Of a DNA stretch of 64,000 nt, positions 1 to 64,000 are shown piece by piece (positions within the stretch are counted from its first letter, which is position 1; each line of letters begins with the position of its first letter). The DNA lies in the NCBI RefSeq assembly GCF_002742285.1, contig NZ_MDGM01000012.1, forward strand, positions 372,001-436,000. The letters run 5' to 3'. A program made the translations under genes and the position numbers. The stretch comes from Paramylibacter kogurei. GTDB taxonomy: Bacteria; Pseudomonadota; Alphaproteobacteria; Rhodobacterales; Rhodobacteraceae. Below the pieces are notes generated by a model that was not told where the DNA came from, did no database searches, and saw only the letters and a program-made list of their open reading frames with translations.

Positions 1-559
1 CCCTGGTGATTGGCCGATGAGCGTTCTGGCCATTGGCGGATCACAGGGTGCGCGGATATTGTCACAAACCATGCCAGCGGCGGTCGCCTTGTTGCCCAAT
101 GATTTGCGCGGGCATTTGCGTATCGCACAACAGGCCCGCGAAGAAGACGTTGATGCCACCACCACAGCCTATGCCGATGCAGGTGTGATGGCCGAAGTAT
201 CCCCATTTTTCGACGATATCCCCGAACGTATTGCAGAGGCACAGTTGATCGTATCGCGTGCGGGTGCATCATCCGTTGCCGATATTTCCGTGATTGGTCG
301 CCCATCTATTTTGATCCCGCTGGCCATCGCAATGGACGATCATCAGACCGCCAATGCCCGTGGTTTATCAGGGGTGGATGCGGCAATTTTGATCCCTGAA
401 AATGAATTGACCCCTGAAACACTGGCAAATTGCATCAAATCGGTTTTACAAGAACCAAAAGGTGCGGAAAAAATGGCGGCGGCAGCTTTGAATGCTGGCA
501 AGCCTGACGCAGCAACAGAATTGGCCGATCTCGTGCAAAACTTGGCCCACAAAGGATAG
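1..559 (+). CDS. murG: MurG, C-terminal part (5' end outside window)
   Basis: This is the C-terminal half of the glycosyltransferase that adds GlcNAc to lipid I to make lipid II at the inner face of the cytoplasmic membrane. The reading frame is open from base 2, so the gene starts before the window. Visible are the IGGSQGA nucleotide-sugar loop near the left edge and the [11 protein letters not shown] stretch typical of the MurG UDP-GlcNAc site. An [10 protein letters not shown] stretch follows, matching the conserved D-x-Q-x-x-N region. It ends at a TAG four bases before the murC start and lies at the head of the visible mur/fts cluster. Identity is secure; only the length is unknown. Confidence 0.95.
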
Positions 560-563
560 TATC

Positions 564-1958
564 GTGAACGCAGTAACAAAACTCCCCACTCAACTTGGCC
601 CGATACATTTTGTGGGGATTGGGGGCATTGGCATGTCTGGCATTGCCGAGGTGTTGTTAAACCACGGCTATACCGTGCAAGGGTCTGACCTTAAAACCAG
701 CAAGATCACGGATCGTTTGGAGCAAATGGGTGCCACAATATTCGAAGGCCAGCGCGCCGAAAATATTGATGGGGCAGAGGTGATCGTGATTTCATCCGCG
801 ATCAAACCGGGCAACCCTGAATTGGACACTGCGCGTGCAATGGGGCTGCCCGTCGTGCGCCGCGCAGAAATGCTGGCCGAATTGATGCGATTGAAATCAA
901 ACGTGGCGATTGCGGGCACACATGGCAAAACCACAACCACAACAATGGTCGCCACATTGCTTGAGGCAGGCGGTGTTGATCCAACTGTGATCAATGGTGG
1001 TATCATTCACGCATTCGGATCCAACGCACGTATGGGTGGTGGCGAATGGATGGTGGTTGAAGCGGATGAATCCGATGGCACATTTAACAAACTGCCCGCG
1101 ACCATTGCCGTTGTCACCAATATCGATCCAGAGCATATGGAACATTACGGCACGGTGGAAAACCTGCACGCCGCGTTTAACCAATTTGTGCATAACATCC
1201 CGTTTTACGGCGTGGCGATTTGCAATACAGATCATGGCGTAGTGCAAACATTGGTCGGCAATATGCACGATCGACGCGTCATTACGTATGGTTTCAATAA
1301 ACAGGCCGATGTGCGTGCGGAAAACCTGCGCTATGAAAACGGGATGGCGGTGTTTGATGTGGCATTGCAAAGCGAAGAAAAACGCATTGATGGCATTATC
1401 CTGCCCATGCCCGGCGATCACAATGTATCCAACGCATTGGCGGCCATCGCCGTGTCGCGCCATTTGGGGGTGAAATTGGATGAAATCAAAGATGCTTTGA
1501 AAAATTTCAAAGGCGTGAACCGCCGCTTTACCCGAGTGGGTGATGTCAACGGCGTGACCGTGATCGACGATTACGCCCACCACCCCGTGGAAATCAAGGC
1601 GGTGTTATCCGCTGCGCGTCAATCAACACAAGGGCGCGTAATCGCGGTGCATCAACCCCACCGTTTCACACGCTTGCATGATTTATTTGAGGATTTCTGT
1701 GGCTGTTTCAACGATGCCGATATCGTTGGCATTACCGAAATTTACGCCGCTGGCGAAGACCCGATAGAAGGTGCCAGCCAATCAGATTTGGTGACTGGCC
1801 TAACCCGTCATGGGCACAAGGCCGCAGTTGCCGTAAATGACGAGGCCGCATTGCAAGCATTTGTGAAAAATGAATGCAAACCGGGTGATATGTTGATTTG
1901 TTTGGGTGCGGGCACGATCAGCGCTTGGGCCAATAACCTGCCAAAGGTTCTTGGCTAA
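564..1958 (+). CDS. murC: UDP-N-acetylmuramate--L-alanine ligase
   Basis: A cytoplasmic Mur ligase that joins L-alanine to UDP-MurNAc using ATP, the first step of the peptidoglycan stem peptide. I start it at the GTG at 564, giving 464 aa, because AAAGGA lies seven bases upstream and the protein then begins just before the conserved N-terminal [15 protein letters not shown] Rossmann motif. The ATP loop [11 protein letters not shown] is near residues 118-127, and the central domain carries [10 protein letters not shown] and [11 protein letters not shown]. The C-terminal ligase domain includes [11 protein letters not shown] and HQPHRFTR. The stop overlaps the next start by one base (TAATG), indicating translational coupling with the downstream membrane gene. 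Confidence 0.97.
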
Positions 1959-2212
1959 TGGCATGGTCGCTTATCCTTGCTGCGATCTGGGTGATTTGTT
2001 CCACCATTGTGGCAATGTTTCCGATGCGCTGGCAGATGAAACCGGGTTTATTATTACTGGTCGCAGCCCCGATTTTGATCATTTGGATCGGATATGATTA
2101 CGGCTGGTGGATATCGCTCGCTGGGTTTTGCGCATTTGCATCCATGTTTAGCAATCCATTGCGCTATTTTTATCGCCGCGCACGTGGCCTTGAAACCGAG
2201 ACATTACCATGA
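1958..2212 (+). CDS. DUF2484 family small membrane protein, copy 1
   Basis: An 84-residue, strongly hydrophobic protein with about three membrane segments and a short basic tail ending near RYFYRRARGLETE. I recognise it as DUF2484, a family found between murC and murB in Rhodobacterales. Its start overlaps the murC stop by one base and its stop overlaps the next gene by four bases (ATGA), so it is coupled to the mur operon. Function is unknown. Its position suggests a role in envelope growth, but that is inference from context only. Confidence 0.75.
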   Translation: MAWSLILAAIWVICSTIVAMFPMRWQMKPGLLLLVAAPILIIWIGYDYGWWISLAGFCAFASMFSNPLRYFYRRARGLETETLP

Positions 2213-2460
2213 ACCTTTCCCTTCTTTGTGCAGGCATTTGGTTTTTGGTGGCCAATGTATTGGCGATGATCCCATCCAATGATAACCACTGGCGCCGTGC
2301 CTATATCCTGATGGCGATTGGCATTCCGTTATTGGGGTGGGTGACCTATGAAAACGGGTGGCTGGTTGGTTTTCTGGCACTGTTGGGTGGCGGATGGATT
2401 TTGCGCTGGCCTGTCTACTATGCTTGGCGCTATATCGAAGGCCTGTTTACCAAAGAGTGA
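2209..2460 (+). CDS. DUF2484 family small membrane protein, copy 2
   Basis: An 83-residue hydrophobic protein of the same type as the one before it. Both have an N-terminal segment ending in a V/A-x-MxP turn, a middle segment, a G-W core and a C-terminal aromatic-basic end (here [13 protein letters not shown]). The pair therefore looks like an old tandem duplication that has diverged. It overlaps the first copy by an ATGA and ends five bases before murB. No catalytic residues are evident. The call rests on position and overall pattern. Confidence 0.72.
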
Positions 2461-2465
2461 TTGCA

Positions 2466-3395
2466 ATGAAAAATCTGCCCGAAACCCGTGGAACACTAAC
2501 GCCCAATCGCCCGATGGCGGATTTATCGTGGCTGCGTGTTGGTGGCCCCGCAGAGGTTTTGTTTCAACCGGCTGATTTGGATGATCTGCAATCGTTTTTA
2601 CAAAATTTACCCGCTGACATTCCCGTGTTTCCGATTGGTGTGTGTTCCAATCTGATTATCCGCGATGGTGGGATACGCGGTGTTGTTGTGCGCATGGGGC
2701 GTGGATTTAACGGCATTGAAATTCTTGATGATACCCGCGTGCGCGTGGGTTGTGCAGCATTAGATGCACATGTGGCACGCAAAGCCGCCGCCGCTGGAAT
2801 TGATCTGGCATTTTTGCGCACGATCCCCGGCGCAATTGGTGGGGCGGTCAAAATGAACGCGGGCTGTTATGGTGTTTACACCGCCGATGCGTTTGTGTCG
2901 GCGGATGCAATCACACGCGATGGGCAACGTGTGACGTTAACGCCAGATGATATGGGCTTTGCTTATCGCAGCACAAATATTCCCGATGGGATGATTATCA
3001 CATCGGTTGTTTTACAAGGGATCGCGGATGATCCTGAAACCATCGAGCAAAAAATGACCGATGCGTTGGAAAAACGCGAAAAAACCCAACCGACCAAGGA
3101 ACGATCATGCGGTTCCACATTTCGCAATCCTGCTGGGTTTAGCTCGACAGGGCGTGCCGATGATACCCATGATTTAAAGGCGTGGAAGGTGATTGATGAT
3201 GCAGGAATGCGCGGTGCCATGATAGGGGGCGCACAAATGTCGCCCATGCATTCCAACTTTCTGATTAACAAGGGTGGCGCATCTGCCGCAGATTTAGAAA
3301 ACTTGGGCGAAGAAGTGCGAAAAAAGGTTTTCCAAAATAGCGGAATTGAATTAGTGTGGGAAATAATGCGGGTCGGAGAATTCGCAAACGAATAA
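2466..3395 (+). CDS. murB: UDP-N-acetylmuramate dehydrogenase (MurB)
   Basis: A cytoplasmic flavoenzyme that reduces UDP-GlcNAc-enolpyruvate to UDP-MurNAc with NADPH. The start at 2466 gives 309 aa; the frame is open further upstream but MKNLPETRG is the natural N-terminus. Visible are the [12 protein letters not shown] flavin-domain motif, the [17 protein letters not shown] loop and the [11 protein letters not shown] segment with the catalytic-site serine. Near the end are the [15 protein letters not shown] and EIMRVGEF regions. One oddity is that the usual G-x-G-S-N flavin loop reads G-V-C-S-N near residue 61, with Cys in place of Gly. The frame is otherwise intact. Confidence 0.96.
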
Positions 3396-3440
3396 TAAGA
3401 AACCCCAAAGGCATCATAAATGTCGGGGAAAGAGGCGGGC

Positions 3441-4355
3441 ATGTCGAGCAAGGCAATCACCCGTGTGACGGTATTAATGGGCGGCCCTTCGGCGGAACGT
3501 GATGTTTCGTTGAGTTCAGGGCATGAAGTTGCATCTGCGTTACGCGGCGAAGGATTTGAAGTTACGGAATTGGATGCAGGTCCAACGCTGGCGGCCGATT
3601 TGCAAGCACAAAACCCAGATGTTGTTTTTAACGCGCTCCATGGTCGTTGGGGCGAAGATGGCTGTGTTCAGGGCATATTGGAATGGTTGCAAATTCCATA
3701 CACGCATTCGGGTGTTTACGCATCCGCACTGGCCATGGACAAAGAAAAAACCAAGGTTGCATATCGCATGGCAGGCTTGCCAGTGGCCGAAAGCAAACTT
3801 GTTTCAAAAGCGGATGTTTTATCGGGGCACCCCATGCCCGCACCTTATGTTGTGAAACCTTATAACGAGGGTTCATCCGTGGGCGTTTATATCGTGCAAG
3901 AAGGGTCAAACGCGATTGCGTCAATGGCTGATGACATGCCCGATGAATTGATGGTTGAACAATTTATCCCAGGGCGTGAGCTGACCACCACCGTCATGGG
4001 TGATCGGGCATTAACCGTGACCGATATTATCACCGATGGCTGGTATGATTACAGCGCGAAATACGAGGTTGGCGGTTCCCGACACGAGGTCCCCGCCGAT
4101 ATCCCATCCGATATTTTTGACGCTTGCATGGATTACGCAGTACGCGCACATGATGCGTTGGGCTGTCGCGGTGTTTCGCGTACCGATTTTCGCTGGGATG
4201 AAAGCAAAGGTTTGGATGGTTTGATCTTGCTTGAAACCAATACCCAGCCGGGATTGACGCCAACGTCGCTTACGCCTGAACAGGCGATAAAAACGGGAAT
4301 GAGCTTTGGCGCATTATTGCGCTGGATGGTGGAGGATGCATCATGCAACCGATAA
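3441..4355 (+). CDS. ddl: D-alanine--D-alanine ligase
   Basis: An ATP-grasp enzyme that makes the D-Ala-D-Ala dipeptide for peptidoglycan. I prefer the ATG at 3441 (304 aa) because a strong GGGGAAAGAGG Shine-Dalgarno stretch ends about six bases before it. An in-frame ATG at 3420 would add seven residues. The N-terminus has VLMGGPSAERDVSL. The middle has FNALHGRWGEDG and YTHSGVYASALAMDK, and the grasp core includes YVVKPYNEGSSVGVY and EQFIPGREL. The metal and substrate end is LLETNTQPGLTPTSL. The last 13 bases overlap the start of ftsQ. Confidence 0.96.
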   Translation: MSSKAITRVTVLMGGPSAERDVSLSSGHEVASALRGEGFEVTELDAGPTLAADLQAQNPDVVFNALHGRWGEDGCVQGILEWLQIPYTHSGVYASALAMDKEKTKVAYRMAGLPVAESKLVSKADVLSGHPMPAPYVVKPYNEGSSVGVYIVQEGSNAIASMADDMPDELMVEQFIPGRELTTTVMGDRALTVTDIITDGWYDYSAKYEVGGSRHEVPADIPSDIFDACMDYAVRAHDALGCRGVSRTDFRWDESKGLDGLILLETNTQPGLTPTSLTPEQAIKTGMSFGALLRWMVEDASCNR

Positions 4356-5365
4356 ACCGCAAACCATCAAATCAGGGTCAACCACACGGACAAAAACCCG
4401 CCAAACAACATTTAAGCTATTCCAGCAATATCAAACCCTTGGGGTCTGTGGCACAGGGCACGGCGCAAACTTTGTTTGGCCAAAAGGCATCAAAACAATT
4501 ACCCAAACGCGATCCCGCGCCCAGCCGAACATCATATAAATTGCAACGTCTTTGGCTCACCCCGATGGTGCGCTCCATGGCCAAGGCGGCAATCCCAACA
4601 CTTGGTCTGTTGGCGATTGGGTTTTACTTGGTGAACAACCAAGGTTTGCGCGATCATATTTCAACGCGTTATGCCGAAACGCGTGAATCCATTCAAACGC
4701 GCCCTGAATTCATGGTTGATCTGATGAAGGTCAGTGGTGCCACCGATCGTGTGGGCGATCAGGTGCGTGCGGCCAGCCAAATCGAATTGCCTGCCAGTTC
4801 GTTTGAACTGGACCTGCCCATCATTCGCAAACGGATAGAGGCCTTGGATTCCGTCAAGGCGGCATCGCTATTTTTGCGCACAGGCGGTGTTCTGGATATT
4901 GTGATCGAACAGCGCAATCCCGTTGTGATTTGGCGTAACAAGAACGGATTAGAATTGCTTGATGCCAACGGCATTCGTGCGGGTGTTTCGCAATCACGTC
5001 TTGATTATGCAAAATTGCCATTGATTGCCGGAGAGGGCGCGAATGCAGATATTGCACAGGCGATGTCGATTTTTGCCGCTGCGCGCCCGTTTGAAAACCG
5101 TGTGCGCGGGTTGATGCGCATTGGTACGCGCCGCTGGGATTTGGTTCTGGATCGCGGGCAGATTGTTCAACTGCCTGAAACCGAACCTGTGGCCGCCGTT
5201 GAACGGCTGGTGGCATGGCAATCTGCACAACAAATCTTGGCCAGAGATATAAAAACCATTGATCTTCGCAATCCGTCGCGCCCGTATTTGCGCCTGACGC
5301 CATTTGCGATGGAAGAATTGCGCCGTGTGCGTTCCATAAATTTAGGGGTGGAAACAAAATTATGA
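4343..5365 (+). CDS. ftsQ: Cell division protein FtsQ
   Basis: A bitopic divisome protein that links FtsZ-associated proteins to septal peptidoglycan synthesis through the FtsQBL complex. It has 340 residues: a Q/K/P-rich cytoplasmic tail of about 75, one membrane segment near residues 85-103 (AIPTLGLLAIGFYLV), and a periplasmic POTRA-type part starting near the SGATDRVGDQV stretch. GGAGG lies seven bases before the ATG, inside the end of ddl. The stop overlaps ftsA by ATGA. Overall sequence is poorly conserved in this family, so the call leans on topology and on its place between ddl and ftsA, which is the standard order. Confidence 0.92.
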   Translation: MQPINRKPSNQGQPHGQKPAKQHLSYSSNIKPLGSVAQGTAQTLFGQKASKQLPKRDPAPSRTSYKLQRLWLTPMVRSMAKAAIPTLGLLAIGFYLVNNQGLRDHISTRYAETRESIQTRPEFMVDLMKVSGATDRVGDQVRAASQIELPASSFELDLPIIRKRIEALDSVKAASLFLRTGGVLDIVIEQRNPVVIWRNKNGLELLDANGIRAGVSQSRLDYAKLPLIAGEGANADIAQAMSIFAAARPFENRVRGLMRIGTRRWDLVLDRGQIVQLPETEPVAAVERLVAWQSAQQILARDIKTIDLRNPSRPYLRLTPFAMEELRRVRSINLGVETKL

Positions 5366-6696
5366 GCAGCCTGTATGAATCCCAAAAAGCCATGCGCCAA
5401 AAACGTCGCGCCGCATTACAACGCGGTGTGGTTGCGATTTTGGATGTGGGTACGTCCAAGGTTGTTTGCATGATTTTGCAATTTGATCCATCTGTACAGG
5501 TGGACGCGGCCAGTGGCATGGGTGCCATTGCCAATCACGGCGCGTTTCGTGTGGCAGGCGTTGCGAAAACACAATCGCGCGGTGTGCGTTTTGGTGAAAT
5601 CAATTCCATGGAAGAATCCGAACGTGCCATTCGCACAGCCGTTCAAGGTGCGCAAAAAATGGCAGGCATCCGTGTTGATCACGTGATTGCATGTTTTTCA
5701 GGTGCTCGTCCACGCTCCTATGGTTTGGTTGGCAAGGTTGATTTGGACAAAGGTTTGGTCGCAGATCAAGATATCGGGCGCGTTTTGGCGGCCTGTGATG
5801 TGCCAGATTATGGCGCAGGGCGCGAAGCAATCCACGCCATGCCTGTGAATTTCGCCCTTGATCAAACATCGGGATTATCTGATCCGCGGGGTCAAATTGG
5901 CCATGAATTGGCCGTTGATATGCACCTGTTGACCATCGACAGCCGATCAATGCAGAACCTTTTGATCTGTATCAAACGCTGTGATTTGGAATTGGCAGGC
6001 GTTGCATCATCATCCTATGCCAGCGGGATTTCCGCGTTGGTTGAAGATGAACAAGAATTGGGCGCTGCATGTGTTGATATCGGTGGTGGATCCACGGCTG
6101 TAAGCGTGTTTTTACGCAAACACATGATTTTTGCTGACAGTGTGCGCATGGGGGGCAATCATATTACCTCTGACATTTCACAAGGGTTGCAAGTGCCCCA
6201 TGCGATGGCGGAAAAAATCAAGGCGCTGCATGGCGGCGTGGTTGCGACAGGGCTTGATGATCGTGAAATGATTGATACCGGTGGTGATACGGGCGATTGG
6301 GAAATTGATCGCCGTCAGGTATCGCGATCAGAACTGATCGGCGTCATGCGCCCACGTGTCGAAGAAATTCTTGAAGAAGTCCGCGCCAAATTGGACGGGG
6401 CAGGGTTTAATAACCTGCCAAGCCAACGCATTGTTCTGACAGGTGGCAGTAGCCAAATCCCCGGAATGGAAGGGCTCGCCAGCCGCATTCTGGGGCAAAA
6501 CGTGCGCCTTGGCCGCCCATTGCGCATCCACGGATTGCCACAGGCCGCAACTGGCCCTGACTTTTCTGCCTGTATTGGCCTGTCTCTTTATGCGGCGCAT
6601 CCACAGGATGAATGCTGGGATTTTGCCATGCCAGCACCATGTGTTGGCGGGCGTTCGTTTAAACGTGCAGCACAATGGTTGCGTGAAAATTGGTAA
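5362..6696 (+). CDS. ftsA: Cell division protein FtsA
   Basis: An actin-fold ATPase that tethers FtsZ filaments to the membrane. It has 444 residues. The phosphate-1 motif ILDVGTSKVVCMI is near residue 29, and the second phosphate region CVDIGGGSTAVSVF and the adenosine region VLTGGSSQIPGMEG are also present. The C-terminus ends in a basic amphipathic stretch (RSFKRAAQWLRENW) that fits the membrane-targeting helix of the family. It follows ftsQ with an ATGA overlap and precedes ftsZ, from which it is separated by a 179-base gap. Confidence 0.96.
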   Translation: MSSLYESQKAMRQKRRAALQRGVVAILDVGTSKVVCMILQFDPSVQVDAASGMGAIANHGAFRVAGVAKTQSRGVRFGEINSMEESERAIRTAVQGAQKMAGIRVDHVIACFSGARPRSYGLVGKVDLDKGLVADQDIGRVLAACDVPDYGAGREAIHAMPVNFALDQTSGLSDPRGQIGHELAVDMHLLTIDSRSMQNLLICIKRCDLELAGVASSSYASGISALVEDEQELGAACVDIGGGSTAVSVFLRKHMIFADSVRMGGNHITSDISQGLQVPHAMAEKIKALHGGVVATGLDDREMIDTGGDTGDWEIDRRQVSRSELIGVMRPRVEEILEEVRAKLDGAGFNNLPSQRIVLTGGSSQIPGMEGLASRILGQNVRLGRPLRIHGLPQAATGPDFSACIGLSLYAAHPQDECWDFAMPAPCVGGRSFKRAAQWLRENW

Positions 6697-6875
6697 ATTT
6701 GGAATAATCTTCGGCGAGTTTTCGCAAAAATCCCAATTAAATCACTGATTTTATCGGTTTTCGTTACGATTTTTCGTGACGAATGCGAATCGCTTTGTTA
6801 CGATGGTTTCAGCAGTGATGACCGTTCAACGCGGCATTTATAAAAACAAAAAACAAACTACAGGCGGACAGACCC
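6697..6875 (+). promoter_or_regulatory. ftsA-ftsZ intergenic region with GANTC sites
   Basis: This is one of the few real gaps inside the tightly packed division cluster, so it probably carries a separate ftsZ promoter. I see a GANTC site at 6787-6791 and two more just inside the gene, at 6878-6882 and 6884-6888. An 8-base direct repeat, GTTACGAT, occurs at 6763 and 6797. GANTC is the CcrM methylation site used with GcrA to time division genes in Caulobacter; its use here is inference. I cannot place a confident -35/-10 pair. Confidence 0.45.
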
Positions 6876-8528
6876 ATGACTCTGAATCTCCAGATCCCCG
6901 AAGTGGCCGATCTGCGTCCAAAAATCACCGTATTCGGTGTTGGTGGCGCAGGATGTAACGCGGTCAATAACATGATCGAGAAAAACCTCGAAGGCGTTGA
7001 TTTTATTGTCGCCAATACAGACGCACAAGCGCTGCAAGGTAACAAAGCAGGCAACCGTATCCAGCTTGGTGAAAAAATCACCGAAGGTTTGGGTGCTGGT
7101 GCGCGCCCATCCGTTGGGTCCGCTGCCGCCGAAGAAAGCATCGAAACAATCGTTGATAATCTGGCAGGTAGCCACATGTGTTTCATCACGGCCGGTATGG
7201 GCGGTGGCACAGGCACAGGTGCCGCACCAATCATTGCACAAGCTGCACGTGAATTGGGTGTCCTGACGGTTGGTGTTGTCACCAAACCGTTTCAGTTTGA
7301 GGGCAACAAACGTATGCGCCAAGCCGAAGAAGGTGTGGAAGCATTGCAAAAGGTTGTCGATACACTGATCATCATTCCAAACCAGAACCTGTTCCGGATT
7401 GCGAATGAAAAAACCACATTCACCGAAGCATTCAGCCTTGCAGACGATGTTCTGTACCAAGGTGTGAAAGGTGTGACCGATCTGATGGTTCGCCCAGGTC
7501 TTATCAACCTCGATTTTGCCGATATTCGCGTTGTCATGGACGAGATGGGCAAAGCGATGATGGGTACCGGCGAAGCAGCAGGCGAAGATCGCGCGATCCA
7601 AGCGGCAGAAAAAGCCATCGCAAACCCATTGCTGGACGAAATTTCATTGAACGGTGCCAAAGGTGTGTTGATCAACATCACAGGTGGTTCCGATCTGACA
7701 TTGTTCGAAGTGGACGAAGCCGCAAATTGTATCCGCAACCAAGTGGATTCAGATGCAAACATCATCGTGGGTTCCACAATGGACCCAACATTGGATGGCA
7801 TGATGCGCGTTTCCGTTGTGGCCACTGGTATTGATGCCGCCGAAGGTGCAGCAGAAATTCCTGTACCACGTCGCACATTGAAATCACCTCTGCCTTTGGC
7901 GAACGAAGCAGCAGCACAAGAAGCTGAAACAACAAGCTTTATTCCCGAAGAAGAGCCAGCACCTGCACCTGCACCACAAGTGGCAGAACAGGCACCTGCA
8001 CAGGCAGAACCAGAATTGTTTGATGTTCAAACTCCTGCGGCACCCGCTGCACCTGTTGAACAGCCACAACAATATGCCCCTGCGGCGCAAACCTTTGAAC
8101 CACAAGTTCAAGAAACCGCAGCCGTTGCAGATGATCAAATGCCTGAACCAGCGTATCAACCCCAATACGAAGAACCTGCGCAGGAACTTCGTTTCGGAGT
8201 GGAACAGCCTCGCCAACAACGCGCAGGTGAACCAAGTGCCGAAACATTGGCACGTTTGGAAGCAGCGGTTGCAAAACAACCTAGCCAACAGCCATTGCGC
8301 GCAGATCATGCGCCAGCGGCGATGCCACACCATCACGCAGAACCAAAACGCGGTGGTGTATTGGGCGGGTTTATTTCACGCATGACAGGTGCAGCAGAAC
8401 CAGCACAAGCAACACGTGAACAACCATCATTTACAGAAGAACAACAGTTCTCTCCTGAATATGACGAGATGGCTCACGAAGACGATCAAATTGAAATTCC
8501 AGCGTTCTTGCGTCGTCAAGCGAACTGA
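6876..8528 (+). CDS. ftsZ: Cell division protein FtsZ
   Basis: A tubulin-like GTPase that forms the cytokinetic ring. It has 550 residues. The globular domain starts with [12 protein letters not shown], has the tubulin signature GGGTGTGA at residues 109-116, and the T7-loop region [15 protein letters not shown] near residue 210. From about residue 335 to 530 there is a long Pro/Gln/Ala/Glu-rich linker, longer than in E. coli but usual for alphaproteobacteria. The C-terminal peptide [12 protein letters not shown], which docks FtsA and other partners, closes the protein. The ATG follows a CAGGCGGA ribosome site. Codon choice is biased toward GCA, ACA and CCA, as in other strongly expressed genes here such as smoE. 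Confidence 0.98.
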
Positions 8529-8548
8529 TATTTCACTGATATTTGCGA

Positions 8549-8576
8549 AAAGGCGCGGATTTCCGCGCCTTTTTTG
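8549..8576 (+). terminator. Rho-independent terminator after ftsZ
   Basis: A perfect 10-base stem, AAGGCGCGGA at 8550-8559 and TCCGCGCCTT at 8562-8571, with a two-base nominal loop runs straight into a T tract. It lies 21 bases after the ftsZ stop and should end transcripts coming from ftsZ or upstream. Confidence 0.9.
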
Positions 8577-8580
8577 CGTT

Positions 8581-8609
8581 TTGACACCTAAATTACAGAT
8601 TCCTGTTAC
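8581..8609 (+). promoter_or_regulatory. Candidate lpxC promoter
   Basis: A consensus TTGACA lies at 8581-8586, just after the ftsZ terminator. With a 17-base spacer the -10 position reads TGTTAC, which matches the consensus only partly. Its place between a terminator and lpxC supports it, and it would give a 5' leader of roughly 90 bases. The -10 is weak. Confidence 0.4.
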
Positions 8610-8706
8610 AAACCGTCACAAAGCGTGAGTTGAGATTTTAGCCCAGAGAAACTAGTTCAAAGGTAAGCGGACGTAATGACGAATCCGACAAACCTTTGAG
8701 GTAGAC

Positions 8707-9624
8707 ATGCAAAAGACGCTGAAATCACCGGTTACACTACGCGGCACAGGGCTCCATTCGGGCAAACCTGCAAACCTGCGCTTGGTTCCTGCTGGCGTTG
8801 GGCATGGCATTGTTTTCCACCGCGTTGATATCACAGACCGCGATCAGGTTATTCCTGCAAACTATCTGGCAGTAAATGATACACAGCTTTGCACACGTGT
8901 ATCAAACGACGATGGTGTCGAGGTTTCCACAATCGAACATCTGATGGCTGCACTTGCGGGTACTGGTGTGAATAACGCAGTGATCGAAATTGATGGGCCA
9001 GAAGTGCCAATCATGGACGGTAGCGCAATTTCATTTGTGCGCGAAATTCTGAACACAGGATTGATTGAACAAAACGCACCCGTGCGCGCCATTCGCGTGC
9101 TGCGCGATGTAACCGTCACATTTGATGATGTTGTGGTGACATTGTCACCAGCGGATAATCTGGAAATCGATTTTTCAATCGATTTTTCTGATCGTGCGAT
9201 TGGTGAACAGCACAAAAAATTGAATATGGCGAACGGCACATTCGTGCGTGAACTGTCTGATTGTCGTACATTCGTGCGTCGCAACGATGTTGAAATGCTA
9301 CAAGCAAACGGTCTTGCACTGGGTGGCAGCCTTGATAACGCAATCGTTGTGGATCAAGACAAGGTTTTAAACCCAGAGGGTTTCCGCCGTGCGGATGAAT
9401 GTGTGCGTCACAAAATGTTGGACGCGCTGGGGGATTTGTATCTGGCAGGGGCGCCGATTTTGGGCCGCTATGTCGGGAATCGCGCAGGCCACCGTGCCAC
9501 CAATGAATTGCTGCGTGCATTGTTCGCAACCGATGGTGCTTGGGAATGGGTGACATGTAGCCCTGAACAAGACCACGATTTGCCTGGTACAGACATCAAA
9601 TCAAGCGATTTTCCCACACTGTAA
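8707..9624 (+). CDS. lpxC: UDP-3-O-acyl-N-acetylglucosamine deacetylase
   Basis: A zinc deacetylase that commits UDP-3-O-acyl-GlcNAc to lipid A synthesis. It has 305 residues. The first zinc motif is in TIEHLMAALAGTGV, with the GPEVPIMDGSA loop just after. DCRTFV near the middle and the HKMLDALGDLYL helix carry the remaining zinc ligands, and VGNRAGHRATN near the end holds the catalytic histidine region. GAGG lies five bases before the ATG. It sits between ftsZ and bamD, as in many Rhodobacterales, but has its own terminator-separated transcription unit. Confidence 0.97.
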   Translation: MQKTLKSPVTLRGTGLHSGKPANLRLVPAGVGHGIVFHRVDITDRDQVIPANYLAVNDTQLCTRVSNDDGVEVSTIEHLMAALAGTGVNNAVIEIDGPEVPIMDGSAISFVREILNTGLIEQNAPVRAIRVLRDVTVTFDDVVVTLSPADNLEIDFSIDFSDRAIGEQHKKLNMANGTFVRELSDCRTFVRRNDVEMLQANGLALGGSLDNAIVVDQDKVLNPEGFRRADECVRHKMLDALGDLYLAGAPILGRYVGNRAGHRATNELLRALFATDGAWEWVTCSPEQDHDLPGTDIKSSDFPTL

Positions 9625-9765
9625 CCGTCGTTTACGGCGATGATCACGCTTGGGAACAAAAACTTTTGTCATTATCTGCTTGAATCCGTTTTTCCTTTGC
9701 TCAAAGTATGGTATCCAACAGGCTCGCTGGCTATGTTCGGCAAGTAATTGAAATTGGTGTCCTAC

Positions 9766-10602
9766 ATGTTTCTGAACAGAAAAATATTTGCCGCAACCGC
9801 AATTCTTTTGGTGTTGTCGGCCTGTGCAAAGAAAGATGAACCAGCGCAGCAGTTGGAAAATCTCCCGCCAGAACAGATTTTTAATTCCGCAGAAGCGATG
9901 TTGGATGACAAGGATCCAGAGGATGCCGCACAACGGTTTTCCGAGGTTGAACGCCTCTACCCCTATTCCGAATGGGCAAAACGTGCACTGATCATGTCGG
10001 CATTTTCATACCACGAGGCTGGTCTTTACGAAGAAAGCCGTGGCGCCGCACAGCGGTATTTGGATTTTTATCCGGCGGATCAGGATGCCGCCTATGCGCA
10101 ATATCTGATTGCGCTGTCATATTACGACCAAATCGATAACGTAAGCCGTGACCAAGGTGTGACGTTTCAGGCATTGCAAGCTTTGCGCGTCACAATCGAA
10201 CGTTACCCAGATAGCGAATATGTCACCACCGCATTGTTGAAATTCGACCTCGCATTGGATCACCTTGCGGGCAAGGAAATGGAAATCGGGCGTTATTATC
10301 TAAAACGTGGCCATTTTGGTGCGGCGATCAATCGTTTCCGCGTGGTGGTAGAGGATTTCCAAACCACCAGCCACACACCAGAGGCATTGCATCGTTTGGT
10401 AGAATCCTATCTGTCCTTGGGGCTGGATCAGGATGCACAAACAGCGGCGGCGATTCTTGGACATAACTTCCAAGGGACGCAATGGTATGCTGACAGTTAC
10501 GCATTGCTGCGCGGCAAAGGGTTGGATGCAACGGGCGATACCAAGGGTAATGGCTGGCTCAGCTCGATCTATCGCCGCGTGATCAAGGGTGCGTGGTTGT
10601 AA
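9766..10602 (+). CDS. bamD: Outer membrane assembly lipoprotein BamD
   Basis: A lipoprotein of the BAM complex that inserts beta-barrels into the outer membrane. I start at the ATG at 9766 (278 aa), which gives a short basic N-region, a hydrophobic core and the lipobox L-S-A-C near residue 20. An in-frame TTG at 9748 would add six residues. The mature part carries TPR-like helices: PPEQIFNSAEAMLDDKDPEDA, then repeated FPxSxxA-type turns such as YPYSEWAKRA and YPDSEYV. The recN start lies 22 bases after its stop with a good ribosome site, so the two are probably co-transcribed. Confidence 0.93.
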   Translation: MFLNRKIFAATAILLVLSACAKKDEPAQQLENLPPEQIFNSAEAMLDDKDPEDAAQRFSEVERLYPYSEWAKRALIMSAFSYHEAGLYEESRGAAQRYLDFYPADQDAAYAQYLIALSYYDQIDNVSRDQGVTFQALQALRVTIERYPDSEYVTTALLKFDLALDHLAGKEMEIGRYYLKRGHFGAAINRFRVVVEDFQTTSHTPEALHRLVESYLSLGLDQDAQTAAAILGHNFQGTQWYADSYALLRGKGLDATGDTKGNGWLSSIYRRVIKGAWL

Positions 10603-10624
10603 CCACCCGTTCGGAGGATGCCAA

Positions 10625-12265
10625 ATGCTGCGTGGCCTGAATATCAAGGACATGTTGTTAATTGATCGGCTGGATTTGGAATTCCAATCGGGGTTAAACG
10701 TGCTGACGGGTGAAACGGGGGCGGGTAAATCCATTTTATTGGACAGTCTTGGTTTTGTGCTGGGTTGGCGCGGGCGTGCTGATTTGGTGCGCACAGGCGC
10801 CGATCAGGGCGAAGTGACGGCTGTTTTTGAACTGGCAACAGATCACCCCGCACGTAAAATATTGCGCGATGCGGGGCTGCCCGAAGAGGATGATTTAATC
10901 CTGCGCCGCACCAATTCACGCGATGGGCGCAAAACCGCATATGTGAATGATCGGCGCTGTTCGGGCGAGGTTTTGCGAAACCTGTCTGACACGTTAATCG
11001 AATTGCATGGCCAACACGATGATCGTGGATTGCTTGATCCCAAAGGGCACCGCGATTTACTTGATACATTCGCGGGTATTGATTTGACTGATCTGCGCAA
11101 TGCTTGGCGTGAACGCGCACGATTGCAACGTGAATTGGACGCGGCCAAACTGGCGCTTGAAACCGCTCAGGCCGATGCGGATTACCTGCGCCACGCCGCC
11201 GATGAATTAACCACCCTCGCACCAGAGGTTGGCGAAGACACCGCATTGGATGAAAAACGCCGCTTAATGCAGGCGGGCGAACGCATTCGCGAAGACATCG
11301 CAAAGGCTGCAAATGCGTTGGGCCCATCGGGTGCAGAATCCATGTTGGGTGATGCAACCCGCTGGCTCGAGGGCGCATCGGACAAGGCCAACGGGCGATT
11401 AGACAGCGCGATTGAATCCTTGTCACGCGCCATGAACGAGCTTGGCGATGCTCAGCGCGGGGTAGAGGACACGCTTGCAGCGCTTGATTTCGACCCGATG
11501 GAATTGGAAAACTGCGAAGAACGCCTGTTCGCCATTCGCGCCCTTGCACGCAAACATAATGTGCAACCTGATGAATTGCCCGCGCTCACCGATGATTTCG
11601 CAAATCGTTTGCGTGCGATTGATACTGGTGCAGATGATATTGTTGCACTTGAAAAACAACTGGCGGCGGCGGCATCAACCTATGATGAATTGGCGCAATC
11701 GGTGCATGATAAGCGCACCAAAGCGGGTGTTGAATTATCAAAGTCAATGTCTGTTGAATTATCACCCCTTAAACTGGAACGCGCTGTTTTTGTTGTGGAA
11801 ATTACCAATGCGGAACCTTCGGCCAGCGGTATTGATACGGTCACATTCACTGTTGCCACCAACCCCGGCGCACCCGCAGGGCCGATCAATAAAATTGCAT
11901 CGGGTGGTGAACTTTCGCGATTCTTATTGGCACTCAAGGTTTGCTTGACCAAGGGATCAACGGGTATCACCATGATCTTTGATGAAATTGATCGCGGTGT
12001 GGGCGGGGCGACGGCTGATGCTGTCGGGCGTCGATTGGCAGGCATTGCCCAAGATGCCCAAGTTTTGGTCGTTACCCATTCCCCGCAAGTTGCCGCCAAA
12101 GGTGCACATCAATGGCGTGTATCTAAATCCGTGCGCGATGGTGCCACGTTTAGCACGGTTGAACCCATGCTCGGCGATGCGCGCATTGACGAAATTGCAC
12201 GCATGTTGGCCGGCGATACCATCACATCAGAGGCACGCGCCGCCGCGCGTTCCTTGTTGGGCTAG
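10625..12265 (+). CDS. recN: DNA repair protein RecN
   Basis: An SMC-like ATPase involved in double-strand break repair. The start at 10625 follows CGGAGGA by seven bases and gives 546 aa. The Walker A loop GETGAGKS is at residues 29-36, and a coiled-coil rich middle (ERARLQRELDAAKLALE and later segments) separates it from the C-terminal head. That head has SGGELSRFLLALK (signature) and MIFDEIDRGVGG (Walker B), then VTHSPQVAAKGAHQ. No SOS box is obvious in the short space upstream. It appears to be read with bamD rather than as an isolated SOS gene. Confidence 0.95.
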   Translation: MLRGLNIKDMLLIDRLDLEFQSGLNVLTGETGAGKSILLDSLGFVLGWRGRADLVRTGADQGEVTAVFELATDHPARKILRDAGLPEEDDLILRRTNSRDGRKTAYVNDRRCSGEVLRNLSDTLIELHGQHDDRGLLDPKGHRDLLDTFAGIDLTDLRNAWRERARLQRELDAAKLALETAQADADYLRHAADELTTLAPEVGEDTALDEKRRLMQAGERIREDIAKAANALGPSGAESMLGDATRWLEGASDKANGRLDSAIESLSRAMNELGDAQRGVEDTLAALDFDPMELENCEERLFAIRALARKHNVQPDELPALTDDFANRLRAIDTGADDIVALEKQLAAAASTYDELAQSVHDKRTKAGVELSKSMSVELSPLKLERAVFVVEITNAEPSASGIDTVTFTVATNPGAPAGPINKIASGGELSRFLLALKVCLTKGSTGITMIFDEIDRGVGGATADAVGRRLAGIAQDAQVLVVTHSPQVAAKGAHQWRVSKSVRDGATFSTVEPMLGDARIDEIARMLAGDTITSEARAAARSLLG

Positions 12266-12274
12266 GGGCATATC

Positions 12275-12565
12275 ATGATCCGCCATATTGTGTTTTTCAA
12301 CGCCCGCGATAAATCCGATTTGGAAACCATTTATAATGGCTTGTCGCTGTTAAAAACCAACCCACATGCAACCCATCTGGAAATCGGGCGCAACAATCAC
12401 GTCGATGAATTGTCGGGTGATGCCGTTGATTTTGTCGTCTACGGCGAATTTAGTGATGACGCGGCATTGGCGGCCTATAAGGCGCATCATACCTATCAAG
12501 ACGCAATTGATATTGTGCGCCCATTCCGTGATTTGCGTATGGCGGCGGATTTTATCGCCGCTTAA
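12275..12565 (+). CDS. Dabb (stress-responsive alpha/beta barrel) domain protein
   Basis: A 96-residue protein opening with MIRHIVFFNARD, the typical Dabb start, and ending in the DIVRPFRDLRMAADF pattern of that family. Members form small dimeric barrels with mostly unknown roles. It begins nine bases after recN and so is likely the last gene of that unit. Its TAA overlaps the stop codon of the convergent dehydrogenase gene: the four bases TTAA at 12562-12565 serve both genes. Confidence 0.82.
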   Translation: MIRHIVFFNARDKSDLETIYNGLSLLKTNPHATHLEIGRNNHVDELSGDAVDFVVYGEFSDDAALAAYKAHHTYQDAIDIVRPFRDLRMAADFIAA

Positions 12566-13935
12566 TTCACCTGAACCATTTTACCGGGGTTCAGGATGTT
12601 TTGTGGATCAAGTGCGCGTTTGATATCCGCCATCACCGACCACCCATCACCATGTTCAGCGGCCATATATTTCATTTTGCCAATGCCAACGCCATGTTCG
12701 CCCGTCACCGTGCCACCAACGGCCAATGCGCGTTCGGCCATGCGATGAGCAACACCTTTGGCCGTTGCAATCATGTCGGGATCATTGGGATCAACCAACA
12801 ATGTGGCGTGGTAATTCCCATCGCCCACATGGCCCAAAATCGGACCCAAAAGCCCACTATCGGCAATGTCTTTTTCGCTATCCCCAATGGCCTTTGCCAA
12901 TTGGGAAATTGGCACACATATATCGGTGGTCAGCCCCGTAAACCCAGGTTTCAACCCCCGTGCAGCGGGATAGGCATTGTGACGCGCTGCCCACAAGCGA
13001 TTGCGTTCTTCAACCTTGGTGGACCACTGAAATGCACCCCCGCCAAATTCGCCTGTGATGGATTTCATCGTTTCAGATTGTTCACCAACGCCCGCTTCTG
13101 ATCCATGAAATTCCATGAATAAATGCGGCGTTTCTACCATGTCGAGCTTTGAATAATTGTTGATCGCACGGATCATCATTGCATCGACCAATTCAATACG
13201 TGCGATGGGAACCCCCATTTGCACCGCCATGATCACGGTGTTCACAGCCGATTCCACATCTGGAAAATCGCAAATCGCAGCGGCGGTTGCCTCTGGTTGA
13301 CCTTGCAACGCCAGCGTGATTTCTGTGATAATCCCCAATGTCCCCTCTGATCCCACCATCAGGCGGGTGAGATCATACCCTGCGGATGATTTTTTCGCCC
13401 GTGTGCCCGTGCGGATGATACGCCCATCGGCCAAAACGACCTCTAACGCCAAAACATTGTCTTTCATCGTGCCATACCGCACTGCTGTCGTGCCCGATGC
13501 ACGTGTTGCGGTCATGCCCCCAATGGTGGCATTCGCACCGGGATCAATTGGGAAAAATAATCCCGTGGTGCGCAATTCTGCGTTTAATTCTTCGCGGGTA
13601 ATGCCCGGTTGGACGCGCACATTCAGATCTTCGTTATAGATTTCAACAATTTTGTTCATTTGGGAAAAATCAATGGTCACACCACCCTTGATTGGTAATG
13701 CATGCCCTTCCAATGACGTGCCAACACCCCAAGGCGTAATCGGGCAATCGTATTTCGCACAGATTTTGACAATATCGGAAACCTCTTGCGTGGATTGGAC
13801 AAACGCCACCGCATCGGGCGGGGTAAATGGATAATAGGCTTCGTTCTGACCGTGAAAATCCAAATCGGATTTTTTCGTGCTTAGCCGATCACCCAACACC
13901 GCCTGCATTTCTGTGATCGCCTTATCAATGTTCAT
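12562..13935 (-). CDS. FAD-binding oxidase, D-lactate/glycolate dehydrogenase type
   Basis: A flavoprotein of the GlcD/D-lactate dehydrogenase family that oxidises a 2-hydroxyacid. The ATG at 13935 follows a GGGAGG site and gives 457 aa. The PCMH-type FAD domain is in the first half, with TPWGVGTSLEGHALP and DPGANATIGGMTATRASG. The FAD-oxidase C domain holds RLWAARHNAYPAARGLKPG and the metal-site-like GHVGDGNYHA. The end is GEHGVGIGKMKYM followed by ALDPQNILNPGKM. The RNRLWAARHNAY stretch favours the mitochondrial-type D-lactate dehydrogenase branch, but glycolate or another hydroxyacid cannot be excluded. It is divergent from the CLC gene. Confidence 0.85.
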   Translation of the reverse strand: MNIDKAITEMQAVLGDRLSTKKSDLDFHGQNEAYYPFTPPDAVAFVQSTQEVSDIVKICAKYDCPITPWGVGTSLEGHALPIKGGVTIDFSQMNKIVEIYNEDLNVRVQPGITREELNAELRTTGLFFPIDPGANATIGGMTATRASGTTAVRYGTMKDNVLALEVVLADGRIIRTGTRAKKSSAGYDLTRLMVGSEGTLGIITEITLALQGQPEATAAAICDFPDVESAVNTVIMAVQMGVPIARIELVDAMMIRAINNYSKLDMVETPHLFMEFHGSEAGVGEQSETMKSITGEFGGGAFQWSTKVEERNRLWAARHNAYPAARGLKPGFTGLTTDICVPISQLAKAIGDSEKDIADSGLLGPILGHVGDGNYHATLLVDPNDPDMIATAKGVAHRMAERALAVGGTVTGEHGVGIGKMKYMAAEHGDGWSVMADIKRALDPQNILNPGKMVQVN

Positions 13936-14019
13936 CCAAACCTCCCTTTGCGTTGAGCAAAGAATAGGCATAGAAACAAAGTGAAGGAAAGTCACAATTC
14001 AATTTGATCGCGCCGCGTT

Positions 14020-15696
14020 ATGTCCTATGTAAAATTCGTAAAAACTTGTTGTAAGGATGGCTGGCAGGGCTGCAAAGATGTGACCAAAGCCGCCCAAGAC
14101 AGCGCCCCCGCACAAACCAAATTCTGGCTGATTGCCCTGTTCTTGGGAATTGCCGCGGGTTTGGCTACGGTGGCATTTCGCCTCGCGATTAGCGAAATTC
14201 AAGCGTTTCTATATGGCGCGGATGATTTGATGTTGGCTTCTACTGCGCAACATCTGCCGTGGTTTTGGGTGTTGGTTATTCCCATTATTGGCGGGTTGAT
14301 TGTGGGGTTGATCCTGCATCGGTTCACACCAGATGCCAGCGTGCGCGCCGTTGCCAATGTGATCGAAGGTGCTGCATTGGATAATGGGCGTGTCGAAGGG
14401 CGCGCAGGGCTTGCATCCACTATTGCATCTTTGATCACGCTTTCCACTGGTGGATCAACAGGGCGCGAAGGCCCCGCCGTATTGCTGGGTGCGTTGATTT
14501 CCAGCAAGGTTGCCAAATGGATGAACGCCGATGGGATTACGGGGCGCGATTTGCTGGGCTGTGCCGTGGCGGCGGCGGTGTCTGCATCGTTTAACGCCCC
14601 CATCGCAGGTGCAATTTTCGCACTCGAGGTGGTCTTGCGCCATTTCGCCGTGCATGCATTTGCCCCAATCACCATTGCATCCGTTGCGGGTACGGTTGTG
14701 GGGCGGTTGTCATTGGGTAACACCACCGAATTTTCGCTGCCTCCACATGCGGCTGAATTTTACATCCAACTGCCCGCATTCATGATGCTTGGCATCGTTT
14801 GTGGATTTGTCGCCGTGATCATGATGCGCGGTATTTTCTGGGCCGAAGATTTTGGCAATCTTGTCGTCAAGCAAAGCGGTCTGCCCCGTTGGGCACGCCC
14901 TGCATTTGCGGGGGCACTTTTGGGCATGATCGCGATATTTTTCCCCCATATTATCGGGGTTGGCTATGAAACCACATCAAACGCATTAACGGGGCATCTG
15001 ACCTTTTTCACAGCTGTGGTTTTTGCGGTGGTTAAGGTGATCGCGGTTGCCATCACCATGGCGGGGCGCATGGGGGGGGGCGTGTTTTCACCCGCCTTGA
15101 TGTTGGGCGCGCTCACGGGGCTCGCTTTTGGCTGGGTCGCGACATCGGTTGTGCCATCGGTTGCGGGCGATGAAAGCCTCTATGCCCTTGCGGGTATGGG
15201 CGCGGTTGCCGCCGCCGTTCTGGGCGCACCCATTTCAACCAGCCTGATTGTGTTTGAAATGACGGGGGATTGGCAGGCGGGTTTGGCGGTGATGGTGGCG
15301 GTGTCCTTGTCAAGCGCGGTGGCGTCCAACCTTGTGCATCGCTCGTTTTTCCTAACTCAATTGGAACGCAAAGGGGTACATTTGGCCGCTGGCCCACAAA
15401 GCTATCTTTTGGCGACATTCAAAGTCACCGATTTGATGCAACCGCTTACGGATATGGAATCTAACACCAAAAAATCCTTGTGGGATAGCGTCGAAGACGG
15501 TGTTTATCTTGATGCCAGCACCACGCTAGAGGTCGCAATGCCAATGTTTGAATCTGGCGCACGTGGCCAAATTCCCATCGTGCAATTGGGTGCAGACGGG
15601 CAGGGTACGGAATTGCTTGGCGCGTTGAAATACGTTGATGCGCTCACCGCATATAACCGCGCATTGGCCGAAACCGCACGCGAAGAACATTCGTGA
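14020..15696 (+). CDS. CLC family chloride channel/transporter with C-terminal CBS-like tail
   Basis: A membrane protein of 558 residues with roughly ten or more hydrophobic segments between residues 35 and 450. It carries the CLC selectivity motif GSTGREGPAV near residue 150, whose Glu is the gating glutamate, and further family segments such as GRMGGGVFSPALMLGAL and MGAVAAAVLGAPIST. After the membrane part, about 100 residues beginning near KVTDLMQPL resemble a regulatory CBS module. Whether it is a channel or an H+/Cl- exchanger is not decided by what I see. It is convergent with pepP, with one base between the stop codons. Confidence 0.9.
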   Translation: MSYVKFVKTCCKDGWQGCKDVTKAAQDSAPAQTKFWLIALFLGIAAGLATVAFRLAISEIQAFLYGADDLMLASTAQHLPWFWVLVIPIIGGLIVGLILHRFTPDASVRAVANVIEGAALDNGRVEGRAGLASTIASLITLSTGGSTGREGPAVLLGALISSKVAKWMNADGITGRDLLGCAVAAAVSASFNAPIAGAIFALEVVLRHFAVHAFAPITIASVAGTVVGRLSLGNTTEFSLPPHAAEFYIQLPAFMMLGIVCGFVAVIMMRGIFWAEDFGNLVVKQSGLPRWARPAFAGALLGMIAIFFPHIIGVGYETTSNALTGHLTFFTAVVFAVVKVIAVAITMAGRMGGGVFSPALMLGALTGLAFGWVATSVVPSVAGDESLYALAGMGAVAAAVLGAPISTSLIVFEMTGDWQAGLAVMVAVSLSSAVASNLVHRSFFLTQLERKGVHLAAGPQSYLLATFKVTDLMQPLTDMESNTKKSLWDSVEDGVYLDASTTLEVAMPMFESGARGQIPIVQLGADGQGTELLGALKYVDALTAYNRALAETAREEHS

Positions 15697-15697
15697 T

Positions 15698-17503
15698 TTA
15701 AATCGGCGCACAGGCCATGGTTAAATAATCTTGCGCATCCGCGCTCACCAGATCAAACAGTGTTTCAAACACCCGCGTGTGATAGGCGTTGATCCATTCG
15801 CGTTCGTCACGTGTTAAATTTTTACGATCAATCAGGCGCAAATCAATCGGCGCCAAGGTGAGCGTTTCAAAACACAACATATCACGATCATCACCCCCAC
15901 GGATCGCTGGGGCGGATTTCACGTAAATCAGATTTTCAATACGAATGCCAAACGCACCTTCTTTGTAATAGCCAGGTTCGTTTGATAAAATCATTCCCTC
16001 GCGCAAGGGCGCATTGGATCGGCGCGAAATGCCCTGTGGCCCTTCGTGCACAGACAGATACGATCCAACACCATGCCCTGTACCATGATCAAAATCCATG
16101 CCTGCCGACCATAGTGGCGCACGGGCAATTGCATCAATTTCACGCCCTGACAATCCAACAGGGAAACGCAATTTTGAAATCCCGATCATTCCCTTGAGAA
16201 CCAGCGTGAACGCACGGATGGCCTCGCGCTTGGGTTTGCCGATGGCAATGGTGCGGGTGATATCAGTGGTGCCATCCAAATATTGCGCCCCTGAATCGAC
16301 CAATAATAAATCACCATTAGAAATGGTGCGATTGGTGTCTTCGTTCACGCGGTAATGCACAATCGCCCCATTTGGCCCTGCGCCACTGATGGTATCAAAG
16401 GATATATTGCGCAATTGATTGGTGGCTGCGCGAAATCCTTCCAGCGATTTCACAACATCAATTTCGCTGAGCGGTTCGCTATGATCATAACGATCAAGCC
16501 ATGCCAAAAATTCGCACATGGCGACGCCATCGCGGATGTGTGCGGTAATCGCGCCATCAATTTCAACCTTGTTTTTCATCGCCTTTGGCAGGGTGATCGG
16601 GTCATCACCAAAATCGACCTTTACGTCTCCATTTTGTAAAATATCCAAAATTGCGATGGGGGTTGTTCTGGGATCAACGCGGATGGGGCCAAGGTTTCGG
16701 ATCAACTCTGCCGATAAATCCCCAAGATCATAAATGGTAACATCTGCCCCCAGATGGTCACGCAATTCATCGTCAACTTTTTCAGGCGCGATGAAAAGCG
16801 CCACGCGCCCATCTTGAAATAACATCGCAAAGCAAAGCGCAACAGGCGTTTGCCCTAAATCTGTGCCACGGGTATTCAACAGCCATGCAATGCTGTCTGG
16901 CTGGGTTAACACCACGCCCGATTGTTTGGCTTCGCGCAAAATTTGCGCAATCTCGCTGCGTTTATCGCCGTGCGACTTGCCTGCATATTCCATTGGATGC
17001 GCATGCATTTTATCAAGTGGTGCTTGGGGTTGGTCTTCCCAAATCTGATCGATCAGATTTTCAGATTTCACCAATTCCACACCGCGCCCATTGATATGTT
17101 TTTCGATCTCTTCGATCTGTGCCTTGGTATAAAGCCATGGATCAAACGCAACTTTGCCACCATCGGGCAGGGCATCAACCAACCAATTGCCCAGCTTCAC
17201 ATCGGGGAATTTTTCGATTGAAAACAATTTGGTATCCACCTGATCGCGTGCTTGGATGGTGTAACGCCCATCCACAAACAGACAGGCTTCATCCAACAAA
17301 GCGGCGCAAAATCCAGCCGAACCAGTAAAGCTGGTCAGCCACGCCAATCGCATATCACGCGCAACCACATATTCGCCCTGATGTGCATCTGCGCGCGGGA
17401 TCAAAAATCCATCAAACCCATTTTCGCGCAAAACATCGCGCAACTGTGCCATGCGTGGTGCTGCGGTTTCTGGGGTCGTTTTCGCATCAAATGTTTGAAA
17501 CAT
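15698..17503 (-). CDS. pepP: Xaa-Pro aminopeptidase P (M24B)
   Basis: A cytoplasmic metallopeptidase that removes N-terminal residues preceding proline. It has 601 residues with the three-domain layout of the long aminopeptidase P type: two creatinase-like N-terminal domains (DGFLIPRADAHQGEYV and SIAWLLNTRG) and a C-terminal pita-bread domain. Metal ligands are visible in LLVDSGAQYLDGTTDITRT, GTGHGVGSYLSVHEGP, LSNEPGYY and GIRIENL. Its ATG shares one base with the cobT stop, so the two are translationally coupled. A metabolic link to cobaltochelatase is not obvious. Confidence 0.93.
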   Translation of the reverse strand: MFQTFDAKTTPETAAPRMAQLRDVLRENGFDGFLIPRADAHQGEYVVARDMRLAWLTSFTGSAGFCAALLDEACLFVDGRYTIQARDQVDTKLFSIEKFPDVKLGNWLVDALPDGGKVAFDPWLYTKAQIEEIEKHINGRGVELVKSENLIDQIWEDQPQAPLDKMHAHPMEYAGKSHGDKRSEIAQILREAKQSGVVLTQPDSIAWLLNTRGTDLGQTPVALCFAMLFQDGRVALFIAPEKVDDELRDHLGADVTIYDLGDLSAELIRNLGPIRVDPRTTPIAILDILQNGDVKVDFGDDPITLPKAMKNKVEIDGAITAHIRDGVAMCEFLAWLDRYDHSEPLSEIDVVKSLEGFRAATNQLRNISFDTISGAGPNGAIVHYRVNEDTNRTISNGDLLLVDSGAQYLDGTTDITRTIAIGKPKREAIRAFTLVLKGMIGISKLRFPVGLSGREIDAIARAPLWSAGMDFDHGTGHGVGSYLSVHEGPQGISRRSNAPLREGMILSNEPGYYKEGAFGIRIENLIYVKSAPAIRGGDDRDMLCFETLTLAPIDLRLIDRKNLTRDEREWINAYHTRVFETLFDLVSADAQDYLTMACAPI

Positions 17504-19365
17504 TATTTTCCGTTACGTTTTTTTGCGCGTGGGTCATTGTCAAACAGGCCGGCCAATTGTTCGGTGATGGCACCGGCCAATTGTTCGGCGTCTGTGATGG
17601 TAACCGCGCGATCGTAATAGCGTGTCACGTCATGCCCAATACCAATCGCGGTCAGCTCAACCGCTTTGCGTTTTTCAATCATCGCAATCACATCGCGCAG
17701 ATGTTTTTCCAAATAATTGGCCGCATTCACCGACAGGGTGCTGTCATCCACGGGGGCACCATCGGAAATCACCATCAAAATACGGCGCGCTTCGGGGCGG
17801 TTGACCATGCGCTTATGCGCCCATTCCAATGCCTCGCCGTCGATGTTTTCCTTGAGCAAACCTTCCTTCATCATCAGGCCAAGGTTTGGTCGCGCACGCC
17901 GCCAGGGCGCATCGGCGGATTTGTAAATAATATGGCGCAGATCATTCAAACGCCCCGGTTCCGCACCGCGCCCATCTTGAAGCCAGCTTTCGCGGCTTTG
18001 CCCACCTTTCCACGCACGTGTGGTAAAGCCCAAGATTTCACATTTCACCTGACAGCGTTCCAAGGTCCGCGCCAATACATCGGCACAGATGGCGGCGATG
18101 GAAATTGGGCGTCCACGCATGGAACCTGAATTATCCAACAGCAATGTCACCACGGTGTCACGAAATTCGGTGTCTTGTTCCACCTTGAATGACAGAGGTG
18201 TTGTGGGGTTTGACACAACACGCGCCAATCGGCCCGCATCCAAAATGCCCTCTTCCATGTCAAACGACCAACTGCGGTTTTGCTGTGCTTGCAAACGGCG
18301 CTGCAATTTATTGGCAAGACGTGATACCGCGCCTTTTAATGGGTCAAGCTGTTGATCCAAATACGCCCGCAGCCGTTCCAATTCCGCAGGTTCGGCCAAT
18401 TCTTCGGCCAAGATTTCTTCGTCAAATTCGGTGGTGAACACGTTGTAATTGGGATCAGCATCGGAAATGGGTTGCAATGGGGGTTGATCCATTGGCGGTT
18501 GCCCGTCGGGGGCATCCATTTCTTGGCCATCGTCCAATTCATCGCGTTCTTCCATGCTAACCTGCGCTTGTTGCTGGTCAACGGATTGTTCTTGCTGATC
18601 TTCACTGGCTTCTGATTGATCTTCGTCATCCGCCTCGTCCCCAACATCGGTATCGGGTGTGTCTTGTTCATCCTCTTGCGGATCGCCGTCTTGGGGATCA
18701 TCTTGATCATCCATATCGGGATCTTCGCCCAACTCATCGCCATACCCCAGATCATCAATCAACTGGCGGGCAAATTTGGAAAATGTCACCTGATCGGTCA
18801 ATACATTATCAATGTCTTTGAATGTATCACCTGATCGTTCCTCGATCAGGGTTTTCCACTGCTGCATCGCATTATTCACCGCAGGGGGCATGTCGCGCCC
18901 CGTCGCAATATGGCGCAGATAATAACCAAGCGCGGTTGCCATTGGCACTTCGTTAAAGGATTTCACCTGATCATAGCCAAGTTTCACCGCCTCTGCCTCA
19001 AGCATCGCATCGATATTGCCAGCGGTGCCGGGCATGGCACGTGCGCCAACGGCCTCGCATCGTGCGGTGGCCATGACCTCGTATAATTCACGCGCCTGTG
19101 CGCCTTGTGGCATGTAACGGTTATGCGTGGCTTCGTTATGAAACCGCACGCGCAGCGCAAACGCATCGCCCGTGCCACGCGCCAGCATCACCTCTTCACG
19201 GGTCATGCGCCGCGATACTTGGGGCAGACGTGCCACATCATTGGTTAATCCCGCGGGATCAACGCTAAAGGCGATGTTCAACTCTGGCTCATTCGCCATC
19301 GCCTTGGTCGCCTCTGCCAATGCCTTTTTAAACGGATCAGCGGGATTGTCGTTTGGTTTGGACAT
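17503..19365 (-). CDS. cobT: Cobaltochelatase subunit CobT
   Basis: The VWA-containing subunit of the aerobic CobNST complex that inserts cobalt into hydrogenobyrinic acid a,c-diamide for vitamin B12 synthesis. It has 620 residues. An all-helical N-terminal part is followed by a very acidic D/E/Q-rich stretch near residues 215-285. The C-terminal von Willebrand A domain carries the MIDAS motif [11 protein letters not shown] near residue 412. Partner CobS is nearby on the same strand; CobN is not in the window. A small lipoprotein gene separates cobS from cobT. Confidence 0.95.
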
Positions 19366-19413
19366 AGATATCCAATGATCCTTTTTATTTCTATGCGAAA
19401 GGTAATGTTTGCA

Positions 19414-19797
19414 TTAACACGTGATGCTAATGGCAAGGTATTCCATTTTAATATTATCAAGCGGAATGGGTGTATTACGATCACCTGTCAGCATTGACAG
19501 AATGCTCGTATCTTTCCCTACACAACCCGACGCTTTACTTGCGACCTGTTCGAATTGAACAATTGATGCTTTTCCTTGAAAACCTGCAAGTCCAACATAG
19601 GCTCTGTTTCGCTCAGGGTTAATCGCAACTTCAATGGTTTTGCCATCAAATGCAACGGGCTTTCTTGTGTTCCATACTGCATTAGATGCCGCTTTGTTTT
19701 TTGCGGCTTGGGCTTTTTGTTCGGGTGTCATTGATGGCCCACCACATGCGCTTAGTACGCTCAAAATTGTAAGCCCAACAAAAGTTTGTTTAATCAT
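19414..19797 (-). CDS. Small predicted lipoprotein of unknown function
   Basis: With the ATG at 19797, preceded by a TAGGAA site, the product has 127 residues. It has a lipoprotein signal (hydrophobic core, then L-S-A-C-G-G near residue 18). A short K/A-rich linker (TPEQKAQAAKNKAAS) follows, then a beta-rich C-terminal part with two further cysteines, in SGCVGK and at the very end (ISITC), which could form a disulfide. I do not recognise the family. It sits between cobS and cobT in the same direction, although those partners are usually adjacent. Its codon use, with more TTA/ATT/AAA than its neighbours, hints at later arrival. Confidence 0.65.
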   Translation of the reverse strand: MIKQTFVGLTILSVLSACGGPSMTPEQKAQAAKNKAASNAVWNTRKPVAFDGKTIEVAINPERNRAYVGLAGFQGKASIVQFEQVASKASGCVGKDTSILSMLTGDRNTPIPLDNIKMEYLAISITC

Positions 19798-19832
19798 TGC
19801 ATTTCCTAACAGTATAAAATTCAAGTTCTTGG

Positions 19833-20807
19833 TTAACCAAGGCTCACACTCGCGGCACTTTCTGGTAATTCTTCGTCAAAACAACGTTGGTAGAATTCCG
19901 CAACGGTTTCGCGTTCCAATTCGTCACATTTGTTTAAAAATGTTAAACGGAAGGCAAAGCCAACATCGTTGAAAATTTCCAAGTTCTGCGCCCATGCAAT
20001 CACGGTACGGGGCGACATCACGGTGGAAATATCGCCGTTCATGAATGATGCGCGGGTCAAATCGGCAACCGTCACCATACGCCCGATGATTTCACGATCA
20101 AGCGTTGGGTTTTTCGCCGCGACGATATCTGTTTCGGCATCATGGGGCAGGTAATTCAACGTGGACACCAATGACCAACGGTCCATCTGACCTTGGTTAA
20201 TTTGTTGCGTGCCGTGGTACAAACCCGTGGTATCGCCCAAACCAACCGTATTGGCGGTGGCGAACAGGCGGAAATATTTATGGGGTGTGATCACTTGGTT
20301 TTGGTCAAGCAATGTTAATTTACCATCCACTTCCAAAACACGCTGGATCACGAACATCACATCTGCACGACCCGCGTCATATTCATCAAACACAATCGCC
20401 ACAGGATTGCGCAGCGCCCAAGGCAAGATACCTTCTTGGAATTCGGTAACTTGCTTGCCGTCTTTAAGTTTGATCGCATCCTTGCCGATCAAATCAATAC
20501 GGCTGATGTGGCTGTCCAAGTTCACGCGCACACAGGGCCAGTTCAGACGTGCGGCAACCTGTTCGATATGGGTTGATTTACCCGTGCCGTGATACCCTTG
20601 GATCATCACGCGACGATTGCGTGCAAACCCTGCCAAAATCGCCAATGTTGTATCGCGATCGAATTGATAGGTGCTGTCGATTTCTGGCACACGGTCAGAA
20701 CCGTCATCAAACCCTTTGACAACCATATCGGTGTCGATGCCAAACACATCGCGCACTGAAATGTCTTTTGTTGGCTCTGTCATCATTTGAAGGTTCCCGT
20801 CTGCCAT
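19833..20807 (-). CDS. cobS: Cobaltochelatase subunit CobS
   Basis: The AAA+ ATPase subunit of cobaltochelatase, which works with CobT as a MoxR/VWA-type chaperone pair on CobN. I start at 20807 (MADGNLQMM, 324 aa) because an AGGAA site precedes it. The frame opens 12 codons earlier but without a better site. Visible are the Walker A loop [10 protein letters not shown], the Walker B region [19 protein letters not shown] and the sensor stretch [14 protein letters not shown]. It is followed on the same strand by the lipoprotein gene and cobT. Confidence 0.95.
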
Positions 20808-20954
20808 GATCTGATTCCTGAATATGCGTAAAAAACTGTTCACTCCCTAGTGAAACATAACGCGATGGAATTCAAGGGATAGGGGGGAGTTTTCGGTTTT
20901 GTAAGCAAAGCATGGGAAATGTGAAACTTAATAATCCATATGCGCGGTTGCCAA

Positions 20955-20998
20955 TAAAACAAAACCCCGCTGGTTTGTCCAAGCGGGGTGTTGTTTTT
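20955..20998 (-). terminator. Terminator after the DnaJ-domain gene
   Basis: A GC-rich hairpin, ACCCCGCT at 20964-20971 pairing with AGCGGGGT at 20982-20989, is flanked by A/T-rich tracts on both sides. In the minus direction it lies 26 bases after the DnaJ gene stop and is followed by TTTTGTTTTA, so it should end that transcript before cobS. The plus side also has a T tract, but no plus-strand gene needs it. Confidence 0.8.
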
Positions 20999-21014
20999 TG
21001 ATATGGGGTCAGCG

Positions 21015-21650
21015 TTATTTAAATGAACGGCTGTCTTTGATTTGATCCCATGCCCAGACGACCTCTTGTAATTGGTCCTCGTGGGAACGATCACCACCGT
21101 TCAAATCGGGGTGCAGGGTTTTGATCAATTGTTTATATTGTTTGCGCACTTCGGCCTTGGTCCAACTGTCCTTGGCTTCCAATATTTCGATAGCTTTGCG
21201 CTCGGCGGCGGGCAGGCGGCGTGAACCACCCAATGCGTTGCCGCGCCCTGGATTTTGCGTGGCATTTGCACCCAACACTTCGTGCGGGTCTTCGATGCCC
21301 AAACGCTCCCAAGCGCGTTGTTCGGCTGTTTTTTGGCCAAATGGTTTTGTGCCACGTTCCCAAACACGGTCTGCAGCGAATTGTTTTTCCATTTCTTCTT
21401 GTGAATGGCTTTCAAAGAAATTCCATTTTTGGTTGAACTGGCGGATATGCGTTAAACAATACCAGCGGAATTCTTCCAGATTGTCTGGGTTCAATGGCGC
21501 GCGGTATTTTCCCGCTTCTTCACAATCGGGATGTTGACAGGCACGTGTCGATGTTTCAGATGCGCCAGACATGCCACGACGGCCTTTTTTGCGTCGTTTT
21601 TTATCGGCGGAAACGGAAATGTCGAAATTAAAGGGGGAATTATCTGACAT
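21015..21650 (-). CDS. DnaJ-domain protein
   Basis: A 211-residue cytoplasmic protein whose last 65 residues form a J domain with the HPD tripeptide (KTLHPDLNGGD) that stimulates Hsp70 ATPase. The N-terminal part is basic and carries two cysteines and a histidine in ACQHPDCEEAGKYRAP. A conserved W-x-C-L-x-H pattern follows (FRWYCLTHIRQFN) and may bind a metal. This architecture recurs next to cobS and bolA in Rhodobacterales. The client is unknown. It is divergent from bolA with a 93-base gap and has its own terminator. Confidence 0.85.
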   Translation of the reverse strand: MSDNSPFNFDISVSADKKRRKKGRRGMSGASETSTRACQHPDCEEAGKYRAPLNPDNLEEFRWYCLTHIRQFNQKWNFFESHSQEEMEKQFAADRVWERGTKPFGQKTAEQRAWERLGIEDPHEVLGANATQNPGRGNALGGSRRLPAAERKAIEILEAKDSWTKAEVRKQYKQLIKTLHPDLNGGDRSHEDQLQEVVWAWDQIKDSRSFK

Positions 21651-21743
21651 GGGTGTTTATTCTCTTTGCGACTCGGACAAGAGACTTTAACCAAAAACAG
21701 CGGTTTTCCAAGGGGTCATTCGCGTTATTTAGGAAAAATTTCA

Positions 21744-22007
21744 ATGCTTGAACAAATCAGATCAAAATTAGACGCAGCATTTGTGCCAAAGGTATTAGAA
21801 GTGCGCGACGATAGCGAAGATCACCGTGGCCATGCAGGATACCGCGAAGGTGGCAATACACATTTTAGCGTAAAGATCCGCGCCGCCGCATTTGACGGGC
21901 AAAGCCGTGTTGCCCAACAGCGTGCAATTTATGCACAACTTAAGCAAGAGTTCGCAGATGGGCTGCACGCGCTCGCATTGGATGTGGGCGGGGCTGACGC
22001 GCCTTAA
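21744..22007 (+). CDS. bolA: BolA family protein
   Basis: An 87-residue protein with the BolA fold: an N-terminal helix (MLEQIRSKLDAAF), the strand VLEVRDDSEDHRGH, and the HFSVKIRAAAFDG stretch. A helix with SRVAQQRAIYAQL and the C-terminal HALALDV strand complete it. BolA proteins pair with monothiol glutaredoxins in iron-sulfur trafficking; no glutaredoxin gene is nearby. The frame is open further 5', but the ATG at 21744 follows an AGGAA site. Its stop is shared with the convergent DUF4177 gene through TTAA. Confidence 0.88.
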   Translation: MLEQIRSKLDAAFVPKVLEVRDDSEDHRGHAGYREGGNTHFSVKIRAAAFDGQSRVAQQRAIYAQLKQEFADGLHALALDVGGADAP

Positions 22008-22438
22008 TCTTTGGCGATGTTTTCCACGGTTTCGCTTACGGTTTCAACCGCATCCTCAACCACGTCTTCGACGGTTTCTTCAACGGCTGTGGCCTTTGGC
22101 TCAATGCGTTGATTTGGCTCTGGCTTGGGTTTGGGGCGGAAAAATGATCCGCGTTTGTCCAATGTGCTTGGTGTTTCAGATGGTGTTTCCAAAACCTCTG
22201 CATCGCTTGCTTTGCGAAACACCAATACGTTTTGAAATGTTTCAACCTTGCGCCGTGTGATGCCAACGCGTTCAACAGATGGCAAAGATTCAGCGCGGAT
22301 ATATTCCCAACCTTCAGCCGCCAATTCGTTGATTGCGGTTTCCAAACCATTGGCAAAACGCCCTGCGATGCCTTTGGCACCTTTGGCGCGTTTGCCATGT
22401 GCGGGCGCTGGAATAACTTTGTAAATAAACGAGCCCAT
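22004..22438 (-). CDS. DUF4177 domain protein
   Basis: From the ATG at 22438, preceded by AAGGGGAAA, this encodes 144 residues. The first 80 residues form a DUF4177-type unit: a Y-K-V strand (FIYKVIPAP), a helix, then LAAEGWEYIRAESLP and a final FQNVLVFRK strand. The rest is a low-complexity tail: proline/lysine-rich (FFRPKPKPEPN) and then an acidic VEETVEDVVEDAVETVSETVE repeat that looks helical. Function is unknown. It ends against bolA by a shared TTAA. Confidence 0.72.
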   Translation of the reverse strand: MGSFIYKVIPAPAHGKRAKGAKGIAGRFANGLETAINELAAEGWEYIRAESLPSVERVGITRRKVETFQNVLVFRKASDAEVLETPSETPSTLDKRGSFFRPKPKPEPNQRIEPKATAVEETVEDVVEDAVETVSETVENIAKD

Positions 22439-22483
22439 CAATTTCCCCTTGGTCTGCAATCTTTGACGTGAATGAACGCTAGA

Positions 22484-22497
22484 TACCCATATGGGTA
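22484..22497. promoter_or_regulatory. 14-base perfect palindrome TACCCATATGGGTA
   Basis: A perfect 14-base inverted repeat without spacer sits 46 bases before the DUF4177 start in the gap shared with the divergent bestrophin gene. It has the form of a dimeric regulator site. No regulator gene is adjacent and I do not recognise the motif. The rest of this 225-base gap shows nothing else that I can assign. Confidence 0.35.
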
Positions 22498-22663
22498 AGA
22501 TTCGTCCATCTTAAAGGGTTTGGCGCGAATTCGGCATAAAAACGTGGCGAAAATGCAAAAACAGCCGCATTTCGCCCGCATGTGGCACATTGATCCCAGC
22601 GCAAGCGTTTGATCTTTGATGATACATCTGGCACTGCTTGCAAAACTCAAAGGATATACAGCC

Positions 22664-23560
22664 ATGATTATGCGCGACTACCCTTCGTCATTTCAGTTGT
22701 TTTTCATTTTGAAAGGCTCTGTGATCCCGAAAATCTATGGCAAGATTATCGGCGTTGCGGTGTTATCCATCGCGGTTTTACTGGTGGATCAATTGTTGTG
22801 GGAATTGCCGCATGTTTCCATCGGCGCGATGGGGATTTTTGGTGTCGCGCTTTCGCTATTTTTGGGGTTTCGCAACAATGCCGCCTATGACCGTTGGTGG
22901 GAGGCACGCAAATTATGGGGCAATATGATTGCAGATATTCGCAATCTTGGCCGCAGCCTGACCATATTCATGCCAGACAGCACCAAACATCGCGAAATCC
23001 TTTCGCTTGCCGTGGCATTCGCGCATCTGCACCGAGGATTTTTGCGCGGCGTGGACGCAAGCGACGCGGTCACCCCTTGGATTGGTGCGGATTTGGCAAA
23101 ATCTCTGAGCGCACGCAAAAACCCAGCCAATGCCGCATTGAATGAATTGTCACAAAAAATCAAAGATGATCAAAGCCTGAGCGGATTTGGCCAACTTAAA
23201 ATCGCAGAGCTTTTGTTATCCTTGGGCGCATCACAAGCGGGGTGCGAACGCATTGTCACAACGCCGCTGCCGTATGTTTATTCATTGTTGGTGCGGCGCA
23301 CGACATATCTGTATTGCGGATTGTTGCCATTTGCACTGATTGAATCAACGGGGTGGTTCGCACCGTTTTTTTCCGCTGTTGTCGCCTATGTTTTCTTTGG
23401 GCTACAAGCGGTGACAAATGAATTGGAATTGCCGTTTCGCCATGTGCAAAACGGATTGGCGCTGGATGCGATGTGTCGCACGATTGAAATATCGGTTTGT
23501 GAAACGCTTGATCTTGATCCACCTGCCGATTGGGCGGTGGTTGATCATGTGCTGACATGA
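22664..23560 (+). CDS. Bestrophin family channel protein
   Basis: A membrane protein of 298 residues. I start at the ATG at 22664, nine bases after AAAGGA. Family features are the N-terminal YPSSFQLFFILKGSVIPKIYGK segment and a membrane segment, then the strongly conserved FRNNAAYDRWWEARKLWGNM stretch. TTYLYCGLLPFALIESTGW is followed by the last membrane part and GLQAVTNELELPF. Bacterial bestrophins are pentameric ion channels of uncertain physiological role. It is convergent with gatB, with a hairpin between them. Confidence 0.9.
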   Translation: MIMRDYPSSFQLFFILKGSVIPKIYGKIIGVAVLSIAVLLVDQLLWELPHVSIGAMGIFGVALSLFLGFRNNAAYDRWWEARKLWGNMIADIRNLGRSLTIFMPDSTKHREILSLAVAFAHLHRGFLRGVDASDAVTPWIGADLAKSLSARKNPANAALNELSQKIKDDQSLSGFGQLKIAELLLSLGASQAGCERIVTTPLPYVYSLLVRRTTYLYCGLLPFALIESTGWFAPFFSAVVAYVFFGLQAVTNELELPFRHVQNGLALDAMCRTIEISVCETLDLDPPADWAVVDHVLT

Positions 23561-23563
23561 ATG

Positions 23564-23587
23564 GGGCGCAAAGTTTCCCTTGCGCCC
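23564..23587. terminator. Hairpin between convergent bestrophin and gatB genes
   Basis: An 8-base perfect stem, GGGCGCAA at 23564-23571 and TTGCGCCC at 23580-23587, with an 8-base loop lies in the 36-base gap between the two stop codons. T tracts are poor on both sides, so it may be a weak bidirectional terminator. Confidence 0.5.
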
Positions 23588-23596
23588 GATTTCAAC

Positions 23597-25108
23597 TTAA
23601 TCTTGTAGCTTTTTCGCGACGATTTCATTCACCGCTTTGGGGTTGGCTTTGCCACCCGTGGCTTTCATCACTTGGCCCACGAACCAACCCGCCAATTTGG
23701 GGTTTTGTTTCGCTTTTTCGACCTGTGCGGGATTATCCGCGATGATTTGATCCACGGCGGTTTCAATCGCGCCCGTATCCGTCACCTGTTTCATGCCGCG
23801 CTCTTCTACGATTTTCGCAGGGTCGCCGCCTTCGTTCCAGACAATTTCAAACAGGTCCTTGCCGATTTTACCGCTGATTTCATCTTTGGCGATCAGATCA
23901 AGGATACCGCCCAATTGATCGGCGGAAATCGGGCTGTCTTTGATGGTCAGCTCGGCTTTGTTCAAACGGCCAAACAATTCGTTAATCACCCAGTTCGCCG
24001 CCTGTTTGCCATCGCGCCCTTGTGCGACCTCTTCGAAATAGGCCGCATCGCGGACATCGGCGGTTAACACCGATGCGTCATATTCGGTCATGCCAAATTC
24101 GGTCACAAACCGTGCCTTTTTCGCGTCGGGCAATTCGGGCAAGGATGCTTTGATTTCATCGACCCATGATTGTTCAATCACCAATGGCAACAAATCAGGG
24201 CAGGGGAAATAACGATAATCCTGCGCTTCTTCCTTGGAGCGCATGGAACGGGTTTCGTTTTTATCCGCATCATACAGGCGTGTTTCTTGGTCGATGGTAC
24301 CGCCGTCTTCCAGAATGGCGATTTGGCGGCGTGCCTCGTAATCAATCGCGGCTTGGATGAAACGCATGGAATTCATGTTTTTCAATTCACAGCGTGTGCC
24401 CAGATGTGAAAAATCACCGGTTTCGCGGTATTTTTCATATTGGCCAGCGGGGCAGACGGATACGTTCACATCCGCACGCATATTGCCGTTTTGCATATTG
24501 CCATCACATGTCCCCAAATAACGCAGGATCTGGCGCATCTTTGTCAGATATGCCGCCGCTTCTTCGGGGCCACGAATATCGGGCATGGAAACGATTTCCA
24601 TCAATGCCACACCCGTGCGGTTCAAATCCACAAACGACATGTTCGGGTCCATGTCATGCACTGATTTACCTGCGTCTTGTTCCAGATGGATGCGTTCCAC
24701 ACGCACATTGCGCGCAACACCAGGTTCCATATCAACCAGAATTTCACCTTCGCCAACAATCGGGTGGTAAAGCTGTGAAATTTGATAACCTTGGGGAAGG
24801 TCTGGGTAAAAATAGTTTTTGCGATCAAAGGCAGAATATAGATTAATCGCAGCCTTAATGCCCAACCCCGTGCGCACGGCCTGTTCCACGCAAAATTCAT
24901 TGATTACGGGCAACATGCCGGGCATGGCGGCATCAACGAAGGATACGTTTGAATTGGGCTCTGCGCCAAATTCGGTTGATGCACCTGAAAACAATTTCGC
25001 CTTTGATGCGACCTGTGCGTGGACTTCCATCCCGATCACCAATTCCCAGTCGCCTTTGGCGCCGGAAATGACTTTGGGTTTGGGTTCTGTATAGGCAAGG
25101 TCAAGCAT
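23597..25108 (-). CDS. gatB: Asp-tRNA(Asn)/Glu-tRNA(Gln) amidotransferase subunit B
   Basis: The tRNA-binding kinase subunit of the GatCAB amidotransferase, which converts Glu-tRNA(Gln) or Asp-tRNA(Asn) to the amidated form. The start at 25108 ([10 protein letters not shown]) gives 503 residues, the usual size. Visible are [10 protein letters not shown], the cradle-domain region with [14 protein letters not shown] and a [14 protein letters not shown] stretch. [14 protein letters not shown] follows, and the C-terminal YqeY-like tail includes [17 protein letters not shown]. The frame is open 50 codons upstream but without family similarity. Confidence 0.96.
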
Positions 25109-25495
25109 GTGCGAAATCCGTCTGAATGTTCCGGCTGTAAGTGTCGTGTGGTTTTTACGCAAACACAGCAAGATGGGCAAGGGGATTGAACGCGATATCA
25201 CCGTGCGCAGGTGTAACGCGATATTCACGCATAAATGGGATAACTTCTGCGACGTCAAATTCGTGGTTCAGGTCTGTTTTGGGCAATTCCCCATCACAGA
25301 TATCCAGCAAATCACATGTGGCCCCAAATCTGGGGAAAGTCGCGGTTCACACCCGCAATGGATCGGTTTTACACACCGTCTGGCAAACCCGCATTGGCGG
25401 CGCCGTCAAATTACCAAAGTGCGAAAATATGCACGCAACCCTCGGTGGCCACCGCGCCATCGGGGCGTTTGTGCTGCATGGGTGAAAATACGCAT
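25109..25495 (-). other. 387-base gap; possible decayed coding sequence
   Basis: This stretch between gatB and the DMSP-lyase-like gene holds no gene I can name. On the minus strand, bases 25346 to 25155 read as 63 stop-free codons with protein-like composition and codon choice matching the neighbours (for example DLLDICDGELPKT and [12 protein letters not shown]), ending in TAA. There is no start codon, and a TGA lies directly upstream in frame. Upstream fragments in another frame (HKRPDGAVATEGCVH) also look coding but are cut by stops. The simplest reading is a gene remnant damaged by frameshift and nonsense changes. A chance open frame or a promoter region for gatB remains possible. Confidence 0.3.
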
Positions 25496-26095
25496 CTATC
25501 CCGTCAGGTGGAATTTGTCATACCCAATATCACCCGTCCAACGCCACGCGGCGATAATCGGATCATCTTTGGTGACACTGGCATGGGGAATATTTGATGG
25601 GTGATGAATGATCGCACCGGTTTCGTGCAATTGTGCCTTTTCCCCTTGTTTTTGCCAGTAACAGCGCCCGCCCAGAATAATCATGGATTCCTCGGCGGCG
25701 TGATTGCGTGCAACGTAATTCAGGTTGGGGGATTGGACAAATAAACCCACACGGACTTTTTCGCAAAATATCATGCCATCGGGGCCAATCAATTCGGCCG
25801 TGGCCATGTTATTGGCAATTTCGGGCGGGATGCGCCCATCGGATAATCCCGACCAATGCCAATCAATATAGGGTAAAACTGTTTTGATTTTTTCACATAT
25901 GGGATGGGGGTTGATCGACAGCGCGGTTTGGATCGTTTCAGACAAGATTTGATGCGACGGGGGCAGCGGCGTGTGGCTTTTGGCGCTGATCGTGCGCAAT
26001 GCCAATGCGGCGTCATGCCCGCCTGATTTTTGTTCGCTATCGAATAGTTCCGCTAGATCCGCCAAGAGATCGTAGAAAACCTTGTAAACAGTCAT
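25496..26095 (-). CDS. DMSP-lyase-like cupin protein with altered active site
   Basis: A 199-residue protein starting at the ATG at 26095 behind AAGGAG. The C-terminal half is a cupin of the dimethylsulfoniopropionate lyase type (DddQ/DddL group), seen in NHAAEESMIILGGRCYW, IIHHPSNIPHA and AAWRWTGDIG. By my memory of DddQ, the metal and catalytic set is Tyr120, His123, His125, Glu129, Tyr131 and His163. Here the equally spaced residues are Y127, R130, H132, E136, M138 and H171. Two positions differ, including the proposed catalytic base Tyr131. Family membership is fairly clear; lyase activity on DMSP is doubtful. No other DMSP genes are nearby. Confidence 0.7.
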   Translation of the reverse strand: MTVYKVFYDLLADLAELFDSEQKSGGHDAALALRTISAKSHTPLPPSHQILSETIQTALSINPHPICEKIKTVLPYIDWHWSGLSDGRIPPEIANNMATAELIGPDGMIFCEKVRVGLFVQSPNLNYVARNHAAEESMIILGGRCYWQKQGEKAQLHETGAIIHHPSNIPHASVTKDDPIIAAWRWTGDIGYDKFHLTG

Positions 26096-26148
26096 CACTC
26101 TTCTCCTTGATAGATCGAGTGTAGCACAGTTTGCGTTGATTCTCGCCG

Positions 26149-26676
26149 CTAAAGTTTCAGGGCGCGTTTGATGTCATCCAGCGCATCGCGCTGACGATCG
26201 CTTAATGTGCTGTTGGCTGCGTTCATTGTGTCATTGATCAGGGTTAACAATGGTTCAAACGCTGGCGTGCCCTCTAATTTATACAAACGGCGCGTGATAC
26301 GGGTGATGGCGCCGCTTGGGCTTTGACATTGATCCGATAACCAGCGCCCCAAAACGGCCAGTTCTTCGGCGCTGGTGTGATCCAGATCGAATTTTGATTG
26401 CAACTGAACCAAAAAATGATCGCGCTGATCGGCGGTGGGTAAATTGTCCAATTCCAAAAACGCGGTGGCAATGGCGGCGATGGCAACATTGCCATCATCT
26501 AGCCCCTCGACAGGGTGCACATTCATTTTGCGTTTAAACCCAAATCGACGCGCCGCAAGACGTACATCATTGGCCACATCCATCAATTCGCTTGCCATAT
26601 GTGCGGCATTTCTTGCACGCATCACGTAAAAATAAAGCGCGCCTGCAATGGCCAGTAACCCCAAAATAATATGCAT
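26149..26676 (-). CDS. Conserved-looking hypothetical protein with N-terminal membrane anchor
   Basis: A 175-residue protein (ATG at 26676 after AGGGGGTT; another ATG lies one codon upstream). The first 18 residues form a membrane segment (IILGLLAIAGALYFYVM), and the rest is a soluble, helix-rich domain. That domain has a conserved look: DVRLAARRFGFKRK, then AIAAIATAFLELDNLPT and LAVLGRWLSDQC. The middle resembles the general pattern of TerB-like helical domains (a basic helix, then D-x-x-x-x-AxAAIA), but I cannot confirm that. It is divergent from the histidine phosphatase gene. No function is proposed. Confidence 0.65.
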   Translation of the reverse strand: MHIILGLLAIAGALYFYVMRARNAAHMASELMDVANDVRLAARRFGFKRKMNVHPVEGLDDGNVAIAAIATAFLELDNLPTADQRDHFLVQLQSKFDLDHTSAEELAVLGRWLSDQCQSPSGAITRITRRLYKLEGTPAFEPLLTLINDTMNAANSTLSDRQRDALDDIKRALKL

Positions 26677-26790
26677 CATAACCCCCTGTAAACAATGCAA
26701 ACACATTGGTGCGAAACACGGCGTTTTGCAACCACGTTGAACATTTTTTCAATTGGCGTTATCCCAACAAGAACACCACGGGGGCAGGAT

Positions 26791-27444
26791 ATGAACGAAA
26801 TCACAATCATTCGCCACGGTCAGGCCAATTCGGCCGCCAAGGACGAAGCATCATATGATCGCCTGTCCGATCTGGGGCATGTTCAGGCGGGCTGGCTCGG
26901 CGAATATGTGAAATCGCGCAACAGCTTTGATCACATCGTTTCAGGTGGCATGAAACGCCAAATCCAAACCGCACAGGGCATGGCGCTCGCCGATGTGCCC
27001 CACACGATTGATCCGCGTTTGAATGAATTGGATTATTTCGGCCTTGCGGGCAGTTTGAATAAAATCCACGGCATTGCATTGCCAAATGATCCCGCCAGTT
27101 TTACCGAACATGTGCCCCATGTTTTACACCATTGGCGCGATGATGCGGTGTGCGATGAACTTGAAAGCTATGCTGATTTTTGCGCACGGATCATGGCGGC
27201 GATGCAGGACATTAATGCCATGTCAGGGCGCGTGGGTGTGGTCAGCTCTACAGGGGTGATTGCAACGCTTGGTGCGATGGCTCTTGGGCTTGATGCGATG
27301 ACACATGCGCGGATGTTTTTGCGTGTGCGCCACACATCCATGCATAAATTCACGCTTGATCCTGACGGGGTGCATTTGGTGCAATATGGCGCGACCCCGC
27401 ATTTAGATTTTGCCGATCGCGCCCATGCCAGAACCCATATTTAG
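26791..27444 (+). CDS. Histidine phosphatase superfamily protein
   Basis: A 217-residue protein beginning MNEITIIRHGQANS, with the phosphohistidine motif R-H-G at residues 8-10. ATG 26791 follows GGGGGCAGG. ASYDRLSDLGHVQAGWLGEYV is the usual second block, and SGGMKRQIQTAQ carries the second arginine. The later block that usually holds the second catalytic histidine (V-x-H-G-G) reads VVSSTGVIATLG, so the histidine is not present at that place. Substrate is unknown. It is convergent with pepN, with four bases between stops. Confidence 0.8.
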   Translation: MNEITIIRHGQANSAAKDEASYDRLSDLGHVQAGWLGEYVKSRNSFDHIVSGGMKRQIQTAQGMALADVPHTIDPRLNELDYFGLAGSLNKIHGIALPNDPASFTEHVPHVLHHWRDDAVCDELESYADFCARIMAAMQDINAMSGRVGVVSSTGVIATLGAMALGLDAMTHARMFLRVRHTSMHKFTLDPDGVHLVQYGATPHLDFADRAHARTHI

Positions 27445-27448
27445 GCAG

Positions 27449-30010
27449 CTAGCCTAATATTTTCCCAACGATTTCTGATGTGTCTTTCGACAGATTTTTA
27501 GTATCCGCAATGCGGCGCAATTGCCCCGTGATCAAGGTTTGGCGTTTCTTGTCATACCGTTTCCATGTTTCAAACAACCCCGCCATACGCGCGGTGGTTT
27601 GGGGATTAATGGCATCCAGTTTAATCAACCAATCGGCCAAGAATTGATAACCCTTGCCATCAATGCGATGGAACGCGGCGGGGTTCATGGCGAATGGGCC
27701 GATCAGGCTTCTGAACCTATTCGGGTTTTTCCAATTGAAATCGGGATGTGTGGCCAATTGTTGCACAATGTCCAGCCCCGCATCGGGCGTGGCACAGGAT
27801 GCTTGGATCGCGAACCATTTGTCCAAAACGATATTGTCTGATTTCCACTGGTCATAAAACGCCGCGGATTGCGTTTCACCCGCACCTGCGCGGATCAATG
27901 CGGCCAGTGCGGAAATTTGCAATGTCATGTTATCGGCATTGTCAAATTGTTTGGCGGCGGTTTTGCCCCCATCCAATTTGGTCAATAACCCAAGTGCAGT
28001 GCTTGCCAACGCGCGTTTGCCCGCCGCTTCCGCATCAGGGGAATAGGGGCCGTCAACCTGCATTGCTGTGTAAAGATTTGGCAGATCATCCGCCATTTTT
28101 TGCGCCATTGCCAAAGATAGCGCATTACGCGCGCCATAAATCGCATCGGGGTCTGGTTTTTCGCCCAATGCCACGATGGCGCTGGTGATTTCTTCTTCTG
28201 ATGGCAGACCAACCGCAAATGCGCGAAACGCGGGATCAAGCGTATCGTCAAGCGCCACCGCATGGATCGCATCCAAATACGCCGCATCAATCGCGCCATC
28301 GTTCAATGCCATATCCACCAACATATCGCTGGCATATGCGCTGCCTGCTTCCCATTTGTTGAACGGGTCGCTGTCATGGGCGAGCAGGAACGCACGCGTG
28401 GCGTTATCCACATCATGTTTCAAAATCACAGGTGCGGAAAACCCGCGCAAAATTGACGGCACTGGTTTTTCATCAAACGCGCCCAGATCAAAACTTTGCT
28501 CGCTTTGAGTTAATTCCAACAATTGTTTGGGTGCTGCCTCTGATCCATCACCTGCAAGCAAACCAACACGCACAGGGATCACCAGTGGCAATTTGTCAGG
28601 CTGTCCCGGTGTGGGTGGCGTGGATTGCGACAGGTGCAGCGTGTAACGCCCATTGGCGAATTCTTCGCGTACCTTCACAATGGGTGTGCCCGCTTGTGAA
28701 TACCAGCGTTTGAATTGCGCCAAATCACGCCCCGTTGCATCCTCGAACACGGCAATCCAATGTTCGATGGTACAGGCTTGCCCATCATGGCGATCGAAAT
28801 ACAGATCAAGCGCCTTGCGATAATTTTCATCGCCCACCAGCAGTTTTAACATGCCAATCACCTCGGCACCTTTTTCATATACGGTGGCGGTGTAAAAATT
28901 GTTGATCTCGATATATTCTTCGGGGCGCACGGGGTGGGCCAATGGGCCAGCGTCCTCGCGGAATTGACGCCCGCGCAATTGCAACACATCATCAATGCGT
29001 TTCACACCGTGGCTACGCATGTCGCCCGTGAATGTTTGATCGCGAAATACGGTCAAACCTTCCTTGAGGCAGAGCTGAAACCAATCGCGACAGGTGATGC
29101 GATTGCCCGTCCAGTTGTGAAAATATTCATGAGCGATAATGCCCTCGATCCGTTCAAAATCCACATCTGTTGCGGTTTCGGGGCTGGCCAAAACATATTT
29201 GGAATTGAAAATGTTCAATCCTTTGTTTTCCATCGCACCCATGTTGAAATCATCCACAGCGACGATCATGAATAAATCCAGATCATATTCGCGCCCGTAA
29301 ACCTCTTCGTCCCATTTCATGGATCGTTTCAGCGCATCCATCGCATAGGCGCATTTATCCTGATCGCCATCACGCACGAAAATTTGCAAATCGACATGGC
29401 GACCAGAGGCAGTGGTGAATGTATCGTCGTATGATTTCAAATCCCCTGCAACCAGCGCAAATAAATACGCAGGTTTGGGCCACGGGTCATGCCAAATTCC
29501 ATGCGCCAATTTATTGCCGTTGGATAACAACACCGGCGCGTCGCCTTTGATTTCAACATCAAATGTCGCCATCACATCGGGGCGGTCGGGGTAAAATGTG
29601 ATTTTACGAAAACCCTGTGCCTCGCATTGGGTGCAATACATGCCGTTTGACATATACAAACCCTCTAGCGCGGTATTGGCGGATGGGTTGATTTCAACCT
29701 CTGCCACCCAAACGAACCCATCTTGGGGCACCAGATCGGATGGGATTGTTAATCCTTCGGCATCTTGCAAAATTGCATCCGCTGGAATGGCGTTGCCATT
29801 GATGGATGCTGTGATCAATTTCAAATTGCGCCCATCCAGTTTCAAATCATGTGGCCCATCGGCGCGTGTTTCATTTGCGCGAAAGGTGATTTTTGACGTC
29901 ACACGCGTCGCCGTTGGATCCAGATCAAACGACAGCTTAACCGTATCCACCCAAAATGCGGGTTCTTGGTAATCGGACAGGCGAATCGTGGGGGCTTGGG
30001 TCGGGCGCAT
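27449..30010 (-). CDS. pepN: Aminopeptidase N (M1 family)
   Basis: A zinc metalloaminopeptidase of 853 residues that trims peptides in the cytoplasm. The start at 30010 follows GGAGAACATC. The exopeptidase motif GAMENKGLNIFN is followed by the zinc site in IIAHEYFHNWTGNRITCRDWFQLCLKEG, with the third ligand in the last Glu. The N-terminal beta domain has CTQCEAQGFRKITFYPDRPDV, typical of the bacterial PepN branch. The C-terminal helical domain is complete. It is divergent from malate synthase G across a 197-base gap. Confidence 0.96.
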   Translation of the reverse strand: MRPTQAPTIRLSDYQEPAFWVDTVKLSFDLDPTATRVTSKITFRANETRADGPHDLKLDGRNLKLITASINGNAIPADAILQDAEGLTIPSDLVPQDGFVWVAEVEINPSANTALEGLYMSNGMYCTQCEAQGFRKITFYPDRPDVMATFDVEIKGDAPVLLSNGNKLAHGIWHDPWPKPAYLFALVAGDLKSYDDTFTTASGRHVDLQIFVRDGDQDKCAYAMDALKRSMKWDEEVYGREYDLDLFMIVAVDDFNMGAMENKGLNIFNSKYVLASPETATDVDFERIEGIIAHEYFHNWTGNRITCRDWFQLCLKEGLTVFRDQTFTGDMRSHGVKRIDDVLQLRGRQFREDAGPLAHPVRPEEYIEINNFYTATVYEKGAEVIGMLKLLVGDENYRKALDLYFDRHDGQACTIEHWIAVFEDATGRDLAQFKRWYSQAGTPIVKVREEFANGRYTLHLSQSTPPTPGQPDKLPLVIPVRVGLLAGDGSEAAPKQLLELTQSEQSFDLGAFDEKPVPSILRGFSAPVILKHDVDNATRAFLLAHDSDPFNKWEAGSAYASDMLVDMALNDGAIDAAYLDAIHAVALDDTLDPAFRAFAVGLPSEEEITSAIVALGEKPDPDAIYGARNALSLAMAQKMADDLPNLYTAMQVDGPYSPDAEAAGKRALASTALGLLTKLDGGKTAAKQFDNADNMTLQISALAALIRAGAGETQSAAFYDQWKSDNIVLDKWFAIQASCATPDAGLDIVQQLATHPDFNWKNPNRFRSLIGPFAMNPAAFHRIDGKGYQFLADWLIKLDAINPQTTARMAGLFETWKRYDKKRQTLITGQLRRIADTKNLSKDTSEIVGKILG

Positions 30011-30081
30011 GATGTTCTCCGCAAAAATGATTTGGCACAAGATGATGGAAATTACGTCGGGACTTCAAGCGAATTAACGGC

Positions 30082-30129
30082 ATACAATGGTATACAATGG
30101 TTGAACTTGCGCGGTTCCCACTGTATTGC
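30082..30129 (+). promoter_or_regulatory. Tandem 10-base repeat and candidate promoter before glcB
   Basis: Two exact copies of ATACAATGGT stand head to tail at 30082-30091 and 30092-30101. The last base is also the first of TTGAAC (30101-30106), which with a 17-base spacer pairs with TATTGC at 30124-30129, a plausible -35/-10. The repeats would place a regulator directly next to the -35 element. The -10 is only a partial match. Confidence 0.4.
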
Positions 30130-30154
30130 ATAGATAAGCAAAACATTTCACGTT

Positions 30155-30181
30155 GTTTGTTTGCAGGAGGTGTAAACAAAC
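30155..30181 (+). promoter_or_regulatory. 27-base imperfect palindrome upstream of glcB
   Basis: Arms GTTTGTTTGCA (30155-30165) and TGTAAACAAAC (30171-30181) are inverted repeats with one mismatch, around a five-base GGAGG centre. It lies 27 bases before the malate synthase ATG. It could be a dimer-binding operator: the TTTGCA-type half resembles sites of RamB/ScfR-type carbon regulators as I recall them. It could also be an RNA hairpin in the leader. Confidence 0.4.
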
Positions 30182-30207
30182 CGCGTTCCATCTTGAGGAG
30201 AATTCAC

Positions 30208-32346
30208 ATGTCGCGCAGCGAAAAATTTGGATTACAGATCGACGATCAAATGGTTGATTTCGTCGAAAACCAAGCCATCCCAGGAACGGGCATTACATCT
30301 GATACATTCTGGAAAGGTCTGTCCGATCTGGTGCACACGATGGGCCCCAAAAATCGTGATCTGTTGAATGACCGCACAGAGATGAAAGCACAGATTGATG
30401 CATGGCACGTTCAAAACCGTGGCAAGCCCCATGATTTTGACGCATATAAATCTTTCCTAACCGAAATTGGTTATCTGGTGCCACAGGGCGATGATTTCGC
30501 CATTGAAACCGCGAATGTTGATCCTGAGATTGCATCTGTACCGGGCGCACAATTGGTGGTTCCGATTATGAATGCGCGATATGCGCTGAATGCGGGCAAT
30601 GCGCGTTGGGGTTCATTATATGATGCGCTCTATGGCACCAACGCCATGGGCAGCACGCCATCTGGCAAAGGATACGATGCAGCGCGCGGGGCAGAGGTGA
30701 TCGCATGGGCAAAATCGTTCCTTGATGACGCATTCCCATTGGCTGCGGGTGGTCATGGCGACATTTCGGGATACCGCGTGAGCGGTGGTGCATTGCTCAC
30801 CGATGATACGGGTCTTGCCGATCCATCACAATTTGCAGGCTATCGCGGGGATGCGGATGCGCCAACAGCGATCCTGTTGAAAAACAACGGGCTGCATGTG
30901 GAATTGCAAATCAATCGCGACCATCCCATTGGTGGCGCCGATGGGGCAGGGATTGCCGATATTTTGCTGGAATCCGCCATGTCTGCGATCATGGATTGCG
31001 AAGATTCCGTCGCCGCTGTGGATGCGGAGGACAAGGTTTTGGCCTATTCCAATTGGCTTGGCCTGATGAAGGGCGATTTGTCCGACAGTTTTGAAAAGGG
31101 TGGCAAAACCGTCACCCGTACGTTGAACCCTGATCGTGAATATACCGCCCCTGATGGTGGTAACATCACGCTCAAAGGGCGTTCATTGATGTTGGTACGC
31201 AACGTTGGGCATTTGATGACCAACCCTGCGATTTTGGACAAGGATGGTCTTGAAATCGGCGAAGGCTTGATGGATGCCATGGTCACAACCCTGATCGCCA
31301 TTCACGATTTCAAACGCGAGTCTGGCAACTCGGTCATGGGATCGATGTATGTGGTGAAACCCAAAATGCACGGCCCAATCGAAGTGGCATTTGCGGATGA
31401 GATTTTCACGCATGTGGAATCTGCGCTGGGCTTGCCGCAATACACGGTAAAGCTGGGCATCATGGACGAAGAACGTCGCACCACTGTGAACCTGAAGGAA
31501 TGTATTCGTGCGGCGAAAAACCGTGTGGCGTTTATCAACACAGGGTTTTTGGATCGCACGGGCGATGAAATTCATACATCCATGGAAATGGGGCCGTTTT
31601 TGCGCAAGGGCGACATTAAAAACGAACCTTGGATTGGTGCGTATGAGGATCAAAATGTTGATGTGGGGCTGGCCTGTGGTTTGCATGGTGTCGCACAGAT
31701 CGGCAAGGGCATGTGGGCCATGCCCGATTTGATGGATGCGATGCTGGATCAAAAAATCGGCCACCCGCAATCAGGTGCAAACTGCGCATGGGTGCCAAGC
31801 CCAACAGCGGCCACATTGCACGCCACCCATTATCACAAGGTTGACGTGATGGCGCGCCAGGAAGAGTTGTTAAAACAAGGTGCACGCGCATCTGTGGATA
31901 CGATTTTGCAGGTTCCCGTGGCACAGGGGCAAAACTGGTCAGACGATGAAATCACCGCAGAGGTGGAAAACAACGCCCAAGGGATTTTGGGCTATGTTGT
32001 GCGCTGGGTCGATGCGGGTGTTGGCTGTTCCAAAGTGCCCGATATTAACAATATCGGCCTGATGGAAGATCGCGCAACATGCCGCATTTCATCGCAACAT
32101 ATCGCCAACTGGCTCCACCACGGGGTGGTGAGCCAAGGTCAGGTGATGGACATCATGCAACGCATGGCCGTGGTGGTTGATGAACAAAACGCAGGCGATC
32201 CAACCTATGTGCCAATGGCGCCCGATTATACGGGCATCGCATTTCAGGCGGCATGTGATCTGGTGTTCTTGGGCACGGTTCAGCCCGCTGGATACACCGA
32301 GCCAATTTTGCATGCACGCCGATTAGAGCTAAAATCCAAAGCATAA
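30208..32346 (+). CDS. glcB: Malate synthase G
   Basis: Condenses glyoxylate with acetyl-CoA to malate, in the glyoxylate shunt or after glycolate oxidation. It has 712 residues, the size of the large G isoform. Start 30208 is preceded by TTGAGGAGAATT. Family segments include [43 protein letters not shown] and [19 protein letters not shown], plus [16 protein letters not shown]. The late block [22 protein letters not shown] precedes the C-terminal cap. Isocitrate lyase is not in the window. The upstream region has repeat and palindrome elements, and a strong terminator follows. Confidence 0.97.
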
Positions 32347-32352
32347 CATTTC

Positions 32353-32380
32353 AAACGCGCCATGAATTTGGCGCGTTTTA
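32353..32380 (+). terminator. Rho-independent terminator after glcB
   Basis: A perfect 10-base stem, AAACGCGCCA at 32353-32362 and TGGCGCGTTT at 32369-32378, with a six-base loop ends in TTTTA. It starts seven bases after the glcB stop, and its right edge touches the stop codon of the convergent membrane protein gene. Confidence 0.85.
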
Positions 32381-33118
32381 CGTTTGCGCCCAAGGCGGTG
32401 CGGCAAGGATCAAATGTGTGAGTGTCGCATCAAACGCATAAAACCCCCAATGACAGCTAAACGCCCAGCGAAATCCATTGCGCAATCGTAAATACAGATA
32501 CGGCAATAACGCCCCAAACGCCGTGGCACCGATTGTAAATCGTGCAACATAAAGCGGTGTAAAGCCATCAAGTGCCAGCAATAAATGAAACCCGCCAAAG
32601 GCCACTGCCATTGCAATCGCAATTGTGCGGATCGAAAATTTTGCACGCGCCGCAGTGAAGATCAACACCATCACAATGGCTTGTTGAAACAAAATATCCG
32701 CGGTTTTTGGTAAATAATACCATGCCGTTGCAAACATGAATTCGGGCGGGTTTTCGGGCGCGCGGATCACCGACACGGATGGCAGTACAGGTAAAAAATA
32801 CACCACGAACAACCCAAACCCATCAAGAATTGGCAAAAGGTACAATGCCTCGCGGTGTAAAATTGTTTTGTTCACCACGCTTGATAACAGTCGCCAAAAC
32901 AATGCCACCGTGGCGATGGCCCAGCCGACGTAAAATAACGCGAATAGTATCGGTGCATCGTTATAGCCGCTGTCCAACCCCAGCCAATCGACCAGATAAT
33001 AATACAGTTGGCTTGAAACCACCCACAACACCGCCACGATGATCAATGCCTTGAAAACGGGCCAAACTTCGGCTTTGCGATCCATTGAATTTTGTGTGTT
33101 GTCAAATGTGTTGGTCAT
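32378..33118 (-). CDS. Polytopic membrane protein of unknown family
   Basis: From the ATG at 33118 this gives 246 residues with about seven hydrophobic segments. The first is WPVFKALIIVAVLWVVSSQLYYY, and others include LYLLPILDGFGLFVVYFL, AIVMVLIFTAARAKF and AIAMAVAFGGFHLLLAL. A short polar N-terminus precedes them. There are no cofactor motifs that I recognise. The A-F-G-G-F-H turn and the paired helices are compatible with a small transporter or an intramembrane enzyme, but nothing decides this. The start is uncertain, since the ATG at 33085 (MDRKAEV) is equally possible. Confidence 0.6.
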   Translation of the reverse strand: MTNTFDNTQNSMDRKAEVWPVFKALIIVAVLWVVSSQLYYYLVDWLGLDSGYNDAPILFALFYVGWAIATVALFWRLLSSVVNKTILHREALYLLPILDGFGLFVVYFLPVLPSVSVIRAPENPPEFMFATAWYYLPKTADILFQQAIVMVLIFTAARAKFSIRTIAIAMAVAFGGFHLLLALDGFTPLYVARFTIGATAFGALLPYLYLRLRNGFRWAFSCHWGFYAFDATLTHLILAAPPWAQT

Positions 33119-33309
33119 GCCAAATTCCAAAACTACGGCTGTTACCAACCCGAAACTGTCTTTTATCGCGCAAACAATGTCTTGAACAGTCTTGTTAGAA
33201 TTCGGCCACGCGCCCATCGATGATCCATGACGCAACGTAGAAATTATTCTTGTTCCCACCGTGCAATCCGCATGCCAATATCCCTGAAATCGTGTTTTTG
33301 GGAGGATTC

Positions 33310-34167
33310 ATGGATATTCTGGTCAAAGTATTTTTGCCGCTTTCGTTGGCAATTATTATGCTCAGCCTTGGTGTTGGACTGACACTTGGTGATTTTAAAC
33401 GTGTTGCGCAACGCAAATGGGCATTTGCAATTGGTGCGGTGTTTCAAGTGTTGTTGGTGCCGCTTTGTGCTTTTGTTGCCATCAAGATTTTTGGCCTGAC
33501 GGGTGAATTGGCAGCAGGGGTGATGTTATTGTCATTTTGCCCAGGGGGGTCCACATCAAATATCGTTACACGGTTGGCGCGTGGCGATGTTGCGCTGTCG
33601 GTTTCTTTGACGGCGGTGGTATCGTTATTATCGATCATTACAGTGCCAATGTTTATCGGCTGGGCGGTGGTGCATTTCATGGGTGAAGATGTTCCCGATG
33701 TTTCAATATCTTCGCTGGCTATCGCGCTGTTTTTGATCACCACACTGCCTGTGATTATCGGCATGTTGATCCGCAAATATGCACTTGATTTTGCCATTCG
33801 CGCAGAACCGATTTTGGTGAAAATCGCATCCGCTTTGTTTGGTGTGATCATCCTTGCCGCATTGGCCAGCAATTGGACGTTGTTCAAGGAAAACCTGCCC
33901 ACGCTTGGCCCGGTATTGTTAACGATCCTGATTGTGATGATGTTCTCTGGCTTGGCCTTTTCGGCATTGGCTGGATTAACATGGGGCGAGCGCAAAACAA
34001 TCGCAATTGAGGTGGGCATTCAAAACGGCACGCTTGGCATCACACTTGCCCCACTGATCGTTGGGGTAAGCGCGGGCATTCCAGCACTTGCGCTGCCATC
34101 AGCGGTGTATGGTATTTTGATGTATGTGGTGGCGTTCCCGTTCGTTTTGTGGATCCGCAACAAATAA
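33310..34167 (+). CDS. Bile acid:sodium symporter (BASS) family transporter
   Basis: A 285-residue membrane transporter with about nine or ten segments, starting behind a perfect GGAGGA site. The family signature LLSFCPGGSTSNIVTRLARGDVALS is near residue 75, and the second half has IEVGIQNGTLGITLAPLIVG, the pattern of the second crossed-helix motif. Bacterial BASS members move organic anions such as pantoate or 2-oxoacids with sodium; the substrate here is unknown. It stands alone, convergent with ureG. Confidence 0.88.
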   Translation: MDILVKVFLPLSLAIIMLSLGVGLTLGDFKRVAQRKWAFAIGAVFQVLLVPLCAFVAIKIFGLTGELAAGVMLLSFCPGGSTSNIVTRLARGDVALSVSLTAVVSLLSIITVPMFIGWAVVHFMGEDVPDVSISSLAIALFLITTLPVIIGMLIRKYALDFAIRAEPILVKIASALFGVIILAALASNWTLFKENLPTLGPVLLTILIVMMFSGLAFSALAGLTWGERKTIAIEVGIQNGTLGITLAPLIVGVSAGIPALALPSAVYGILMYVVAFPFVLWIRNK

Positions 34168-34183
34168 AATCGGGATGGGGGTG

Positions 34184-34798
34184 TTATGCCCCCAACCCAC
34201 CGATGCGTTTTAACGCATCAACAATTTCATCAACACCTGTGCCCGATTTTAGATCGGCAAAGAAAAATGGTTTGTCCCCGCGTTGTGCGGCGGCATCCGT
34301 GTTCATCACATCAAGTGATACATCCACATGGGGGGCAAGGCTGGTTTTATTGATTATCAAGATATCGGATCGGGTGATGCCCGGGCCACCCTTGCGCGGG
34401 ATTTCTTCGCCCATGGCAACATCAATGACATAGATCGTGATATCGGCCAATTCGGGGCTAAACGTGGCGGCCAGATTATCGCCTCCACTTTCGATCAATA
34501 CCAATTCCAAATCGGGAAATGCCGTGTTCAAATCGTCAATCGCGGCCAAGTTCATGGATGCATCTTCGCGAATGGCGGTATGGGGACAGCCCCCCGTTTC
34601 CACACCGCGAATACGTTCCAGTGGCAACACCTGTTTGCGCATCAGATATTCCGCATCCTCGGTGGTGTAGATATCATTGGTGATCGCCGCCATGGAACAA
34701 TGCGGTGCCAAGGTTTTGCACAGCATTTCGGTTAATGTGGTTTTGCCCGCGCCAACGGGGCCACCAATGCCAACGCGCAATGGGCCATTATTATTCAT
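34184..34798 (-). CDS. ureG: Urease accessory GTPase UreG
   Basis: A SIMIBI-class GTPase of 204 residues that drives nickel delivery to urease. The P-loop [11 protein letters not shown] is at the N-terminus. [17 protein letters not shown] holds the C-P-H nickel motif of the family, [17 protein letters not shown] is the switch region, and [12 protein letters not shown] supplies the N-K-x-D-like base recognition. Its start overlaps the ureF stop by four bases. It is the last gene of the urea operon and ends 16 bases before the BASS transporter stop on the other strand. Confidence 0.97.
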
Positions 34799-35436
34799 GT
34801 GCGAAAAATCCTTGTGGTCATATTTTCATGTTTCATAGATGCGATATCGGACCAAAAGCAGGCCGATCCCAAATCATCAAGGCTTGCGGTTTCTGCCTGT
34901 TTTGCGATGTCATCAATTTGATCAAACAATGCGTGCAACACCCGTTGCCCATCGGTTTGGCCAAGCGGGATGAACCGCACACCAGCGGCGATGATATTGG
35001 CGGCAAAGCTGTGCAAATAAAGCGGGATTAGATCGTTCAATGGCACATCCTCGCGCCGCGCCGCCACACCCAATGCCACGGGCAGGGGCATCGCGGAAAT
35101 ATCATGGCCAGTGATTGCAGATGTAACCTTAGCAAAGGCCGCACCTTGGGCCGTGGTTTCCAAATGACGCTCGGCACTGGGGGATAGGGCAATCGCCAAA
35201 TCGCACAGTTCCGTTAACGCATCACCATCCGCGCGATAAGCATGGGCCAGCAGGATCGCATCATTGCGCCCCGCGCCATATTGCAACACGTCTGACAGCC
35301 AGATTTGCAAGCTATGCGCATCATGCACATCGCCTGCATCAATCGCATATTCCAAACCGTGGCTGTAGGAATAAGCCCCAATGGGATAGCTGGGCGAAAG
35401 CCATGCCAACAATTTATGCGCAGAATTAGTGCTCAT
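34795..35436 (-). CDS. ureF: Urease accessory protein UreF
   Basis: A 213-residue helical protein that bridges UreD/urease and UreG and gates GTP hydrolysis. I start at 35436 ([18 protein letters not shown]), which gives the canonical N-terminus [21 protein letters not shown]. [24 protein letters not shown] is the conserved C-terminal block. The first 11 bases overlap the end of ureE, so the two are translationally coupled. Confidence 0.94.
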
Positions 35437-35872
35437 GGCTATGTGTGCGCCCATGCCCATATGCGCCGCCTTCTGGGTTAAACGGTGCGGTGATATCATC
35501 AACCGTTGCGCCCAGATGTTCCAACATATCGCGAATGGTGTGATCGACGCGCAGGATCAAATGATCCTCGTGAATTTCACAGGGCAGGTGGCGGTTGCCC
35601 ACATGCCACGCAACGCGGATCAAATGATGAGGATCACTGGCCGTGGCCTTCATCAACGGTTCATTGGCTGCACACACGCGCACATGGCGCCCGTCCTCTA
35701 ACAACAGGTCATTGCCATCGCGCAACTCCACCACCTTGGGCAGATCAAGCAGAAATTCAAACCCGTTATCACAGATCAGCGCAATACGACGACGAAACCG
35801 ATCATCGTAATTCAGCGTGACCGTATCAACGGGGGCATCATGGGAATGGGTAACGGAGGTGGCGCGTATCAT
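35426..35872 (-). CDS. ureE: Urease accessory nickel chaperone UreE
   Basis: A 148-residue metallochaperone. The start at 35872 (MIRATSVTHSHD) lies one base after the stop of the DUF4375 gene and follows a GGGA site. The N-terminal part has DRFRRRIAL and LLDLPKVVELRDGNDLLLEDGRHV, the C-terminal part WHVGNRHLPCEIHEDHLIL with the interface nickel histidine. A modest His tail ([10 protein letters not shown]) is present. The order ureC, DUF4375, ureE, ureF, ureG is continuous. Confidence 0.94.
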   Translation of the reverse strand: MIRATSVTHSHDAPVDTVTLNYDDRFRRRIALICDNGFEFLLDLPKVVELRDGNDLLLEDGRHVRVCAANEPLMKATASDPHHLIRVAWHVGNRHLPCEIHEDHLILRVDHTIRDMLEHLGATVDDITAPFNPEGGAYGHGRTHSHEH

Positions 35873-35873
35873 A

Positions 35874-36344
35874 TCAATATCCCGCATATCTATCGGCAAA
35901 GGGTACGTATTTTGGCAATCGGCGAAACAATTGATCGGTATCCGCCAAAGCATCGAATTCTTTGTCAAGATCATCGAATGTGACCTTTGGATTTAATTGA
36001 TCCAACAATGGTTCGCGTTCCAATTTATCAAACGGATAAGGATCGCCCATGCGTGCCATTGCGGTTGCAACCACATCTGCCACTTCGGGCATGCCAATGG
36101 CGGTGAAACCTTCAATTGCCTCTGGTACGGTGGTAGAGGTGGAATTGAAAAAATACTGATCAAAACCACCATTGACGAGTTCGATATGAAGCCAATGGAT
36201 CGTATAAAGATGCACGGCCTTCACAGGGATTTTGCGAATGCTTTTCAACCACTTTTTACGCCCGTTGTAAAAATCAAACTGGTCGTAATATTCCATATAG
36301 AATTCAGGATATTTGCGTGGTGCGTGAAACAGGCTTCGAAACAT
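35874..36344 (-). CDS. DUF4375 (DMP19-like) protein inside the urease operon
   Basis: A 156-residue soluble protein that I recognise as DUF4375/DMP19-like from the block HIELVNGGFDQYFFNSTS and the following EAIEGFTAIGMPEVADVV helix. It begins ten bases after ureC and ends one base before the ureE start, so it is a full member of the operon rather than a stray insertion. DMP19 of Neisseria is described as a DNA-mimic protein; most relatives are uncharacterised. It is not a standard urease component. The N-terminus is basic and aromatic (FHAPRKYPEFYMEYYDQF), and the C-terminus is acidic. Confidence 0.78.
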   Translation of the reverse strand: MFRSLFHAPRKYPEFYMEYYDQFDFYNGRKKWLKSIRKIPVKAVHLYTIHWLHIELVNGGFDQYFFNSTSTTVPEAIEGFTAIGMPEVADVVATAMARMGDPYPFDKLEREPLLDQLNPKVTFDDLDKEFDALADTDQLFRRLPKYVPFADRYAGY

Positions 36345-36353
36345 TAACTTTCC

Positions 36354-38063
36354 TCAAAACATAAAATATCGCTGCGCCATGGGCAGCTCGCTTGCCGGCT
36401 CACAGGTGAGCAATTCACCGTCCGCGCGGACCTCGTATGTTTCGGGGTTCACCTCCACTTGTGGTTTTGCGCTGTTCATCACCATATCCGATTTGCCGAT
36501 ATTGCGGGTATTTTTGACCGCAACCGTGGATTTGGCAAGTCCCAGCGTGTTTCCAATATCATTGGCATGTGCTGCCTCGGACACAAACAGGACGGCGGAA
36601 TTTTCCACCGCACGCCCCATCGCGCCAAACATTTGTCGCGTATAAACGGGTTGGGGTGTGGGGATGGATGCGTTTGGATCGCCCATTTGTGCCACCGCGA
36701 TCATTCCACCAAGCAACACCATTTCAGGTTTCACCCCAAAAAACGCAGGGTCCCACAACACCAGATCGGCGCGTTTGCCAACGGCGATAGAACCAATATG
36801 TTGGCTGATCCCATGGGCAATCGCAGGGTTGATCGTGTATTTCGCGATATAGCGTTTCACGCGGAAATTATCATTATCCCCGGTTTCTTCGGGCAGACGC
36901 CCGCGTTGTACTTTCATCTTATGGGCGGTTTGCCATGTGCGAATGGCAACCTCGCCCACACGCCCCATGGCTTGGCTGTCTGATGCAATGATCGAAAACG
37001 CGCCCATATCATGGAGGATATCTTCCGCTGCAATGGTTTCCCTGCGGATGCGGGATTCGGCGAATGCGACATCCTCTGGGATGGATTTATCCAGATGGTG
37101 ACAGACCATCAGCATATCCAAATGTTCCTCAAGCGTATTCACCGTATAAGGGCGCGTGGGGTTGGTGGATGATGGGATCACATGTTCTTCGCCGCATACT
37201 TTGATAATATCGGGGGCATGGCCGCCACCCGCACCCTCGGTATGGAACGCATGGATCGTGCGCCCTTTCATCGCCGCCACGGTGTTTTCAACAAACCCGC
37301 TTTCGTTCAACGTGTCTGTATGGATCATCACCTGAACATCCATGTCATCCGCCACGGACAGGCAGCAATCAATCGCGGCGGGCGTCGTGCCCCAATCCTC
37401 GTGCAGTTTCATCGCACAAGCGCCCGCATTAACCATTTCGACCAAGGCTTCAGGCTGGCTCGCGTTGCCCTTGGACGAAAGGCCAATGTTCATGGGCACA
37501 GCGTCCAGCGATTGTAACATCCGCCCGATATGCCAAGGCCCCGGTGTGCAGGTGGTGGCAAGGGTGCCATGTGCTGGCCCTGTGCCCCCGCCCAACATCG
37601 TCGTCATGCCAGAATGCAACGCATCCTCGATCTGTTGTGGACAGATAAAATGGATATGTGAATCAAACCCACCCGCGGTGAGGATTTTTCCCTCGCCCGC
37701 GATAATTTCGGTGCCCGGGCCAATGATGATATCCACACCCGATTGGGTGTCGGGATTACCCGCCTTGCCAATGCCTGCAATGCGCCCATCAAACAGGGCA
37801 ACATCGGCCTTATAAATTCCCGTGCTATCCACGATCAGCGCATTGGTGATAACCGTATCTACCGCACCATTTGCACGTGTCACTTGCGATTGCCCCATGC
37901 CATCACGAATAACCTTGCCCCCACCAAATTTGACCTCTTCACCATAGGTCGTCAAATCGCGTTCAACCTCGATAAATAATTCTGTATCGGCTAGGCGAAT
38001 TTTATCGCCCGTGGTGGGGCCATACATATCGGCATATGCACCGCGTGAAATTTTGCTTGGCAT
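36354..38063 (-). CDS. ureC: Urease alpha (catalytic) subunit
   Basis: The nickel amidohydrolase that splits urea to ammonia and carbamate. It has 569 residues. The bridging carbamylated lysine is in [15 protein letters not shown]. Nickel and catalytic histidines lie in [31 protein letters not shown] and the flap [33 protein letters not shown] holds the last metal Asp. The start shares a base with the ureB stop. All key residues I can place are intact. Confidence 0.98.
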
Positions 38064-38368
38064 TATAAATCCCCCATCACATCGCTGTTAAATCCAAAAA
38101 CGCGCCGCGCCCCGCCAAGTGGAACCAGCGTCACCTCTCGCGTTTGCCCCGGTTCAAACCGCACCGCCGTACCCGCCGCAATATCGAGCCGCATACCGCG
38201 TGCCGCCGTGCGATCAAAATCAAGTGCGGCGTTGGTTTCGCCAAAATGATAATGGCTGCCCACTTGCACAGGGCGATCGCCCGTATTGGCGACGGTGAGC
38301 GTGATTGCATCGGCACCCTTGTTCAATTCAATCTCGCCGCTTTGTGTGAAAACTTCGCCCGGTATCAT
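38063..38368 (-). CDS. ureB: Urease beta subunit
   Basis: A 101-residue structural subunit of urease. The frame is open much further upstream, but [16 protein letters not shown] at 38368 is the canonical UreB start and is preceded by AGAGGGG. The conserved [17 protein letters not shown] and [16 protein letters not shown] blocks are complete. It ends in a one-base overlap with ureC. Confidence 0.96.
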
Positions 38369-38433
38369 TGCGCGACCCCTCTCTCCAAATGTTCTAAATA
38401 TCCAAAAATCCAACCCTGCATCATCACGCGTCC

Positions 38434-38736
38434 CTATCGGATTGGATGATGGACGGTGACCAGCTTGGTGCCATCGGGAAATGTTGCTTCGACTTGAACG
38501 TCGTGGATCATTTCTGCGATACCATCCATACATTGATCGGCACGAATGACCTTGCCGCCCAGCTCCATCAATTGCGCCACGGATTTACCGTCGCGTGCTC
38601 CCTCGACCACGAAATCGGTGATGATCGCGATGGCCTCTGGGTGGTTCAATTTCACACCCCGTTCAAGGCGACCACGCGCAACCATTGCGGCAAGGCTAAT
38701 CAACAGTTTGTCTTTCTCTCTGGGGGTCAGTTGCAT
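38434..38736 (-). CDS. ureA: Urease gamma subunit
   Basis: A 100-residue structural subunit. It opens [27 protein letters not shown] and carries [24 protein letters not shown] and [18 protein letters not shown], all typical. AAGGAAAAG precedes the ATG. It lies ten bases after ureD and 65 bases before ureB. Confidence 0.97.
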
Positions 38737-38746
38737 ATTCTTTTCC

Positions 38747-39565
38747 TTACATATGCCAAACGCGCGGCAAGGGCGCGTTGCGAAATTGGGTGAGGGTGGC
38801 GATCAAGGCTTTGCGCAGCGGTTGCGCATCACGTGCGATGAACCGTGTAACAAGGCATCCATTCCACGCTGATACGCCCGTTTTCACGTCATCAAAATTC
38901 AACATCTGTTGCATTTGATTGCGTCGTGCTTCTGCATCTGGTGCGATATAAACCAATGTGGTGAATGCGCGATTGCCGCCCAGTGTGGCAGGGGTGTTCA
39001 ATGCGTTTGGATCGCTGATGCGCAATGCATCGGCGTAGGCCATTTTGCCAGATCGCATCACCCGCCATTGGTCGGATAAAAAGCAACTGTTCAGGGTTTC
39101 GCCCATGGCACGCCGCCCCAATACAATGCTTTCCATTAACATCACGGATGATGAGGCATCCATCGTGACGGTCATGTTGCGTTTTAATGCGGATTGATTG
39201 AACAGGATGGTTTCTTGGGGGATCCAATCGAATGTCGCATTTGCACCAACAGAAAAATCGGTTTTAATCGTACCATGCCCACTGCTTGATTGATAAATCC
39301 GCTCGGCGGTTTGAGTTGTTAGACACAGCGTCGTATCATCGCCCAATGTGGCACTGTATTGCAATTGATCGCCACCCGTCACACCGCCCGCTGTGTTGAT
39401 TAACACGCCGTCCATCACGGGGGCGTGGTTGCGTGGCAACATCGCCTTTACACAGCCTGATTGGTGTAAATCCATCAGCGTGGTTTTGCCAGCGCGGGCC
39501 ACAAATCCCAAATGCGCACGCCCTTTGGCGCGTTGCATGTTTGGCGATGTGGTTTGATCCAGCAT
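38747..39565 (-). CDS. ureD: Urease accessory protein UreD
   Basis: A 272-residue accessory protein that forms the scaffold and nickel tunnel between urease and UreF/UreG. Visible family blocks are [30 protein letters not shown] and [14 protein letters not shown], plus [12 protein letters not shown]. It directly precedes ureA on the minus strand and follows urtE by nine bases, so uptake and hydrolysis genes form one run. Confidence 0.94.
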
Positions 39566-39574
39566 AGGTGTTTC

Positions 39575-40270
39575 CTAAACACTTAATGTGGCAAGCACAT
39601 CTGATTTTTTCACATCCCGCTTGGTACCGTCCAGAATGATTTCACCACGGCGCATAGAATAGAAATGATCGGCCAGCCCATAGGCAAATTCGAAATATTG
39701 TTCGACCAACAAAATTGCCATATCGCCTTGGTCTTTCAAAAATGAAATGACGCGCCCGATTTGTTGGATGATGTTGGGCTGAATGCCCTCGGTTGGTTCA
39801 TCCAATAACAAGAGTTTTGGTTTCGTAATCAAGGCACGCGCAATCGCCAGTTGTTGTTGCTGTCCACCCGACAAATCACCACCACGGCGATGCTGCATTT
39901 CTTTGAGCACGGGGAAAAGTTCAAACATTTCTTCGGGCAGTTTATGTTCTGATTTATCCAGACAGGCGAAACCAATTTCCATGTTTTCGCGCACAGACAT
40001 CAGCGGGAAAATATCGCGCCCTTGGGGCACATAACCAATGCCGCGTTTGGCCAGAACATGGGCGGGTTGCACACCCTGTTCCACACCATCCAATGTGAAT
40101 GTCCCGCCCGAATGATTATGGGTACCTGATATAACCTTTAGCAGGCTGGTTTTACCCACACCATTTGTCCCCATTAAACAGGTGATTTTGCCCGTGTCAG
40201 CGGCCAAATCAACGCCGTTTAAAATCTTGCTTTGACCATAATGTAATGTGATGTTTTTCAGATCCAGCAT
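39575..40270 (-). CDS. urtE: Urea ABC transporter ATP-binding protein UrtE
   Basis: A LivF-type ATPase of 231 residues. The start at 40270 (MLDLKNITLHYG) follows the urtD stop by one base. Walker A is GTNGVGKTSLL, the signature is DLSGGQQQQLAIARAL, and Walker B is LLLLDEPTEGIQPN. The GIQPNIIQQIG continuation is typical of the urea branch. It powers urea import together with UrtD. Confidence 0.96.
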   Translation of the reverse strand: MLDLKNITLHYGQSKILNGVDLAADTGKITCLMGTNGVGKTSLLKVISGTHNHSGGTFTLDGVEQGVQPAHVLAKRGIGYVPQGRDIFPLMSVRENMEIGFACLDKSEHKLPEEMFELFPVLKEMQHRRGGDLSGGQQQQLAIARALITKPKLLLLDEPTEGIQPNIIQQIGRVISFLKDQGDMAILLVEQYFEFAYGLADHFYSMRRGEIILDGTKRDVKKSDVLATLSV

Positions 40271-40271
40271 G

Positions 40272-41015
40272 TTAGCGCCCCAAATATACGTCGATGACGT
40301 CTTGATTTTGTGTGACATGATCAAGGCTACCTTCGGCAAGAACGGAACCTTCGTGTAATACGGTCACTTTGCAATCCAGATTGCGGATGAATTCCATGTC
40401 ATGTTCGACCACCACAACCGCGCGTGTTTCTGCCGCGCGGCGCAGCAATGTGACCGTGTGGTTGCGTTCATCCACCGTCATGCCCGCGGCGGGTTCATCG
40501 ACCAACAACAGGCGGGGTTCTTGGGCCAGCAACATGCCAATTTCCAACCATTGTTTTTGTCCATGGCTCAGATCACCGGCACGACGATCCAGATGATCCG
40601 ACAGGCCGATTTCATCGGCAATGTCGTCAACCTTGGCACGGTCATCCGCATTGGAATGATAAAACAGAACCGCCCAAGGTTTGCGTTTGTTTTTCAATGC
40701 CATGGTTAAATTATCGCGCGTTGTTTGATCCTCGAACACGGTGGGTTTTTGGAATTTGCGCCCGATGCCCATATTGGCGATATCGCTTTCGGATTTTTTG
40801 ATCAGGCTGACGTTTTCTTCGCCCCAAATTACCTTGCCACTATCAGGGCGGGTTTTGCCGGTGATGATATCCATAAACGTGGTTTTTCCCGCGCCATTTG
40901 GCCCGATGATTGCCCGCAATTCGCCGCTGTCGATGTTAAAGGACAGATTGTTAATCGCCTTGAACCCATCGAATGATACGCTGATGCCATCGACCTCTAA
41001 TAATGCGCCGCTCAT
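40272..41015 (-). CDS. urtD: Urea ABC transporter ATP-binding protein UrtD
   Basis: A LivG-type ATPase of 247 residues. Walker A is GPNGAGKTTFMDIITGKTRP, the signature LSHGQKQWLEIGMLL is of the urea-type LivG branch, and Walker B is LLLVDEPAAGMT. The stretch GRKFQKPTVFEDQTTRDNL is also characteristic. It overlaps the urtC stop by four bases. Confidence 0.96.
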   Translation of the reverse strand: MSGALLEVDGISVSFDGFKAINNLSFNIDSGELRAIIGPNGAGKTTFMDIITGKTRPDSGKVIWGEENVSLIKKSESDIANMGIGRKFQKPTVFEDQTTRDNLTMALKNKRKPWAVLFYHSNADDRAKVDDIADEIGLSDHLDRRAGDLSHGQKQWLEIGMLLAQEPRLLLVDEPAAGMTVDERNHTVTLLRRAAETRAVVVVEHDMEFIRNLDCKVTVLHEGSVLAEGSLDHVTQNQDVIDVYLGR

Positions 41016-42190
41016 TGTTCTGCCCCTTTGGTGAATTTATCAAACAACCCGCCGATACCTTTGGGCACGTAAAGGGTGACAATGACAAAGCTGATGCCAA
41101 GCAGAACCAACCACCAATCAACCCATTTGATCGTATAAAATCCAAGCGAAATATCGGGGGCTTGGCCACCTGTGAACCAGCTCGATAACAATGACACAAC
41201 CGCCGCACCAATCACCGCGCCATAAATGCGCCCACGCCCGCCAATCGCCACCCAAACGGCCAGATAGATCGACGCAATGGGCGCAATTTCAGCGGGGTTA
41301 ATGATGCCCGCCTGTGGATAGTAAAGCGCACCTGCGATGGCCGCGATCACAGCGGTGAGGGTAAAGATGAACAGCTTGTAAACTTCGACATTATAGCCCA
41401 AAAACCGCACCCGTGCCTCGTCATCGCGAATGGCACGCACGACATTGCCAAGTTTGCTTTCGACAATCAATTTCACCAGCAAATAGCCAAGGCCAAGCGC
41501 GAATGCGGATGCCCAGAAAAACCACATTGAAATCAGCGATTGATCGGTGCTTTCCAGACCGGGCAGGTTTTGCAAACCAGACAGGCCGTTATTGCCACGA
41601 AGCCCGCTATCGTTTTGAAACAGATAAAGTGCCAGCGCCAATGTCATCGCTTGGGTCAGGATCGACAGGTAAACGCCTGTAACACGCGAGCGAAAGGCGA
41701 GCCAGCCAAAGATAAGTGCAAGGATGCCCGGCACCAACACCACCAGTGCGAGCTGTACCCAGAACAGGTGCGAAAATGCCCAGACCAGCGGGAAATCAGA
41801 CCCGCCAACAACGCCAAAAATCTGGGTGCCAATCGCGTCTTGGATTTCCTGATGGGTCATGGGGATTTGTGCGTTTTCTGCCGCGTTCACCACGATCAAA
41901 CGTGTGCGTTCATACATCAACCACATGCCGATCATATATCCGCCAAGGCCAAAGAACGCAAAATGGCCAAGTGACAGGATACCGCAATACCCCCAAACCA
42001 AATCCATCGCGATTGCGATCAGACAGAAACACAATGTTTTGCCCAAGGTTTTGACAAATGAGGTGGAGACGAAACCGTAGCCAAATGCCTCGCTCCCGAT
42101 GGTGACGATGATGGTGAATAGCGACAGTAAGCCCAAGAATACCAGCGTGCTGGGGTGTTTGAGCATGAATTTTCCAAGTGGACCTTGCAT
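41012..42190 (-). CDS. urtC: Urea ABC transporter permease UrtC
   Basis: A LivM-type inner membrane permease of 392 residues with about ten hydrophobic segments. CFCLIAIAMDLVWGYCGILSLGHFAFFGLGGY near the N-terminus is the UrtC hallmark. RVRFLGYNVEVYKLFIFTLTAVIAAIAGALYYPQAG is the coupling region. It follows urtB with a three-base gap. Confidence 0.96.
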   Translation of the reverse strand: MQGPLGKFMLKHPSTLVFLGLLSLFTIIVTIGSEAFGYGFVSTSFVKTLGKTLCFCLIAIAMDLVWGYCGILSLGHFAFFGLGGYMIGMWLMYERTRLIVVNAAENAQIPMTHQEIQDAIGTQIFGVVGGSDFPLVWAFSHLFWVQLALVVLVPGILALIFGWLAFRSRVTGVYLSILTQAMTLALALYLFQNDSGLRGNNGLSGLQNLPGLESTDQSLISMWFFWASAFALGLGYLLVKLIVESKLGNVVRAIRDDEARVRFLGYNVEVYKLFIFTLTAVIAAIAGALYYPQAGIINPAEIAPIASIYLAVWVAIGGRGRIYGAVIGAAVVSLLSSWFTGGQAPDISLGFYTIKWVDWWLVLLGISFVIVTLYVPKGIGGLFDKFTKGAEQ

Positions 42191-42193
42191 GGT

Positions 42194-44146
42194 TTAATCC
42201 CCCGCTGCGCGACCCTTGAGGGCGATAATACCCCGTGGTCGGAATTGAATGAAAATGATGATGAAAATGATCATGAATGTTTGCGCGGCCAGCGTGTTGG
42301 ATGGGTTCATCCATTCGATGCCTTTTTGCAAAAATCCGATCATTGCCGCCCCTGCGAGCGTGCCCCAGATGTTCCCGACGCCACCCACAACCACGGTCAT
42401 GAAGGATTGTACGATATAATCGCTGCCAAGCTCAGACGTGACTTTGGCAAACAGGCCGATTGCAACACCTGCAATCCCCGCGATGCCAGAGCCAAGACCA
42501 AAGGTCAGCATGTTGATTTTATCAGGGTTTATACCCATGGATGCCGCCATGCGCGGGTTTTGCGTGACCGCGCGAGTTTCAAGGCCAAGGCGGGTTTTAT
42601 TGAGTGTAAACCACAGCATCAGGAAAAACAGGATCGACAGGACAAAGATTGCGACGCGAATCCAGCTGATTGCGATCACATCGTTGATCTGCCATGCGCC
42701 ACCCAACCAATCGGGTGATGTTAATGGCCGTGCCTGTGTGCCAAAGATGTTTTTGGCCAATTGTTGCAATGCAATCGACACACCAAATGTCGCGAGCAAC
42801 GTTTCCAACGGGCGGTGATACAGGTGGCGAATGATCAGGCGTTCCATGGCGACACCTGCGGCGAAGGTGACGGCAAATGCGGCGGGGATCGCGATGATGA
42901 TCGACAGGGTGTAATTGGTGATGACTTGTTGCACCACGAACCCCGTATAGGCCCCCATCATGATAAATTCGCCATGCGCCATGTTAATCACGCGCATCAC
43001 GCCAAAGGTGATAGCCAAGCCAATCGCGGCGAGGAAAAAGATCGACGCGAGCGACAATCCATCCAAAAACAGATCAACCGTTTGGGAAATGGCAACCTTG
43101 GTATTGATCCGTTTCAGCGCGGTTTGCGCGGCGGCAATAACGGCGGGGGATTGTTCGATATATGTGTCGTAAAAATAGGCGGTTTCAACGGCGCTGACAA
43201 TGTCCGCGTCGCTGACATCAATGGGTGCGATGCCTGCATCAACCAATGCCGCATAGGCAACATCACGGTTTTCATCGGTGTTCAGATCGGCGATATCAAC
43301 GCCACCAACCGTTCCGTTTTCAATATTGACAATCAATGTTTTGCGTTTGTCATCGGATGAAATATCCGCGCTTGCCCAACCTTTGGCAACCAGCATGGCA
43401 TAGGCATCTGTTACTGAAAGCGTTTCATCATTTGCCGGGGTAATCATGCGGGCAAATGTGCCTGCCGCCGGTGGGGTTTGGGACAGCTGCAATCGCGTAT
43501 CAAGCAACGGGTTTAACCGTGCGCGCACATCAAGGCCAAGATCACCTGCAAACCCGTTGATCGCCGCAACACGTTCATCGGTGTCCGTGTCATATTGCAG
43601 GGTAAGCAATCGTTCCAAGCGCAACATTTTTGCGCGTAAATCCGCATCGGTTTCCGCATTCAATGCCGCGCGCAGTGGCGCCAGATGTTCAGGAGCGGGA
43701 TCACGCGCAAGGCTTTCAAGGCTTGATCGGCGCGTGGTCAGATCATCACTGGCAAGCTGTGCGCCGACAAGGGCGGTGCCAAGCAATCCGCGAAGCCCAG
43801 AATTGGGTTTGATTTGTTTAATCTCTGATTTTTGCGCTGTGCCAATCACGGACTGATCCGCCAAGCCCAGCAATGTATAGGTTTTATTGTCATCTGTTGT
43901 GACCGTCACAATCAAATCATCCGCGCGGCGATACCATAGATCCTTGGACTGCCAGTTTTGCAAAAACGTGGTGGCGGCGGGTGATTTGGTGGCTTGGATA
44001 TCGGCGATCACGGCAGGGGCTGTTTTGACCGATCCTTTGATGATTTGTGGTGCGTGAGTTTGCACCAAATCTTGGAAAGCGTTTTGCCCATATGCAGGTG
44101 CGATGAAAAACAGTGCAAGCAACAGGGCGCAGATGACGCGCAACAT
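42194..44146 (-). CDS. urtB: Urea ABC transporter permease UrtB
   Basis: A LivH-type permease of 650 residues. The ATG at 44146 follows AAAGGATAATA and gives a signal-type start (MLRVICALLLALFFIAPAYG). About 330 residues of extra-cytoplasmic helical sequence follow before the permease core, as is usual for UrtB. The core starts near LFLDGLSLASIFFLAAIGLAITFGVMRVINMAHGEFIMMGAY and contains ETRAVTQNPRMAASMGINPDKI. The frame is open 15 codons further upstream, but that part coincides with a hairpin. Confidence 0.94.
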   Translation of the reverse strand: MLRVICALLLALFFIAPAYGQNAFQDLVQTHAPQIIKGSVKTAPAVIADIQATKSPAATTFLQNWQSKDLWYRRADDLIVTVTTDDNKTYTLLGLADQSVIGTAQKSEIKQIKPNSGLRGLLGTALVGAQLASDDLTTRRSSLESLARDPAPEHLAPLRAALNAETDADLRAKMLRLERLLTLQYDTDTDERVAAINGFAGDLGLDVRARLNPLLDTRLQLSQTPPAAGTFARMITPANDETLSVTDAYAMLVAKGWASADISSDDKRKTLIVNIENGTVGGVDIADLNTDENRDVAYAALVDAGIAPIDVSDADIVSAVETAYFYDTYIEQSPAVIAAAQTALKRINTKVAISQTVDLFLDGLSLASIFFLAAIGLAITFGVMRVINMAHGEFIMMGAYTGFVVQQVITNYTLSIIIAIPAAFAVTFAAGVAMERLIIRHLYHRPLETLLATFGVSIALQQLAKNIFGTQARPLTSPDWLGGAWQINDVIAISWIRVAIFVLSILFFLMLWFTLNKTRLGLETRAVTQNPRMAASMGINPDKINMLTFGLGSGIAGIAGVAIGLFAKVTSELGSDYIVQSFMTVVVGGVGNIWGTLAGAAMIGFLQKGIEWMNPSNTLAAQTFMIIFIIIFIQFRPRGIIALKGRAAGD

Positions 44147-44168
44147 ATTATTATCCTTTGGGGGTGTT

Positions 44169-44191
44169 ATGGGGGCGAGCGCCGCCCCCAT
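44169..44191 (-). other. Intercistronic hairpin between urtA and urtB
   Basis: A perfect 9-base stem, ATGGGGGCG at 44169-44177 and CGCCCCCAT at 44183-44191, with a five-base loop and no T tract lies between the binding-protein gene and the first permease gene. It is more likely an mRNA-stabilising or processing element, which would raise urtA product over the membrane components, than a full terminator. Partial termination is the alternative. Confidence 0.6.
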
Positions 44192-44207
44192 GGAATTTCA
44201 GGGTTGA

Positions 44208-45473
44208 TTAGTAGTTTGATTTCACCTGAACACAGCTGTTGGTTTCTGTGTTGTACATCCCACAATCCAAATCTTTCCAATCGGATTTCAACACCGCAGA
44301 TTCAGGCAAGAAATCTGTCCATGCATCGCCTGGAACCTCTGCTGTTTGGCTGATGATGTCGAATTGGCCGTTGTCTTGGATTTCACCGATCAACACGGGT
44401 TTAGCCAAGTGATGGTTTGGCAACATTTCCGCCATGCCACCGGTCAGGTTCGGGAATTTTTGACCATACATTTTTTCGCGCACCGCATCGACATCGGTTG
44501 TGCCTGCTTCCGTTGCCGCATTCACCCACATGTTAAAGCCGATGTAATGTGCCTCCATCGGGTCGTTGGTGACACGATCTTCGCCCATTTTTGCCTTCCA
44601 TGTTTTGATGAATTCCGCGTTTGCTTCACCTTCGGCAGATTGGAAATAGTTCCACGCAGCCAAATGCCCAACCAAGTTGGTTGTGTCCAAGCCGGCCAAT
44701 TCTTCTTCGCCAACGGAAAATGCGACAACAGGGATATCATCGGCGGATACGCCAGCGGCGGCCAGCTCTTTGTAAAAGCCGATATTCGCATCACCATTGA
44801 TGGTTGAAATCACGCCAACCTTTTTGCCATCCGCGCCCAATGCAACAACGTCCGATACGATTTTTGACCAATCGGAATGACCAAAAGGTGTGTAGTTTAC
44901 AAAGATATCTTCTGATGCGATGCCCTTGTCTTGCAGGTATTGTTCAAGGATTTTGTTGGTTGTGCGCGGGTAAACATAATCGGTGCCAAGCAATGCGAAT
45001 TTTTCAACACCCAATTCTTCGAGAAAATAATCCGTGGCTGGGATCGCTTGTTGGTTTGGTGCAGCACCTGTGTAAAACACGTTTTTAGAAGACTCTTCGC
45101 CCTCGTATTGTACAGGGTAAAACAACAGGCCGTTCAATTCTTCGATCACGGGCAGGACGGATTTGCGAGATACAGATGTCCAGTTGCCAAAGATCACATC
45201 GACATTTTCAACGCTGATCAATTCGCGTGCTTTTTCTGCGAACAGCGGCCAATCGGATGCAGGATCAACCACAACGGGCACCAACATTTCACCATTCACG
45301 CCGCCCTTGGCGTTTTGCTGTTCAATCAGCATCAGCATGGTGTCTTTCAATGTGGTTTCAGAAATCGCCATCGTCCCAGAAAGCGAATGTAGGATGCCCA
45401 CCTTGATTTCAGCCATCGCAGATGTGGCCGCAACGGATGTCAGCGCGGATGCAAGTAGTAATTTTTTCATCAT
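44208..45473 (-). CDS. urtA: Urea ABC transporter substrate-binding protein UrtA
   Basis: A periplasmic type-I binding protein of 421 residues. The ATG at 45473 (a second follows directly) is preceded by TTAGGGGA. The signal peptide KKLLLASALTSVAATSAMA leads to EIKVGILHSLSGTMAISE, the usual UrtA mature start. WTSVSRKSVLPVIEELNGLLFYPVQYEGEE and the GTDYVYPRTTNKILEQYL block are diagnostic for the urea/short-chain-amide clade. It is the first gene of the urea operon, divergent from a LysR gene. Confidence 0.96.
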   Translation of the reverse strand: MMKKLLLASALTSVAATSAMAEIKVGILHSLSGTMAISETTLKDTMLMLIEQQNAKGGVNGEMLVPVVVDPASDWPLFAEKARELISVENVDVIFGNWTSVSRKSVLPVIEELNGLLFYPVQYEGEESSKNVFYTGAAPNQQAIPATDYFLEELGVEKFALLGTDYVYPRTTNKILEQYLQDKGIASEDIFVNYTPFGHSDWSKIVSDVVALGADGKKVGVISTINGDANIGFYKELAAAGVSADDIPVVAFSVGEEELAGLDTTNLVGHLAAWNYFQSAEGEANAEFIKTWKAKMGEDRVTNDPMEAHYIGFNMWVNAATEAGTTDVDAVREKMYGQKFPNLTGGMAEMLPNHHLAKPVLIGEIQDNGQFDIISQTAEVPGDAWTDFLPESAVLKSDWKDLDCGMYNTETNSCVQVKSNY

Positions 45474-45594
45474 TTTGTCCCCTAAGGTTTTGACGCGGGA
45501 GGATGCGTCAGGTTTCACAATCACCACCTGTGTTAGGGCAGTGATTCTGACCAAAGGTTAGGAAATCCATACGGTGCAGTCTGCGTCAAAATTA

Positions 45595-45609
45595 TGGCAA
45601 CTGTGTTGC
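45595..45609 (+). promoter_or_regulatory. Candidate sigma-54 promoter for the LysR gene
   Basis: TGGCAACTGTGTTGC fits the -24/-12 consensus TGGCAC-N5-TTGC with the correct ten-base distance between the GG and GC. It points toward the LysR gene and would start transcription about 33 bases before its ATG. Sigma-54 control would suit a nitrogen-scavenging locus. I found no matching element reading toward urtA and no complete NtrC palindrome in the 180-base gap. Confidence 0.45.
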
Positions 45610-45653
45610 GTTTTTTGCACCACTTGCCTAAAACCCCTGTAAAAGAGGGTGAA

Positions 45654-46556
45654 ATGCGGCACTTACAATCGTTCAAATATGTGAAAATGATCGCTGAAAG
45701 CGGATCAATTCGCGGCGCTGCCGAGAGTTTGACCATATCGCCATCGGCATTGAATCGTCATATTCAGGCGCTGGAACAGGATTTGGATATCCAGATTTTC
45801 GAGCGATTAACCAAGGGTGTGCGCCTGTCCACCGAGGGGGAATTGTTTTATCAATTTGCCCTGCGCCAGATGGCAGGATTTGAACAGTTACAATCACAGA
45901 TCAACGATATTAAGGGCCTGCGTGCGGGGGTGGTGCGCATCGGGGTGAGCGCGGATTTGGGGCTGTCATTCATTCACAAAGAAATCGCAGATTATCAGAA
46001 TGATTTTCCAGAGGTTTCCTTTGCGTTGAAAACTGTGAACCAAGATGATTTGGAAACCATGATCAACCGAAGTCAGCTTGACATGGCATTGTTTTATCAA
46101 CCGATGTTGGGGCGCAATTTGCAAGTGTTGCATGCCAGTGAAATAAAGGTTCATGTGGCCCTGCCAAATGGTGCACCTGTCAAGGATAAGGCGGGGATCA
46201 AGCTTTATGAATTGATGGATCATGCGATTTTGATGCCTGCGCAGGATACAGAGCTGCGCAATAAAATTGATGGGGCGTGCGAAAAAACGGGCATTCAATT
46301 GACCACCAAAATGGAATGTAGTGATCCATTACCCCATCTGAGCGCCACAGTAAAATCGCGCATCGCATTTTGTTTACCCTTTGATATTGATGCCAAGGAA
46401 TATCAAACGCGTGGGTATAAATTGGTGCCTGTTGCATCACGTGAATTGACCACGGGGTTTGTGAATTTGGTGGCCTCGACCCATAATTTGATGCCAATTG
46501 CGGCGCAAAAATTTGTGGAAAAACTGATCTTACGGCTTGAAAATATGGCGGATTGA
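45654..46556 (+). CDS. LysR family transcriptional regulator divergent from urtA
   Basis: A 300-residue regulator. ATG 45654 follows AAGAGGGTGAA. The winged helix-turn-helix is in the first 60 residues (SGSIRGAAESLTISPSALNRHIQALEQDL), and the effector-binding domain starts near GVVRIGVSADLG. It is divergent from the urea operon with a 180-base shared gap, so it may control urea use. Its effector is unknown, and I cannot single out one operator in the gap. Confidence 0.85.
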   Translation: MRHLQSFKYVKMIAESGSIRGAAESLTISPSALNRHIQALEQDLDIQIFERLTKGVRLSTEGELFYQFALRQMAGFEQLQSQINDIKGLRAGVVRIGVSADLGLSFIHKEIADYQNDFPEVSFALKTVNQDDLETMINRSQLDMALFYQPMLGRNLQVLHASEIKVHVALPNGAPVKDKAGIKLYELMDHAILMPAQDTELRNKIDGACEKTGIQLTTKMECSDPLPHLSATVKSRIAFCLPFDIDAKEYQTRGYKLVPVASRELTTGFVNLVASTHNLMPIAAQKFVEKLILRLENMAD

Positions 46557-46574
46557 TCGTGATATTTTGTTAGT

Positions 46575-46589
46575 TGACAAAAATAGTCA
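46575..46589 (+). promoter_or_regulatory. TGA-N9-TCA iron-responsive box before exbB
   Basis: TGACAAAAATAGTCA is a near-palindrome of the TGA-N9-TCA form used by iron regulators of alphaproteobacteria (RirA or the Rhodobacterales iron box, as I recall them). Its first bases complete a TTGACA at 46574-46579, with TTATCC 17 bases on as a possible -10, so a bound repressor would block the promoter of the exbB operon. Confidence 0.6.
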
Positions 46590-46665
46590 AGAAAGGTTAT
46601 CCAGCCCCAAACGCCAGCATTAAAACCCGCCAGCCGTGAACCTGAAACGTAATTTGCGGTGTGTT

Positions 46666-47352
46666 ATGCTGGATATTTCCATTTTCTCTTGGTCGGATCA
46701 ATTCGAAAACCTAATGAAATTTTTGATGGATGGCGGCCCATCGATCTGGGCGATTGCGGCTGTGTCGGTTGTGGCAATGGCGATAATCTTGTGGAAATTA
46801 TGGCGATTGGCGTTGATGGGTGCATGGGCGCGGCGCGGGGCAAGGCGTGCGTTGATTGCACTGCGTGCGGGTGATTTTGATCAGGCACTTGATAATGCCA
46901 AAACACGGCGGGGCTTGCGCGGGCGTTTCACGGCGGCGACCATTCAACACGCCAAAGATTTGCCCATCGATCAGGCACGCGAGGCAACCACGCGCATTGC
47001 AAAACTGGAATTGGCCAAAGCGGGGCGGGGGCTTCGCGGGTTGGAATTGATCGCAAATATTGCGCCACTGTTGGGATTGCTGGGCACGGTGTTGGGCATG
47101 ATCGCCGCATTCCAAGCATTACAAGACAGCGGGAGCCGCGCCGATCCTGCGATCCTTGCAGGCGGGATATGGGAGGCGTTGTTAACAACCGCGGCGGGGA
47201 TGGCGGTGGCGATCCCTGCGACGGTTGCGCTGACGTGGTTTGAAAGCGTTGTTGATAATATACGCCAAGATTTTGAAGACATCGCGACACAGATTTTTCT
47301 GGCACAGCAAAATGAGCCATCGACACAGATTTTGCGCGTGGCGGCGGAGTGA
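46666..47352 (+). CDS. exbB: ExbB/TolQ-type proton channel subunit
   Basis: A 228-residue inner membrane protein. I start at the ATG at 46666; an in-frame GTG at 46636 would add ten residues. The first membrane segment (SIWAIAAVSVVAMAIILW) is followed by a cytoplasmic loop and two further segments (LIANIAPLLGLLGTVLGMI and ILAGGIWEALLTTAAGMAVAIPATVALTW). The last carries the G-I-W-E-A-L-x-T-T-A-x-G motif lining the ExbB pore. With the two ExbD proteins and TonB it would energise the heme receptor. It overlaps exbD by four bases. Confidence 0.92.
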   Translation: MLDISIFSWSDQFENLMKFLMDGGPSIWAIAAVSVVAMAIILWKLWRLALMGAWARRGARRALIALRAGDFDQALDNAKTRRGLRGRFTAATIQHAKDLPIDQAREATTRIAKLELAKAGRGLRGLELIANIAPLLGLLGTVLGMIAAFQALQDSGSRADPAILAGGIWEALLTTAAGMAVAIPATVALTWFESVVDNIRQDFEDIATQIFLAQQNEPSTQILRVAAE

Positions 47353-47735
47353 TGGAATTTGCACAACCATTGCGGCGCAGGCGTCGCCCCAGCCTGACTC
47401 CCATGATTGATGTGGTGTTTTTGCTGTTGGTGTTTTTCATGCTGGCATCACAATTTGGCAAGGATCAGGCCGTGACACTGCCGATATTGGGGGGCGATGC
47501 GGGTGCGAAATACACCGGCCCCCCGCGTTTGATCACGGTGATGCGGGATCAAATCCAATTAAACGGGGCCACGATGGGATTAACCAGCGTCATTGAACAA
47601 TTGCAAACCCTGACTACAGGCCCTGATGATATCATCGTGCTGCGCGGTGGCGATGATGCGAACGCCCAAGACATGCTGGATATATTTAACGCGTTGCAAG
47701 GGGCAGGGTTTTCAACCGTTGTGATGGTGGAGTGA
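47349..47735 (+). CDS. exbD: ExbD stator protein, first copy (Asp present)
   Basis: A 128-residue protein with a basic N-terminus, one membrane helix near residues 17-35 (PMIDVVFLLLVFFMLASQ) and a small periplasmic domain. Asp20 is the residue equivalent to the essential proton-carrying Asp25 of E. coli ExbD. It is followed directly by a second ExbD, with no intergenic base. Confidence 0.92.
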   Translation: MMEFAQPLRRRRRPSLTPMIDVVFLLLVFFMLASQFGKDQAVTLPILGGDAGAKYTGPPRLITVMRDQIQLNGATMGLTSVIEQLQTLTTGPDDIIVLRGGDDANAQDMLDIFNALQGAGFSTVVMVE

Positions 47736-48119
47736 ATGGATTTTTCAACGAAAGTGCCACGGCAAAGATCGGAATCCATTGTGCCAATGATCAATGTGGT
47801 GTTCCTGTTGTTGATATTTTTCCTGATGACGTCGGTGATTAAACAACCCGCGCCGTTTGAATTAACACCACCAAACGCGGATCAGTTGCGCATGAGTGAG
47901 GGCGAAATGGCCGTGTATGTTTCCAATGATGGCATGGTGCGGTTTGATACGTTTGAAAACGATATCGCATGGCAACGGCTCAAGGGGCGGATTGATGCAA
48001 AAACCAATGTAAAATTGCATGTTGATGCCAGTTTGCCCGCCCCAATTTTAGCGCAGGTCATGGCGCAGTTTCGCACGGTGGGTGCGGCCAATGTCGAAAT
48101 TATCACAACGGCAAAATGA
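47736..48119 (+). CDS. exbD: ExbD stator protein, second copy (Asp replaced by Asn)
   Basis: A 127-residue paralogue of the preceding ExbD with the same layout. The membrane helix reads PMINVVFLLLIFFLMTSV, so the residue aligned with the essential Asp is Asn20. The codon is AAT and the frame is clean. The periplasmic part is intact (NVKLHVDASLPAPILAQVMAQF), so the protein is probably expressed. It may form a heterodimeric stator with the first ExbD in which only one helix carries a proton. It overlaps tonB by ATGA. Confidence 0.9.
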   Translation: MDFSTKVPRQRSESIVPMINVVFLLLIFFLMTSVIKQPAPFELTPPNADQLRMSEGEMAVYVSNDGMVRFDTFENDIAWQRLKGRIDAKTNVKLHVDASLPAPILAQVMAQFRTVGAANVEIITTAK

Positions 48120-48952
48120 TCAAACTGTTTGAAACTCTTGGTTTTGGCGCAATTGCCGTGGCGGTGCATCTGGTGATGATGTTTGGCTTGCCAAATCGCG
48201 GCAGCCAAGCGGGCGGCGAAGCGGGTGAACATCTGTTATCGCTGCAAGGATCAACGCCACAGATTGAACAATTGGTGGCGGAATGGACCGCGCCGCCAGA
48301 AACCGTTGTTACGATGGCAGAGGAACCTGTCGTTGCGCCAACCCTGCCAACACCCCCCGTGATTATACCAAGCGCGCCCGCGCCAAACGCAACGCCCGCC
48401 TTACCAATCAAGGATGTGGTTGAAACACCCAAAGTCGTGGCGCCATCGGATCAGATGTCAATTAAACCAAAGGCGCGACCAAAGCGTGTGAAGCCGATTG
48501 AAACGGCAAAGCCCAAAGTTGCAAAAACGCCCAAGCCACAGGCAAAAGCAAAGAATTCATCGACCGCCAGCAAAGCACAGAAAAAGCAAAAATCGGCAGG
48601 TAGCGGTGGTGGAAAATCCGCGGGGAACGCGGGCAAGGCGGCGGTGAAATCTGGCAAATCTGCCAATTCCGCCAAGGCGTTGGAAGTGTGGGGCGCACAG
48701 GTTCGCCGCGCAATTGAACGGCGCAAAGGATCGGTGCGCGGCATGAAACGGCGCGTAACTGTCACCATCCGCGTGAATGTTGCCGCCAATGGTCAGGTGC
48801 TGAGCTTTCAAATTGTGAAATCATCAGGCAACGCCAAGGCGGATAATGCCGCGCTGAAAACCTTGAACGGGATTAAATCCATGCCAAAGGCGGTAAAGGG
48901 CGTGAGCAAATCAAAACATAGTTTTGTGATCCCAATGATTTACCAACCGTGA
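48116..48952 (+). CDS. tonB: TonB energy transducer
   Basis: A 278-residue protein with an N-terminal membrane anchor (GFGAIAVAVHLVMMFGL). A long periplasm-spanning region rich in Pro, Lys and Ala follows, for example KPKARPKRVKPIETAKPKV. The C-terminal TonB domain covers residues 195-278 (VWGAQVRRAIERRKG, RVTVTIRVNVAANGQVLSFQI). It transmits force from ExbB/ExbD to outer membrane receptors, here presumably the heme receptor just downstream. Confidence 0.92.
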   Translation: MIKLFETLGFGAIAVAVHLVMMFGLPNRGSQAGGEAGEHLLSLQGSTPQIEQLVAEWTAPPETVVTMAEEPVVAPTLPTPPVIIPSAPAPNATPALPIKDVVETPKVVAPSDQMSIKPKARPKRVKPIETAKPKVAKTPKPQAKAKNSSTASKAQKKQKSAGSGGGKSAGNAGKAAVKSGKSANSAKALEVWGAQVRRAIERRKGSVRGMKRRVTVTIRVNVAANGQVLSFQIVKSSGNAKADNAALKTLNGIKSMPKAVKGVSKSKHSFVIPMIYQP

Positions 48953-48962
48953 AAATAATAAT

Positions 48963-48977
48963 TGACAAAATTTGTCA
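48963..48977 (+). promoter_or_regulatory. Perfect TGA-N9-TCA iron-responsive box before the heme receptor
   Basis: TGACAAAATTTGTCA is a perfect palindrome with 7-base arms around a central base. It matches the TGA-N9-TCA form of iron regulator sites in this group and overlaps a TTGACA at 48962-48967. It lies 77 bases before the receptor ATG and gives the receptor-hmuSTUV operon its own iron-controlled start. Confidence 0.7.
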
Positions 48978-49053
48978 GATATAAGATGAACCCATAAAGT
49001 AACCACCCGACTCGCGTCTGGCAGTGAAGATGAAAACGCGAGAAGGACGGGAA

Positions 49054-51045
49054 ATGACCCCCAATAGATTTATCGTTGCAACCGTTGCAACATTCGCGGC
49101 CCAAGCTGCCGTAGCACAAGATTCCACCACCGTGGACCCCATCGTTATCAACGCTGGCCAAGACAAGGTTGCATCCGATGTGGCGCAATCGGTGAGCGTG
49201 GTAAACCAAGAAAAATTGGATGAAATTCAGGCCGCCAATATCGGTGATATCCTGAACCAAGTGCCCGGTGTTTCTGGTATTGGATCAAGCAGCCCGCTTG
49301 GCCAATCATTCAACATTCGCGGCGTTGGTGCAGGTGTGACATCGGCGGCGTCATCAATCCTGACACTGGTGGATGGTGAAGAGCTTTATTACGAAAGCTA
49401 TCGCCAAGGGTCGATTTTTGTGGAACCCGAATTGTTAAAACGGGTCGAGGTTTTGCGCGGCCCTGGTTCATCAACGCTTTATGGTTCTGGTGCGATGGGT
49501 GGCGTGGTTTTGATGGAAACCAAAGATGCCCGCGATTTTCTGACCGACGGCGATACATTCGCGGTGCGTCAAAAGCTAACGTTTGAAAGCAACGAGGATA
49601 AATCCCAATCCACCACGATTTTGGCATTTGCACCTGATGACAATTTCGATGCGTTATTTGCACTGTCATATTCCGATATTGGTACAAGCGAGGACGGCGA
49701 TGGCAACACATTGATCCGCACCAATGCCGATATCGCCAATGTTTTGGCCAAGGCGAATTACACCAAGGGTGATCATCGTTTTGGCGTGTCCTATCAACAT
49801 CTGTATTCCGATGGCACCAACCAAGATTTCAATCAGTTGGACGGAAGTGCAACATTCCCGTGGGGCGTGGGCAATATCACGACACAGTCGCAGGTTGCAA
49901 AGCTGGAACATAATTACAGCCCAACCGACAACCCGTTTATCGATTTGACCACCAGCCTGTCATACACCAATTCACAGATTGACGTGGCACAGGGCACAAT
50001 CGCCAGCGAACCGGTTTTTGCGTCATTAATCGGCGAGCGATCCTATGAATTGTGGAAGCTGAAAACAGAAAACACCGCCGATATTTCAGGTGCTGCGGGT
50101 GAGCATTATTTGACGTTTGGTGCGGCGGTTTCACGCAAAGATCGCACATCGAACCCCGCGTCAGGTTCCCACCCAGAAGCCACAACAGATACGTTTGAGA
50201 TTTATGCGCTAAGCGAATTTTCCCCAACTGATCGTTTGACGATCAACACAGGGTTACGCATCGATCATCAACGTGTTGAACCCGCAGACAGCGTGACCGT
50301 GACCAGTGATTCAACAACAGGCACCGCGATCGAGCCGCAAATTTCAGCGATCTATAAATTGAACGAAAACTGGAATGTGTTGGGATCGCTTGCGCGTGTA
50401 AACAGACTACCCACGGATGATGAAATCTTTGATGCATTTAGCGGGGGTGCGGCCAATTTGGATTTGGATCCTGAAAAGGGGACGAACACAGAAATTGGTG
50501 TGTCCTATGTGGGATCAAACCTGTTCACCGCAAATGACGAGATCGATTTAAAATTCACCGCATTTTACAATGATATCAAAGACAAAATTGTGCGCACCAA
50601 TGCGGGCGCGGGGCAGCCTGGGTTTGATAATATTGATCGTGCAATCATCAAAGGTGCGGAAATCGAAGGGCGCTATGTCGTGGGCAAATTTGCAGCATCC
50701 ATGGGCGTGACCCTGATTGACGGGCAGGGTCCAAATGGCAGCAAGCTGAATTCAATTGCGAATAATTCAATCATGCTTGGCCTGTCATATCAATTCACAC
50801 CTGAATTCAAGATGGGCATCAACAGCACATTCGCCGCTGACCGCACACAGGATCGTGGTGAATTTGATGGCTATAACGTGCACAACGTTTACGCCACTTA
50901 CAGCCCTGATCGGGGTGTGTTGAAGGGCACAGAAATCCATCTGGGCATCGATAATATCGCCGATACAACCTATCAGCCCGCGACATATCTGTCGCAAGCG
51001 GCCAAGGGGCGAAACATCAAACTGTCTTTGGCAAAAACATTCTAA
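49054..51045 (+). CDS. TonB-dependent heme receptor
   Basis: An outer membrane beta-barrel receptor of 663 residues. ATG 49054 follows GAAGGACGGG. A signal peptide (FIVATVATFAAQAAVAQ) precedes the TonB box region and the plug domain, which has IGDILNQVPGVSGIG, FNIRGVG and RVEVLRGPGSSTLYGSGAMGGVV. The barrel ends with the aromatic KLSLAKTF. In the barrel, VNRLPTDDEIFDAF followed by NLDLDPEKGTNTEIG corresponds in place to the FRAP and NPNL motifs of heme/hemoglobin receptors. The hmuSTUV genes directly after it support heme as cargo. Confidence 0.93.
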   Translation: MTPNRFIVATVATFAAQAAVAQDSTTVDPIVINAGQDKVASDVAQSVSVVNQEKLDEIQAANIGDILNQVPGVSGIGSSSPLGQSFNIRGVGAGVTSAASSILTLVDGEELYYESYRQGSIFVEPELLKRVEVLRGPGSSTLYGSGAMGGVVLMETKDARDFLTDGDTFAVRQKLTFESNEDKSQSTTILAFAPDDNFDALFALSYSDIGTSEDGDGNTLIRTNADIANVLAKANYTKGDHRFGVSYQHLYSDGTNQDFNQLDGSATFPWGVGNITTQSQVAKLEHNYSPTDNPFIDLTTSLSYTNSQIDVAQGTIASEPVFASLIGERSYELWKLKTENTADISGAAGEHYLTFGAAVSRKDRTSNPASGSHPEATTDTFEIYALSEFSPTDRLTINTGLRIDHQRVEPADSVTVTSDSTTGTAIEPQISAIYKLNENWNVLGSLARVNRLPTDDEIFDAFSGGAANLDLDPEKGTNTEIGVSYVGSNLFTANDEIDLKFTAFYNDIKDKIVRTNAGAGQPGFDNIDRAIIKGAEIEGRYVVGKFAASMGVTLIDGQGPNGSKLNSIANNSIMLGLSYQFTPEFKMGINSTFAADRTQDRGEFDGYNVHNVYATYSPDRGVLKGTEIHLGIDNIADTTYQPATYLSQAAKGRNIKLSLAKTF

Positions 51046-51057
51046 GCGGAGAGCGAA

Positions 51058-52113
51058 ATGTTAGATCATTCAATCGCAGATAATTACGAACGGTTCGAAA
51101 ACCTGATCCAAGAAAAAGGATCAATGCGTGCAGTGGACGCTGCCAAGTCATTGGGCATCAGCGAGGCAGAGCTGGTCGAGGCGAAACAAATTTCAGGTGC
51201 GGCGAAACGATTGCGCCGCGATCCTGAACGTGGGTTCGCACCCTTGATCGAGGGTATGGTTGGCCTTGGCGAAGTGATGTGTTTAACGCGCAATGAACAT
51301 GCGGTGCACGAACGTTACGGCGAATTTGACAACGTTAACATCGGCCCTGTGATGGGGCTGGTTTTGAACAAAACCATTGATCTGCGCATTTTCATGAACC
51401 GTTGGGCCTTTGGCTTTGTCATCGAAGAACAGGTGAAATCTGGCCTGCGGATCAGCCTGCAATTTTTTGATAAATCGGGTACGGCGGTGCATAAAATTTA
51501 CCCAACAGATCAAACCGATCGTGCGGGGTTTGATGCGCTGGTTGCGGATTGGATTGACACGAGCGCCGATCAAATCATCACGCAACCAATGCCCCCAATT
51601 GCCGCGGATCGCCCTGATCACGATGTTGATGTTGCCGCATTGCGCAAAGATTGGGATGCCATGAGCGATGTGCATCAATTCCACGGCATGTTGAAAAAAC
51701 ACAATGTCGGGCGGATGCAGGCATTGCGATTGGTTGGCGAAGATGTGGCATGGCAGGTTCCACCCGAGGCGATCACATGGGCGTTGGAACGCGCGGTTGA
51801 TGCGCAATTGCCGATCATGGTTTTCATTGGCAATAATGGTTGTATCCAAATCCATACGGGTGCCATTGAAAATGTAAAACCAATGGGGCCGTGGATTAAC
51901 ATCCTTGATCCCAAATTCCATATGCATCTGCGTCAAGATCACGTGGCCCATGCATGGATCGTGCGCAAACCATCCAAAGATGGGTTTGTCACATCGCTTG
52001 AGGCATTCGATGAAAACGGCCAGAACTTTTTCTTGATGTTTGGTGAACGCCACGAAGGGAACCCAGAATTGGAAGCATGGCGTGATTTGCTTGCTGGGTT
52101 GGGTAAGAAATGA
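51058..52113 (+). CDS. hmuS: Hemin-degrading factor HmuS
   Basis: A cytoplasmic heme-binding protein of 351 residues, with two related halves as in HemS/ChuS. The N-terminal half has RRDPERGFAPLIEGMVGLGEVMCLTRNEHAVHERYG and the second half has WALERAVDAQLPIMVFIGNNGCIQIHTGAIENVKPMGPWINILDPKFHMHLR. It takes heme from the transporter and may break it down. It starts 12 bases after the receptor, behind GCGGAGAGCG, and overlaps hmuT by four bases. Confidence 0.94.
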   Translation: MLDHSIADNYERFENLIQEKGSMRAVDAAKSLGISEAELVEAKQISGAAKRLRRDPERGFAPLIEGMVGLGEVMCLTRNEHAVHERYGEFDNVNIGPVMGLVLNKTIDLRIFMNRWAFGFVIEEQVKSGLRISLQFFDKSGTAVHKIYPTDQTDRAGFDALVADWIDTSADQIITQPMPPIAADRPDHDVDVAALRKDWDAMSDVHQFHGMLKKHNVGRMQALRLVGEDVAWQVPPEAITWALERAVDAQLPIMVFIGNNGCIQIHTGAIENVKPMGPWINILDPKFHMHLRQDHVAHAWIVRKPSKDGFVTSLEAFDENGQNFFLMFGERHEGNPELEAWRDLLAGLGKK

Positions 52114-52958
52114 AATTGCTTACACATTTCATGTTGATCGGCGCGCTCGCAATTGCGGGCGCATCCCACGCACAGGACTATAAACGCATCGCATCGGCGG
52201 GCGGGGATATCACCGAAATTATCTATGGGCTTGGCGCAGGTGATCGCGTGATCGCAGTTGATAGCACCTCTGGTTACCCAGCCGCAGTGAAAGACAAGGC
52301 GCAAATCGGTTATGTGCGCGGCCTGTCCGCCGAAGGCGTGTTATCCATCGCACCCGATCTGTTGATTGGTGCGGATGATATGGGCCCACCCAATGTGATC
52401 GACAATCTACGCGCTGCCAATTTGGATGTTGCCATCGCACCCCTTGGTCAAGGTGGGGATCGTGTTGTGACCAAGATCAAATTCGTTGGCGAAACATTGG
52501 GATTGCAAACACGCGCCGATGAATTGATCGCTGATTACAGCGCCAAGATGGCAGCACTTGCCGATCAGGTTGATGCGCTAAAAACCAAGCCACGGGTGTT
52601 GTTTATCCTGTCCATGCGCGATGGTGCCCCGATTGTGGGGGGGGCGGAAACCTCGGCCAATGATATCATTGAACTGGCAGGTGGCGTGAATGTCGGCGAG
52701 GGTTTTTCGGGCTGGAAGCCGATGAATTCAGAGGCATTGATCGCCGCCAACCCCGATGTGATCGTGATGTCTGCGAGCCATGCGGAAAATATGGGCGATG
52801 ATGGCGCGGTTTTGGATCGTGCGGACATCAAATTAACCAATGCTGGCAAAGCCGAAAATCTGGTCAAGATGGACGCGATGTTATTGCTGGGCTTTGGTCC
52901 GCGCACACCAACTGCGGTGGCAGAGTTGATGCATCATATCCATCCGCATTCACATTAA
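52110..52958 (+). CDS. hmuT: Heme ABC transporter periplasmic binding protein HmuT
   Basis: A class-III periplasmic binding protein of 282 residues with a signal peptide (FMLIGALAIAGASHA). The mature start YKRIASAGGDITEIIYGLGAGDRVIAVDSTSGYP is the typical heme-binding protein opening. GYVRGLSAEGVLSIAPDLLIG and VNVGEGFSGWKPMNSEALIAANPDVIVM follow. It hands heme from the receptor to HmuUV. Confidence 0.94.
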   Translation: MKLLTHFMLIGALAIAGASHAQDYKRIASAGGDITEIIYGLGAGDRVIAVDSTSGYPAAVKDKAQIGYVRGLSAEGVLSIAPDLLIGADDMGPPNVIDNLRAANLDVAIAPLGQGGDRVVTKIKFVGETLGLQTRADELIADYSAKMAALADQVDALKTKPRVLFILSMRDGAPIVGGAETSANDIIELAGGVNVGEGFSGWKPMNSEALIAANPDVIVMSASHAENMGDDGAVLDRADIKLTNAGKAENLVKMDAMLLLGFGPRTPTAVAELMHHIHPHSH

Positions 52959-52959
52959 A

Positions 52960-54009
52960 ATGGCACTGTTGGAAATAACACAAATTCGCGGGCGCAGACT
53001 GCCGTTTCACACGATGGTGTTTGTCGTTCTGTTGGCCACGCTGTTGATCGTGGCCATTGGCGAATTGGTTTTGGGGCCTGTGCGATTAAACCTATCGCAG
53101 ATTTATGATGCAATTGTGGGTAATGGCGAACCAATGCCCGCCGCAATTGTCACCCAAATCCGTGCACCGCGCATGGTATTGGGGCTTGGCATTGGGATGT
53201 CGCTGGCGATTTGTGGTGCGGTTTTACAAGGGTTGTTACGCAACCCATTGGCCGATCCGGGATTGATCGGGATATCGGGTGGCGCATCGGCGGCGGTGGT
53301 TGTGGTGATTGTGTTGGGGGATATGTTTCTGGGTGAAATCCCAGTCGGAATCCGCCCCTATGTTTTGCCCATTGCGGCGTTTTGCGGCGCATTGTTGGTG
53401 ACGGCGTTGATCCTTGGCTTTGCCCAAAAAAACGGGGAAATGTCGATTGGGCGCCTTATCCTTGTTGGGGTTGCGATCAATGCGATTGCAGGGGCCGGCA
53501 TCGGGTTTTTGACCTATATTTCCAACGATACGCAATTGCGTGACCTCACATTTTGGTCAATGGGCAGTTTGGCCAAAACCGGTTGGTTTGGGGTTGGGAT
53601 CAGCGTGACGATCATGATGATTTCAAACGTGGTTTTGCTGCGCTATGCGCGTGCACTTGATCTGTTTCAACTGGGGGAACGTGCCGCATTTCACAGCGGT
53701 CTTGCGATCACCAAAATCAAATTCAGCGCCTGTGCGATTTGCGCCGTGGCGGTGGGGGCAGGGGTATCCATCGCAGGCCCGATTGGATTTATCGGATTGG
53801 TATCCCCCCATATCGCACGCATGATTATCGGCAGTGCGCATCATTTGTTATTGCCAGCATCGGCATTGTTGGGCGGTGTATTATTGCTCTGTGCTGATTT
53901 GATCGTGCGCAATGTGATCCCACCCCAAGAATTGCCCATTGGTTTGGCCACATCATTGATCGGCGGGCCATTCTTTTTATTCCTTTTGCTGCGGGAAAAA
54001 CGGCTATGA
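52960..54009 (+). CDS. hmuU: Heme ABC transporter permease HmuU
   Basis: A FecCD/BtuC-type permease of 349 residues with about ten membrane segments. Characteristic blocks are IRAPRMVLGLGIGMSLAICGAVLQGLLRNPLADPGLIGISGGA and, near the end, GPIGFIGLVSPHIARMIIG with the coupling helix. It begins two bases after hmuT and overlaps hmuV by four bases. Confidence 0.95.
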   Translation: MALLEITQIRGRRLPFHTMVFVVLLATLLIVAIGELVLGPVRLNLSQIYDAIVGNGEPMPAAIVTQIRAPRMVLGLGIGMSLAICGAVLQGLLRNPLADPGLIGISGGASAAVVVVIVLGDMFLGEIPVGIRPYVLPIAAFCGALLVTALILGFAQKNGEMSIGRLILVGVAINAIAGAGIGFLTYISNDTQLRDLTFWSMGSLAKTGWFGVGISVTIMMISNVVLLRYARALDLFQLGERAAFHSGLAITKIKFSACAICAVAVGAGVSIAGPIGFIGLVSPHIARMIIGSAHHLLLPASALLGGVLLLCADLIVRNVIPPQELPIGLATSLIGGPFFLFLLLREKRL

Positions 54010-54794
54010 TTACGGGGCGCAATTTATCGCTGGCATTTGGCAATACACAGGTGTTGCGCGGGGCGAATATTGATGTGCCATTGGGCAGATTGGTTGCGAT
54101 CTGTGGCCCCAATGGTGCGGGTAAATCCACGGTGCTTTCTGTTTTGGCGGGTGAGCAGAAACATTATCAGGGTGACGTTTATTTTGGCGATGAAGCATTG
54201 GCGGATTTAACCTCGCGTGATCTGTCGCGCCGCCGCGCAGTGTTGGAACAAAGCCCAAGTCTATCTGCGAATTTTTGCGTTGATGAATTGGTGCGTTTGT
54301 CGATCCCAATGGAATTACCCCCGCGTGATACCGATGTGATGGTGTGCAATATTTTGGATCAACTGGGATTATCGGAATTTGCCAAACGCCGTGTTGATAA
54401 CCTGTCAGGGGGGCAACGTCACCGCGCACATTTGGCGCGTGTCTTGGCACAGGTTTATGCCAATCAAACGCTGTTTGGGGCGGGGTATCTGTTTTTGGAT
54501 GAACCCACGGCCAGTTTGGATATTTTGCACCAGATTGCAGTGATGAAAATCGCAAGGGCGGCGGCGCAAAACGGGGTTGGTGTTTTGGTGGTGTTGCATG
54601 ATTTGAACCTTGCCGCCGCATTTGCCGATGACGTGGTAATGGTAAATCGTGGTGAAACAGTCGCGGCAGGCCCCGTGGGACAAGTATTCGCCAGCAAGCT
54701 TTTGTCCCAGATTTACGAAACCCCGATCAACGTTGATAAACACAGCTCTGGTCGGTTGGTGATTTACCCTGAATTACAGGATTTGGCGGGGTGA
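54006..54794 (+). CDS. hmuV: Heme ABC transporter ATP-binding protein HmuV
   Basis: A 262-residue ATPase. Walker A is GPNGAGKSTVLSVLAG, the signature is NLSGGQRHRAHLARVLAQV, and Walker B is YLFLDEPTASLDI, with the switch histidine in VVLHDLNLA. A short insertion before Walker B (YANQTLFGAGYLF) is usual for HmuV. Its last 21 bases overlap the end of the convergent racemase-family gene. Confidence 0.95.
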   Translation: MITGRNLSLAFGNTQVLRGANIDVPLGRLVAICGPNGAGKSTVLSVLAGEQKHYQGDVYFGDEALADLTSRDLSRRRAVLEQSPSLSANFCVDELVRLSIPMELPPRDTDVMVCNILDQLGLSEFAKRRVDNLSGGQRHRAHLARVLAQVYANQTLFGAGYLFLDEPTASLDILHQIAVMKIARAAAQNGVGVLVVLHDLNLAAAFADDVVMVNRGETVAAGPVGQVFASKLLSQIYETPINVDKHSSGRLVIYPELQDLAG

Positions 54795-55547
54795 TTTCCG
54801 ATTGGATTGATCATGAAACAACCGCCCGGGGCGAAATGCACCAAGGCCAGTGTTGGTCAGTTTCGCCATATGCCAGGCCAAGGCTTGGTTGCTGGAGATC
54901 ACGGGTTTGTTTCCCGCTCGCTCGATCACATCAATTACGTCAAGCGTATCCAAATTCGTACAGGACAAAAACACACCGTCACAGGCTGGATCCGCGCCGA
55001 TATCAATCGCTGCACGGGCGATATCATCGGGGGAAATCCGTGCGACATTTTCATCGAGCGATTCATTAAAGCTTGCGAATTTTGCGGTGGTGATCCCACT
55101 GTTTGACAGCGCGGATTGCAAGGTTGCATTTATCGCCGCGATATAGGGGGACACGAGTGCCAGATTGGTCATGTTCAAATGCCGACAGGCGGCAATCACC
55201 GCCGAGAGCGGATTGGTCACATGTTCGGTGCTACACCCCGATTTGATCGCATCCGCCACACCATCCGTCCCAATTACCGAACTGGCAGAGGTACAGCCAT
55301 ATCCAACCGCACCAAATCGTGTTGCGCGGGGAAACATGGCCGCGGATTTTGGCAACCCTGCCTTCATCGCGTTGAGCGTATCGCGGGTGATCGTATCGGC
55401 ATTGGAAATACGGCTGACCATGATTTTTGTGGTGTCGGGCGAAAACAGGCGCTGGAAATCATGTTCGACCCGTTCATCGGTTTGCAAAACGATCAGGCCA
55501 AGGGTTGAGTGGGGCGGTTCCCTGCGTGTGTATGAATAATTATTCAT
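54774..55547 (-). CDS. Asp/Glu racemase superfamily protein, EutA/maleate isomerase type
   Basis: A 257-residue protein with the two-cysteine active site of the Asp/Glu racemase and maleate isomerase family: Cys85 in GYGCTSASS and Cys196 in FLSCTNLDTLDVI. LGLIVLQTDERVEHDF and SSNQALAWHM are shared with the EutA proteins of hydroxyectoine gene clusters, as I recall them. It is last in a coupled three-gene unit, its ATG overlapping the stop of the M24 gene (ATGA). The substrate is not determined; an isomerase acting on a product of the two other enzymes is a reasonable guess. Confidence 0.8.
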   Translation of the reverse strand: MNNYSYTRREPPHSTLGLIVLQTDERVEHDFQRLFSPDTTKIMVSRISNADTITRDTLNAMKAGLPKSAAMFPRATRFGAVGYGCTSASSVIGTDGVADAIKSGCSTEHVTNPLSAVIAACRHLNMTNLALVSPYIAAINATLQSALSNSGITTAKFASFNESLDENVARISPDDIARAAIDIGADPACDGVFLSCTNLDTLDVIDVIERAGNKPVISSNQALAWHMAKLTNTGLGAFRPGRLFHDQSNRKSPRQIL

Positions 55548-56692
55548 ATCACCACCATATTCGCAGGCGCACGCGGGGATAACATTTCGGCACCCGTTTC
55601 GCGAATGACGATGTTTTCCTCGTGTACCAAGATGCGCCCCTGTGTGGTTTCAATGGATGGTTCCAAGGTTAACACCATTCCGTCCACCAGTGGTAAATTT
55701 TCCGCCGCGATCAACGATGGCCATTCCGTAAGCTGTAGCCCAAGCCCATGGCCAAAACGCCCCGCCTGTGCCGCCTTGCCCCCGCCCGTTACCTTAACCA
55801 TGGCATGGAATACATCGGCGCAGGTGGCGCCGATACGTGCGGTTGCCAGCCCTGCATCCACCGCGTCTTGCAATCTGGAAAATGCGTCGCTGGTTTTGGG
55901 GTCGGGTTTTCCAACACTATAATTGCGATCAAAATCGGCGAAATATCCATCCCAAGTCACCCCAGTATCCAGCATCAAAATATCACCATCTGATAATTCA
56001 CGCGCACTGGGTAGGGATATCACATCGCTGTATCCCGATGGGCCAAGCCCGCTGGCAAGATAGGGCACGCAATCCGCACCCTCGGCCAAACACAGCCTTT
56101 GAAATTCACGACAGACCATATCGTGTGATCGTCCCCTGTGGGCGATTTCAGGAACGCGGGCAAATGCACGCCCTGCAATATCGCAGGCGGTTTTGATTTT
56201 GGCAATTTCGGCGTCTGATTTCACCATACGCAAGGATCGGGTGATATTGGCGTCATCGCCAAACCGATCCGCACCGATGGATGCGATCATGCGGTGATAA
56301 TCATTGAGCGGCATACGCAAATGGGATTCATGCCCTGATGGAATCGCGATACGCCCAGATGGTGCAAATTCGCGCAAAGTTTCACACAGCAATGAAATGC
56401 CATCATCATTCAGATCGGGGGATACCCATGTGCGAATATCATCCACCCAAGTTTGCGCCATCAATTCATGACCAATGCTTGGGATCACCGCCACGGGTTT
56501 GCCGCTGGCAGGGATAATCATAAACCATGGGCGCGATGGGCTTTCCCAGAAACGGGTTTGATACCCGCTGAAATAGGCAAACTCTGGCGCGGTGGTCAGC
56601 AATATCGCGGATATACCGTGATCCGCCATGGCGCGCTGGGCGCGTTTGGTGCGCGATTGATATTCCGAAATGGCAAACCCGCATTGGTTCAT
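55544..56692 (-). CDS. M24 family peptidase, ectoine-hydrolase/Xaa-Pro type
   Basis: A 382-residue protein with a creatinase-like N-terminal domain (TAPEFAYFSGYQTRFWESPSRPWFMIIP) and a pita-bread catalytic domain. The full M24 metal set is visible: D242 in LMLDTG, D253 in ADFDRN, H315 in GRFGHGLGLQLTEWPS, E344 in LTLEPS and a Glu in VHEENIVI. Relatives include proline dipeptidases and the ectoine hydrolase DoeA/EutD. The EutA-like neighbour favours the latter or a related amide hydrolase. It overlaps both neighbours by ATGA. Confidence 0.8.
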   Translation of the reverse strand: MNQCGFAISEYQSRTKRAQRAMADHGISAILLTTAPEFAYFSGYQTRFWESPSRPWFMIIPASGKPVAVIPSIGHELMAQTWVDDIRTWVSPDLNDDGISLLCETLREFAPSGRIAIPSGHESHLRMPLNDYHRMIASIGADRFGDDANITRSLRMVKSDAEIAKIKTACDIAGRAFARVPEIAHRGRSHDMVCREFQRLCLAEGADCVPYLASGLGPSGYSDVISLPSARELSDGDILMLDTGVTWDGYFADFDRNYSVGKPDPKTSDAFSRLQDAVDAGLATARIGATCADVFHAMVKVTGGGKAAQAGRFGHGLGLQLTEWPSLIAAENLPLVDGMVLTLEPSIETTQGRILVHEENIVIRETGAEMLSPRAPANMVVI

Positions 56693-57717
56693 ATATCGCT
56701 ACCTTCGCTCAGGATACATAAAACCCGCGCGGTTTCATCCAAGCCATATTGTCCGATTAATTGCGTTAGCCCCGCATATCCCGCACCCCCTGATGGTGAC
56801 GTTTCCAAATCATGGGCGGGCAAATCTGCGATGGCGTTTACACATTCATCATCTGTGATGGTCATGAAATAATCCGCGTCCAATGACAGACCTTTTAATG
56901 CGATCAAGGATGGTTCCTTGCAATCCAATCGGCCCATATTTGATTCTGCACCTTGGGTTAGCACGCATTTACCTGCGCGGATGCTGTTGATCAGGGCAGG
57001 GGCGCGATCGGGTTCAACCACAATGATGGTTGGGTCATCCCCCCAGATGCGACGCGCATATCGCGCAATTGCCCCTGCCAAGCCACCAACGCCAGCTTGC
57101 AGGAATATATGTGTGGGTGGTGCTGGGATTTGTGCCACGGTTTCCTGTGCCAAAACCGTATATCCCTGCATCAAGCGATGGGGCGCATCGACATAGCCAT
57201 TCCAAGAGCTGTCGGATAATAAAAACCAGTTGTTTTTTTGCGCAGCATCCTGTGCGGCGTCCATGCTAGCCTGATATGTATCCCCTGCACGCACAACCTG
57301 TGCGCCCAGATCAGACAGGCGTTTGGCAAATGATTCTGGAACAGCGTTGGAAATATAGACCACCGATTTTGCACCAAAAATACCTGCACCCGCCGCCACC
57401 GATAACCCGTGATTGCCCGCGCTGGCGGTGACAAACACATGATCGGATATATCGCCAGTGGCCGCCATATGGGCGATGACATAGGCCGCGCCCAATGCCT
57501 TAAAACTGCCCAGCCCCATGCGGGTGCGCTCGTCTTTGATATAAATCGCGCCAAGCCCGTGTCGTTGCGCCAAGGTTGTGCAATCACACAGCGGGGTTTC
57601 GCGATAATCAGGACAGCGTTTTAACAATGCCATTGGGGCGGTGGCATCATCGCTTGGCATTGGAATTTCATCCATTTGGATGCCATCGCCGCGCCATTTG
57701 TTGGGTAATATTTCCAC
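56689..57717 (-). CDS. PLP-dependent lyase resembling diaminopropionate ammonia-lyase
   Basis: A fold-type II PLP enzyme of 342 residues. The GTG at 57717 is preceded by AAAGGA at seven bases; MDEIPMPS 14 codons later is an alternative start. The Schiff-base lysine is K73 in GLGSFKALGAAYV, and the phosphate loop is TASAGNHGLS. HIFLQAGVGGLAGAIARYAR, MGRLDCKEPSLIAL and the late SPSGGAGYAGL look like diaminopropionate ammonia-lyase. The loop SAGNHG rather than DGNHG recalls threonine dehydratases such as EutB. Likely it eliminates ammonia or water from a small amino acid. It is first in the cassette and divergent from the polyol operon. Confidence 0.78.
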   Translation of the reverse strand: MEILPNKWRGDGIQMDEIPMPSDDATAPMALLKRCPDYRETPLCDCTTLAQRHGLGAIYIKDERTRMGLGSFKALGAAYVIAHMAATGDISDHVFVTASAGNHGLSVAAGAGIFGAKSVVYISNAVPESFAKRLSDLGAQVVRAGDTYQASMDAAQDAAQKNNWFLLSDSSWNGYVDAPHRLMQGYTVLAQETVAQIPAPPTHIFLQAGVGGLAGAIARYARRIWGDDPTIIVVEPDRAPALINSIRAGKCVLTQGAESNMGRLDCKEPSLIALKGLSLDADYFMTITDDECVNAIADLPAHDLETSPSGGAGYAGLTQLIGQYGLDETARVLCILSEGSDI

Positions 57718-58044
57718 GTGTTGATCCTTTTCTGTGCTAGGCTAAAACCCAATTTATGATCTGGCGAGGAAAATCGCGACATGGGGCAGAGTTTTTGAAA
57801 ATCGAACCGTGTTTTCATCAAATCACCACAAAAACAAAACCAATATCTGATACGATTTGCACATAATTGTTTTGACAAAAAACGCGTAATACATACTTTT
57901 AGAACCAATGTAGCGGCGAAAATTGATATTCTTTGTCAAAAAAGTATCAGTTGTTAGCGCTAAAATACTGGCTGAATCTCTGATTTAGCTGCAGCCTGTT
58001 CGAACACGTTGGTAATCCAACTATGATTTCTGGGAGGAATAAAT
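57718..58044. promoter_or_regulatory. Divergent control region with LacI-type operator
   Basis: This 327-base gap separates the PLP lyase from the polyol operon and holds no gene. The clearest element is the perfect palindrome TTAGCGCTAA at 57954-57963, within TGTTAGCGCTAAAA, which has the central CG and flanks of LacI-family operators. It overlaps TAAAAT (57961-57966), a good -10 sequence, so binding would block transcription toward smoE. A TTGACA at 57873 has no matching -10. CTGATAC at 57847 and GTATCAG at 57944 form a distant inverted pair of unknown meaning. Confidence 0.5.
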
Positions 58045-59331
58045 ATGAAATCTCTACGTAACACTGCTGTGGGCATGACGCTTGCTGCTACAGCAGCATC
58101 ATTCGCCACTGCTGGTGAATTAACAATCGCGACCGTGAACAACGGTCACATGATTGAAATGCAAAAATTGACTCCAAAATTCGAAGAAGCCAACCCTGGC
58201 ATCACCGTAAAATGGGTCACTTTGGACGAGGGCACATTGCGTAGCCGCGTCACAACAGACATCACAACCAAAGGTGGTCAGTTCGACGTGATGACAATCG
58301 GCATGTACGAAGCGCCGATTTGGGGTTCACGCAACTGGTTGGAAGCGTTGGAATTTGGCGCTGACTATGATGTTGATGACATTCTGCCAGCAATGCGCGG
58401 CGGTCTAAGCCACGAAGGCAATCTGTATGCTGCGCCATTTTATGGTGAATCATCAATGATTATGTATCGCAAGGATCTTTTGGATGCTGCGGGCATGACA
58501 ATGCCAGATCACCCAAGCTGGGGCCATGTTCAAGACGCGGCTGCGGCAATGACAGATAAAGACGCTGGTCAATATGGTATCTGTTTGCGCGGTAAACCAG
58601 GTTGGGGCGACAACATGGCGTTCTTGACAACAATGGCAAACAGCTTTGGTGGCCAATGGTTCAACGAAGACTGGACACCAGCATTGGATAGCGCTGCATG
58701 GAAACACGCCGTGACATTCTACAAAGATTTGTTGGATAACTATGGACCTCCCGGTTCATCAGCGAATTCATTCAACGAAATCTTGGCGTTGATGAACGAA
58801 GGCAAATGCGGCATGTGGATCGACGCCACAATCGCGGCATCATTCCTGACCAACGAAAACATGGCTTATGCACAAGCACCACAAGCAATCACAACACGTG
58901 GTTCAAACTGGTTGTGGGCATGGTCATTGGCTGTACCAGCTGGCACAAAGCAAAAAGAAGATGCGATGAAGTTCATCGAATGGGCGACATCTAAAGAGTA
59001 CATCGAACTTGTTGCTGAAACAAACGGTTGGGGCGCTGTTCCAACAGGCACACGTCAGTCAACATATGACAATGCTGAGTTCCAAGCGGCCGCTGGTTTT
59101 GCATCTGCTGAATTGACAGCGATCTTGTCTGCAAATCCTGAAAACTCTTCGCAAAACCCATCACCATATGTTGGTGTACAGTTTGCTGCGATCCCAGAAT
59201 TCCAAGCAATCGGGACAGCAGTTGGTCAGCAAATGACAGCCGTATTGGCGGGTGACATTTCTGTCGAAGAAGGTCTTGCAGCAGCACAAGAAGCAGCAGA
59301 CCGCGAAATGCGCAAAGCGGGTTACTACTAA
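58045..59331 (+). CDS. smoE: Polyol ABC transporter substrate-binding protein
   Basis: A periplasmic extracellular solute-binding protein (family 1) of 428 residues behind a perfect GGGAGGAATAA site. The signal peptide MKSLRNTAVGMTLAATAASFATA is followed by GELTIATVNNGHMIEMQKL. The stretches VKWVTLDEGTLRSRVTTDI and DVMTIGMYEAPIWGSRNWLE match the sorbitol/mannitol binding proteins of Rhodobacterales. Codon use is strongly biased to GCA, ACA and CCA, fitting high expression. A hairpin after the gene may raise its level over the permeases. Confidence 0.88.
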   Translation: MKSLRNTAVGMTLAATAASFATAGELTIATVNNGHMIEMQKLTPKFEEANPGITVKWVTLDEGTLRSRVTTDITTKGGQFDVMTIGMYEAPIWGSRNWLEALEFGADYDVDDILPAMRGGLSHEGNLYAAPFYGESSMIMYRKDLLDAAGMTMPDHPSWGHVQDAAAAMTDKDAGQYGICLRGKPGWGDNMAFLTTMANSFGGQWFNEDWTPALDSAAWKHAVTFYKDLLDNYGPPGSSANSFNEILALMNEGKCGMWIDATIAASFLTNENMAYAQAPQAITTRGSNWLWAWSLAVPAGTKQKEDAMKFIEWATSKEYIELVAETNGWGAVPTGTRQSTYDNAEFQAAAGFASAELTAILSANPENSSQNPSPYVGVQFAAIPEFQAIGTAVGQQMTAVLAGDISVEEGLAAAQEAADREMRKAGYY

Positions 59332-59365
59332 ACCCACCGCGCTTATCTAAACGTTTTTACGCATA

Positions 59366-59395
59366 TTCTGGGGCGGCGATCTGATCGCCCCAGAA
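59366..59395 (+). other. Intercistronic hairpin between binding protein and permease genes
   Basis: TTCTGGGGCG at 59366-59375 and CGCCCCAGAA at 59386-59395 form a perfect 10-base stem around a 10-base loop, with no T tract. It lies between smoE and smoF. It likely protects or processes the mRNA so that the binding protein is made in excess, or causes partial termination. Confidence 0.6.
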
Positions 59396-59440
59396 CCCCA
59401 ATACCCACTTATATCCATTCCAACTTGACAGGTGACGGCG

Positions 59441-60301
59441 ATGAACGCGACGCTTACACGATGGCTCCAGGCACCTTCAATTATCCTTCTGTTTATCTGG
59501 ATGATTGTCCCGCTGAGCCTGACAGTTTATTTTTCAACCATCCGATACAATCTTTTGTATCCAGAGCGCACAGGCTTTATCGGGCTTGATAACTATCGTT
59601 TTTTCTGGACCGATCCGGCGTTTATGCCCGCATTGCTCAACACACTTGTTTTGGTTGGCTCTGTTTTATTTATCACGGTTATTTTGGGCCTGACCATTGC
59701 CGTGCTGATTGATCGCCCGTTTCGTGGCCGCAGTATTGCACGTGTTATGTTGATCTCGCCGTTTTTCATCATGCCAACGGTTTCGGCCTTGGTTTGGAAA
59801 AACATGCTGATGGATCCAAACAACGGGTTATTCGCCGCATTAGCCAATGCGCTGGGTGGTACACCGATTGAATGGCTTCAGGATTTTCCGCTCTTGTCGA
59901 TTATCATCATGGTCAGCTGGCAATGGACGCCATTTGCGATCCTGATTTTCATGACATCCCTGCAATCCCAAGACCAAGAACAAAAAGAAGCGGCAACGCT
60001 TGATGGTGCGGGTTTCTGGGCACAGTTTCGCAATCTAACCTTGCCGCATCTGGCGCGTCCAATTGCGATTGTGATCCTGATCCAGATGATTTTCCATCTT
60101 GCGATTTTCGCAGAAATTTTCGTGACAACCAGCGGTGGTCCAGGGGTTCAATCCACAAACCTGACCTACCTGATTTATATCCAGTCTCAACAGGCATTTG
60201 ATGTCGGTGTTGCGTCTGCTGGTGGTGTCTTTGCAATCATCCTCGCCAATATTGTTGCGATCTTCTTGATCCGTGCAATTGGCAAAACGCTGACGGTGTA
60301 A
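59441..60301 (+). CDS. smoF: Polyol ABC transporter permease, first subunit
   Basis: A MalF-type permease of 286 residues with six membrane segments. I start at the ATG at 59441 after AGGTGACGG; an in-frame GTG at 59432 is possible. The EAA coupling loop reads QKEAATLDGAGFWAQFRNLTLPHL near residue 190. GLDNYRFFWTDPAFMPALLNTLVLV near the N-terminus is typical for sugar permeases. It is followed by the second permease after two bases. Confidence 0.9.
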   Translation: MNATLTRWLQAPSIILLFIWMIVPLSLTVYFSTIRYNLLYPERTGFIGLDNYRFFWTDPAFMPALLNTLVLVGSVLFITVILGLTIAVLIDRPFRGRSIARVMLISPFFIMPTVSALVWKNMLMDPNNGLFAALANALGGTPIEWLQDFPLLSIIIMVSWQWTPFAILIFMTSLQSQDQEQKEAATLDGAGFWAQFRNLTLPHLARPIAIVILIQMIFHLAIFAEIFVTTSGGPGVQSTNLTYLIYIQSQQAFDVGVASAGGVFAIILANIVAIFLIRAIGKTLTV

Positions 60302-60303
60302 TC

Positions 60304-61134
60304 ATGACAGATAAACAAAGAGATATCCTTAAGAACCGTATCGCAGTTTTCTTTGCTTGGGTTGCCGCATTGGCGTTCTTTTTCCCAATCTTCTGGATGG
60401 TACTGACAGGGTTTAAAACCGAAAATCAGGCGATTGCCATTCCGCCATTGTTGTTCTTTGAACCGACACTGGAAAATTACACGGAAATTCAATCGCGCAT
60501 GAACTACACGCATTTTGCGATGAACTCGATCATCACATCCTTTGGCGGAACACTTTTGGCATTGTTGATCGCAATCCCATCCGCATATTCCATGGCGTTT
60601 AACACGGGCCGCTGGACCAAGGATATTTTGATGTGGATGCTTTCCACCAAAATGTTGCCTGCGGTGGGTGTGTTGATGCCGATCTATCTGATTTGTCAAA
60701 AATTCGGCCTGTTGGATTCGCGCATTGCGCTGGTGGTTATCTATGCGATGATGAACCTTCCGATCGTGATGTTGATCTTGTTCAACTATTTTCGCGAAAT
60801 TCCCAAGGAAATTTTGGAAGCATCGCGCATGGATGGCACATCCACATTGAATGAAATCCGCCAAGTGGTGATGCCGCTTGCATGGGGTGGCATTGCGTCC
60901 ACCGCGCTGTTGTCGATCATTCTGTGCTGGAACGAAGCATTCTGGTCGATCGTTTTGACCACAACAGAAGCAAGCACATTGACCGCATTCGTGGCATCAT
61001 TCCAAGCACCCGAAGGGTTGTTCTGGGCCAAAGTATCCGCCGTATCAACACTGGCCTGTGCGCCGATTGTGGTATTCGGTTGGTTGGCACAAAAACAATT
61101 GGTGCAGGGTCTAACCTTTGGTGCGGTGAAGTAA
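60304..61134 (+). CDS. smoG: Polyol ABC transporter permease, second subunit
   Basis: A MalG-type permease of 276 residues with six membrane segments. FFPIFWMVLTGFKTENQAI near the start and the coupling loop EILEASRMDGTSTLNEIRQVVMPLA near residue 175 are family hallmarks. Its stop overlaps the dehydrogenase start by one base (TAATG), leaving no room for an ATPase gene between them. Confidence 0.9.
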   Translation: MTDKQRDILKNRIAVFFAWVAALAFFFPIFWMVLTGFKTENQAIAIPPLLFFEPTLENYTEIQSRMNYTHFAMNSIITSFGGTLLALLIAIPSAYSMAFNTGRWTKDILMWMLSTKMLPAVGVLMPIYLICQKFGLLDSRIALVVIYAMMNLPIVMLILFNYFREIPKEILEASRMDGTSTLNEIRQVVMPLAWGGIASTALLSIILCWNEAFWSIVLTTTEASTLTAFVASFQAPEGLFWAKVSAVSTLACAPIVVFGWLAQKQLVQGLTFGAVK

Positions 61135-61904
61135 TGTTAAACGCTGCCCCCACAGATTTGTCAGGGAAAACCTGTATCGTGACGGGTGCCAATGGTGGCA
61201 TCGGACAGAGCACGGTTGAACATTTTCTGGCAAGCGGTGCATCGGTCTGTGCAACAGATATCGGTGACACCTATGCGGGGGCAGCGCATGCATCACTTTC
61301 GTATCAACCGTTTAATTTGCTGGATGACCAAGGATTGCAAGATTGCATTGCATGGACAGCATCCATCAAACCCGACGTGTTTTTCAACAATGCCGCAATT
61401 TTCGATATGGGTTCGGTGTTAGACGCGGATCTAAATCAATTTGATCGCCTGTTTGGTCTGAATGTCCGCGCATTATATGCGTTGATGCAGGCCGGCGCGC
61501 AATCAATGGTAAAGCATGGCCAAAAAGGTGCAATTATTAACATGGCCAGCCAAGCTGGGCATCGTGGCGAAGCCTTGGTTGCGCATTACTGCGCCACCAA
61601 AGCCGCGGTGATCAGCTATACACAATCCGCCGCATTGGCATTGGCGCCACATCATATCCGTGTGAATGCAATTTCACCGGGGGTGATTGACACACCCATG
61701 TGGGGCCATGTGGATGCGTTATTTGCGAAATTTGAAAACAAAAAATTGGGACAAAAGAAACAAGAGGTCGGCGATGCCGTACCGCTTGGCTATATGGGAA
61801 CACCGCGCGATGTGGCGCGTGTGGCGTTGTTTTTGGCAAGCGAACAATCCAATTACATGACCGCACAAACAATATCTGTGGATGGGGGGAATGTATTGCG
61901 ATGA
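61134..61904 (+). CDS. smoS: SDR family polyol (sorbitol-type) dehydrogenase
   Basis: A short-chain dehydrogenase of 256 residues. The NAD loop is TGANGGIG near residue 18, and NNAAIFDMG follows. The catalytic Ser is in INMASQAGHRG and the Tyr-x-x-x-Lys in HYCATKAAVISYTQS. VNAISPGVIDTPMWGHVDALFAK closely resembles the sorbitol dehydrogenase SmoS of Rhodobacter. It probably oxidises sorbitol or a related hexitol taken up by the transporter. The start is coupled to smoG by TAATG and the stop to the AraC gene by ATGA. Confidence 0.85.
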   Translation: MLNAAPTDLSGKTCIVTGANGGIGQSTVEHFLASGASVCATDIGDTYAGAAHASLSYQPFNLLDDQGLQDCIAWTASIKPDVFFNNAAIFDMGSVLDADLNQFDRLFGLNVRALYALMQAGAQSMVKHGQKGAIINMASQAGHRGEALVAHYCATKAAVISYTQSAALALAPHHIRVNAISPGVIDTPMWGHVDALFAKFENKKLGQKKQEVGDAVPLGYMGTPRDVARVALFLASEQSNYMTAQTISVDGGNVLR

Positions 61905-62803
61905 CACGTTCACCGATCCTTGTACCCGAACTGGAAATCATTCCAGAACAGGACGATAGCCTGATTTATCTTGAACATGGCTGGCCCAACCCGTTGTGCC
62001 GCTGGCACAGCCACCAAGAATGCGAATTGCATTTGATCTTGGCAACAACAGGGCGGGCATATGTTGGCGATTACATCGGCGATTTTGCCCCCGGTGGTTT
62101 GTTCCTAACAGGCCCCCATCTGCCCCATAACTGGATCACGGATGAGGTCTGGACAGAACCCGTTCCTGAACGCGATATGGTGATTCAATTTGACCAAGAC
62201 CGCTTGTTGCGATTGATCAAAGCATTCCCTGAATTTGCTGGGGTTAATCAGGTGTTGAAAGAGGCTGAATCAGGATTGGAATGGTTCGGGCTTCGCGTCG
62301 AAGATATGCAAAAACGCTTTGCCTATATCCGCGATACGACGGGGCCAAATCAAATCATGGCTTTCCTTGATTTCATGTTGGAAATTTCACGCAACAAGGA
62401 TCGCAAAACCTTGTCTGTGGCAAAGCTTTACCATGAAAATCGCAACCCGCGTCAGATGAAAATCTGCGAAGTGGTCGATTACATCGTGGAACGATTTGCC
62501 GAAGATATTTCCGTCGAAAAAGCAGCGGATATTGCGGGCATGTCACCCACAACATTTTCACGCAATTTTCGCGCGGTCACCGGAAACCGCTTTGTGGAAT
62601 TCGTAAACCGCGTGCGCATTGGTCAGGCTTGTAGCTTGCTTTATGCGACCGACGAACAAGTCTCGAGCATCTGTTTTGACGTTGGTTATCAAAACCTTGC
62701 CAATTTTAACCGCCACTTTCAAAAAATGAAAAATATGACCCCTTCAGAATATCGCGAATTGGCTCAGGACGAGCTGTTGAATACGGAAAGGAGCGCGTCA
62801 TGA
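61901..62803 (+). CDS. AraC family transcriptional regulator
   Basis: A 300-residue regulator inside the polyol operon. The N-terminal cupin sensor has CRWHSHQECELHLILATTGRAYVGDYIGDFAPGGLFLTGPHLPH. The C-terminal pair of helix-turn-helix units spans about residues 190-290, with EDISVEKAADIAGMSPTTFSRNFRAVTG and ISSICFDVGYQNLANFNRHF written across its two recognition blocks (V precedes the second S in the real sequence). It overlaps both neighbours by ATGA. It probably senses the polyol or a derivative and controls this operon. Confidence 0.88.
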   Translation: MTRSPILVPELEIIPEQDDSLIYLEHGWPNPLCRWHSHQECELHLILATTGRAYVGDYIGDFAPGGLFLTGPHLPHNWITDEVWTEPVPERDMVIQFDQDRLLRLIKAFPEFAGVNQVLKEAESGLEWFGLRVEDMQKRFAYIRDTTGPNQIMAFLDFMLEISRNKDRKTLSVAKLYHENRNPRQMKICEVVDYIVERFAEDISVEKAADIAGMSPTTFSRNFRAVTGNRFVEFVNRVRIGQACSLLYATDEQVSSICFDVGYQNLANFNRHFQKMKNMTPSEYRELAQDELLNTERSAS

Positions 62804-64000
62804 ACCGACAAGCAACCCCCCGTTTATATGAAACAAAATATGATCACACCGCGGTTACAACAGGTGCGGTTCATCTGGGATTTGGTGCGTTTCACCGTGC
62901 GCATCAGGCGATTTATATCGATGATTACATGGAAAAAACCGGCGATTTGGCGTGGGGTATTACCGCGGTTAATCTGCGCCGTGAAGAAACCGTAAATTTT
63001 GCGAAAAACCGCGCGGATGGAAATGGTTACATCGTCAAAAGCATGGCCCCAGACGGAAGCCAGGAATTTCGCCGCGTGCGATCACACAACGCATTTGTTG
63101 ATTGGCATACCCAAACCGAAGAAGCGGAAAATTTACTGGCACAGGCATCCCTGCATTTTGTGACAATCACCGTCACCGAAAGCGGATATTATTTGGATGC
63201 AAATGGTGTGTTGGATGCGCATGACCCGATTATCGCCAATGAATTATCTGGCCATGGGCGTGCGACGGTTTATGGATATTTGCAACAGGGATTGCAGCGT
63301 CGCAAAGACGCGGACAACGGTGGTTTAACCGTCATGTGTTGCGATAACATTCGCCAAAATGGCAAAATGTTACGTGCCAATTTCCTGCGCTATTTGGAAC
63401 TGGCAGGGGCGGGTGATCTGCGCAACTGGGTCGAACAAAACTGCACATTCCCTTGTTCGATGGTGGATCGTATCACACCGCGCAGCTCGCAAATCTTGAT
63501 TGATGAAATTCAATCCCTGTTTGGCGATAACCCCATCGCACCCGTGATGGGCGAAGATTTCACACAATGGGTGATCGAAGATAACTTTGCCGCACAAATG
63601 CCCGATCTGGGTCTGGTGGATGCAACAATCACCCGAGATGTTGCCCCATACGAAGAAGCGAAAATTCGCATTTTGAATGGTGGGCATACATGCCTGACCT
63701 ATCTTGGCGCGTTAAAGGGGCATGAAACCTTTGACAGTGCGATGAATGATGCAGAATTATTCGAACATTTCTGGGGCTACACCCACGGCGAAGTTTTACC
63801 TGCTCTGACGATTGATCTGCCGTTCGACAAAGAACAATATCTGCAGAAAATCATTGCACGGTTTAAAAATGCATCCATCGGGGACACGGTTGAACGTATC
63901 TGTGCCGATGGATTTTTGAAATTCCCCATTTTCATTTTGCCCACTTTGCGTGGCTGTTTGAAACAAGGGGTTTTCCCAACACATGGCGTGCGTGCCATTG
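62800..64000 (+). CDS. mtlK: Mannitol dehydrogenase family protein (3' end outside window)
   Basis: The reading frame runs from the ATG at 62800 to the right edge without a stop, giving 400 codons of a protein usually near 490 residues. VHLGFGAFHRAHQAIYIDDYM at the N-terminus is the polyol-specific long-chain dehydrogenase start. CDNIRQNGKMLRANFL and MVDRITPRSSQ follow, and the catalytic K-x-x-x-x-N-G-x-H motif is KIRILNGGHTCLTYLG. It would oxidise mannitol to fructose. The start overlaps the AraC stop by ATGA. Confidence 0.92.
   Translation, partial: MNRQATPRLYETKYDHTAVTTGAVHLGFGAFHRAHQAIYIDDYMEKTGDLAWGITAVNLRREETVNFAKNRADGNGYIVKSMAPDGSQEFRRVRSHNAFVDWHTQTEEAENLLAQASLHFVTITVTESGYYLDANGVLDAHDPIIANELSGHGRATVYGYLQQGLQRRKDADNGGLTVMCCDNIRQNGKMLRANFLRYLELAGAGDLRNWVEQNCTFPCSMVDRITPRSSQILIDEIQSLFGDNPIAPVMGEDFTQWVIEDNFAAQMPDLGLVDATITRDVAPYEEAKIRILNGGHTCLTYLGALKGHETFDSAMNDAELFEHFWGYTHGEVLPALTIDLPFDKEQYLQKIIARFKNASIGDTVERICADGFLKFPIFILPTLRGCLKQGVFPTHGVRAI

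Follow-up and report, generated by a model that had tools for sequence, protein, structure and literature searches.

Three overlapping minus-strand genes in the 64,000-nucleotide stretch of Paramylibacter kogurei DNA analysed here (the window), encoding a PLP-dependent lyase, an M24 hydrolase and a EutA-like protein, form a conserved set that recurs across genomes more than chance would give. This cassette appears to be a variant in which a PLP enzyme resembling diaminopropionate ammonia-lyase (DAPAL), an M24 enzyme with its metal ligands and a relative of EutA, all of known families, are joined in a set of which the open-licence PMC literature searched gave no description. The reading put forward, with somewhat less than even confidence, is that the cassette may encode a satellite pathway to the catabolism of ectoine/creatine-type solutes, serving a small amide-blocked diamino acid.

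The first gene of the cassette encodes the PLP-dependent lyase (56689..57717, minus strand; 342 aa, GTG start; PF00291), followed by an M24 hydrolase of the prolidase/creatinase fold (55544..56692, minus strand; 382 aa; PF00557 and PF01321) and a EutA-like protein of the Asp/Glu racemase superfamily (54774..55547, minus strand; 257 aa; PF17645). An earlier note on this DNA had described a trio at 54774-57717 overlapping by ATGA twice, and this holds for the three minus-strand reading frames, with four-base overlaps of the PLP stop and M24 start (56689..56692, minus strand) and of the M24 stop and EutA-like start (55544..55547, minus strand). The absence of EutC, a deacetylase and an uptake system from the neighbourhood was also confirmed, as none of this kind occurred among the ten flanking genes scanned. 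Clear matches in that scan, at 49-54.8 kb of the window, were a TonB receptor of the heme type and ABC genes of the iron/heme/B12 type. The one match among the ABC genes from 58 kb onwards was weak and of sugar type, and no Lrp, M20 or cassette-type transporter gene was found next to the cassette.

A search for the trio across Rhodobacterales found the set to be conserved. A PLP homologue of at least 280 bits was present in 116 of the 292 genomes sampled from the order (identity 51-100%), a count of the PLP gene alone, the M24 and EutA genes being checked in fetched loci. Across 150 such loci (L031-L100 and L136-L215, each with a PLP gene at a tblastn identity of at least 48%, with some genomes in both subsets, e.g. 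L070 and L136, and some loci ending at contig ends), an M24 gene (>42%) was located downstream of the PLP gene on the same strand in 130, a EutA-like gene (>33%) in 91, and both together in 87. An in-frame ATGA was present at 49/130 PLP/M24 junctions and 40/87 M24/EutA junctions. Genes in the fetched loci were called by codon usage, with the cassette genes as the training set, and start codons obtained in this way are approximate. The three genes are not always together, since 20 of the 150 loci had no M24 gene and 59 no EutA gene downstream at the thresholds used, SAR11 loci and contig ends included. The other two genes were mostly missing from loci with weaker PLP matches (L101-L110), and EutA was mostly missing beside the PLP gene in Roseovarius. 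Ten SAR11 loci contained the PLP gene with neither M24 nor EutA nearby, and M24 matches in the genomes of those ten loci were weak at best.

The assignment of the PLP enzyme is carried by profile scores, a gene tree and active-site residues. The protein scored 270 bits against NF006058, the diaminopropionate ammonia-lyase equivalog, six bits below the cut-off of 276, as compared with 57.5 bits against the EutB profile TIGR02991, far below its cut-off of 413.35, and matched the DAPAL structure 5ygr with an E-value of 4.4e-41. In a tree of 69 rows, for which the tree tool warns of long branches, four EutB rows and three own-genome paralogues were split from 62 DAPAL-side rows with support of 100/100. 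These scores and this split bear out the earlier suggestion that the enzyme is nearer DAPAL than EutB. The alternative of a PLP protein inside the EutB clade, with eutC and eutE elsewhere, was not found: the protein falls outside EutB, and a genome-wide profile search of the window's genome returned no EutB or EutC over cut-off (best 189 bits against 413, and 117 bits against 472, respectively).

In the DAPAL of Escherichia coli, K77, Y168 and D189 are taken here to be catalytic-site residues and Asp120 to be the position handling the D isomer. All three of the former are present in the aligned window protein, and across the 198-row alignment, in which some genomes are entered twice, K77 was present in 198/198 rows, Y168 in all 194 non-EutB rows and D189 in 193 of those 194. 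Position 120 was Ala in 172 rows, Asp in 21, Thr in four (the EutB rows) and Ser in one, the window protein having Ala. Judged by sequence, the enzyme is a member of a short (Ala120) clade of the DAPAL family, and with Ala as its second acid/base residue it is probably specific for the L form. It belongs to the same family as YgeX (EC 4.3.1.15; E. coli, Salmonella), keeping Lys77, Tyr168, Asp189, Trp192 and GNHG, but differs in its length of 342 residues against 398, in the replacement of Asp120 by Ala, in its score below the NF006058 cut-off and in the position of its cassette, which does not adjoin uric-acid genes like those of E. coli. The idea that EutA provides the correct isomer and so makes up for the missing Asp120 was rejected, because full-length Asp120 enzymes (L220, L225, L255 and L256) also adjoin EutA or share a cluster with it.

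The M24 hydrolase keeps the five residues presumed to be the M24 metal ligands, D242, D255, H315, E344 and E358. This DDHEE set occurs in 157/160 aligned M24 rows, with DNHEE in two and gaps in one. The ectoine hydrolase DoeA is a metal-free enzyme, and in five aligned DoeA sequences the metal-ligand positions are replaced, unlike in the window protein. With 48.4 bits against the EutD/DoeA profile TIGR02993 (cut-off 613) and its ligands retained, the M24 protein is not DoeA/EutD-like as had been proposed; its nearest relatives by sequence are dipeptidases (4ege PepE, E 2.1e-36). Of the two hydrolyses the earlier note had offered for the route, amide hydrolysis is the likelier for this M24, and opening of a cyclic amidine is the less likely because the protein is not DoeA-like and its metal ligands are kept. 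The labelling of the third gene as EutA-type is sound to the extent that its product is a EutA relative, at 141 bits against the EutA profile TIGR02990 (cut-off 318), with both conserved cysteines (C85 and C196) present. Both cysteines are found in 116/123 aligned EutA-like rows, the window's included, with a gap at the second in six and at both in one.

Fuller versions of the cassette, to which an Lrp regulator and an M20 deacylase are added, occur in relatives. Aliiroseovarius crassostreae has an operon of Lrp with M20-DAPAL-M24-EutA, and an Ectothiorhodospiraceae MAG has the row PLP-M20-M24-EutA. In Roseovarius pelagicus, M20, a full-length DAPAL (L225; 475.4 bits against the NF006058 cut-off of 276), M24, EutA, Lrp and an Ehu-like ABC transporter are together, the EhuB-like binding protein scoring 178.5 bits (cut-off 190.9), and the same gene kinds are present in Aminobacter SR38. 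The neighbours of the cassette are DoeA with a deacetylase in some genomes, a polyamine-type ABC transporter in some and creatinase in some. In 13 genomes the distance between the PLP gene and a creatinase gene (1chm, E 2.3e-159) was about 8 kb, these pairs having been chosen for closeness and thus being a description, not a rate.

DoeA-type matches (E 1e-120 or better) were found in 108/116 genomes with the PLP gene versus 103/176 others (odds ratio 9.6), eight PLP-gene genomes having no match at this threshold; neither these counts nor those of proximity are corrected for shared ancestry, and a few genera supply many of the near pairs. Among the matches listed, the PLP gene was within 10 kb of DoeA in 6/71 genomes and of an ABC binding protein in 16/97, and DoeA was within 10 kb of the same binding protein in 31/91, each with fewer than one expected under random placement, ignoring relatedness. 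DoeA was near the cassette in 2/70 and 4/80 loci fetched without regard to DoeA. One locus (L192) has PLP-M24-EutA-DoeA-DoeB in a single row, and in four others (L238-L241), fetched for their seen closeness to DoeA and left out of the unbiased counts, the cassette is divergent from DoeA-DoeB or DoeA-M20. In the window's genome, a DoeA-type gene lies at C12:566855-568033 (605.8 bits, below the cut-off of 613), followed by an ArgE-like M20 gene above the acetylornithine deacetylase cut-offs. Given this putative DoeA-M20 pair elsewhere in the genome and the relatives' cassettes beside DoeA, deacetylase and ABC transporter genes, genome context bears out the suspected tie to ectoine-type catabolism.

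Under the proposed pathway, the M24 enzyme, whose ligands mark it as metal-dependent, would hydrolyse an amide to give a free amino acid, a step that an M20 deacylase related to DoeB2 may share in the fuller versions and that the ArgE-like M20 beside the DoeA-type gene could share in the window's genome. The EutA-like enzyme would invert a stereocentre by the two-cysteine chemistry of the racemase superfamily, and the DAPAL-like enzyme, probably L-specific, would eliminate the beta substituent (amino or hydroxyl) to yield a 2-oxo acid and ammonia. The families, the residues, the conserved gene order and the recurrent neighbours in relatives are observed, and from them we infer the substrate, the individual reactions and their sequence.

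Compared with the hydroxyectoine/ectoine cluster (eutABC-doeAB with ehu/ueh transporters), a EutA relative is common to both, some relatives' cassettes sit with DoeA, with DoeB or M20 and with ABC genes, and Lrp/AsnC often adjoins. However, the cassette's PLP enzyme is not EutB, there is no EutC, its M24 is not DoeA, and the DoeA, DoeB/M20, ABC and Lrp neighbours were not found beside the window's cassette. The amidohydrolase gene abgB presumably belongs to the M20 family. It accompanies the Gram-positive members of the putative ectoine clusters of Thermodesulfobacteriota and Gram-positives, in which a second eutD (M24) homologue stands beside ectoine-type genes; the main text describing them names EutB and EutC, and the word 'diaminopropionate' is absent from it (PMC13188858). 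An M20 enzyme feeding DAPAL has a precedent in the reductive uric acid pathway YgeW-YgeY-YgeX, in which the M20 hydrolase YgeY releases diaminopropionate for the DAPAL YgeX, although that route is anaerobic and acts on a purine, and the available text lists no M24 or EutA enzyme (PMC12507026).

The main alternative, possible but doubtful, is that the cassette replaces EutABC in hydroxyectoine breakdown, with M24 as a helper hydrolase. DoeA and the deacetylase would turn hydroxyectoine into 3-hydroxy-2,4-diaminobutyrate, the EutA-like enzyme would set its stereochemistry and the DAPAL-like enzyme would eliminate the hydroxyl. Consistent with this are the co-occurrence with DoeA, the single row and divergent arrangements above, the putative DoeA-M20 pair in a genome (the window's own) with no EutB or EutC over cut-off, and the role in hydroxyectoine clusters otherwise proposed for EutA in the accessible text of PMC5924519. 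The PLP enzyme is not EutB, however, and the full-length-DAPAL version Lrp-DAPAL-M24-EutA is present in a genome (G005) without a DoeA match at the E 1e-120 threshold. In another (G103), EutB, EutC, DoeA, M20 and the cassette are all within about 10 kb. Nor is there avoidance of EutC, which, across the 211 DoeA-match genomes, was found in 27/108 with the PLP gene versus 29/103 without, three matches of about 297-312 bits (G030, G090 and G106) having been dropped beforehand. This distribution gives no support to the cassette as a simple EutBC stand-in; that reading stays among the rivals on account of the loci in which DoeA is adjacent. The PLP gene was present in 7/49 genomes with a DoeA match above 640 bits and 101/162 below, a split picked after inspecting the list.

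Scavenging of dipeptides or D-amino acids, by an M24 prolidase, a EutA-like amino-acid racemase and a PLP serine/threonine-type dehydratase, is unlikely. The dipeptidase affinity and complete metal set of M24 would fit, as would the Ala before GNH in the PLP enzyme, a motif we take to be that of L-serine/threonine dehydratases. Against this, the sequence and active-site residues of the PLP enzyme are DAPAL-like, and, among the part of the neighbours that could be identified, the recurrent ones are genes for the catabolism of specific solutes. It is very improbable that three unrelated enzymes merely share a transcript, as could be suggested by the lone PLP gene of the SAR11 loci, the Roseovarius loci mostly without adjoining EutA and the differing gene contents around the cassette: M24 is downstream in 130/150 loci despite these variable surroundings, and sets of the same families are found again in other orders and with a PLP enzyme of another subfamily.

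Beyond the satellite pathway favoured here, a more specific and improbable proposal is a dedicated marine pathway for an unrecognised 2,3-diaminopropionate-based solute, either an ectoine-like or an acyl-conjugated lower homologue. Such a solute would be taken up by an Ehu-like or polyamine-type ABC transporter, released by M24 and M20, inverted by the EutA relative and then cleaved by DAPAL. Roseobacters, SAR116 and rhizobial relatives would have this pathway, and SAR11 would retain the lyase only. No description of the gene set was found in the open-licence PMC literature, as judged by titles and the beginnings of abstracts, nor was an open-licence PMC paper found naming both diaminopropionate ammonia-lyase and EutA. 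Marine Alphaproteobacteria recycle nitrogen-rich solutes from plankton, and many such catabolic genes have no known substrate. A lyase gene this frequent in the order, often followed by the same two enzymes, linked in some lineages with an ectoine hydrolase, with creatinase and with certain ABC transporters, and present even in SAR11, points to a common compound, for whose breakdown those papers gave no description. For the unsettled role of EutA, too, the cassette provides a concrete handle.

The cassette is a real and widespread gene set that is best placed among ectoine-type solute catabolic modules, with a putative substrate. On the minus strand, the PLP enzyme gene (56689-57717) comes first, followed by the M24 hydrolase gene (55544-56692) and the EutA-like racemase gene (54774-55547), with an ATGA overlap at both junctions. 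Within the order, the PLP gene was found at a score of at least 280 bits in 116 of 292 genomes. Across 150 fetched loci with a PLP match of at least 48% tblastn identity, drawn from two sets that overlap in some genomes and partly truncated at contig ends, M24 (>42%) lay downstream of the PLP gene on the same strand in 130 and EutA (>33%) in 91, with 87 loci having both. The PLP enzyme of Amylibacter ulvae (L136) is 88% identical to that of the window, indicating that these genomes are close, and the order covered by the genome search is accordingly taken as Rhodobacterales. The gene surroundings differ between loci, and the cassette therefore appears to move as one unit; EutA is mostly absent beside it in Roseovarius loci, and a number of loci have an Lrp/AsnC-type regulator transcribed divergently to the PLP gene. 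Outside Rhodobacteraceae, the cassette or a part of it is carried by, among others, a SAR116 MAG, Nitratireductor, Roseibium, Ahrensia, Oricola and an Ectothiorhodospiraceae MAG.

The PLP enzyme scored 270 bits against the diaminopropionate ammonia-lyase (DAPAL) model NF006058 (cut-off 276), compared with 57.5 bits against the EutB model (cut-off 413), and its closest solved structures are DAPALs (5ygr, E 4.4e-41). A 69-row tree, for which the tool issued a long-branch warning, placed it on the DAPAL side, with EutB separate at 100/100. Residues K77, Y168, D189 and W192 of the E. coli DAPAL YgeX are kept, and D120 is replaced by Ala; among 198 aligned PLP rows, in which some genomes are present twice, this position holds Ala in 172, Asp in 21, Thr in 4 (the EutB rows) and Ser in 1. 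The nearest solved relatives of the M24 protein are dipeptidases (4ege, E 2.1e-36), the ectoine hydrolase (DoeA) structure 6twk reaching E 3.3e-6. All five metal-ligand residues (D242, D255, H315, E344 and E358) are present, as they are in 157 of 160 aligned M24 rows including the window's, whereas all five positions are replaced in each of five aligned DoeA sequences. The third protein scored 141 bits against the EutA model (cut-off 318) and has both superfamily cysteines.

Of the 116 genomes carrying the PLP gene, 108 have a DoeA match, vs 103 of the 176 that lack it at this score (odds ratio 9.6, p 1.5e-11, without correction for kinship). Among the matches listed, the two genes lie at most 10 kb apart in 6 of 71 genomes (<1 expected). 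In loci fetched irrespective of DoeA, it was near the cassette in 2 of 70 (L052, L076) and 4 of 80 (L157, L190, L192, L193), with L192 holding the single row PLP-M24-EutA-DoeA-DoeB. Approximately 137 kb from the cassette, the own genome carries a DoeA-type gene scoring 605.8 bits (cut-off 613) with an ArgE-like M20 gene behind it; neither EutB nor EutC was found over cut-off in this genome. A DoeA-type M24 just below the DoeA cut-off with an ArgE-like M20 (own-genome locus L237:9347-11694, contig C12) also replaces DoeA-DoeB in L238, L240-L243, L246, L259 and L260. At L245:10504-12296 (G128), M24 and EutA adjoin DoeA-M20 and ABC genes, with no PLP gene called beside them.

EutABC has been proposed to remove the hydroxyl of hydroxyectoine, with biochemical proof lacking as of 2018 according to passages of PMC5924519 and PMC13188858. 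That the cassette is a simple replacement of EutABC is spoken against by the lack of avoidance between the PLP gene and EutC, the latter being present, among genomes with a DoeA match, in 27 of 108 with the PLP gene vs 29 of 103 without. Literature searches found no published description of the PLP-M24-EutA gene set; the nearest printed hint in the literature found, in part of PMC13188858, is clusters with a second eutD, together with the amidohydrolase gene abgB in Gram-positive bacteria.

Fuller versions add an M20 deacylase, as PLP-M20-M24-EutA in L194, as PLP divergent from Lrp-M20-M24-EutA in L108, and, on plasmids of Aliiroseovarius crassostreae and Roseovarius pelagicus, in combination with a full-length DAPAL. 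In L103-L106, the PLP gene belongs to a second short subclade and has an M20 deacylase gene behind it, the one scanned (L106) being related to DoeB2 (302 bits, cut-off 550). An Ehu-like ABC transporter and sarcosine-oxidase-like genes are added in R. pelagicus and Aminobacter SR38, the two transporter binding proteins scanned scoring 178.5 and 187.6 bits, just below the EhuB cut-off of 190.9. Plasmid pSR3 of Aminobacter sp. SR38 (L217, L218) carries two EutA relatives, two M24, two M20-type genes and one DAPAL with Ehu-like ABC transporter, sarcosine oxidase and Rieske genes, a set flanking the start of the plasmid record on both sides.

With the four-enzyme versions read as the complete set, the most likely mechanism is that two hydrolases (M24 and M20) would release a diamino acid, the EutA relative would invert a stereocentre, and the DAPAL-type lyase would produce a 2-oxo acid and ammonia. 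The lyase substrate may be 2,3-diaminopropionate or 3-hydroxy-2,4-diaminobutyrate. A similar supply of a DAPAL by an M20 enzyme is described for uric acid breakdown in a portion of PMC12507026. The cassette is placed among nitrogen-rich solutes by the DoeA, creatinase and transporter genes that neighbour it in some genomes. Among the matches listed, a PotD-like ABC binding protein lies at most 10 kb from the PLP gene in 16 of 97 genomes and from DoeA in 31 of 91 (<1 expected for each); of the 19 loci holding this binding protein, 14 have a creatinase, assigned by match to 1chm (E 2.3e-159), together with the ABC genes. In the own genome, this ABC system is represented by a more distant copy (binding protein 49%), and a creatinase-type gene lies elsewhere. 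Among ten flanking genes scanned in the window, the clear matches were a heme-type TonB receptor and iron/heme/B12-type ABC genes, and a single weak, sugar-type match was obtained for the ABC genes that start at 58 kb. The polyamine-type ABC transporter found with creatinase at L253:12995-19231 and in relatives, which adjoins DoeA in some genomes (e.g. G051, G002, G250, G106), may serve in the uptake of creatine or ectoine.

Ten SAR11 (Pelagibacteraceae) loci, some on short contigs, hold the PLP lyase with no M24 or EutA nearby (L195, L200, L201, L203, L204, L206, L209, L210, L214, L215), and the window M24 gave at best weak matches (≤35.5 bits, 9 of 10) in these genomes (0.8-1.3 Mb, completeness not stated). 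In the tree, the three SAR11 PLP rows included cluster with an uncultured Amylibacter (L197) and G063, a genome of the window's own genus, and not with the window copy, a grouping that suggests transfer of the lyase between these lineages.
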